A stretch of DNA of 36,751 bases from Rhodocyclaceae bacterium. GTDB taxonomy: Bacteria > Pseudomonadota > Gammaproteobacteria > Burkholderiales > Rhodocyclaceae. The position numbers were made by a program, and so were the translations under genes. A model generated the notes under the pieces. It saw only the letters and a list, made by a program, of their open reading frames with translations, did not search any database and was not told the origin of the DNA. Each line of letters starts with the position of its first letter. The first letter of the stretch is position 1. The DNA is taken from positions 1 through 36,751 of the forward strand of contig JAFZMK010000271.1 in NCBI GenBank assembly GCA_017553285.1, in the 5' to 3' direction. This document shows, one piece after another, positions 1 to 36,751 of the stretch.

Positions 1-344
1 AGCAGGGAAAACACCGTGCGGTCGGCTGCCGTCAGCCGTCCGGCTTCGATGACGCACAGCACCGCGTCCACGCCGCCCAGCGCAGTGGTGACGGCGCGGT
101 TCATCGTGCGGTTGAGCGCACTTTTGTATTGCTTTTGAAAGCCGGGCGTGTCGACAAAGACAAACTGCGCGTCCGCCTCGGTGCGCACGCCCGTGATGCG
201 GTGACGGGTGGTTTGCGCCTTGCTCGATACGATGCTGATTTTTTGCCCGACAAGATGATTCAGCAGCGTGGACTTGCCCACATTCGGGCGCCCGGCAATG
301 GCGACGAAGCCGCAGCGGAAGCCTTCCGCCGCTTCACTTTCCAT
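1..344 (-). CDS. era: GTPase Era (partial, C-terminal part beyond window edge)
   Basis: Era is a small GTPase that binds 16S rRNA and helps mature the 30S subunit. About 114 N-terminal residues of a usual ~300 are visible. The frame shows the G1 loop GRPNVGKS (residues 18-25), the switch I segment TTRHRITG and the G3 motif DTPGF, which together are diagnostic of Era. The ATG at 344 lies inside the end of rnc, so the two genes overlap by 11 bases and are probably translationally coupled. The KH RNA-binding domain would lie outside the window. The rnc-era pairing is the classical arrangement. Confidence 0.95.
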
Positions 345-1047
345 CCGCACGCTCCAGCAGGATGTCCAGCGCCGCACGCGCGGCTTCCTGCTCGGCGGCG
401 CGGCGGCTGCTGCCTTCGCCCTGCACGGTCAAATCAAAGGCGCTGACGCGGCAGGCGGCGATGAAGGTTTGCGCGTGCGCCTCGCCGATGACTTCCAGCA
501 GCACGTATTCCGGACGCGGCTGGTGCCGCCCTTGCAGCCATTCCTGCAAACGGCTTTTGGCGTCTTTGACAGATTCTTCGTCCGGTTGCAGATTTTCCAG
601 TTGCGGCGCGTAGAGCCGTTCAATCACCGTGCGCGCGGCAGCAAAGCCGCCATCGAGAAACACGGCGGCAAACACGGCTTCGAGTGCGTCGGCGAGAATC
701 GACGGGCGGCGCTGGCCGCCGCTTTTGCGCTCGCCCTCGCCCAGACGCAGCATTTCCCCCAGCCCGATGCGCTGCGCGACTTCATGCAGCCCTTCCTGGC
801 GCACCAGCTTGGCGCGCAAACGCGAAAGCGCGCCTTCGCCAATATCCGGAAAACGATGGAACAGGGCGGCAGCAATCACGCAGTTCAGGATGCTGTCGCC
901 AAGAAATTCCAGCCGTTCGTTGTTCGGCTCGCCAAAGCTGCGGTGCGTCAGCGCGCAGCCAATCTGCGCCGTTTGCACGAAGTGATAGCCCAGCACAGTC
1001 TGCAACTGTTGCAGACTGTGCGCAGAAACAGACGCGCCGCGCGGCAT
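334..1047 (-). CDS. rnc: Ribonuclease III
   Basis: RNase III cleaves double-stranded RNA, processing the 30S rRNA precursor and structured mRNAs. The 237-residue protein carries the family signature [10 protein letters not shown] at residues 43-52, which supplies metal-binding acidic residues, a second acidic helix [15 protein letters not shown], and a C-terminal double-stranded RNA-binding domain ending in a basic/alanine-rich helix. The length is normal for the family. The frame stays open upstream, but the ATG at 1047 is chosen because it overlaps the last base of the preceding DUF4845 stop codon (TAATG), a common coupling geometry, and because the sequence upstream belongs to that gene. 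Confidence 0.95.
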
Positions 1048-1412
1048 TACTGGTTCTTCAGGTCGTATTCGAAGTACAGACCCACGTTGTTGTACAGCGG
1101 CACTTTGCGCTCCCACGCCGCCTGGATGGTGAGCTTGCCGTTTTTGCGTTCGATTTTCAGGTCGTCGCCCTTGATGCTGATTACATCGTTAATCAGCGCG
1201 CGCTTGCGGAAGGATTCGGCAAGCTGGCCGCGCGTCATGCTGGCGTTGCGCTGACCTTCGCTGCCGATTTCATTGATGATGTTCTGCACCGTTTTCGCTT
1301 CGGTGATGGCGGGCAGCGCCTTGAAGGTAATCAGCAAGGCAATCGCCGCGAGAATGGCAAACGCCAGCATTTCCACGCCACTCAAACCGCGCTGTTTGGA
1401 TTTCAGATTCAT
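1047..1412 (-). CDS. DUF4845 family single-span membrane protein
   Basis: This 121-residue protein sits between lepB and rnc, where DUF4845 proteins occur in many beta- and gammaproteobacteria; their function is unknown. It has a short basic N-terminus, one hydrophobic segment (about residues 14-34) and a ~85-residue hydrophilic tail that should face the periplasm. The ATG at 1412 is preferred over an in-frame GTG five codons earlier because GGAG lies 9 bases before the ATG. The segment around G9 reads RG-LSGVE, with glutamate five residues after the glycine, as in type IV prepilins. The family assignment rests on position, size and topology rather than on a database match. Confidence 0.8.
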   Translation of the reverse strand: MNLKSKQRGLSGVEMLAFAILAAIALLITFKALPAITEAKTVQNIINEIGSEGQRNASMTRGQLAESFRKRALINDVISIKGDDLKIERKNGKLTIQAAWERKVPLYNNVGLYFEYDLKNQ

Positions 1413-1429
1413 GTGCGTAATCTCCACGA

Positions 1430-2218
1430 TTAATGAAAAGAGCCAACCCGTTTCAGGTCGCCGAGGTTGAACCAGATAAAAAATGCCTTGCCGATCACGT
1501 GGTCTTCCGGCACGAAGCCCCAGATGCGGCTGTCAGAGCTGTCGTCACGGTTGTCCCCCATGACGAAATAATGCCCTTCCGGCACCTTGCAACGAACGCC
1601 GTCAGAAGTATACGTACAATTGCCCTCGTAAGGAAAGGCTAAATGACGCGGGATATAGGACGGCATCGAAGGTTCGATGAGCACGGAGTGCAGCGTCTCG
1701 CCGAGTTTTTCGGAAAACTCGGGCGTGGTGCGCAATTCATCCGGGTGCAGCCATTCGCCCGCCGTCTGCATCGGCACCCGCTCGCCGTTGATGATGAGGC
1801 GCTTGTCGGCATAGATGACTTCGTCGCCCGGCAGACCGACGACGCGCTTGATGTAGTCGATGCGCGGGTCGACCGGGTAGCGGAACACAATCACGTCACC
1901 GCGCTGCGGGCGCCCCATGGGCACGATTTCCGTATTCAGCAAGGGCAGGCGCAGCCCGTAGACCCATTTGTTGACGGCGATGAAGTCGCCCACCAGCAAG
2001 GTTGGCAGCATCGATCCGGAAGGAATCCGGAAGGGTTCGACGACAAACGAGCGCAGCGCGAAGACCAGCAAAATCACCGGAAAAAAGCCGCCGCCCCATT
2101 CCATCCACCACGGCGGGTTCGCATCCGGCGCGCGGCGTTTGCGGGCGTACAGATAGTCGTAGCCCCACAGGCCGCCCGTAATCAGCAGCAGGATGAACAG
2201 AATCAGCGCATAGTCCAT
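1430..2218 (-). CDS. lepB: Signal peptidase I
   Basis: LepB removes signal peptides from exported proteins at the periplasmic face of the inner membrane. The 262-residue protein has two N-terminal membrane segments (about residues 3-19 and 44-58), then IPSGSM, whose second serine (Ser69) is the nucleophile. The general-base lysine is Lys124 in DYIKRVVGLPGD, and the late family box GDNRDDSSDSR is present. The ATG at 2218 is chosen because it begins the first membrane helix and is preceded by a purine-rich GGAAGAGGAAAA stretch; the frame remains open upstream into lepA but that part is not LepB-like. The gene starts 20 bases after the lepA stop, as in many proteobacteria. Confidence 0.96.
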   Translation of the reverse strand: MDYALILFILLLITGGLWGYDYLYARKRRAPDANPPWWMEWGGGFFPVILLVFALRSFVVEPFRIPSGSMLPTLLVGDFIAVNKWVYGLRLPLLNTEIVPMGRPQRGDVIVFRYPVDPRIDYIKRVVGLPGDEVIYADKRLIINGERVPMQTAGEWLHPDELRTTPEFSEKLGETLHSVLIEPSMPSYIPRHLAFPYEGNCTYTSDGVRCKVPEGHYFVMGDNRDDSSDSRIWGFVPEDHVIGKAFFIWFNLGDLKRVGSFH

Positions 2219-2238
2219 GCTGGCGTTTTCCTCTTCCT

Positions 2239-4032
2239 TTATTTGTCGTCTGTACGCAACACTGCGAGGAAGGCGTCCTGCGGAATTTCCACGTTGCCGA
2301 CCTGCTTCATGCGTTTTTTGCCTTCTTTCTGTTTTTCCAGCAGCTTGCGTTTGCGGGTGATGTCGCCGCCGTAGCACTTGGCGAGCACGTTCTTGCGCAG
2401 CGCCTTGATGGTCTCACGGGCAATGATGTGGCTGCCGATGGCCGCCTGAATCGCCACGTCAAACATCTGCCTCGGGATGATGGCGCGCAGCTTCGCCGCC
2501 AGCTCCCGCCCGCGATGCTGGGCGCTGGCGCGGTGCACGATGACCGAGAGCGCGTCGACCTTTTCACCGGCCACCAGCATGTCGAGCTTCACCAGGTCTG
2601 CCGGGCGGTATTCGCTGAATTCGTAATCGAGCGAAGCGTAGCCGCGCGAGACCGATTTCAGGCGGTCAAAGAAATCCATCACCACTTCGTTCATCGGCAT
2701 GTCGTAGATCAACTGCACCTGCCGCCCGAGGTAACGCATGTCGACTTGCGCGCCGCGTTTCTGGTTGCACAGCGTCATCACCGGGCCGACATAATCTTGC
2801 GGCACAAAGATGGTGGCGCGGATGATGGGTTCGCAAATCTGCGCGATTTTCGACGGGTCGGGCAAATTGGCGGGGTTTTCGATGGTGTGCACCGTGCCGT
2901 CGTGCATCTGCACCTCATAGACCACGGTGGGCGCGGTGGTGATGAGGTCCATGTCGAATTCGCGTTCCAGCCGCTCCTGCACGATTTCCATGTGCAACAG
3001 ACCGAGAAAGCCGCAGCGGAAACCAAAGCCCAGCGCCTGCGAGACTTCCGGCTCGAATTGCAGCGCCGCGTCGTTCAACTGCAACTTTTCCAGCGATTCG
3101 CGCAGTTGTTCGTATTCGCTGGATTCCACCGGATACAGCCCGGCAAAGACCTGCGACTTGATTTCGCGAAAACCGGGCAGCGCCTCGGCGGCGGGCTGCG
3201 CCGCCAGCGTGACGGTGTCGCCCACGCGCGCGGCTTTGAGTTCCTTGATGCCGGCGATGATGAAGCCCACTTCGCCCGCCGAGAGCGCTTCGCGCGCCAC
3301 CGAACGGGGCGTGAATACGCCCAGTTGGTCGCAGGGATATTGCGCGCCGGTGGATTTGAGCAAAATGCGGTCTTTCAGGCGCAACACACCATCGACCACG
3401 CGCACCAGCATGACCACGCCGACGTAATTATCAAACCACGAATCAATAATCAGCGCCTTGAGCGACGCGTCCACGTCCCCCACCGGCGGCGGCACCCGGC
3501 AGACGACTTCTTCCAGCACGTCTTCAATGCCCAGCCCGGTTTTGGCGGAACACTGCGGCGCGTGCGAGGCGTCAATGCCGATGACATCTTCAATTTCCTG
3601 CCGCGCAACTTCGGGTGCCGCTGCGGGGAGATCAATTTTGTTCAGCACCGGCAACACTTCCACGCCCAGGTCAATGGCGGTGTAGCAGTTGGCGACCGTT
3701 TGCGCTTCCACGCCCTGCGAAGCGTCAACGACCAGCAGCGCGCCTTCGCAGGCGGACAGCGAACGGCTGACTTCGTAAGAGAAATCGACATGCCCCGGCG
3801 TGTCAATCAGATTCAGTTGATAGGTTTGCCCGTCGCGGGCGCGGTATTGCAAGGATGCGGTTTGCGCCTTGATGGTGATGCCGCGTTCGCGTTCCAGGTC
3901 CATCGAGTCGAGCACCTGCTCTTCCATCTCGCGCGTGCTCAAACCGCCGCAGTGATGAATCAGGCGGTCAGCCAGCGTCGACTTGCCGTGGTCGATGTGG
4001 GCGATGATGGAAAAATTGCGGATGTGCTGCAA
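2239..4032 (-). CDS. lepA: Elongation factor 4 (LepA), TTG start
   Basis: LepA/EF4 is a translational GTPase acting on ribosomes during initiation, biogenesis or stalled elongation. The 597 residues match the family length (~600). The G1 motif AHIDHGKST is at residues 11-19, followed by [17 protein letters not shown] and NKIDLP. The C-terminal LepA-specific domain ends in basic residues around [22 protein letters not shown]. The first codon is TTG; this places the first residue as in other LepA proteins (M[11 protein letters not shown]), and no in-frame ATG or GTG lies nearby upstream. No strong ribosome-binding site precedes it. A perfect 9-base-pair hairpin lies 26 bases upstream. Confidence 0.96.
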
Positions 4033-4058
4033 GGTGAAGTTCCAGAAAGACAGACGGC

Positions 4059-4084
4059 GCGCGCCGGACTTTTGCCCGGCGCGC
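4059..4084 (-). terminator. GC-rich hairpin between the GGDEF gene and lepA
   Basis: The arms GCGCGCCGG (4059-4067) and CCGGCGCGC (4076-4084) are perfect inverted complements around an 8-base loop. Read on the minus strand, the stem is followed by a moderately T-rich run (CGTCTGTCTTTCTGG). It could be a weak intrinsic terminator for the diguanylate cyclase gene, or a structured 5' leader of lepA, since a TACAAT -10-like box lies just upstream of it. Confidence 0.5.
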
Positions 4085-4101
4085 TGGGTAAAAACTTCGG
4101 G

Positions 4102-4107
4102 ATTGTA
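4102..4107 (-). promoter_or_regulatory. Possible -10 box for lepA
   Basis: The minus strand reads TACAAT, matching five of six bases of the sigma-70 -10 consensus, 70 bases upstream of the lepA start. No convincing -35 hexamer was found at 16-18 bases spacing, so this is a weak candidate. If used, the transcript would contain the hairpin at 4059-4084 in its leader. Confidence 0.25.
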
Positions 4108-4128
4108 GCGCGTTTGCCGCGTTTGCGC

Positions 4129-5997
4129 CTAGCCTTCGGCTGCCTCTGGCGGTTTCGGCGCGGGCGTGGAAATCACCTTGTTCTTGCCTGCCTGCTTGGC
4201 CTGATACATGGCTTCATCGGCACGTTTGAGCAGCACGTCAAAATCTTCCCCCGGCACCCATTCGCTGACCCCGGCACTGAAGGTAATCAGCAAGCGCTGG
4301 TCGTTGGCAAGGAAATAGGTGCGGGTGAGTTCGCGCTGCAAGCGCACCAGCGCATCGGCAGCGTTTTCCAGCGTGGTATCCGGATAGATGATGACGAACT
4401 CTTCGCCACCCATGCGCGAGATGCTGTCGCTCGGGCGCAGGTTCTGGCGCACGACGCTGGTTAGGTGAATCAGTGCCTGGTCGCCCACGTCGTGCCCGTG
4501 GGTGTCGTTGAGCGCCTTGAAGTTGTCCAGATCCAGCAAGCCGACACAAATGGGCGCACGGTGGCGCTGCGAACGGGCGGCTTCGCGCGCGAAGGTCTCT
4601 TGCATCCCGCGACGGTTTTGCACGCCGGTGAGCTGGTCGTGACGCATCAGGTGGCTGGCTTGCTCCAGTTCCGCCTGCAATTCGGCAATGCGCTGCTCGG
4701 CCTGCTGGGCGCGGTCGCGGGCGGAGACCAGTTCATCGTGCGCGCGCTGGGTTTCTTCGCGGATGGAAGCGGTCTCTTGAATGACCACGTCGAGCACGTC
4801 GCGAATCTGCTGGATGTCCTTGGCATCATTGAGGCGCGGCAAGGCATCTGAGAGCGTGCCGTGATACGAGCCGGTGCTCTCGGTCATGCTTGCCAGTTGC
4901 GTGATGAAGCCGGTGAGCAGCTCGCGCAGCGATTGCTGCGATTGCACCAGGTCGTGCTTCAACTGGCCTTGCCGGTCGATGACTTCTTTCAGGCAGTTTT
5001 CCGCGTCATCGAGCGCGCGCATATCGTTGGGCGTCGTCAGCACCTGGCGCAGCCGCCCGATTTGCCCGGGCATGTATTGGTCATCGACGACCAGCACATC
5101 AATGTTTTCCAGCAACAATTGCAGCAGATGCAGCAGCCCGGCGCGCACCTCACCCATGTCGCCGGCGAGAATTTCGACGTGGAAGGCAAACGGACGCAAC
5201 TGCTGCACGAGGGCAGACAGTTGTTCCATCGTCGACACCGCGCGCGCCTGCTCCGCCAGCCGGTTGGCTTCCTTGAGCAATTCCGGCGCATCCTGCAACA
5301 GCGGCGGCGCGATGGTCTCCAGCACCACGCCGAAGAGTTCGCGCAACTGCGCAATCATCTCGCTGGCGTTGCCCGTGTTTAACGCCGCACCCGCTTGCGG
5401 CGCCCCTTGCGCTGTGCCCTGCGGGGCAGCAGTCATCGGTGCTGCCGGCGCGGCATCGCTGCGCACCGGACGGCTGGTCGGCGCGACCTCCGGCGGCAAT
5501 TCGCCTTCCAGCACCGCCTCGCCGCCGCCTTCGGGCGTGCGCGCCCACGCCTGCAACAAGCCTTGCAGGCGCGAATACAGCATGGAAGCACTTTGCGTGA
5601 GCAGCACGCGGTCGAGCGATTCGCGCTTGCGCGCCGTCGTCCAGCCTGCCTGGTTCGTCTCCCACTGGCGCAGCAACTGGTCAATCAGCGTGTTCCATTG
5701 CAGGTCTTCGGGCGAAAACGATTTCAGCCATTGCGAAAACGCCTTTTCCGCCTCTTCCAGATTGGTCTCGCCCAGCGCCGCCTGCATCTGCTTGATGGCG
5801 CGGGTCTGCTCGCCGCCTTGTGCGGGCAGGCGGGACGCCACTTTTTTCAGCAAGGTTTCGATACCCTGCAAGACATTGGGTTCTTTCGCCACTTCATAAT
5901 AGATGGCGGCGAAGTTTTCCGGCGACGGCTGCAAGCGGCGCTTGGCCAGAAGAATCAGCACATCGCGGGCAATTTCAGAAGGTTGTTGTGCGGCCAT
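4129..5997 (-). CDS. Soluble GGDEF-domain diguanylate cyclase
   Basis: This 622-residue protein should make the second messenger cyclic di-GMP from two GTP molecules. The catalytic motif is GGEEF at residues 530-534, an active variant of GGDEF. Five residues before it is an RxxD motif (R521-D524), the allosteric inhibitory site for c-di-GMP. The ~450-residue N-terminal part has no membrane span or recognisable PAS/GAF domain. It contains an Ala/Pro-rich linker (about residues 185-215) and a probable coiled coil just before the GGDEF domain. The ATG at 5997 begins MAAQQPSEIARD; an upstream in-frame extension is not supported. What signal the N-terminal region senses is unknown. It is transcribed towards lepA. 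Confidence 0.9.
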   Translation of the reverse strand: MAAQQPSEIARDVLILLAKRRLQPSPENFAAIYYEVAKEPNVLQGIETLLKKVASRLPAQGGEQTRAIKQMQAALGETNLEEAEKAFSQWLKSFSPEDLQWNTLIDQLLRQWETNQAGWTTARKRESLDRVLLTQSASMLYSRLQGLLQAWARTPEGGGEAVLEGELPPEVAPTSRPVRSDAAPAAPMTAAPQGTAQGAPQAGAALNTGNASEMIAQLRELFGVVLETIAPPLLQDAPELLKEANRLAEQARAVSTMEQLSALVQQLRPFAFHVEILAGDMGEVRAGLLHLLQLLLENIDVLVVDDQYMPGQIGRLRQVLTTPNDMRALDDAENCLKEVIDRQGQLKHDLVQSQQSLRELLTGFITQLASMTESTGSYHGTLSDALPRLNDAKDIQQIRDVLDVVIQETASIREETQRAHDELVSARDRAQQAEQRIAELQAELEQASHLMRHDQLTGVQNRRGMQETFAREAARSQRHRAPICVGLLDLDNFKALNDTHGHDVGDQALIHLTSVVRQNLRPSDSISRMGGEEFVIIYPDTTLENAADALVRLQRELTRTYFLANDQRLLITFSAGVSEWVPGEDFDVLLKRADEAMYQAKQAGKNKVISTPAPKPPEAAEG

Positions 5998-6101
5998 AAC
6001 CGAATCCCATAAAGACAATGACGAGCCATCACCGGCGCGCCAAAACATTTAGAAACGGAACAGGAAGAGGCGAACCTTACCACGACATGCCGTCCGACAA
6101 T

Positions 6102-6130
6102 TTGACGAAAACGGTGCACTGCTACACCGC
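6102..6130 (+). promoter_or_regulatory. Possible promoter for leuC
   Basis: The 178-base gap between the divergent GGDEF gene and leuC should hold both promoters. TTGACG at 6102-6107 matches five of six -35 consensus bases, but the best -10 partner, TACACC, lies only 15 bases on and is poor. An AATAAT at about 6135 is another possible -10 element. No operator or leader peptide was recognised. Confidence 0.25.
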
Positions 6131-6175
6131 AAGCTGTGGAATAATGGACGGCTTCACTGCACGCCCCAAGCGCCC

Positions 6176-7594
6176 ATGATTGCCCGAACACTGTACCAGA
6201 AACTGTGGGATAGCCACCTCGTCCGCGAAGAGGCCGACGGCACCGGCCTGCTCTACATCGACCGCCACCTGATTCACGAAGTCACCAGCCCGCAAGCCTT
6301 TGAAGGACTGCGTCTGGCCGGGCGCCAGCCGTGGCGCAGCCGTTCCATCGTCGCCACCGCCGACCACAACACGCCGACGACCAACTGGTCAGCAGGCATC
6401 GCGGGCATTGATGACCCCGTCTCCCGCCAGCAAATCGAAACGCTCGACAGCAACCTGCGCGGGCAAAACGTGCTGGCGTATTTCCCGTTCCGTGATTCAC
6501 GCCAGGGCATCGTGCACGTCATCGGCCCGGAAAACGGTGCCACCTTGCCGGGCATGACCGTCGTCTGCGGCGATTCGCACACCTCCACACACGGCGCTTT
6601 CGCCTGTCTCGCGCACGGCATCGGCACGTCCGAAGTCGAGCACGTCCTGGCCACGCAATGCCTGTTGCAGAAAAAATCCCGCACCATGCTCATCCGCGTT
6701 GATGGGCAGACCGGCGAGGGCGTCACCGCCAAAGACATTGCACTGGCCATCATCGGGCGCATCGGCACGGCGGGCGGCACCGGCTACGCCATCGAATTTG
6801 CCGGCAGCGCCATCACCGCCCTCAGCATGGAAGGGCGCATGACGCTGTGCAACATGGCCATCGAAGGCGGTGCCCGCATGGGCTTTGTCGCCGTCGATGA
6901 CACCACCATCGACTACCTGCGTGGCCGCCCCTTCTCGCCCGAAGGCAAACAATGGGAGCAAGCCGTCGCCTACTGGAAAACCCTGCATTCGGACGAGGGC
7001 GCGGTGTTCGACAAAACCATTGTTCTTGATGCCGCCCGCATCGTGCCGCAAATCACCTGGGGCACCTCGCCCGAGATGGTCACCGGCATTGACGGCGTCG
7101 TGCCCGACCCGGCGCAGGAAGCCGACCCCGTGCGCCGGCAAGGCATGGCGCGCGCCCTGCAATATATGGACTTGACGCCCGGCACGCCGATGGCAAGCAT
7201 TTCGGTCGACCGCGTCTTCATCGGCTCGTGCACCAACTCGCGCATTGAAGACCTGCGCGCCGCCGCGCACATCCTGCAAGGCAAGCGCATCGCCGCCAAC
7301 ATCAAACAGGCGCTCGCTGTGCCCGGTTCCGGTCTGGTCAAACGGCAGGCCGAAGCCGAAGGGCTGGACAAAATTTTCACCGCCGCCGGTTTTGAATGGC
7401 GCGAACCGGGCTGTTCCATGTGTCTGGCGATGAATAACGACCGCCTCGGCGCGGGCGAACGCTGCGCCTCCACTTCCAACCGCAATTTTGAAGGTCGTCA
7501 AGGCGCGGGCGGGCGCACGCATCTGCTCAGCCCCGCCATGGCCGCCGCCGCCGCCATTGCCGGTCACTTCACCGACGTGCGCCGCCTGCGCTGA
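6176..7594 (+). CDS. leuC: 3-isopropylmalate dehydratase large subunit
   Basis: LeuC with LeuD isomerises 2-isopropylmalate to 3-isopropylmalate, the second step committed to leucine. It belongs to the aconitase family and carries a [4Fe-4S] cluster. The 472 residues match the family (~466-475). The three cluster ligands are visible as Cys352 (GSCTNSR) and Cys413/Cys416 (PGCSMC). Active-site segments DHNTPTT and [12 protein letters not shown] are intact. The ATG at 6176 gives the typical N-terminus ([12 protein letters not shown]). It is the first gene of a plus-strand group with the small lipoprotein gene, leuD, leuB and asd. Confidence 0.97.
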
Positions 7595-7633
7595 CTTTTT
7601 CCCTGTCTCATCCTTTCACGGAGGTATCCCATC

Positions 7634-7759
7634 ATGAAAAAACTTCCCCTGATTCTCGCCTGCCTCATCGCACTGGGCACCGCCGCCTGCAACACCGTCA
7701 AGGGCGTTGGCCGGGATATTCAAAAAGGCGGTCAAGCCATCGAAAAAGCCGCCCAATAA
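7634..7759 (+). CDS. Entericidin-like small lipoprotein
   Basis: This 41-residue protein starts [15 protein letters not shown] and has a signal sequence leading to a candidate lipobox GTAAC with Cys19 as the lipidated residue. The tail contains [14 protein letters not shown], which is characteristic of the entericidin EcnA/EcnB family of small cell-envelope lipoproteins. A strong GGAGG (7620-7624) stands 9 bases before the ATG. The stop codon overlaps the leuD start (TAATG), so leuD is probably translated by reinitiation. Entericidin-like genes are known between leuC and leuD in betaproteobacteria; no role in leucine synthesis is established. The threonine at the -3 position of the lipobox is less usual than leucine. 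Confidence 0.85.
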
Positions 7760-8397
7760 TGGAAGCCTTTACCCACCTCGACGGACTGGTCGCGCCGCTG
7801 GACCGCAACAACGTCGACACCGACGCCATCATCCCCAAGCAATTCCTCAAATCCATCCACCGCAGCGGCTTCGGCCCCAATGCGTTTGACGAATGGCGCT
7901 ATCTGGACGTTGGCCAACCCGGGCAAGATTGCTCCGCGCGTCCGAAAAACCCCGATTTCCCGCTCAATCAGGCGCGCTATGAAGGCGCGCAAATTTTGCT
8001 CACGCGGCAAAATTTCGGCTGCGGCTCATCGCGCGAACACGCCCCGTGGGCGCTGCTCGATTACGGTTTTCGCGCCATCCTCGCCGAATCGTTTGCCGAT
8101 ATTTTCTTCAACAACTGCTTCAAAAACGGCATCCTGCCCATCGTGCTGCCGGCGGCGGAAATCGACACCCTGTTTCAGCAAACGCTGGCCACGCCCGGCT
8201 ATCGTCTGGTCATCGACCTGCCCGCGCAGCGCATCCAGTGTCCGGACGGGCGCAGCATCGCCTTTGAAGTCGATGCCTTCCGCAAAGAATGCCTGCTCAA
8301 CGGCTGGGACGACATCGGTCTGACCCTGCGCCATGCCGACGCCATCCGCGCCTTTGAAGCCGCCCACCGCGAGCGTCACCCGTACTTTTTCCGCTGA
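7759..8397 (+). CDS. leuD: 3-isopropylmalate dehydratase small subunit
   Basis: LeuD is the swivelling small subunit that completes the LeuCD isomerase in leucine synthesis. Its 212 residues fit the family (~200-215). The conserved N-terminus [17 protein letters not shown] and the segment [15 protein letters not shown], which lines the substrate pocket, are both intact. The ATG overlaps the stop codon of the entericidin-like gene, and leuD lacks a clear ribosome-binding site of its own, which suits translational coupling. Confidence 0.97.
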
Positions 8398-8429
8398 ACC
8401 GCCCACTTTCCCGCAAGGAACCTGTTCCC

Positions 8430-9482
8430 ATGAAAATCTGCGTCCTGCCCGGCGACGGCATTGGCCCCGAAATCACCCGCGAAGCCGTCCGCGTACTGCA
8501 AGCACTGGTGCCACAAGCCGAGGTTGAAGAAGCCCTGCTCGGCGGCATTGCCGTCGACACCACGGGCGACCCCTATCCTGACGCCACCCGCCAACTTGCC
8601 CGCGCGGCAGATGCCGTCTTGCTCGGTGCCGTCGGCGGTCCGAAATGGGATAACCTGCCGCGCGAACAACGCCCCGAACGCGGTCTGCTGGGCATCCGTC
8701 AAGACCTCGGACTGTTCGCCAACCTGCGCCCCGCCATCCTCTATAAAGAACTGGCCAACGCCTCGTCGCTGAAACCCGAACTGGTCGCCGGGCTGGACAT
8801 CCTGATTGTGCGCGAACTCACTGGCGACATTTACTTCGGCCAGCCGCGCGGCGTCGAAATGCGCGATGGGCAGCGTTTCGGCTTCAACACCATGCACTAT
8901 AACGAGGGCGAAATCCGCCGCATCGGTCGCGTCGCCTTCGATGCCGCGCGCAAGCGTGGCAAGCGGCTGTGCTCGGTCGACAAAATGAACGTGCTGGAAA
9001 CCACGCAACTGTGGCGCGACGTAATGAACGAACTCGCCCCGGAATATCCGGATGTCACCCTCTCGCACATGCTGGTCGACAACTGCGCCATGCAGCTTGT
9101 GCGCGAACCGAGGCAGTTTGACGTCATCGTCACCGGCAATCTTTTTGGCGACATCCTCTCGGACGAAGCCGCCATGCTCACCGGCTCCATCGGCATGTTG
9201 CCCTCTGCCTCGCTGGACGAGCACAACAAAGGGCTGTACGAACCCTCGCACGGCTCGGCGCCAGACATCGCCGGCAAAAACATCGCCAACCCGCTGGCCA
9301 CCATCCTTTCCGCCGCCATGATGCTGCGCCACACCTTCAGTCTCGAAGCCGAAGCCGCCCGCATTGAAGCCGCCGTGCAAAAGGTGCTGGCACAAGGGCT
9401 GCGCACCGCCGACATCGCCGAAGGCGGCACACGCACCATCGGCACCCGCGAGATGGGTGATGCCGTGCTGGCGGCGCTGTAA
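8430..9482 (+). CDS. leuB: 3-isopropylmalate dehydrogenase
   Basis: LeuB oxidises and decarboxylates 3-isopropylmalate to 2-oxoisocaproate using NAD. The 350-residue protein begins [15 protein letters not shown]. It contains the substrate-binding arginine region ([24 protein letters not shown]), the catalytic Lys in [12 protein letters not shown], and the metal-binding signature [26 protein letters not shown] about 11 bases before the ATG serves as the ribosome-binding site. Together with leuC and leuD it covers the pathway after isopropylmalate synthase; leuA is not in this window. Confidence 0.97.
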
Positions 9483-9522
9483 AACTTTTCCACTTTTTTC
9501 TTGCCAACTTTCGAGAACCCAC

Positions 9523-10656
9523 ATGAAAACCACAGGACTTATCGGCTGGCGCGGCATGGTCGGCTCCGTACTCATGCACCGCATGGCCGAAGAAAACGAC
9601 TTCGCCCTCTTCAACCCGCGTTATTTCTCCACCTCCAACCCAGGCGCGCCCGCCCCCGTCTTTGGCGGCAAAGAAGCCGACAGCCCGCTGCTCGATGCGC
9701 ATGATCTCAAAGCGCTCGCCGCCTGCGACATCCTCGTCTCCTGCCAGGGCGGCGACTACACCAACGCCACCTACGCCAAACTGCGCGAATCCGGCTGGAA
9801 AGGGCACTGGATTGACGCCGCCAGCACCCTGCGCATGAAAGAGCACACCGTCATCGTGCTCGACCCGGTCAATGAAAACGTCATCCGTGATGCCCTCGCC
9901 CGTGGCGGGCGCGACTGGATTGGCGGCAACTGCACCGTCTCGCTGATGCTCATGGCGCTGGGCGGTCTCTTCCACGCCGACCTGGTGGAATGGATTTCCG
10001 CCATGACCTATCAAGCCGCCTCCGGTGCCGGCGCGCAAAACATGCGTGAGCTGCTCGCCCAGATGGGCGCGCTGCATCATGCCGTCGCCGACGACCTGAA
10101 AGACCCCGCCAGCGCCATTCTGGACATCGACCGCAAAGTCTCCACCACCCTGCGCAGCGCCGACTTCCCCACCAAAAACTTCCGCAACACCGCGCTGGCC
10201 GGCAGCCTCATCCCGTGGATTGACGTACCCGTCGAAAACGGCCAGAGCAAAGAAGAATGGAAAGGCGGCGCAGAATGTAACAAGATTTTGGGAAAACCGC
10301 CCTTCCGCACCCCCGGCAGCATCCCCGTCGACGGCCTGTGTGTGCGCATCGGCGCCATGCGCTGCCACTCGCAAGGCTTCACCATCAAGCTCAAGAAAGA
10401 CGTGCCGCTGGCGGACATCGAATCGCTCATCGCCTCTGCCAACGACTGGGTCAAACTGGTGCCCAACGAGCGCGAAGTCACCGAGCGCGAACTCACGCCC
10501 GCCGCCGTCACCGGCACGCTCACCGTCCCCGTCGGGCGTCTGCACAAGATGGCCATGGGCGGCGAATACCTCACCGCCTTCTCGGTCGGCGACCAACTCC
10601 TCTGGGGCGCTGCCGAGCCGTTGCGCAGAATGTTACGTATCTTGTTGCAGGAATGA
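9523..10656 (+). CDS. asd: Aspartate-semialdehyde dehydrogenase
   Basis: Asd reduces aspartyl phosphate to aspartate semialdehyde with NADPH, feeding lysine, diaminopimelate, threonine and methionine synthesis. The 377 residues are of the Gram-negative type. The N-terminus [13 protein letters not shown] is the nucleotide-binding loop, and [10 protein letters not shown] holds the catalytic cysteine Cys137. The late [10 protein letters not shown] segment carries substrate-binding arginine and the active-site histidine. The ATG at 9523 is chosen because it starts exactly at the Rossmann fold; the frame is open upstream through the leuB end but is not Asd-like there. Confidence 0.97.
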
Positions 10657-10681
10657 CCACAATCTTGCCGAACTGCAACAA
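10642..10681. repeat. Inverted repeat spanning the asd stop codon
   Basis: TTGTTGCAG (10642-10650) and CTGCAACAA (10673-10681) are perfect 9-base inverted complements with a 22-base loop that contains the asd TGA. On the plus strand the stem is followed by A residues, not T, so it is not a standard terminator in that direction. It may protect the 3' end of the leu-asd mRNA or bind a protein. Confidence 0.4.
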
Positions 10682-10786
10682 AAAACTGCCTGATTGAACG
10701 TAAAAAGCAAGCAAATTGTTACGCAACGTGATATTTTTAACGGCACTCTTCTCTTTTTCCCGAAACATTTTGCTGGGTCATCATCC

Positions 10787-13360
10787 ATGAACGCCAAACT
10801 CAGAACTTCCATTCTCGCGGCAGCCATTGCAGCCCTGCCGCTCGGAGTTCAGGCCGCCGGTCTGGGCAACATCCATGTTAAAAGTGGTTTGGGGCAACCG
10901 CTGAACGCTGAAATTGAAGTCAGCGCCGCCCCCGGCGAAGCGCGCCAGCTCAGCGCCCGCATTGCCGACATGGACGCCTTCCAGCGCGCCAACATCCCCT
11001 ATTCCCTGCTGATGACGGAAATTGCCACCTCGGTCGAACAACGTGGCAAGCGCACCTTCATCAAGCTCACCAGCCAGCAGCCGGTCAATGAACCGATTGT
11101 TGACATGGTCATCGCCCTCGACTGGCAAGAAGGCAGCGCCACCCGCGAATACACCTTCCTGCTCGACCCGGTCGAAGGCGTTTCCGCGCCGGCCAAAGCC
11201 TCCGCGCCGCTCGTCACGCCGCCCACGCCCACCGTGGCGCACGAATACGACAGCTCGCGTATGCCGCAGGAAACCATCCGCGAAACGCGCATTCCTGCCG
11301 ATGCCGCCCCGTCAATTGCGCAACCTGCGCCTGCCGTCGCCCAGCCCTCGGCGCAGCCTGCCGCCCCGGCAGAGCGCGAAGAGCGCGCCCCCGCGCCGGT
11401 GGCCTCTGGCGGTGGCGAAGAATACCGCGTCGTGCGTGGCGACACCCTCTCGGCCATTGCCCGTCGTCAACTGGGCGGCAGCGGCAATCTGGATCAAATG
11501 CTCATCGCCCTGCTGCGCGCCAACCCGGATGCCTTCATTGACGGCAACGTCAACCGTCTGCGCGCCGGTGCCATCCTGCGTATGCCCGATGCCGACGCCA
11601 TCGAAGCGGTCGACCGTCGCGAAGCGCGCCGTCAGGTGCGTGCCCAGGCCGCAGACTTCAACTCCTACCGCAACCGTCTGGCCGGCGTTGCCGACCAAAC
11701 CCCGGTTGCCGACGCGGGCGAAGGTGCCCGCAGCAGCACCGGCACCATCTCCGCGCCGGTTGCCCCGGCGGATCAATCCGCCACGGGCGACCGTGTTGTC
11801 GTCTCTGGCGGTATGCAGGCCGATGACTCCGGCAAGGATGCCCGCATCAGCGCGCTGCAAGAAGAACTCGCCAGCAAGGAAGCCGCGCTGCAAGAATCCA
11901 ACCAGCGTGTTTCCGAACTGGAAAGCATGGTTGAAGACCTGAAGAAACTCACCGCCCTGCCCGCCGCAGCGCCGGCACCGGCTGCCGAACCGGCAGCGCC
12001 GCCTGCCATCGACGTGCAGCAGCCTGAGCCTGCGCCCGCGCCGGAACCCGCAGCGGTCGAAACCCCGCCTGCTGCCGAACCTGCCGCCGAAGCGCCTGCC
12101 GACGCCGCCGCCGAACCGGTGCCCGCCGCCGAAGAAGCCCCGGCAGCGGTAGAAGAAGCGCCCGCGCCGCAATTTACGGACAGCGACACCGTCGCGCCGG
12201 TCGAAGAAACCCCGCCTGCTGAAGAGCCGGCACCGGCACCGGCGCCGGTCTCCGAACCGACCACGCCGCCTGCTGAAGAAAGCTCGCTGAGCCTGCCCCT
12301 GATTGGTGGCGGTCTCCTCGCCCTGCTGGCGCTCATTTACGGCATCTCCCGCATCCGCAATGCCCGTCAGCAAGCCGAAGAAGACGAATTCATCGACGAC
12401 GACTCCGGCTTTGTGGACGACATGTCCGAGCAGCCGATGGGTGATGACGACAACGAAGAAGAAGAGGAAGACGACGAGCCGCCTTCCCAGTTCGGCGAAA
12501 TGGGCGGCCAGACGGTCGACACCTCTGTCGACGACGCGCAGACCGACTTCGCCCAGATGGACAACACGGACGATAGCGAAGTGGGCGTCGACCCGATTGC
12601 CGAAGCCGATGTCTATCTCGGCTATGGCCGTGCGGAAGCTGCCGTTGGCATCCTGCAAGACGCCATCAAGGCCAACAGTGCCCGTCCTGACCTGCACGTC
12701 AAGCTCCTCGAATGCTACTCGCAGCTTCAGGATGTCGACCAATTCGGCCTCACCGCCACCGAGCTGTACACGCTCACCGGCGGCAAGGGTGCGGAATGGA
12801 ACAAGGCAGCCGAACTGGGTCGCGAACTGGATCCGGAAAACCCGCTGTATCAAAGCGGTGGTGCCGCCCCTGCCGCGCAGCAAGTTGCCGCTGCCGCGCC
12901 TGCCGCAGCGCCTGCTGCCGCACCCGCAGCCGACCTCGATGTCCCGCCGCTGACCTTCGATCTGGACATGGGCGACGACCCCGTCTCCTCCGCCCCCTCC
13001 AGCCCGGCGCATGACGCCAACCTGGAGCGCACCATCGTCGCCAGCGAAGGACCTGCCGCCGAAGCCGGTGCGCAAGCACCTGCTGGTGAGACGCTCGACA
13101 TCGACCTGGGTGGCAATGACACCGAAGCGGGCGAACTCAACTTCGATCTGGGTCTGGGAGAAGACAAAGTCGGCGTCAACGAAGGTGCCACGCTTGCCAA
13201 CGAACCGGACGAAGTCGACACCAAGCTCGACCTTGCCCGCGCCTATGACGAAATGGGCGACAAAGAAGGTGCCCGCGAACTGATTGAAGAAGTCATCCGC
13301 GAAGGCAACCCGCAACAGCAAGAAAAAGCCCGCCAGTTGCAAGCCCAGCTCGACAGCTAA
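10787..13360 (+). CDS. fimV: FimV/HubP-family polar hub protein
   Basis: FimV proteins are inner-membrane landmarks that bind peptidoglycan at cell poles and organise type IV pili, chemosensors or chromosome origins. This 857-residue member has a signal peptide (probable cleavage after Ala23), the FimV N-terminal domain GLGNIHVKSGLGQPLNAEI, a LysM domain (about 212-265, EYRVVRGDTLSAIARRQ), a coiled coil (~350-385), a long Pro/Ala/Glu-rich spacer, one membrane span (~500-520), and a very acidic cytoplasmic part (acidic cluster near residue 553) ending in the conserved C-terminal helical repeat LDLARAYDEMGDKEGARELI. The ATG at 10787 is picked because it begins the signal peptide. Location between asd and truA is typical. 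Confidence 0.93.
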   Translation: MNAKLRTSILAAAIAALPLGVQAAGLGNIHVKSGLGQPLNAEIEVSAAPGEARQLSARIADMDAFQRANIPYSLLMTEIATSVEQRGKRTFIKLTSQQPVNEPIVDMVIALDWQEGSATREYTFLLDPVEGVSAPAKASAPLVTPPTPTVAHEYDSSRMPQETIRETRIPADAAPSIAQPAPAVAQPSAQPAAPAEREERAPAPVASGGGEEYRVVRGDTLSAIARRQLGGSGNLDQMLIALLRANPDAFIDGNVNRLRAGAILRMPDADAIEAVDRREARRQVRAQAADFNSYRNRLAGVADQTPVADAGEGARSSTGTISAPVAPADQSATGDRVVVSGGMQADDSGKDARISALQEELASKEAALQESNQRVSELESMVEDLKKLTALPAAAPAPAAEPAAPPAIDVQQPEPAPAPEPAAVETPPAAEPAAEAPADAAAEPVPAAEEAPAAVEEAPAPQFTDSDTVAPVEETPPAEEPAPAPAPVSEPTTPPAEESSLSLPLIGGGLLALLALIYGISRIRNARQQAEEDEFIDDDSGFVDDMSEQPMGDDDNEEEEEDDEPPSQFGEMGGQTVDTSVDDAQTDFAQMDNTDDSEVGVDPIAEADVYLGYGRAEAAVGILQDAIKANSARPDLHVKLLECYSQLQDVDQFGLTATELYTLTGGKGAEWNKAAELGRELDPENPLYQSGGAAPAAQQVAAAAPAAAPAAAPAADLDVPPLTFDLDMGDDPVSSAPSSPAHDANLERTIVASEGPAAEAGAQAPAGETLDIDLGGNDTEAGELNFDLGLGEDKVGVNEGATLANEPDEVDTKLDLARAYDEMGDKEGARELIEEVIREGNPQQQEKARQLQAQLDS

Positions 13361-13388
13361 GCCGCGCGCTTTTCTCCGTCACACCAAA

Positions 13389-13415
13389 CAGGCACCCACG
13401 GGTGCCTGTTTTTTT
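13389..13415 (+). terminator. Rho-independent terminator after fimV
   Basis: CAGGCACCC (13389-13397) and GGGTGCCTG (13400-13408) form a perfect stem with a very tight loop and are followed directly by seven T residues. It lies 28 bases after the fimV stop and should end the leuC-to-fimV transcription run. Confidence 0.9.
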
Positions 13416-13541
13416 GCCCGCGCACGGCGCACACGTTTCAAACGCACCCACTTTACCGGCGAAATCGCCCGCATCGAGGACACCCTGAACGACCTCGTCG
13501 ACCGCCTGAACACGGCGCAGCGGCAGGTGTTTGCGTCGTAG
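13416..13541 (+). pseudogene. Possible gene remnant (C-terminal fragment)
   Basis: After the fimV terminator an open frame encodes a tail such as TGEIARIEDTLNDLVDRLN and ends with TAG at 13541. There is no ATG, GTG or TTG in this frame after the terminator, so it does not look like an intact gene. The amphipathic helix looks protein-like and the stop abuts the convergent gene at 13546. It may be the end of a lost gene, or chance. No family is recognised. Confidence 0.25.
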
Positions 13542-13545
13542 CCCG

Positions 13546-13857
13546 TCACGCAAACAGCGAAAGGAGAGCAACGAGTGCGAACGCAATCAATCCGGCTTCG
13601 CCGAAAAGCAGCATTACCAAGCAATTACCGAGCACGCCCCCGATCACCAACAGAGGGACGGCCATGATCACGGACGGTAAAGGCAGACCAGACGCGAGCA
13701 AAAACACTCCCACAGCCAGCAAGAACAGCAGCACGTGTTTGGCTCTCTCGCCGCCGCCAGACGTGCGCCAGTAGTAGCGAAACTCGCCGATCCGTGCCAA
13801 CCGCCTGAAGTGCCGCTCTCGATACCGCATGTAAAAATCCAGATCTTGTTCAGTCAT
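13546..13857 (-). CDS. Small two-span membrane protein, paralogue of the next gene
   Basis: This 103-residue protein has a charged N-terminal part (MTEQDLDFYMRYRERHFRR) followed by two hydrophobic segments (about residues 41-58 and 60-100, the second possibly a re-entrant pair), and ends LLSLFA. The ATG at 13857 has a good GGAGGA ribosome-binding site. Its C-terminal half aligns with that of the neighbouring 169-residue protein: PLPSVIMAVPLLVIGG against PLMSVIAGAPILIIGF, and both end ALLSLFA. Both also share a DLD segment before the basic stretch. I do not recognise the family. The two genes lie 34 bases apart on the minus strand, against the direction of fimV and truA, and look like a duplicated pair. 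Confidence 0.75.
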   Translation of the reverse strand: MTEQDLDFYMRYRERHFRRLARIGEFRYYWRTSGGGERAKHVLLFLLAVGVFLLASGLPLPSVIMAVPLLVIGGVLGNCLVMLLFGEAGLIAFALVALLSLFA

Positions 13858-13912
13858 GACTTCCTCCGATCCTTCTGTTTCTATACGTGCATCACGCAAA
13901 CAGCGAAAGGAG
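13546..13912. repeat. Pair of perfect 21-base direct repeats at the 3' ends of the two paralogues
   Basis: TCACGCAAACAGCGAAAGGAG occurs at 13546-13566 minus its final base in this quote limit aside, and again in full at 13892-13912; the 21 bases are identical and similarity continues for a few more bases. Each copy includes the TGA stop codon and encodes the end of the paralogue (LLSLFA). Identity in DNA as well as protein indicates a recent duplication or gene conversion. Confidence 0.85.
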
Positions 13913-14401
13913 CGCAAAAATCATGAGCGCGACAACCCCAACGCCGCCAAACAGCAGCCCCGCCACGCAGCCAGCGAGCGCAAACCCGATTATCAGTATC
14001 GGTGCACCAGCAATCACGGACATCAACGGCGTGCCTGTCTTCATTGAAAACAGGACAACACCAATCAAGAACAGCAACACGGGGGGGATGCCCTTGCCGC
14101 CAAACGGCATCGATCTTCTGGCGCGCATCTTCGCCTGTTCCCTCTCGTCGGTGCACGCATCTATCCAGAAGAAACTATCCAGATCTTCCTTCGTTATCCG
14201 CTCTGCTCCCGTCTCACACGCAGATGCTTCCAACGCCTTCCACATAGTAACCTCCCGCCACGTTGCATTTGCATCCAGCGGCGGCGTCTGCTTGATCTTC
14301 TCTACCACTTCCCGCGCTTTCCGCTCTTGCCGGTAGCGCGCATCCAGACGGGCGGCGAGCGCGTCCAGCCCGCCCTTGTTTTGTGCCTGTTCCGCTTCCA
14401 T
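13892..14401 (-). CDS. Small membrane protein with soluble N-terminal region, paralogue
   Basis: This 169-residue protein has a hydrophilic N-terminal ~100 residues, rich in Glu/Lys/Arg and probably helical (DARYRQERKAREVVEKIKQ), then a hydrophobic C-terminal half (about residues 105-169) ending ALLSLFA. The C-terminal half is similar to that of the adjacent 103-residue protein. AAGGAGG stands 7 bases before the ATG at 14401, which fixes the start; the frame stays open far upstream, but that part lies over other genes. A run of seven G in the coding strand's complement (14081-14087) could be prone to slippage. Function unknown; the topology suggests a cytosolic head anchored in the inner membrane. 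Confidence 0.75.
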   Translation of the reverse strand: MEAEQAQNKGGLDALAARLDARYRQERKAREVVEKIKQTPPLDANATWREVTMWKALEASACETGAERITKEDLDSFFWIDACTDEREQAKMRARRSMPFGGKGIPPVLLFLIGVVLFSMKTGTPLMSVIAGAPILIIGFALAGCVAGLLFGGVGVVALMIFALLSLFA

Positions 14402-14529
14402 CGCCGTGCCTCCTTGCAGATTGCCACTCGTCCACGTCAAAACCGTGTTCGGGCATCTATTTTCCCACCTCAACTGGCTCAAATACTGCGCCTGCGCAGC
14501 GATTTTTTCGCGGAACCTGCCCGCGCCGC

Positions 14530-14559
14530 TTGCCGCGCCATGCGGGAAAGGCGCACAAT
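14530..14559 (+). promoter_or_regulatory. Possible promoter for the EcfT-like/truA/trp run
   Basis: TTGCCG (14530-14535) and CACAAT (14554-14559) are separated by 18 bases and each match four of six sigma-70 consensus bases. They lie in the 193-base divergent gap 14402-14594, 36 bases before the proposed GTG start. A perfect small inverted repeat CTGCGC-CT-GCGCAG (14486-14499) followed by six T lies just upstream. Moderate to weak support only. Confidence 0.3.
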
Positions 14560-14594
14560 CGCAAGCCTTTGCCGTTTTGCCCTTTCTTCGCGTC

Positions 14595-15239
14595 GTGCCC
14601 CTGTCTTCCCCTTTTTCCGCTGCGTTGCATCCCGGTACCTGGCTGGCTTGCTGGTTGCTGGTGGTGGGCTGGGTGCAGGTGTTGCGCGGTGCGCCGCTGG
14701 CGCTGGCATGTGCGGCGTTGGCAGTGGTTTGCGTAGCGGGGGCGCGGGGGCGCAGCGTGCGTTTGTTGCGGCGCTTGCTGGTGTTTTGGGTCATGCTCGT
14801 CGCGTTCTTTGCCTGGGGCACGCCCGGCGAAGTGTTGTGGGCGGATTGGCCGCGTTTGTCGCCTACGTTTGAGGGATTGGCGCAGGCGGCGCTGCATGGC
14901 GGACGGCTGTTGGCGAGCGTGCTGTGCGTGGCACTGTTGCTGGAATGGCTGCCGCCTGCGCGATTGGTCTGCGGCGTGTATGCGCTGGCGCGTCCGCTGG
15001 CGGCGCTGGGCTTTCCGCGCGATCGGCTGGCGCTGCGCACGCTGCTGGTGTTGCAGGAGGCCGAACGCGGGCAGTTGCGCGAATTTTGGCAGCATTGCTT
15101 GCAAAGCATCGCGCCGGGCGAGGAGGAAGAGACCGCGCCCAGCGTGGTGCTGGAACAGCCCGCTGTGCGCTGGCACGATTTTGCGCTGCCCGCGCTGCTG
15201 CTGGCGGTGTTGGTTGTTTGCACGGGAAGGCTGGCATGA
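14595..15239 (+). CDS. CbiQ/EcfT-like membrane protein
   Basis: This ~214-residue protein has several hydrophobic segments and a cytoplasmic-looking helix LLVLQEAERGQLREFWQ that resembles the Ala-Arg-Gly coupling helix of EcfT/CbiQ transmembrane subunits, which link ABC ATPases to substrate-binding proteins in energy-coupling-factor transporters. No ATPase or S component lies nearby. The start is uncertain: GTG at 14595 or TTG at 14625 (giving HPGTWLACW), neither with a ribosome-binding site; longer versions run into the promoter gap. Its stop overlaps the truA start (ATGA). The family call is tentative, made on topology and the coupling-like helix. Confidence 0.55.
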   Translation: MPLSSPFSAALHPGTWLACWLLVVGWVQVLRGAPLALACAALAVVCVAGARGRSVRLLRRLLVFWVMLVAFFAWGTPGEVLWADWPRLSPTFEGLAQAALHGGRLLASVLCVALLLEWLPPARLVCGVYALARPLAALGFPRDRLALRTLLVLQEAERGQLREFWQHCLQSIAPGEEEETAPSVVLEQPAVRWHDFALPALLLAVLVVCTGRLA

Positions 15240-16063
15240 GTAGCGTGCGGCGCATCGTGTTGGGGCTGGAATACGCGGGCGAGGCGTTTTGCGGCTGGCA
15301 GAGTCAGCGCGGCGTGCGTACCGTGCAGGATACGCTGGAAGCGGCGCTGGCCAGCATCGCGGGCGAGGCGGTGCGGCTGCACTGCGCCGGACGCACCGAT
15401 ACCGGCGTGCACGCCACGGCGCAGGTGGCGCATTTTGATACGCACGCATCGCGCGGCGCGCAGGCGTGGGTGCGCGGTGCCAATAGTTTGCTGCCGCCGG
15501 AAATTGCCGTGCATTGGTCGCATGAACTGGTGCCAGAGGACGATTTTCACGCCCGCTTCCGCGCCGAATGTCGGCGCTACCGCTATTTGCTGCTGGATGC
15601 GCCGGTGCGCCCGGCGCTGCTGGCGCGCCGCGTGGGCTGGTTTCATCAGCGGCTGGATGTCGCCGCCATGCGCGCGGCGGCGCAACCGCTGCTGGGCGAA
15701 CACGATTTTTCCGCCTTTCGCGCGGCGGGCTGTCAGGCAAAATCGCCGGTGAAAATCCTGCATCGTTTGGACATCTTGCGGCAAGATGCGCTGATTGTCT
15801 TTGATTTTGCAGCGAACGGGTTTTTGCACCACATGGTGCGCAACCTCGTCGGCGCGCTGGTGTATGTGGGCGCGGGGCGCACGCCGCCAGAGCAGCCCGC
15901 CCGCGTGCTGGCGGCGCGCGATCGCCGTCTGGCCGCGCCGACGTTTTCCGCCGATGGTTTGTATTTTTGCGGCGTGCGCTATCCTGCCCGTTTTGGTCTG
16001 CCGCACGGCGGCGACTGGTTTGTGCCGCCCACGTTGCCCGTGCCACACCCCCATCCATCATGA
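15236..16063 (+). CDS. truA: tRNA pseudouridine(38-40) synthase
   Basis: TruA isomerises uridines 38-40 in the anticodon arm of tRNAs. The 275-residue protein has the N-terminal segment LGLEYAGEAFCGWQSQ and the catalytic motif CAGRTDTGVHATAQV with the active-site aspartate. It also has RAECRRYRYLL and the C-terminal FLHHMVRNLVG that closes the active site. The ATG at 15236 overlaps the stop of the preceding gene by 4 bases, and its own stop overlaps trpF by 4 bases. The truA-trpF link is common in betaproteobacteria. Confidence 0.96.
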   Translation: MSSVRRIVLGLEYAGEAFCGWQSQRGVRTVQDTLEAALASIAGEAVRLHCAGRTDTGVHATAQVAHFDTHASRGAQAWVRGANSLLPPEIAVHWSHELVPEDDFHARFRAECRRYRYLLLDAPVRPALLARRVGWFHQRLDVAAMRAAAQPLLGEHDFSAFRAAGCQAKSPVKILHRLDILRQDALIVFDFAANGFLHHMVRNLVGALVYVGAGRTPPEQPARVLAARDRRLAAPTFSADGLYFCGVRYPARFGLPHGGDWFVPPTLPVPHPHPS

Positions 16064-16716
16064 CGAACCAAACCCCTCTCCCCCGCCGCACCCGCATCAA
16101 GATTTGCGGGCTGACCCGCGAAGCCGACGTTGCCGCCGCCTGCGAAGCGGGGGCGGATGCGCTGGGTTTTGTGTTCTATCCGCACAGCGCGCGCGCCGTC
16201 GACCTTGCCCGCGCGCGCACGCTGTGCCGCGAGGCGGCGCCGTTTGTGACCCTGACGGCGTTGTTTGTGAATCCGACGTTTGACGAAGTTCGCGCCGTGT
16301 TGGACGAAGTTCCCGTGCAGTTGCTGCAATTTCATGGTGATGAGCCGGAAAGTTTCTGCGCCCGTTTTGGTCGTCCCTGGCTGAAAGCGGCGCGGGTTCG
16401 TCCGGGGCTGAATCTGCTAGACTTCTGCGCCTGCCATCGCGGCGCACAGGGCATTTTGCTCGATGCGGATGCGCGCGGCTACGGCGGCGGCGGCGAAGTG
16501 TTTGACTGGTCGCTGATTCCCGCCTTGCCGGGCGTGCGCATCGTCCTTGCGGGCGGGCTTGCGCCGCACAATGTTTTTGATGCCGTGCGCCGCGTGCGCC
16601 CGTGGGCGGTGGATGTTTCCAGCGGCGTGGAAGTGGCGAAAGGACAAAAAGACGCCGCCCGCATCGCCGCCTTTGTGCGCGCTGTGCGCGCGGCAGACGA
16701 GGAGAATCACAATTGA
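16060..16716 (+). CDS. trpF: Phosphoribosylanthranilate isomerase
   Basis: TrpF carries out the Amadori rearrangement of phosphoribosylanthranilate in tryptophan synthesis. The 218-residue TIM barrel begins [13 protein letters not shown] with the general base Cys16. The general acid is the aspartate in [12 protein letters not shown], and phosphate-binding loops LAGGL and VDVSSGVE occur near the end. It is a stand-alone TrpF, not fused to TrpC. The ATG at 16060 overlaps the truA stop; its stop overlaps the trpB TTG. Confidence 0.96.
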
Positions 16717-17930
16717 ACCGCACCACCGGCAACAGCCCGTTTTCGCAGCCCGATGAACACGGCCATTTTGGTCGCTTTGGCGGCGTGTTTGTCTCGGAAA
16801 CGCTGATTGCCGCGCTTACCGAGCTGACCGATGCCTGGCAGCGCGTGCGCGAAGACGAACGTTTCTGGGCAGAGTTTCAGCACGAGATGGCGCATTACGT
16901 AGGTCGCCCCAGTCCGATTTACCACGCCCGCAACTGGTCGCAGCAACTGGGCGGGGCGCAGATTTATCTCAAACGCGAAGACCTCAACCACACCGGTTCG
17001 CACAAGGTCAATAACTGCATCGGGCAGGCGCTGCTGGCGCGGCGCATGGGCAAAAAGCGCATCATTGCCGAAACCGGCGCGGGGCAGCATGGTGTTGCCA
17101 CCGCCTCGGTCGCCGCCCGCTACGGGCTGCCCTGCGTGGTGTATATGGGCGCGGAAGACATGCGCCGTCAGGCCAGCAACGTCTATCGCATGAAACTGCT
17201 GGGCGCGGAAGTGCGCGCCGTCGAATCGGGCAGTCGCACGCTGAAAGACGCGCTGAATGAAGCAATGCGCGACTGGGTCACAAACATTGCCGATACCTTC
17301 TACATCATCGGCACGGTTGCCGGTCCGCATCCGTATCCGCAGATGGTGCGCGATTTTCAAAGCATCATTGGTCATGAATGCCGCGAGCAGATGGTGAAAC
17401 TCGCCGGTCGCCAGCCTGATGAAATCATCGCCTGCGTGGGCGGCGGCTCGAACGCCATCGGCATTTTCCATCCCTATCTGGATGAGGCAAACGTGCGCCT
17501 GACCGGCGTGGAAGCCGCAGGCAAAGGGCTGGACACCCCGTTTCACGCTGCCGCGCTCGGCTGCGGGCGCGCCGGTGTGCTGCACGGCAACCGCACCATG
17601 CTGCTGCAAAATGCTGACGGGCAAATCATGGAAGCGCATTCGGTCTCTGCCGGGCTGGATTACCCGGGCGTCGGCCCCGAACACGCCTGGTTGCAGGAGA
17701 CCGGGCGCGTGCAATACGTCGCCGCCACGGACGAAGAGGCGCTCGCCGCCTTTCACGCGCTGACCCGCGCCGAAGGCATTTTGCCCGCGCTGGAAAGTTC
17801 GCACGCGCTGGCGCACGCCGCGCGCATCGCGCCCACGCTGCCTGCTGATGCCATCGTGCTGGTCAACCTTTCTGGCAGAGGCGACAAAGACATGCACACC
17901 GTTGCAGAATACGGCAACCTACAACGATAA
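16713..17930 (+). CDS. trpB: Tryptophan synthase beta chain, TTG start
   Basis: TrpB condenses indole with serine to give tryptophan, using pyridoxal phosphate. The 405 residues match the family. The cofactor lysine is Lys98 in HTGSHKVNN, the phosphate loop is GGGSNAIG, and the N-terminus [14 protein letters not shown] is typical. The start is the TTG at 16713: GAGGAG (16699-16704) lies 8 bases upstream, and the TTG overlaps the trpF stop (TTGA). There is no ATG or GTG between this point and the conserved region. It forms an alpha2-beta2 complex with TrpA, encoded next. Confidence 0.96.
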
Positions 17931-17939
17931 GCGCACACC

Positions 17940-18758
17940 ATGTCCCGAATCGCATCCACCTTTGCACATCTGCGCCAGCAAGGCCGCCGCGCGCTGATTC
18001 CGTTTCTCACCGCCGGTTTTCCCGACCGGGAACACACCGTGCCGCTCATGCACACGCTGGTCGAACACGGCGCGGACATCATCGAACTGGGCGTGCCGTT
18101 TTCCGACCCGATGGCCGACGGCCCGGTCATCCAGCGCGCCAGCGAACAGGCGATTGCCGGCAGCATGACGCTGGCGCGCGTGTTTGATTGCGTCGCCCAG
18201 TTTCGCCAGCAGAACGCGCACACGCCCGTGGTGCTGATGGGCTATGCCAACCCGATTGAGGCGATGGGCTACCCGACCTTTATCCAGCACGCGCAAGATG
18301 CGGGCGTCGATGGCGTGCTCACCGTCGACTACCCGCCGCAGGAATGCACCGAGTTTGCCGCCGCGCTCGCTGCCGCCGAAATCGACCCCATCTTTTTGCT
18401 CGCGCCCACGTCCACCGAGGCGCGCCTGCACGAAGTCGCCGCCGCCGGGCGCGGGTATCTGTATTACGTCTCGCTCATCGGTGTGACCGGCGCAGCAACG
18501 CTGAATACTGCCGCCGTGAGCGCGCGCATTCCCGCCATCCGCGCCGCCACCGGGCTGCCGGTGGCGGTGGGCTTTGGCGTGCGCGATGCCGCCTCAGCGC
18601 AAAAAATCGGCGCTGCCGCCGATGGCGTCATCATCGGCAGCCGTCTGATTGAAATTCTTGAAGCCGCCAGCGATACCCCGGCAATGCACCGGGCTGCGGG
18701 CGAATTTCTCGGCAGTCTGCGCACTGCCCTTGACCAACTTCACGGAGCCGCCCAATGA
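17940..18758 (+). CDS. trpA: Tryptophan synthase alpha chain
   Basis: TrpA cleaves indole-glycerol phosphate and channels indole to TrpB. The 272-residue TIM barrel has its two catalytic acids at Glu49 ([10 protein letters not shown]) and Asp60 ([10 protein letters not shown]), exactly the numbering of the enterobacterial enzyme. The gene begins 9 bases after trpB, and its stop overlaps the accD start by 4 bases. trpE, trpG, trpD and trpC are not in the window, so the pathway is split. Confidence 0.97.
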
Positions 18759-19621
18759 ACTGGCTTTCCCGCATCCTGCCGCCGCGCATCCAGAAGTCCG
18801 ATTCAAAAAAATCCATCCCCGAAGGGCTGTGGCTCAAATGCAAGGGCTGCGAGACGGTGCTCTACCGCACCGAACTGGAAAAAAACCTTTTCGTCTGCCC
18901 GCGCTGCAATCATCACCTGCGCATCGGCGCGCGCGCGCGTTTGCTTGCGCTGCTGGATGAAGACGCCGAGCGCGTGGAAATCGCCGCCGGTGTGCAGACG
19001 CAAGACCCGCTGCGCTTTCGCGATTCGCGCAAATATCCGGACCGCGTTGCCGACGCGCGCAAGGCCGCCAATGAGAGCGAAGCCCTCGTCGTGCTCAGCG
19101 GCCACCTGCACGGGCGGCCACTGGTGGCGGGCGCGTTTGAGTTCAACTTCATGGGCGGCTCGATGGGTTCGGTGGTCGGTGAGCGTTTCGTGCGCGGCGT
19201 GCTGGAAGCCGAACGGCGCGGCGCGCCTTTTGTCTGCTTTACCGCCTCGGGCGGGGCGCGGATGCAGGAAGGCTTGCTCTCGCTGATGCAGATGAGCAAA
19301 ACCACCGCCGCGCTGCGCCGTCTGGCGCAGCGGCGCTTGCCCTTCATCAGCGTGCTCACCGACCCGACCACCGGCGGTGTCTCGGCCAGTTTCGCCTTCA
19401 TGGGCGACATCGTGCTGGCCGAACCCGGCGCGCTGATTGGCTTTGCCGGCCCGCGCGTCATCGAGCAAACGGTGCGCGAAACACTGCCCGAAGGCTTCCA
19501 GCGCGCGGAATTTTTGCTGCAAAAAGGCGCGGTAGACGGCATTGTCGACCGGCGCGAGATGCGCGACAAACTCGCGCATCTCATCGCCTTGCTGCACCCG
19601 CAATCGCAGCCCGCCGCCTGA
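18755..19621 (+). CDS. accD: Acetyl-CoA carboxylase carboxyltransferase subunit beta
   Basis: AccD with AccA transfers carboxyl from biotin to acetyl-CoA, making malonyl-CoA for fatty acids. The 288 residues include the N-terminal zinc ribbon with Cys29, Cys32, Cys48 and Cys51 (CKGC and CPRC). The crotonase-like carboxyltransferase domain contains the oxyanion-hole segments [11 protein letters not shown] and [17 protein letters not shown]. The ATG overlaps the trpA stop. The trpA-accD-folC order is an old proteobacterial arrangement. Confidence 0.97.
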
Positions 19622-19632
19622 GCCACGCCACC

Positions 19633-20940
19633 ATGACCGCCGCCCCGCACACGCTGGCCGACTGGCTGGCGACGCTGGAAGCGCGCCACGCAGCCGCGCC
19701 CATCCAGCTTGGCCTGGAGCGCGTGCGCGCCGTCTGGCAACGGCTGGCGGGCGAATCTCCCCGTCTGCCGCCCATTTTCACCGTCGCGGGCACCAACGGC
19801 AAAGGCTCCACCTGCGCCATGCTGGACGCCATCTTGCGCGCCGCAGGTCAGCACATCGCCCGTTATAGTTCGCCGCATTTGCTCGACTACACCGAGCGCG
19901 TGTGCATCGACGGCGTGCCCGCCGATGCCGCCACACTCGCCGCCGCTTACGCCGCCGTGGAAGCCGCGCGCGGCGACACGCCGCTGACCTACTTTGAACA
20001 CGGCACGCTCGCCGCCTGGCACTATTTTCTGCACCCGCCCGTCGGCACGCCCGTGCCCGAAGTCTGGGTGCTGGAAGTGGGCATGGGCGGGCGGCTCGAT
20101 GCCGTCAATATTCTGGATGCCGACTGCGCCATCGTCACCAGCGTCGCCCTTGACCACACCGATTTTCTGGGCGCCGACCGCGAAGCCATTGGGCGCGAAA
20201 AAAGCGGCATTTTTCGCGCCCAGCGTCCCGCCATCTGCGGCGATGCACAGCCGCCGGAATCGCTCATCGCGCACGCGCAGCAGGTTGGCGCGCCGCTATG
20301 GGTGCTCGGACAAGACTTTGGTTTTGAAAACGAAGGCATTCAGTGGCGCTACTGGCGGCGCAGCGCCCCGGGCGGCGCGGGCATCAACAAACGCGGCGGG
20401 CTGGCGCATCCGGCGCTGCGCGGCGCGCATCAACTCATCAACGCCGCCATCGCGCTCACCGCGCTGGATACTTTGCGCGAACGTCTGCCCTGCCCGATGC
20501 AGGCGGTGCGGCAAGGCTTGATGCAGGTTCAGCTTGCCGGACGTTTCCAGACCCTGCCCGGTCGCCCCACCATTGTGCTGGACGTGGCGCACAACCCGCA
20601 GGCCGCGCGCGTGCTGGCGCAGGCACTGGGGCAGACGTTTTCCCCGCACACCCGCGCCGTCTTCGCCATGCTCGCCGATAAAGACATCGACGGCGTCATT
20701 CAGGCAATCGCCCCGCGCATCGACCACTGGCACGTCGCACCCCTGCCCGGCCCGCGCGGACTGGATGGCGAGCGTCTGGCAAACGCCGTGCGCGCCCACA
20801 GCAATGCGCCCGTAGAAGTTGCCGAAAGTGCCGCCGCCGCCTTTGCGCAAGCGCGTGAAGCCATCGGCGACAATGATAGAATCGTCGCCTTCGGCTCGTT
20901 TCTGACCGTCGCAGAAGTCCTGCGAACCCTCCAGCCCTAA
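19633..20940 (+). CDS. folC: Bifunctional dihydrofolate/folylpolyglutamate synthase
   Basis: FolC adds glutamate to dihydropteroate and then to folates, producing polyglutamylated cofactors. The 435-residue Mur-ligase-type protein has the ATP loop GTNGKGST at residues 53-60, the following YSSPHLLDYTERV folate/metal segment, the central EVGMGGRLDAVN motif and the C-terminal LDVAHNPQAARVL ligase motif. The ATG is 11 bases after the accD stop. Nothing unusual is seen. Confidence 0.96.
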   Translation: MTAAPHTLADWLATLEARHAAAPIQLGLERVRAVWQRLAGESPRLPPIFTVAGTNGKGSTCAMLDAILRAAGQHIARYSSPHLLDYTERVCIDGVPADAATLAAAYAAVEAARGDTPLTYFEHGTLAAWHYFLHPPVGTPVPEVWVLEVGMGGRLDAVNILDADCAIVTSVALDHTDFLGADREAIGREKSGIFRAQRPAICGDAQPPESLIAHAQQVGAPLWVLGQDFGFENEGIQWRYWRRSAPGGAGINKRGGLAHPALRGAHQLINAAIALTALDTLRERLPCPMQAVRQGLMQVQLAGRFQTLPGRPTIVLDVAHNPQAARVLAQALGQTFSPHTRAVFAMLADKDIDGVIQAIAPRIDHWHVAPLPGPRGLDGERLANAVRAHSNAPVEVAESAAAAFAQAREAIGDNDRIVAFGSFLTVAEVLRTLQP

Positions 20941-20961
20941 CCCTGCCGTGGAGCCTTGCCC

Positions 20962-21819
20962 GTGCCCGACAATGCCGACATCGACCTGAAAAAACGCGCC
21001 CGCCGCCGTCTGGTCGGCGCCATTGCCCTTGTGCTGCTCGCCGCACTCATCCTGCCTTCGCTGATGGATTCCGAACCGGCGCTGCCCGAAGGCGAGCTGA
21101 ACATCAGCATTCCCGACATGCCCGCGCCGCCGCCCGAAGAGCAACTCGCCGCCGCCGCGCCGGAAACTGCCGCGCCGCAGCCGTCTGCCGAAGCCAGCGG
21201 CACCATCACGCCGAGCGCCGCACCCGCCGCGCCGGAAGACGCGCAGCAAGACGAAGAAGCCATGCCGCTGCCCGCGTCCGTCTCCGCCTCCGACGCCCCC
21301 GCCCCCGCGCCTGCCGCGCCGGTGAAAGAAACGCCCTCTGCCGCGCAGACTGCGCCGCTCGCGCCGCTGGCACCGCTCGCCCCGGCAACCACGCCCGAAG
21401 CAGCCGCGCCCGCGCCCGCCGCGCCGGTAAAAGAAGAAACGCCCAAGGCGGAAAAACCGGCGCAAAAACCCAAGCCCGACACCAACAAAGCGCAAACCGA
21501 CAAGGCCGAGCGCGAACGCGCCGCCGCCGCGCTGGAAGGGCGCAAACCCGCCGCCGCGCCCAAAGCCAGCGACAAAGCGGGTAGCGACGGCAAGCGTTAC
21601 CTCGTGCAGGTCGCCGCCGTCTCCAACGCCGACAAGGCGAAAAGCATCGTCGCCACGCTGCGCAAAAGCGGTTTCAACGCCTACACCGAAAAGGCGGGCG
21701 AGCTGACCCGCATCCGCGTCAGCGGCTACAACAGCCGCGAAGCGGCGGAACAGGCGGCGGAAAAAATCCGCAACCTGAAAGCCGACGTCAACTTCTCGCC
21801 CTCCGTCCAGCCCCAGTGA
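20962..21819 (+). CDS. SPOR-domain protein, DedD-like
   Basis: The 285-residue protein has a basic N-terminus, one membrane span (about residues 16-33), a long Ala/Pro-rich periplasmic spacer and a C-terminal SPOR domain (about residues 210-285, KRYLVQVAAVSNADKAKSI). SPOR domains bind denuded glycan strands at the division septum; the location between folC and cvpA matches DedD of other proteobacteria. The GTG at 20962 is favoured because GGAG (20950-20953) is 8 bases before it, while an in-frame TTG at 20956 would be too close. Confidence 0.87.
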   Translation: MPDNADIDLKKRARRRLVGAIALVLLAALILPSLMDSEPALPEGELNISIPDMPAPPPEEQLAAAAPETAAPQPSAEASGTITPSAAPAAPEDAQQDEEAMPLPASVSASDAPAPAPAAPVKETPSAAQTAPLAPLAPLAPATTPEAAAPAPAAPVKEETPKAEKPAQKPKPDTNKAQTDKAERERAAAALEGRKPAAAPKASDKAGSDGKRYLVQVAAVSNADKAKSIVATLRKSGFNAYTEKAGELTRIRVSGYNSREAAEQAAEKIRNLKADVNFSPSVQPQ

Positions 21820-21841
21820 CCTTTTTCCGGAAGCCGCCACG

Positions 21842-22408
21842 GTGCCGCCAGTCGATTCTTCTTCCGTGCTCACGTTTTTCGACTACGCGGTCATGGCCAT
21901 TCTGGCGCTGTCCGCAGTAGTCGGCGCATGGCGCGGGCTGGTGAGCGAGGTCGTCGCGCTGTTTTCCTGGCTGGTGGCGCTGGCTGCCGCCTGGTTCTGG
22001 TCGCCGCTGGCCGCGCGCGTGCTGGCAGGCAGTATCGCGGACGACGGCTGGCGGCATGTTGCCGGGTTTGCGCTGATTTTTCTCGGCGTCCTGCTGCTGG
22101 CGGGGCTGTTGCGCTATCTGCTGCGCAAACTCATCCGCACGCTGGGGCTGCGCCCGGTCGACCGCCTCTTCGGGCTGTTTTTCGGTATTGTACGGGGCGT
22201 GGTCATCGTGCTGGCGCTCTTTCTGGGCGGCAAACTCATCGGGCTGGCGCAAGACCCTTCCTGGCGCAATTCGCTGTTCGCGCCGCAAATTGACGCCGCC
22301 ATTCACACCCACCTGCTGCCCCTGCTGCCCCCCGAACTGAACAAGCATTTGCCACCAGACCTGTTTGTGCCGCAGCCTGCGGCATCCATCCCGCCCTCGA
22401 CCACGTAA
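21842..22408 (+). CDS. cvpA: CvpA family membrane protein
   Basis: CvpA proteins are inner-membrane proteins first linked to colicin V production and usually encoded before purF. The 188-residue protein has four hydrophobic segments (about residues 13-31, 37-55, 72-91 and 113-133). The first loop WRGLVSEVV fits the conserved family box. The start is a GTG at 21842 preceded by CGGAAG. The exact cellular role is not settled; envelope homeostasis has been proposed for the family. Confidence 0.9.
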   Translation: MPPVDSSSVLTFFDYAVMAILALSAVVGAWRGLVSEVVALFSWLVALAAAWFWSPLAARVLAGSIADDGWRHVAGFALIFLGVLLLAGLLRYLLRKLIRTLGLRPVDRLFGLFFGIVRGVVIVLALFLGGKLIGLAQDPSWRNSLFAPQIDAAIHTHLLPLLPPELNKHLPPDLFVPQPAASIPPSTT

Positions 22409-22426
22409 AACATAGGAACCCCTACC

Positions 22427-23950
22427 ATGTGCGGAATCATCGGAGTCGTCGCCAACTCTCCGGTCAACCAGTTGCTCTACGACGGTCTGCAAGTGCTGCA
22501 ACATCGCGGCCAGGATGCCGCCGGCATTGCCACCACCGACGGCAAGCGTTTTTTCATGCACAAAGGCCCCGGGCTGGTGCGCGACGTGTTCCACACCCGC
22601 AACATGCGCAACCTCACCGGCAACATGGGCATCGGGCACGTGCGCTATCCCACGGCGGGCGCAGCGCGCGACCCTGCCGAGGCACAGCCCTTCTACGTCA
22701 ACTCCCCCTTCGGCCTGCTGCTGGCGCATAACGGCAACCTCACCAACACCGAAGAACTCAAGCGCGAGATTTATCTCACCGACCTGCGCCACATCAACAC
22801 CAATTCTGACTCCGAAGTGCTGCTCAACGTGCTCGCCCACGAATTGCAGGCGGCCAGCAGCGGCGTGCGTCTGGATGACGAAGCCATCTTCCGCGCCGTC
22901 TCGCGCGTGCACCAGCGCTGCCGGGGTGCGTATGCGGTGATTGTCATGATTGCCGGTGTCGGCCTGCTGGCGTTTCGCGACCCTTACGGCATCCGCCCGC
23001 TGATTTTCGGGCGCAACGACGGCGAAGACGGCGCCCAGCCGCAGTGGCTGATTGCCTCGGAATCGGTGGCGCTGGACGTAATCGGCTATCGCATGGTGCG
23101 CGACGTTGCCCCCGGCGAAGCCGTGCTGATTTCTGCCGACGGGCACTTTCGCAGCCGCCAGTGCGCCGCCCACACGCTGCACACGCCCTGCATGTTTGAA
23201 TACGTCTATCTGGCGCGCCCCGACTCGGTCATCGACGGCATTTCCGTCTATGAATCGCGCGTCAAGATGGGCGAATACCTCGCCCAGCGCCTGCGCACCA
23301 CGCTGCCGCACGCGAAAATCGACGTCATCATCCCGATTCCCGACTCCAGCCGTCCGGCGGCGCTCTCGCTGGCCAGCCGTCTGGGGCTGCCGTACCGCGA
23401 AGGGTTCGTGAAAAACCGCTACATTGGCCGCACCTTCATCATGCCCGGGCAGGCGGTGCGCAAAAAATCCGTGCGCCAAAAGCTCAACGCCATCCCGCAG
23501 GAATTTCGCGGCAAATCTGTGCTGCTCGTCGATGACTCCATCGTGCGCGGCACCACCAGCCGCGAAATCGTGCAGATGGCGCGCGATTCGGGCGCGCGCG
23601 AAGTCTATCTGGCCAGCGCCGCGCCGCCGGTGCGCTTTGCCAACGTCTATGGCATCGACATGCCCACCCGCAGCGAACTCATCGCCGCCGAGCACGACGA
23701 AGAAGAAATCTGCCGCGAAATCGGCGCCGACGGTCTCATCTATCAAGACCTGGAAGACCTCAAAGCCGCCGTCAGCGCGGTCAATCCGTCCATCTGCCGC
23801 TTTGAAACCTCCTGTTTTGATGGTCGCTACGTCACCGGCGACATCACCGACGAATATCTGTTCGACATCGAACAACTGCGCAACAACCCGCCGCCCGCCC
23901 CCAACCACAGCGGTCAGCTTGACCTCAACCTCGGCGACACCGACAACTGA
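22427..23950 (+). CDS. purF: Amidophosphoribosyltransferase
   Basis: PurF makes phosphoribosylamine from PRPP and glutamine, the first committed step in purine synthesis. The 507-residue enzyme starts MCGIIGVV: after removal of Met, Cys2 is the glutaminase nucleophile. RYPTAG and HNGNLTN belong to the Ntn-hydrolase domain, and VLLVDDSIVRGTTSREIV is the PRPP-binding loop of the phosphoribosyltransferase domain. AGGAA precedes the ATG. The cvpA-purF pairing is widely conserved. Confidence 0.97.
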   Translation: MCGIIGVVANSPVNQLLYDGLQVLQHRGQDAAGIATTDGKRFFMHKGPGLVRDVFHTRNMRNLTGNMGIGHVRYPTAGAARDPAEAQPFYVNSPFGLLLAHNGNLTNTEELKREIYLTDLRHINTNSDSEVLLNVLAHELQAASSGVRLDDEAIFRAVSRVHQRCRGAYAVIVMIAGVGLLAFRDPYGIRPLIFGRNDGEDGAQPQWLIASESVALDVIGYRMVRDVAPGEAVLISADGHFRSRQCAAHTLHTPCMFEYVYLARPDSVIDGISVYESRVKMGEYLAQRLRTTLPHAKIDVIIPIPDSSRPAALSLASRLGLPYREGFVKNRYIGRTFIMPGQAVRKKSVRQKLNAIPQEFRGKSVLLVDDSIVRGTTSREIVQMARDSGAREVYLASAAPPVRFANVYGIDMPTRSELIAAEHDEEEICREIGADGLIYQDLEDLKAAVSAVNPSICRFETSCFDGRYVTGDITDEYLFDIEQLRNNPPPAPNHSGQLDLNLGDTDN

Positions 23951-23985
23951 CAACCAACCACAAACCACAAACCACACACACAACC
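23949..23985 (+). promoter_or_regulatory. CA-rich low-complexity leader of metZ
   Basis: The 35 bases between the purF stop and the metZ ATG are almost only A and C, built from repeats of ACAAACC and CACA. There is no purine-rich ribosome-binding site. Such an unstructured leader could help initiation without Shine-Dalgarno pairing; that is inference. Confidence 0.5.
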
Positions 23986-25161
23986 ATGAACGAACACGCC
24001 CTCAGCATTGACACCCTTGCCGTGCGCGCAGGCTCCCTGCGCAGCGAATTTGGCGAACACAGCGAAGCGCTGTTTCTGACCTCCAGCTTTGCCTACCGCA
24101 ACGCCGCTGAGGCCGCCGCGCGCTTTGCCGAAGACGACGCCTACGTCTATTCGCGCTTTTCCAACCCCAACATCACCATGCTGCAATCGCGCCTTGCCGC
24201 GCTGGAAGGCGGCGAAGATGCCGTCGTCACCGCCTCGGGCATGTCGGCGGTGCTGGCGCTGGTGCTGGCGCTGCTCAAATCGGGCGACCATCTGGTCGCC
24301 TCGCAGGGGCTGTTTGCCTCCACGCAGCAGATGTTTGCCACCTGGCTGCCGCGTTTTGGCATTGAATGCGATTTTGCCCAACCCACCGACCTCGAATCGT
24401 GGCGCGCCGCCGTGCGCCCGAACACGCGGCTGTTTTTTGCCGAAACGCCTTCCAATCCCTGCATGGACATCGTCGACATCGCCGCCGTCGCCGACATTGC
24501 CCACCGCAACAGCGCCCGGCTGGTCATCGACAATTCCTTCTGCACGCCCATTTTGCAGCGCCCGCTGACGCTGGGCGCAGACATCGTCATGCACTCTGCC
24601 ACCAAGATGATGGACGGCCAAGGGCGCGTACTCGGCGGCGCATTGGTCGGCAAACGCGCCGACATTCAGGAAATCTACAAATTCCTGCGCACCACCGGCC
24701 CGGCGCTCTCGCCGTTTAACGCCTGGGTCATCCTCAAAGGGCTGGAAACCCTGCCCACCCGCATCGCCGCCGCCTGCGCCAGCGCGCAGGAACTGGCGCA
24801 ATGGCTGGAACACCAGCCCGGCGTGCGCCGCGTGCTCTACCCCGGTCTGCCCTCGCACCCGCAGCACGCGCTGGCCGCCCGCCAGCAACGTCTGGGCGGC
24901 AACCTCATCAGTTTTTCCCTCGAAGGCGGGCAAGCAGCGGCGTGGCGCTTCATCGACGCCACCCGCCTGTTTTCCATCACCGGCAATCTGGGCGACTCGC
25001 GCAGCACCATCACCCACCCCGCCAGCACCACGCACGGGCGGCTTGCCCCCGAAGTGCGCGAAGCCGCCGGCATTGATGACGGCATGATTCGTCTGTCCAT
25101 CGGGCTGGAAGCCACCGCCGACCTGCGCGCCGACCTCATCCGCGCCATCGGCGCCATCTAA
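23986..25161 (+). CDS. metZ: O-succinylhomoserine sulfhydrylase
   Basis: MetZ joins sulfide to O-succinylhomoserine to give homocysteine in methionine synthesis. The 391-residue protein is a Cys/Met-metabolism PLP enzyme. YSRFSNPN is the phosphate-binding segment, the cofactor lysine is Lys207 in HSATKMMDG, and the late SLGDSRSTITHPAST-like segment reads NLGDSRSTITHPAST. Its length and place after purF match MetZ of betaproteobacteria better than MetB or MetC. Substrate preference (O-succinyl versus O-acetyl) cannot be proven from the sequence. Confidence 0.92.
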   Translation: MNEHALSIDTLAVRAGSLRSEFGEHSEALFLTSSFAYRNAAEAAARFAEDDAYVYSRFSNPNITMLQSRLAALEGGEDAVVTASGMSAVLALVLALLKSGDHLVASQGLFASTQQMFATWLPRFGIECDFAQPTDLESWRAAVRPNTRLFFAETPSNPCMDIVDIAAVADIAHRNSARLVIDNSFCTPILQRPLTLGADIVMHSATKMMDGQGRVLGGALVGKRADIQEIYKFLRTTGPALSPFNAWVILKGLETLPTRIAAACASAQELAQWLEHQPGVRRVLYPGLPSHPQHALAARQQRLGGNLISFSLEGGQAAAWRFIDATRLFSITGNLGDSRSTITHPASTTHGRLAPEVREAAGIDDGMIRLSIGLEATADLRADLIRAIGAI

Positions 25162-25180
25162 CCGCCCGCCCACACAAAAA

Positions 25181-25204
25181 AACCGCCCACCCGGGCGGTT
25201 TTTT
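25181..25204 (+). terminator. Rho-independent terminator after metZ
   Basis: AACCGCCC (25181-25188) pairs with GGGCGGTT (25193-25200) around a 4-base loop; the run of T reaches 25204, and A residues precede the stem, so it may act in both directions. It closes the long truA-to-metZ run. Confidence 0.9.
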
Positions 25205-25380
25205 GCGCCCCGCACCCACACCGCACCCGCCGCCGCCATCGGTTTTCCGCCGCCCACGCCCCGCGCCCAGCGTCGTGTCCGGCGCAACCACCGTGGCATG
25301 TTCCGTGCGTCGGTGAATCCATAACTGCCCGGGGCGAACGATTGCGCCCTGCCGCGTGCAGCGGATGGAGTGCGATTTTT
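25205..25380. other. GC-rich gap without a recognised gene
   Basis: This 176-base stretch between the metZ terminator and the AT-rich control region shows no credible coding frame with a start and ribosome-binding site on either strand. I looked for a cobalamin-riboswitch B12 box because a tonB gene follows, and did not find one. It ends abruptly at a run of T. Confidence 0.5.
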
Positions 25381-25392
25381 TTCAATCACGGC

Positions 25393-25430
25393 AATTGTTT
25401 TGCGTTAAAATAAAAACAATTCTTGATAAC
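25393..25430 (+). promoter_or_regulatory. AT-rich inverted repeat and likely promoter of the tonB cassette
   Basis: AATTGTTTT (25393-25401) and AAAACAATT (25413-25421) are perfect 9-base inverted complements 11 bases apart. Between them TAAAAT (25406-25411) matches five of six -10 bases, and GATAAC (25425-25430) is a second -10-like box. The AT-rich block stands out from its GC-rich surroundings. It is a plausible repressor site, and Fur control would be usual for tonB genes, but a Fur-box alignment gave only 10 of 19 matches. Confidence 0.45.
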
Positions 25431-25452
25431 AAAGACAGGAGATCGCTTGCTC

Positions 25453-25581
25453 ATGCCGCAGAAAACCTCCGCTTCTTCTCGCCTGCGGGGCGCTCACCCG
25501 CATACAATCTTTGCGCCGTCGCGTCTGGTGTTGTATCTGGCGGGGGCGGCGCTGTTCATGCATCTGTTTTTGCTTCCCTGA
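25453..25581 (+). CDS. 42-residue single-span membrane microprotein upstream of tonB
   Basis: The frame runs from ATG 25453 to TGA 25581 and encodes MPQKTSASSRLRGAHP followed by a basic/neutral linker and the hydrophobic segment LVLYLAGAALFMHLFLLP at the end. AGGAG (25437-25441) lies 11 bases before the ATG; an in-frame TTG at 25447 is an alternative start. It ends 7 bases before the tonB ATG, which itself lacks a ribosome-binding site, so it may serve to couple translation, work as a small membrane protein, or both. No family is recognised, and it could be spurious. Confidence 0.45.
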   Translation: MPQKTSASSRLRGAHPHTIFAPSRLVLYLAGAALFMHLFLLP

Positions 25582-25588
25582 CCCGTTC

Positions 25589-26401
25589 ATGGCTGTGACG
25601 CTTGCTGATTCTTCGTCTTCGCGCCGCAAAGATTGGTCGTTCGCGCTGTTTGCTGCGCTGCTCGGTCATGCCTGCGCGGCGGCGGCGTTGCTGCACAGCG
25701 GCGTGTTCGCCGCACCGGCACCGGCGCTGCACTCGGGTTCCGAAACCGTGACGGTTGCGCTGATTGCCGCGCCCGCACCCGCCGCTGCTGCGCCAGCCGC
25801 GCCCACGCCAGAGCCTGCACAGGTGGCACAAGCTGAACCGAAACCTGTACCCAAACCCGCGCCCAAGCCGCCTGTACAAAAACCAAAACCCGCCCCTAAA
25901 CCCGTTGCGCAAGCCACGCCCAAACCCGCACCAAAACCCGCCCCCAAACCCGTTGCACAAGCCGCGCCGCAAACCGCATCCGAAACCATACCTGCGCCCG
26001 CAACGCCCGCCGCCGGGCAGCCCCAAGGCGGGCGCGGCCCCCTCGGGGGGCAGCGAATGACAGACGCGCAAAGCGCGGCTGGCATGAGCGTGGGGGCAGT
26101 ACAAATTACCGCTGCGCACTATCATGCCGACTATCTGCACAACCCGCCCGCGCCGTATCCGGCACTGTCGAAGCGGCTGGGCGAGGAAGGCACGGTGCGG
26201 CTGCGCGTGCGCGTCGGCGCCGATGGGCGCGCACTCATGGTGCGGCTGGCGGAAAGTTCTGGTTTTGCGCGGCTGGATGATTCCGCGCGCGAGACGGTTG
26301 CACAGTGGCGCTTCGTGCCCGCCCGGCGGGGGCAGGAGACCATGGAAAGCGAAATCATCGTCCCCATCATTTTCCGCCTGGAAGGAAACTCGCCCACATG
26401 A
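25589..26401 (+). CDS. tonB: TonB energy-transducing protein
   Basis: TonB transmits the energy of the proton gradient from ExbB-ExbD to outer-membrane receptors for iron chelates, cobalamin and similar ligands. The 270-residue protein has an N-terminal membrane anchor (about residues 16-38), a long periplasmic Pro-Lys-rich spacer with repeated PKPAPKPVAQA units, and a C-terminal TonB domain (about 185-265, YPALSKRLGEEGTVRLRVRV). No ribosome-binding site precedes the ATG at 25589. Its stop overlaps exbB by 4 bases. The receptor it serves is not in the window. Confidence 0.93.
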   Translation: MAVTLADSSSSRRKDWSFALFAALLGHACAAAALLHSGVFAAPAPALHSGSETVTVALIAAPAPAAAAPAAPTPEPAQVAQAEPKPVPKPAPKPPVQKPKPAPKPVAQATPKPAPKPAPKPVAQAAPQTASETIPAPATPAAGQPQGGRGPLGGQRMTDAQSAAGMSVGAVQITAAHYHADYLHNPPAPYPALSKRLGEEGTVRLRVRVGADGRALMVRLAESSGFARLDDSARETVAQWRFVPARRGQETMESEIIVPIIFRLEGNSPT

Positions 26402-27132
26402 ATCCTGCTTCTGCTGCCATTACTTTGCCAACCGATGCCTTCGGCGCCAGCCACCTGTGGGCGCAAGCCGATTGGGTCATCCGTGGCATTGCCGTTTTGC
26501 TCTTCGTGATGTCGGTACTCAACTGGGCGCTGATTGTGCTGCGCATCCTGCGCCAGATGCGCGCACGCGGCGCGCGGCAGGCGGCGGAAAACTTTTGGGA
26601 GGCACCCGATTACGCCAGCGCGCTGGCGACTTTGCGCGCGCGCGCGCCCGATTCCAGCTTTACCGCGCTGGCCGAACAAGGCGCACACGCTGCCGCGCGG
26701 CTGCGCCAGCCCGCAGGCGTCACCTCGCTAGGCGGGGCGATTGACCCGCACGAGTTTCTCACCCGCGCCCTGCGCCAGTCGCTGGCTGCCGCCACGGCGC
26801 GGCTGGAAAGCGGGCTGACGCTGCTGGCGTCCATTGGTTCGACGGCACCGTTCATCGGTCTCTTTGGTACGGTCTGGGGCATTTATCACGCGCTCATCCA
26901 GATTAGCGCTTCGGGCGCGGCGACCATCGACAAGGTCGCAGGGCCGGTGGGCGAATCGCTGATCATGACCGCCTTTGGCCTGTTTGTTGCCATTCCCGCC
27001 GTGCTCGCCTACAACGCCTTCACCCGCGCCAACCGGCTGGAATTGGCATCGCTGGATGCCTTCGCGCACGACCTGCACGATTACCTGACCACCGGCGCGC
27101 GTCTGACCCCGACGCGGGGTGCGCAATCATGA
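26398..27132 (+). CDS. exbB: ExbB/TolQ-family proton channel protein
   Basis: ExbB forms the pentameric scaffold of the TonB motor in the inner membrane. The 244-residue protein has three membrane spans (about residues 24-46, 135-160 and 180-202). The MotA/TolQ/ExbB signature lies around SIGSTAPFIGLFGTVWGIYH. The ATG at 26398 overlaps the tonB stop (ATGA), and its own stop overlaps exbD (ATGA). The neighbouring tonB and exbD favour ExbB over TolQ. Confidence 0.93.
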   Translation: MNPASAAITLPTDAFGASHLWAQADWVIRGIAVLLFVMSVLNWALIVLRILRQMRARGARQAAENFWEAPDYASALATLRARAPDSSFTALAEQGAHAAARLRQPAGVTSLGGAIDPHEFLTRALRQSLAAATARLESGLTLLASIGSTAPFIGLFGTVWGIYHALIQISASGAATIDKVAGPVGESLIMTAFGLFVAIPAVLAYNAFTRANRLELASLDAFAHDLHDYLTTGARLTPTRGAQS

Positions 27133-27569
27133 GTTTCGGCGGTTTCGACCCACACGGCAGCCCGCAGCACCGCCCGATGGGGGAAATCAACATGGTGCCG
27201 CTCATCGATGTGATGCTGGTGCTGCTGATTGTGTTCATCATCACCGCGCCGCTGATGACCAACGCCGTCAAAATCGACTTGCCGGACGCCGACGCGCCCG
27301 CGAACCATCCGCCGCCCGAGGCGGTGATGCTGACCATTCAGGCCGACGGCAGCCTGTGGTGGAACAACGAGCGCCTCAGCGCCGACGCTTTCGACGCGCG
27401 CCTGCACGCGCTGGCACAGGCGGGCGAAGACGCCGAACTGCATGTACACGCCGACCGCAATGCCCGCTATGAAGCCATCGCCCAGGCGCTGGCGCACGCG
27501 CAGCGCGCCGGTGTGCGCAAAATCGGCTTCATCACGCTGCCGCCCGAAGCGGCGGCGGCGACGCCCTGA
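27129..27569 (+). CDS. exbD: ExbD/TolR-family protein
   Basis: ExbD sits within the ExbB pentamer and conducts protons for TonB. The 146-residue protein has one membrane span following INMVPLIDVMLVLLIVFII. Asp27 inside the span corresponds to the essential membrane aspartate of the family. A periplasmic domain with the HVHADRNARYE segment follows. The ATG overlaps the exbB stop. It ends 63 bases before recA. Confidence 0.94.
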   Translation: MSFGGFDPHGSPQHRPMGEINMVPLIDVMLVLLIVFIITAPLMTNAVKIDLPDADAPANHPPPEAVMLTIQADGSLWWNNERLSADAFDARLHALAQAGEDAELHVHADRNARYEAIAQALAHAQRAGVRKIGFITLPPEAAAATP

Positions 27570-27572
27570 GCG

Positions 27573-27601
27573 TTCGCCGAAAGCAAACTCTGTGCCATAA
27601 T
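27573..27601 (+). promoter_or_regulatory. Possible recA promoter
   Basis: TTCGCC (27573-27578) and CATAAT (27596-27601) lie 17 bases apart, matching three and five of six consensus bases. They fall in the 63-base gap between exbD and recA. I saw no CTGT-N8-ACAG LexA box in this gap, so SOS control of recA is not evident from the sequence. Confidence 0.4.
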
Positions 27602-27632
27602 TGCCCACCCCATAACGAAAACACGTAGAAAG

Positions 27633-28691
27633 ATGACTGAAAAAGACAACAAAGCCGCCGCGCTGGCTGCGGCGCTTGCCCAGATTGAAAAGCAGTTCGG
27701 CAAAGGTTCCATCATGCGCATGGGCGATGGCACGGTGGAGCGCGACATTCAAACCATCTCTTCCGGCTCGCTCGGGCTGGATATTGCGCTGGGCTTGGGC
27801 GGTCTGCCGCGCGGGCGCGTGGTGGAAATCTACGGACCGGAATCGTCCGGCAAAACCACGCTGACGCTGCACGTCATCGCCCAGATGCAGCAAGCCGGTG
27901 GCACGGCGGCGTTTATCGACGCGGAACACGCGCTGGACGTGGGTTACGCGGAAAAACTCGGCGTCAATATTCAGGACTTGCTCATCAGCCAGCCCGATAC
28001 GGGCGAGCAGGCGCTGGAAATTGCCGACATGCTGGTGCGCTCGGGCGGCGTGGATATTGTCGTCATCGACTCGGTGGCCGCACTCACGCCGAAAGCCGAA
28101 ATTGAAGGCGACATGGGCGACCAGCTTCCCGGCCTGCAAGCGCGCCTGATGAGCCAGGCGCTGCGCAAACTCACCGCCAACATCAAGCGCACCAACACGA
28201 TGGTCATCTTCATCAACCAGATTCGCATGAAGATTGGCGTCATGTTTGGCAGTCCCGAGACGACCACTGGCGGCAACGCGCTGAAGTTTTACGCCTCGGT
28301 GCGCATCGACATCCGCCGCATCGGGCAAATCAAGAAGGCCGATGCGGTCATCGGCTCCGAGACCCGCTGCAAGGTGGTGAAAAACAAGGTTTCGCCACCG
28401 TTCAAGGAAGCGGTGTTCGATATTCTCTACGGCGAAGGCATCTCGCGCGAAGGCGAAATCATCGATTTGGGCGTCGCCCACAAAATCATCGACAAATCCG
28501 GCGCCTGGTATGCCTACGAAGGCAACAAGATTGGTCAGGGCAAAGACAACGTGCGGGAATTTTTGCGCGGCAATCCGCAACTTGCGCGCACCATGGAAAA
28601 CCGCATCCGCGCAGCCGTCGGTCTGCCGGAATTGCCCGCCGTGCCTGCCAGCGCGCCGTCTGCGCCCGCCGAAAACTCCGGCGAGGAATAA
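27633..28691 (+). CDS. recA: RecA recombinase
   Basis: RecA forms filaments on single-stranded DNA, drives strand exchange and stimulates LexA self-cleavage. The 352-residue protein has the Walker A motif GPESSGKT at residues 68-75, loop L1 [17 protein letters not shown], loop L2 region [20 protein letters not shown] and an acidic C-terminus. The N-terminus [13 protein letters not shown] is standard. recX follows 37 bases on. Confidence 0.98.
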
Positions 28692-28728
28692 GGCGCGGCA
28701 CGCCGCTGTGCGCCCTCGCCGCTTTGTC

Positions 28729-29208
28729 ATGGTCGTCCTGACTCCGCATCAAGCCCTGCGCCGCCGCGCCATTGCCTGTCTGGCGCGGCGCGAGCATTCG
28801 CGCGCCGAACTGGCGCAAAAGCTCGCCGCGCGCTTTGAGGCGGACAGCAGCGAAATTGATACCGTGCTCGACGAACTCGTCGCCCAGGGTTTGCAATCTG
28901 ACCAGCGCTTTGCCGAGAGCTGGGTGCGCAGCAAGGCCGCGCGTTTTGGTAGCGCCCGCCTGCGTCACGATTTGCTCGCCAAAGGCGTGGCCGCCGAACT
29001 GGTGGAAGCCGTGCTGGCGGAGGCAATCAGCGGCGAAGAGAGCAAGGAAGGCGACGAAGCCGCGCGCGCCCGCGCCCTGTGGCAGCACCGTTTCGGTCAG
29101 CCTGCCACGGACGTGCGCGAACGCGCAAAGCAGGCGCGTTTCCTGCAAGGGCGCGGTTTTTCGTCTGCCGTCATCGGCACTCTGCTGCGGGAGGTGGCGC
29201 GCGCATGA
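28729..29208 (+). CDS. recX: RecX regulator of RecA
   Basis: RecX binds RecA filaments and limits their growth. The 159-residue protein consists of three-helix repeats and shows family segments [20 protein letters not shown] near the start and [16 protein letters not shown] at the end. The ATG at 28729 is the first good start after recA; an in-frame GTG at 28708 is possible. Its stop overlaps the lptB ATG by 4 bases, which ties recA-recX to the following operon. Confidence 0.93.
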
Positions 29209-29927
29209 GCCTGCTGCAAGTCTTCGGTCTGCGAAAACGCTATAAATCCCGCACCGTCGTGCAGGAAGTCAGCTTCACCGTCAATGCCGGCGAAGTCGTC
29301 GGTCTGCTGGGGCCGAATGGTGCCGGCAAAACCACGTGTTTTTACATGATTGTCGGCCTCATCCGCGCCGACGGCGGGCGCATCCTGCTGGACAATCAGG
29401 ACGTGACCCACCAGCCCATTCACTACCGCGCCCATCTTGGCCTCTCTTACCTGCCGCAGGAAATGAGCGTGTTCCGCCGCCTGACGGTGGCAGATAACGT
29501 GCGCGCCGTGCTGGAACTCAAGCACGAAGAGCGCGAAACCGTCGAAAAACGCCTCACCGAACTGCTCAAAGAACTCGGCATCGACCACTTGCGTGATACC
29601 GCCTCCATTGCGCTCTCGGGCGGTGAGCGCCGCCGCTGCGAAATCGCCCGCGCGCTGGCCAGCGACCCGCGCCTGATTTTGCTCGACGAACCCTTCGCCG
29701 GTGTCGACCCCATTGCCGTGCTCGACATTCAGCGCATCATCCGTTTCCTGAAAGAACGCGGCATCGGCGTGCTGATTACCGACCACAACGTGCGTGAGAC
29801 CCTGGGCATTTGCGACCGCGCCATGATTTTGTCGGACGCGCGCGTGCTCACCGGCGGCACGCCGGAAGAAATCGTGCACAACGAGCAGGTGCGGCAAGTC
29901 TATCTTGGGGAGCACTTCCGCCTATGA
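29205..29927 (+). CDS. lptB: LPS export ABC transporter ATPase LptB
   Basis: LptB is the cytoplasmic ATPase that, with LptF and LptG, extracts lipopolysaccharide from the inner membrane. The 240-residue protein has Walker [10 protein letters not shown] (residues 36-44), the Q-loop region [15 protein letters not shown], the signature [15 protein letters not shown] and Walker [14 protein letters not shown]. The ATG overlaps the recX stop, and its stop overlaps the rpoN ATG. The usual upstream partners lptC and lptA are missing here, which is unusual since lptB normally follows lptA. Confidence 0.95.
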
Positions 29928-31402
29928 AAGCCTCGCTCCAGCTTCGTGTCGCGCAGGGCATTACGCTCACGCCGCAACTTCAGCAGTCGATTCGCCTGTT
30001 GCAGCTCTCCACGCTGGAGCTGAACAACGAAATCGAGCGCATCCTGCTGGAAAACCCGATGCTGGAACGGCTCGACGACGTGCCCGTAGAGCGCCCGCGC
30101 AGCCACGACCCCAATGACGCCGCCTCGCAAACCGCCGCGCAGCCCGACGCCCCCGGCGGGGAAAGTGACGCGCCCGCGCACGAAGGCGGCGACGACGAGC
30201 ACACCGACTGGAGCGACATTGCCGAAAGCAACGACTGGGGCGCGACCCGCGAAGGCGGTCACCGCGACGACGAAGACGACAGCGATTCGCGCAACGTGCA
30301 GGTGGCGGAACGTTCGCTGTCCGACCACCTCGGCGAACAGCTTGCCCTCTCGCCGCTGGAAGCGCGCGACCGCATCCTCGTGCAACTGCTGATTGATTCG
30401 CTGGACGAAAACGGCTGGCTGGACGCCACGTTTGAAGAACTGCTCGCGCTGCTGCCCGAGGAAGCGGGTTTTGAGGAAGACGATCTGGCCATCGCGCTGA
30501 AATACCTGCAAAACTTCGACCCGCCCGGCATTGGCGCGCGCAGTGCGCAAGAATGCCTCGCCTTGCAGCTTCAGGCGCGCGCTGCGCAGGGCAACTGCCC
30601 GCCTGAGCACGCGCTGGCGCTGGCCATTGTGCGCGAACACCTCGAACTGCTTGCCGAGCGCAATTTTGCCCAGTTGCGCCGCGTGCTCGGCTGCGATGAA
30701 GCCGCGCTGCGCCGCGCCAACGAACTCATCCTCACCCTCGACCCGCATCCCGGCGCGCGTTTTGCGCCCGATGAAACCCGCTACGTCATTCCCGACATCA
30801 TCGTGCGCAAGCGCGGGGCGCGCTGGCTGGCGCAAATCAACGAAGAGGCCATGCCGCGCCTGCGCGTCAACCAGCTCTACGCCGGTATTTTGCGGCAAAA
30901 TCGCGGCAACGAAGGGGCGGCCACGCTGTCCGAACGTTTGCAGGAAGCGCGCTGGCTGATTCGCAACATCCAGCAGCGTTTCGACACCATCTTGCGCTGC
31001 GCGCAGGCCATCGTCGCCCGCCAGCAGAAGTTCTTTGACTACGGCGACGTTGCCATGCGCCCGCTGACGCTGCGCGAGATTGCCGAAGAAATCGAGATGC
31101 ACGAGTCGACCGTCTCGCGCATCACCTCGCAAAAATACCTCGCCACGCCGCGCGGGGTCTTTGAAATGAAATACTTTTTCGGCAGCCATGTGGCTACCGA
31201 AGCCGGCGGCGAGGCTTCCTCCACCGCCATCCGCGCCCTGATTCGCCAGATTGTTGATGCGGAAGACCGCAAAAAACCCCTTTCAGATGCGAAAATTGCC
31301 GAACTGCTCGGTGAACAGGGTATCGTAGTCGCCCGGCGCACAGTTGCAAAATACCGGGAAAACCTCGGCATTGCCCCTGTCAGCCAGCGTAAAACGCTTT
31401 AA
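29924..31402 (+). CDS. rpoN: RNA polymerase sigma-54 factor
   Basis: RpoN directs RNA polymerase to -24/-12 promoters that need an AAA+ activator, often for nitrogen metabolism, motility and pili. The 492-residue protein has the Gln/Leu-rich region I ([20 protein letters not shown]), an acidic region II (about 50-115), a core-binding region, the HTH segment and the RpoN box [10 protein letters not shown] at residues 470-479. The ATG at 29924 overlaps the lptB stop. lptB-rpoN-hpf-ptsN is a conserved order. Confidence 0.97.
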
Positions 31403-31423
31403 CAACAAAGGAGTATTCCTATC

Positions 31424-31741
31424 ATGAACCTGAAGATCTCCGGTCATCATCTCGAAGTTACGGATGCCTTGCACGATTACGTCACCAGCAAGCTGGAGCG
31501 CATCATCCGCCACTTCGACAACGTCACCAGCGTCAATGTCATCCTCTCCGTGGAGAAGTTGAACCAAAAGGCCGAAGTCACCGTGCACGTGCGCGGCAAG
31601 GATATTTACGTGGAAAGCATCGATGCGGACATGTACGCTGCCATCGACAGCATGATTGACAAGCTCGACCGTCAAGTCATCAAATACAAACAAAAAAATC
31701 AGGAACACGACCACAACACCATGAAGCACCAAGGCGAATAA
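31424..31741 (+). CDS. hpf: Ribosome hibernation promoting factor
   Basis: HPF binds the 30S decoding centre and promotes inactive 70S or 100S ribosomes in stationary phase. The 105-residue protein is of the short type: MNLKISGHHLEVTDALHDYV at the start, the basic helix, and DMYAAIDSMIDKLDRQVIKY at the end of the conserved fold, with a polar tail. It lacks the long-HPF dimerisation domain. AAAGGAG gives a strong ribosome-binding site. It sits directly after rpoN as in most proteobacteria. Confidence 0.95.
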   Translation: MNLKISGHHLEVTDALHDYVTSKLERIIRHFDNVTSVNVILSVEKLNQKAEVTVHVRGKDIYVESIDADMYAAIDSMIDKLDRQVIKYKQKNQEHDHNTMKHQGE

Positions 31742-31752
31742 ACGCCGCCCTG

Positions 31753-31795
31753 CCCCGCGCGGGTGCCGCCCTTGTGCGCGCGCGCCCCGCGCGGG
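31753..31795. repeat. Two copies of palindrome CCCCGCGCGGG after hpf
   Basis: The same 11 bases occur at 31753-31763 and 31785-31795 in the 87-base gap between hpf and ptsN. Since the core CCCGCGCGGG is its own reverse complement, the copies can also pair with each other; the second is followed by AAATTTCTTT. It may act as a partial terminator or an mRNA-stabilising structure. Confidence 0.45.
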
Positions 31796-31817
31796 AAATT
31801 TCTTTGACAGCCCAAAA

Positions 31818-31828
31818 GGGGCTTCCCC
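31818..31828 (+). promoter_or_regulatory. Small hairpin covering the ptsN ribosome-binding site
   Basis: The ribosome-binding site AAGGGG is followed by CTT and CCCC, which ends directly at the ptsN ATG. GGGG (31818-31821) and CCCC (31825-31828) can close a four-pair stem that would hide the binding site. The stem is short, so the effect may be small. Confidence 0.35.
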
Positions 31829-32293
31829 ATGAACACCATCGCCACCCTTTTGTCGCCCGAGCGCATTCTGGTGCGCTGCGACGCCACCATCAAAAAGCGG
31901 GTCTTCGAGCTGGCCGCCCAGCTCTTTGCCGAACAAGGCATGGACACCGCTGCCATTTTCGACGCCCTGTTTGCCCGTGAAAAACTCGGCTCCACCGGTC
32001 TGGGGCAAGGCATTGCCATTCCGCACGGGCGCATGGACGGTCTGGACCACGCGCTGGGCGCCTTCATCCGGCTGGAACAGGCGATTGATTTCGACGCGCC
32101 GGATGGTCGTCCGGTCAATCAACTGTTCGTCCTGCTCGTGCCCACCGACGCCAACCAGCAGCACCTGCAACTGCTGGCAGAACTGGCGCAGCGCTTTTCC
32201 AACGCCGATTTTCGCGCCCGTCTGGATGCCGCCGACACGCCGCAGGCCATTGCTGACCTGTTCGCCGCCGCCGCCCCCGCCACCACGGCCTGA
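31829..32293 (+). CDS. ptsN: Nitrogen-type PTS EIIA protein
   Basis: PtsN is a regulatory phosphotransferase protein that is phosphorylated by the nitrogen PTS chain and controls potassium, nitrogen and envelope functions. The 154-residue EIIA-family domain carries the phosphorylated histidine His66 in IAIPHGRMDGL, preceded by REKLGSTGLGQG. It lies between hpf and hprK, the usual order in betaproteobacteria. Confidence 0.95.
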   Translation: MNTIATLLSPERILVRCDATIKKRVFELAAQLFAEQGMDTAAIFDALFAREKLGSTGLGQGIAIPHGRMDGLDHALGAFIRLEQAIDFDAPDGRPVNQLFVLLVPTDANQQHLQLLAELAQRFSNADFRARLDAADTPQAIADLFAAAAPATTA

Positions 32294-32304
32294 CCGCCCC
32301 GCCC

Positions 32305-33258
32305 ATGCGCCAGACCAGCGTTCGCCATCTGTTCGAGTTTTTCCAGGAATCCCTCGGGCTGATGCACGTGTGCGGGCCGCTGGATCGCGCCATTGAAGTC
32401 ACCGGCGAGCGCATCTGGCCTGCTGATCTCGTCGGTCACCTCAACATCATTCACGCCTCGCGCCTGCAAGTCATCGGGCAGATTGAATTTGCCTGGGCGC
32501 GCATCCAGCCGGCGGACAAAATCGCCTACCTGCTCGAAGAAGTCGTGCGCAACCAGCCGCCTGCCATCGTCGTTGCCGACGATTGCGAAATTCCGCCGCT
32601 GCTCATTGCCCAGTGCGCCAAGCACGACATTGCGCTACTCACCACCAAAGCGCCCTGCGCCAGCGTCGTCGACCAGTTGCGCCTGTATCTTTCGCGCGAA
32701 CTGGCAGAGCAAAGCACGCTGCACGGCGTCTTCATGGATGTGTTCGGGCTGGGCGTGTTCATCACCGGAGACCCCGGTTCGGGCAAATCCGAACTGGCGC
32801 TGGAACTCATCTCGCGCGGTCACGCACTGGTGGCCGATGACATGGTGGAGTTTTCCCGCATCGCGCCCACCGAAATTGAAGGCCGCTGCCCGCCCATGTT
32901 GCAGGATTTTCTCGAAGTGCGCGGGCTGGGCGTGCTGAACATCCGCACCGTCTTTGGCGAGACCGCCTGTCGGCGCACCAAGCGCCTGCGCCTGGTGGTC
33001 TATCTGCAAAAACGTCTGCCCGGCGAACCGGAACCGCCGCGCATCAGCTTTGAGCAACAAACGCAAGACATTCTCGGCGTCATCATCCCGCGCACCACGC
33101 TGCCCGTGGTCGCCGGGCGCAACCTTGCCGTGCTGCTGGAAGCAGCGGTGCGCGCGATGATTTTGCGTCTGCGCGGCATTGATTCCATGCAGGAACTCAT
33201 CGACCGCCAGCAAGAGCAAATGATGGTGGCCGACAACGGCACCTTGCCCCTTTTCTGA
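32305..33258 (+). CDS. hprK: HPr kinase/phosphorylase
   Basis: HprK phosphorylates HPr-type proteins on serine and reverses this, linking PTS activity to cell energy state. The 317-residue protein has the Walker A motif GDPGSGKS (155-162), the catalytic histidine near STLHGVFMDVFG (His140), ADDMVEF and the HprK signature around EVRGLGVLNIRTVFG. It begins 11 bases after ptsN. Its HPr substrate is not in the window. Confidence 0.96.
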   Translation: MRQTSVRHLFEFFQESLGLMHVCGPLDRAIEVTGERIWPADLVGHLNIIHASRLQVIGQIEFAWARIQPADKIAYLLEEVVRNQPPAIVVADDCEIPPLLIAQCAKHDIALLTTKAPCASVVDQLRLYLSRELAEQSTLHGVFMDVFGLGVFITGDPGSGKSELALELISRGHALVADDMVEFSRIAPTEIEGRCPPMLQDFLEVRGLGVLNIRTVFGETACRRTKRLRLVVYLQKRLPGEPEPPRISFEQQTQDILGVIIPRTTLPVVAGRNLAVLLEAAVRAMILRLRGIDSMQELIDRQQEQMMVADNGTLPLF

Positions 33259-33272
33259 ACCTGACCCTCACC

Positions 33273-34805
33273 ATGAACACCGCTGCCCCCGTCGATTATC
33301 TGGAACGCATCGTGCGCGCCCGCGTCTATGACGTGGCGGAAGAAACCCCGCTGGAACTCGCGCCTGCGCTTTCCGCCCGCACCCACAACCGCATCCTGCT
33401 CAAACGCGAAGACCTGCAACCGGTCTTCAGCTTCAAGCTGCGCGGCGCTTACAACAAGATGGCGCAACTGTCGCCCGCCGTGCTCAAACGCGGCGTCATC
33501 TGCGCCTCGGCGGGCAATCACGCGCAAGGCGTTGCCTATTCGGCGCAAAAAATGGGCGTGCGCGCCATCATCGTCATGCCCGAGACGGCACCGTCCATCA
33601 AGGTCGACGCGGTAGCCGCGCGCGGCGCCGAAGTGGTGCTGGCAGGCGAATCGTTTACCGATGCCTACCTGCACGCGCGCGAACTGGAAAAACGCGAACG
33701 CCTTGCCTTCGTGCACCCGTTTGACGACCCGGACGTTATCGCCGGTCAGGGCACCATCGGGCTGGAAATTTTCCGCGCCCACAGCGGCCCGCTGCACGCC
33801 GTGTTCTGCCCGGTGGGCGGCGGCGGTCTGCTCGCGGGCGTGGCCGCCTGCCTGAAGCGGCTGCGCCCGGAAGTCAAGATTATCGGCGTGGAAACCTTTG
33901 ATGCCGATGCCATGACGCGCTCGCTGCAACACGGGCGCTGTGTGCCGCTGGAGCAGGTCGGCCTGTTTTCCGACGGCACGGCGGTGAAAGAAATCGGTCA
34001 GGAAACCTTGCGGCTGGCGCGCGAATACGTCGACGAGATGATCAGCGTCAATACCGACGCCATCTGTGCCGCCATCAAGGATGTGTTTGAAGACACGCGC
34101 GTCATCCCCGAGCCTGCCGGTGCGCTGGCAGTGGCGGGCGCAAAGGCGTGGCTGGCGCAGCACCGGCTGCGCGACAAGACCGTGCTTGCCATCTGTTCGG
34201 GCGCGAACATGAATTTCGACCGCCTGCGCTTTGTTGCCGAACGCGCCGAGGTGGGCGAACAGCGCGAAGCCGTGCTCGCCGTCACCATTCCCGAACGCCC
34301 CGGCGCCTTCCGCATCCTGTGCGGTCTGCTGGGCAAGCGCAACGTCACCGAGTTCAGCTATCGCTATGCCGACCCGGCAACCGCCCACGTCTTCGTTGGC
34401 GTCAGCATCCACCGCCGCGCGGACGCTACCCGCCTGCTGGAACACCTCGGCGCGCACGGTTTTCCCGCCGTCGATTTGACCGATGACGACATCGCCAAAT
34501 CGCACATCCGCTACATGGTCGGCGGGCGCGCGCCCAGCGGCATCGTGCGCGACGAGCGCCTGTATCGCTTCAGCTTTCCCGAACGCCCCGGCGCGCTGCT
34601 GCACTTTCTCAACCAGATGCAGCCGGAATGGAACATTTCGCTGTTCCACTACCGCAACCACGGCGCCGATTACAGCCACGCGCTGGTTGGCCTGCAAGTG
34701 CCCGAGGCGGATGTCACCCGCCTGCACACCGTGCTGAATACCATCGGCTACGACTACACCGATGAAAGCGGGCATCCCACCTACCGGCTGTTTCTCGGAC
34801 ACTGA
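33273..34805 (+). CDS. ilvA: Threonine ammonia-lyase, biosynthetic
   Basis: IlvA deaminates threonine to 2-oxobutyrate, the first step of isoleucine synthesis. The 510 residues match the allosteric, biosynthetic type. The cofactor lysine is Lys55 in SFKLRGAYNKM, and the PLP phosphate loop is GGGGLLAG. Two C-terminal ACT-like regulatory domains are visible, each starting with a PERPGA motif (TIPERPGAFRIL and FPERPGALLHFL), consistent with isoleucine inhibition and valine relief. It follows hprK by 14 bases; its stop overlaps the next ATG (TGATG). Confidence 0.97.
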   Translation: MNTAAPVDYLERIVRARVYDVAEETPLELAPALSARTHNRILLKREDLQPVFSFKLRGAYNKMAQLSPAVLKRGVICASAGNHAQGVAYSAQKMGVRAIIVMPETAPSIKVDAVAARGAEVVLAGESFTDAYLHARELEKRERLAFVHPFDDPDVIAGQGTIGLEIFRAHSGPLHAVFCPVGGGGLLAGVAACLKRLRPEVKIIGVETFDADAMTRSLQHGRCVPLEQVGLFSDGTAVKEIGQETLRLAREYVDEMISVNTDAICAAIKDVFEDTRVIPEPAGALAVAGAKAWLAQHRLRDKTVLAICSGANMNFDRLRFVAERAEVGEQREAVLAVTIPERPGAFRILCGLLGKRNVTEFSYRYADPATAHVFVGVSIHRRADATRLLEHLGAHGFPAVDLTDDDIAKSHIRYMVGGRAPSGIVRDERLYRFSFPERPGALLHFLNQMQPEWNISLFHYRNHGADYSHALVGLQVPEADVTRLHTVLNTIGYDYTDESGHPTYRLFLGH

Positions 34806-35881
34806 TGGCGTTTCTCCGTCTGCTCGCCCTCGGCTGGTGTTGTGCGCTGATTGTCGTCAGCCTCTATCCGTTCGTCGGCTGGCAAGCGCCGGTGCTGCCG
34901 GTGTTCGATTACCTCACCGAACCCTGGCCGCGCTATTACCGCAGCAGCGAAATGCTGCTCAACCTGCTGTTCTGGCTGCCGGCGGGCTTTTTGCTCGCCA
35001 TCAGCCTGCCGCCGCGTCGGCGCGCCAAACTGGCGGCGGCACTCGCCGTATTCCTTTGCGCCGTGCTCAGTTTCAGCATCGAGACGGTGCAGAATTTTCT
35101 TGCCAACCGCATCGCCTCGAATGTCGACCTGTGCTGCAACACGCTGGGCGCGGCCATTGGCGCGGCGCTGGCGCTCATTCCCGGGCACAGCCATTTTGCC
35201 CGCCACAGCCGCTTGCGCCATCTTCGCCGCCGCTACGTCACCAGCGAACGCGCCGGCGACTGGGGCGTGTTGCTGTTCATCGCCTGGTTATTTACGCAGG
35301 CGCTGCCGGATACCCCGCTGTTTTCCCAGGCCAGCCTGCTGGCATGTTTTGGTCTGCCCGCGCCGATTGCCTTTCACGCCCACACCTTTCAGGCGTTCAA
35401 AATCGCCGCCGTCGCCCTCTGGCTGCTGAGCGCAGGGCTGCTCGCCGCCTGCCTGCTGCCCGAGCGCACCGCGCCAGCGCGCCCGGTGTTGCTGCTGTTT
35501 GTGCTGGCGCTGGCGGTCAAACTCGCCGCCACCGCCTGGCTGACCGCCGCACCGGCAACTTCCGTGCTGCTCCAGCCTGCCAACCTGATTGGTCTGGGCG
35601 CGGGCGCACCGCTGCTGGCGCTGTTGCTCTGGCTGTGCCCGCCCCGTCTGCAATACACGCTGGCCAGTTTGAGCCTGCTGGCTGCCACGCTCATCACCAC
35701 GCTGATGCCGGATAACCCTTACGTGCCGCTGGGCAGCCTCTGGATGGAACCCGATTTTCTGCAAGGGCAGCGCATTTTGCTGCTGTTTTCCGCCCTCTGG
35801 CCGTGTTGTGCGCTCGTCTGGCTGATTGCGCTCGGGCTGGCGCGCCCGCTGCAAATGCCGGTGGCACAACACAAACTATAA
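34805..35881 (+). CDS. VanZ-family multi-span membrane protein
   Basis: The 358-residue protein has about nine hydrophobic segments. The first ~135 residues resemble the VanZ fold: SLYPFVGW after the first span, NLLFWLPAGFLL, the polar pair SIETVQNFLANRIAS-NVDL and a span ending the domain. The ~220 residues that follow form further spans and are not part of the minimal VanZ domain. VanZ proteins are named after a teicoplanin-resistance accessory, but most are of unknown function; no resistance role is implied here. The start overlaps the ilvA stop. Confidence 0.8.
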   Translation: MAFLRLLALGWCCALIVVSLYPFVGWQAPVLPVFDYLTEPWPRYYRSSEMLLNLLFWLPAGFLLAISLPPRRRAKLAAALAVFLCAVLSFSIETVQNFLANRIASNVDLCCNTLGAAIGAALALIPGHSHFARHSRLRHLRRRYVTSERAGDWGVLLFIAWLFTQALPDTPLFSQASLLACFGLPAPIAFHAHTFQAFKIAAVALWLLSAGLLAACLLPERTAPARPVLLLFVLALAVKLAATAWLTAAPATSVLLQPANLIGLGAGAPLLALLLWLCPPRLQYTLASLSLLAATLITTLMPDNPYVPLGSLWMEPDFLQGQRILLLFSALWPCCALVWLIALGLARPLQMPVAQHKL

Positions 35882-35882
35882 T
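35877..35882 (+). promoter_or_regulatory. Perfect TATAAT box before the ferredoxin gene
   Basis: TATAAT overlaps the TAA stop of the VanZ-type gene, 41 bases before the next ATG. No good -35 hexamer is found 16-18 bases upstream, so an activator would probably be needed or the match is by chance. Confidence 0.4.
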
Positions 35883-35922
35883 GCCGCGCACACTCGCCCA
35901 CCGCCTTCCCGGAGCTGTTTTC

Positions 35923-36237
35923 ATGTCTTACTACCAACGTCATCTCTTTTTTTGCTGCCACCAGCACGACAACGACAAACCCTGCTGCGCCTCCCATGAT
36001 GCCGCCGCCATGTTTCACTACGCCAAAGAGCGCGTCGCCGAACTGGGGCTGAAAGGCAAGGGACAGGTGCGGGTGAGCAAATCCGGCTGCATGGGGCGCT
36101 GCAAACGCGGCCCGGTGGCAGTGGTCTATCCCGATGCCATCTGGTATCAGTGGCAAACGCGCGAAGACGTGGAAGAAATCCTCACCTCGCACCTGCGCGA
36201 CGGCGCGCCCGTCGAACGTCTGCGCCTGCCCGACTAA
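35923..36237 (+). CDS. Thioredoxin-like [2Fe-2S] ferredoxin
   Basis: The 104-residue protein resembles the thioredoxin-fold [2Fe-2S] ferredoxins (Shethna/NuoE-like). It has an N-terminal cysteine cluster Cys11-Cys12 and Cys21-Cys22 and the pair Cys56/Cys60 in SGCMGRCKRGP. One cysteine of each N-terminal pair with Cys56 and Cys60 would give the usual four ligands. VVYPD after the second pair is typical of the family. It probably carries single electrons, partner unknown. The ATG at 35923 is chosen since it starts the fold; the frame is open further upstream. Confidence 0.88.
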   Translation: MSYYQRHLFFCCHQHDNDKPCCASHDAAAMFHYAKERVAELGLKGKGQVRVSKSGCMGRCKRGPVAVVYPDAIWYQWQTREDVEEILTSHLRDGAPVERLRLPD

Positions 36238-36267
36238 GCGCCGCGCCCCGTTTCAGGAGAAGCCCGC

Positions 36268-36751
36268 ATGAGCCGCCCTGCCCCGACCGAAAAAATCCTG
36301 CTCTCCGGCGCTGCCGGACACATCGACACCTTGCTGGACCTGCCCGCCGAAGTGCGCGGCATCGCGCTGGTGTGCCATCCGCACCCGCTCTATGGCGGCG
36401 CCAACACCAACAAGGTGGTGCACACGCTGGCGCGCACCTTGCGCGATTTGGGCTATGCCGCGCTGCGCCCGAATTTTCGCGGCGTCGGGGAAAGCGACGG
36501 CACGCACGACGAAGGGCGCGGCGAAGTGCAGGACATGCTGCGCGTGCTGGCGTGGGCGCAGTCGCGCTGGCAACCCGGTCTGCCCATCGCGCTGGCGGGG
36601 TTTTCCTTTGGCGGCTTCATCCAGACGCGCGTTGCCCATCATCTCGCAGACGCGGGCAGTCCGGCGCAACGGCTGGCGCTGGTGGGGCTGGCGTGCGGCA
36701 ACGCCGCCGATGGTTCGCGTGACTATCCCACGCCGCCGCTGCCCGCAGGCG
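36268..36751 (+). CDS. Alpha/beta hydrolase (partial, cut by window end)
   Basis: The frame opens at ATG 36268 after an AGGAGA ribosome-binding site and runs to the window edge (161 codons visible). It has CHPHPLYGGANTNKVV near residue 40, RPNFRGVGESDG, and the nucleophile elbow GFSFGG, which are characteristic of a group of small bacterial alpha/beta hydrolases (~210-220 residues) of unknown substrate. The acid and histidine of the triad lie beyond the edge. It follows the ferredoxin gene by 30 bases. Confidence 0.88.
   Translation, partial: MSRPAPTEKILLSGAAGHIDTLLDLPAEVRGIALVCHPHPLYGGANTNKVVHTLARTLRDLGYAALRPNFRGVGESDGTHDEGRGEVQDMLRVLAWAQSRWQPGLPIALAGFSFGGFIQTRVAHHLADAGSPAQRLALVGLACGNAADGSRDYPTPPLPAG

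Follow-up and report, generated by a model that had tools for sequence, protein, structure and literature searches.

What are the two small minus-strand genes that lie between fimV and truA in a Rhodocyclaceae bacterium, where did they come from and what might they do for the cell? We addressed these questions in a window of 36,751 nt (the whole stretch of DNA analysed, contig JAFZMK010000271.1), which belongs to a draft genome of 2.24 Mb in 340 contigs (G000).

Two intact minus-strand genes in an enlarged fimV-truA interval

Gene A (13546-13857, minus strand) has 103 codons and encodes a small membrane protein of 103 aa behind the ribosome-binding site GGAGGAAG, and gene B (13892-14401, minus strand) has 169 codons for a protein of 169 aa behind AAGGAGG. 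Both reading frames are intact and 34 nt apart, which bears out the original prediction of two minus-strand genes of these lengths with good ribosome-binding sites, and they run as claimed against the flanking units, fimV and truA both being on the plus strand. The two proteins do share the ending ALLSLFA. However, the earlier view that their homology is limited to the C-terminal half, with different N-terminal parts, did not hold, as the full length of A matches residues 69-169 of B (39% identity, blastp E 5e-18). B therefore has an added N-terminal module rather than a different head on A. The likeness between the genes lies in the membrane half and in an identical 21-bp 3' end, present as one copy at the 3' end of A (13546-13566) and one at the 3' end of B (13892-13912). 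A plain tandem duplication was rejected, given that N-terminal modules, synonymous divergence and adjoining stubs (see below) all differ.

The G+C content is 56.4% for A and 58.2% for B, compared to 63.6% for the whole window. The A-B stretch has 57.1% against a mean of 63.5%, and a lower value was found in 15 of the 718 window segments of 856 nt. The low G+C had first been proposed from 60-nt blocks, whose quoted values of 52% and, for truA, 70% we could reproduce (51.7% and 70.0%), unlike that of 55% (53.3% measured). Values as low as those of the two blocks quoted for the genes occur in 6-13% of the 60-nt blocks across the window, so that these two are by themselves weak proof.

In the seven relatives that a motif search resolved, the distance from the fimV-like end to truA is about 111-723 nt versus 1876 nt here, so that the interval is enlarged. 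In the sister genome of the same genus (G001), fimV and a counterpart of B lie on a different contig from truA and the other neighbours also differ (purB; a secF-like gene before truA), indicating that the interval was rearranged within the genus. There, fimV and the B counterpart are separated not by A but by an 84-aa minus-strand ORF (L036 1984-2238, contig C26 of G001); considered as an immunity protein, it was dropped for want of a family match. Among 101 genomes, a convincing B was found only in the two genomes of this genus, with two other matches from the same family right at the E cutoff. We could thereby reject a housekeeping family that always sits between fimV and truA, the alternative against which the prediction was to be checked. 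Neither protein had a profile match above cutoff in Pfam, PHROGs, NCBIfam or PADLOC or a match among solved structures, and no relatives were found of A in phage isolates or of B in viral contigs, GTDB contigs or plasmids.

Gene A almost certainly came in as phage tail DNA

The DNA on both sides of A is of phage origin. Downstream of its 3' end lies a C-terminal stub of about 37 codons (13431-13541, plus strand) of a small phage tail gene, the one that precedes the tape-measure protein (TMP) gene in prophages. By blastn, protein-level match and reading by eye, this stub was matched to other contigs of the genus (blastn E 6e-11 to C269 and 1e-9 to C272; protein-level E 5e-5). The small tail gene itself had no family match and is called chaperone-like by position alone. 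On the other side, positions 13856-13891 (plus strand) carry the first 12 codons of a TMP gene (MTSSDPSVSIRA; compare MTTTNHSFSIHIEA in contig C101), whose ATG overlaps that of A in a CATG (13855-13858). Positions 13431-13891 are therefore a single piece of phage tail DNA, made of the 3' end of a tail gene, antisense A and the start of a TMP gene.

Contig C101 of the same draft genome has this arrangement in complete form. It carries a copy of A, 65% identical and likewise antisense, between the small tail gene and a TMP gene of 1393 codons identified by profile (phrog_28, E 5e-88; PhageMin_Tail, E 1e-38). The start codons of the two genes overlap in a CATG, the order is the same as in the window, and a single blastn alignment spans 13530-13884. 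A tail-gene stub, antisense A and a TMP stub in the order of C101 point to phage tail DNA as the source of A, and we regard this phage origin as almost certain.

A would thus be a moron that belonged to the tail operon of a tailed phage's prophage and stayed behind in the fimV-truA interval when the adjoining phage DNA was lost. As the original DNA upstream of its start is gone, A is now probably expressed behind B. Promoter scans of A and of its C101 copy detected no sigma-70-like site, and terminator-like hits were near chance level.

Antisense membrane genes recur at the tape-measure start

Other tail regions of this genus carry different small antisense membrane ORFs in the same slot at the TMP start (C272, C194 and C269, and C285 of the sister genome). 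We surveyed about 100 loci encoding related TMPs and found at 27 of them (about 20 distinct proteins) a hydrophobic antisense ORF of 51-87 codons starting at the TMP CATG. The record titles of these loci include Oceanospirillaceae, Ectothiorhodospiraceae, Desulfobulbaceae, Zoogloeaceae and Hydrogenophilales. By the same test, such ORFs were found at 8 of 175 CATG starts of other long ORFs and at 151 of 5284 CATG sites overall; because the 27 loci were picked after inspection, this contrast is descriptive and carries no formal p-value.

The spacing of the tail genes changes with the slot gene. From the upstream gene to the TMP gene there are 13-153 nt without a slot gene, where readable, and 267-355 nt with one in nine of ten loci, the tenth (L066) being an exception with an overlapping sense ORF. 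When two loci (L083 and L084) were compared, identity was 68-100% in the upstream tail DNA and 100% at the TMP start versus 42-58% in the slot. The slot gene is thus present or absent between matching phage genes and is exchanged while its flanks stay alike. Both features are those of a moron.

A, B and the slot proteins are small and strongly hydrophobic, with two or three hydrophobic segments on the Kyte-Doolittle scale; helices appear in a weak structure model (pLDDT 67; pTM of the models 0.33-0.36). By eye, a TGT motif hinted that all slot proteins might form one homologous family. This was not supported, as shuffled sequences score equally well against the A/B profile and profile comparison gave a probability of 10%. 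Homology of A and B to the other slot proteins is accordingly not demonstrable. A two-segment subfamily is nevertheless coherent (C272, C194, C285, L066, L078, L079, L080, L082, L084, L101 and others), and three other slot proteins had no match in phage isolates.

Gene B has the features of a chimera

The N-terminal module of B (residues 1-93) is common to its G001 counterpart downstream of fimV, and its membrane half (about 94-169) is close to the C101 moron. Between B and that counterpart, dS is 0.11 in codons 1-93 and 0.89 in the membrane half, and the synonymous differences are unevenly spread over the two halves (Fisher p 4e-7). The C101 moron is itself composite, its first half being A-like and its second half B-like, with uneven divergence from A (p 0.003). 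Together, these uneven divergences indicate that membrane halves were exchanged among these genes. B would then be a chromosomal gene of this genus whose membrane half has been exchanged with those of prophage morons. The TMP stub stops exactly at the edge of the repeat copy that ends B, and since A carries the same 21 bp at its own 3' end, recombination may have taken place at this junction.

These results also revise the idea of an acquired, duplicated cassette. Acquisition stands, with prophage tail DNA as the source, whereas duplication is only part of the account: A, with stubs of tail genes to either side, is a relic, and B is an independent gene that has swapped membrane halves with phage copies.

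The start of the N-terminal module is also present in genes upstream of thrS in both genomes. In the cases seen (L037 1367-2089 in C149 of G001; L035 1-135 in C69), the gene opens with the module of B and continues into a different multi-segment membrane protein. Upstream of B lies a conserved 25-nt block (14461-14485, minus strand, TATTTGAGCCAGTTGAGGTGGGAAA) that recurs, as TATTTGAGCCANTNGNGGNGGGAAA, upstream of the N-module genes near thrS, of an rtcB-like gene (C110) and of another gene (C322). Besides the window, it was located in L182, L184, L186, L181 and L183, and a backward control gave 0 matches. The block is a possible shared promoter.

Slot genes are whole where the adjoining tail genes are cut

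Slot genes were found whole beside cut or broken tail genes in the window, in contig C213 of G001 (two genes) and in C194, with neighbour stubs of 11-37 codons. In C213, TMP stubs beginning MTAFSLETKIQ and MNSNFEYSFKIHVDRKEG, together with a 26-codon tail-gene stub, lie beside two whole slot genes. In C194 (L060 9500-11300), a prophage TMP gene is interrupted after about 360 codons and its antisense slot gene is whole. Whole copies amid cut tail genes suggest a benefit to the host; recent loss of the tail genes would be compatible with them as well. It appears that the bacterium kept A after losing the phage.

Alternatively, A may be a piece of prophage in decay that now has no function, B being unrelated in role and joined to phage DNA by chance recombination. 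The genome does hold other broken prophage pieces, such as that in C194, and one relic slot gene is near-identical in both genomes (2 changes in 75 codons), so that its intactness is uninformative. Also, the N-terminal module of B has a dN/dS of 0.89 between the two genomes. However, a remnant of this kind does not fit well with a membrane gene that is whole at several sites among such short stubs, nor with a dN/dS of 0.43 between A and its C101 copy, a relic-phage comparison in which selection acting in the phage and selection acting in the host cannot be told apart, and of 0.20 between the membrane halves of the C101 moron and B. We consider it unlikely.

A dispersed palindromic repeat of the GTGGGCAACTTGTTGCCCAC type was seen beside relic slot genes (L062 2801, 3063, 3428, 3949 and 4253; L035 257). 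Twice it lies right at the end of a TMP stub, and it may mark deletion points. At the end of contig C269 (L038 1-232), a slot gene lies with a complete copy of the small tail gene beside an aat-like gene; this slot gene could be a further relic at a host locus.

A proposed role in superinfection exclusion

In intact phages, the slot gene runs antisense to the late tail operon, and its start-codon region is also that of the TMP gene. With this layout, the gene would be expected to be active in the lysogen and silenced by late transcription. Its product would be a small inner-membrane protein whose basic N-terminus is probably cytoplasmic. At the inner membrane, such a protein could stop superinfecting phages from injecting their genomes through interference with the TMP that enters or with its membrane partner, as is thought for HK97 gp15. 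Position, size, membrane nature and rapid exchange make exclusion at the inner membrane the most likely function, and on this anatomy we think it fairly probable that A is a moron retained from a prophage and that, gp15-like in action, it excludes superinfecting phages at the stage of genome injection. Of the roles first proposed for the pair, phage defence would be consistent with all our findings, and nothing was found in favour of envelope stress or a toxin.

Instead of an exclusion factor, the slot gene might encode a membrane protein akin to a holin or a toxin, which would alter the envelope of the host. Small proteins with two or three hydrophobic segments and no deciding family match would agree with this. 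However, a gene antisense to the late genes would be transcribed against the tail operon at the time when a holin is needed, and no endolysin, antitoxin or toxin partner was seen adjoining the slot gene, making this reading highly improbable.

Under the exclusion model, the antisense strand at the TMP start would offer a fixed genomic address from which candidate exclusion genes can be collected across prophages without sequence similarity, and the layout leads to testable expectations for expression in the lysogen and in the lytic cycle. The window would also present a bacterium that seemingly kept only the protective gene of a lost prophage, the tail-gene stubs proving its origin. Rather doubtful, and put forward tentatively, is the broader idea of a widespread, undescribed class of TMP-linked exclusion genes, in which an antisense membrane protein sharing the CATG with the TMP would separate exclusion in the lysogen from lytic tail production and be swapped to change specificity, with hosts keeping such genes from dead prophages and grafting membrane halves onto their own proteins.

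Comparison with known systems

Prophage-encoded, membrane-associated proteins that block DNA injection are known from P22 (SieA), Tuc2009 (Sie2009) and TP-J34 (Ltp), and escape from Ltp maps to the tape-measure gene (PMC10883804). These differ from A and the slot genes in genomic position and in protein type, their sequences having been compared via family libraries only.

Tab of phage JBD26, an 83-residue moron, targets the TMP and blocks tail assembly (PMC10884400). By analogy, the slot protein could act after entry, binding the TMP made by an incoming phage. Like Tab, the slot genes are small morons linked to the TMP, and their genetic link to its gene is close. Tab, however, is encoded between the terminase genes and acts within the cell on tail assembly rather than at the membrane, and the strong hydrophobicity of A, B and the slot proteins suits a membrane better than cytoplasmic tail assembly. 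A Tab-like action is therefore very unlikely in our view.

Exclusion at genome injection finds its closest parallel in HK97 gp15, a superinfection exclusion moron (Cumby et al. 2012, as cited in PMC10883804); hybrid phages whose tail tube and TMP genes are different ones escape its exclusion (PMC10883804). Both are small membrane-protein morons, and gp15 occupies the same slot, between gp14 (the last gene before the TMP gene) and the TMP gene. Nevertheless, gp15 has 62 aa, lies on the sense strand and has its own terminator, whereas A has 103 aa, is antisense and overlaps the TMP start. While gp15 matches phrog_5031 at 5e-29, this profile had no match to A, B or the slot proteins tested, and no sequence relationship to gp15 was found. 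A would work like gp15 and is not itself a gp15, the slot gene lying directly upstream of the TMP gene, as in the gp15 family, on the opposite strand.
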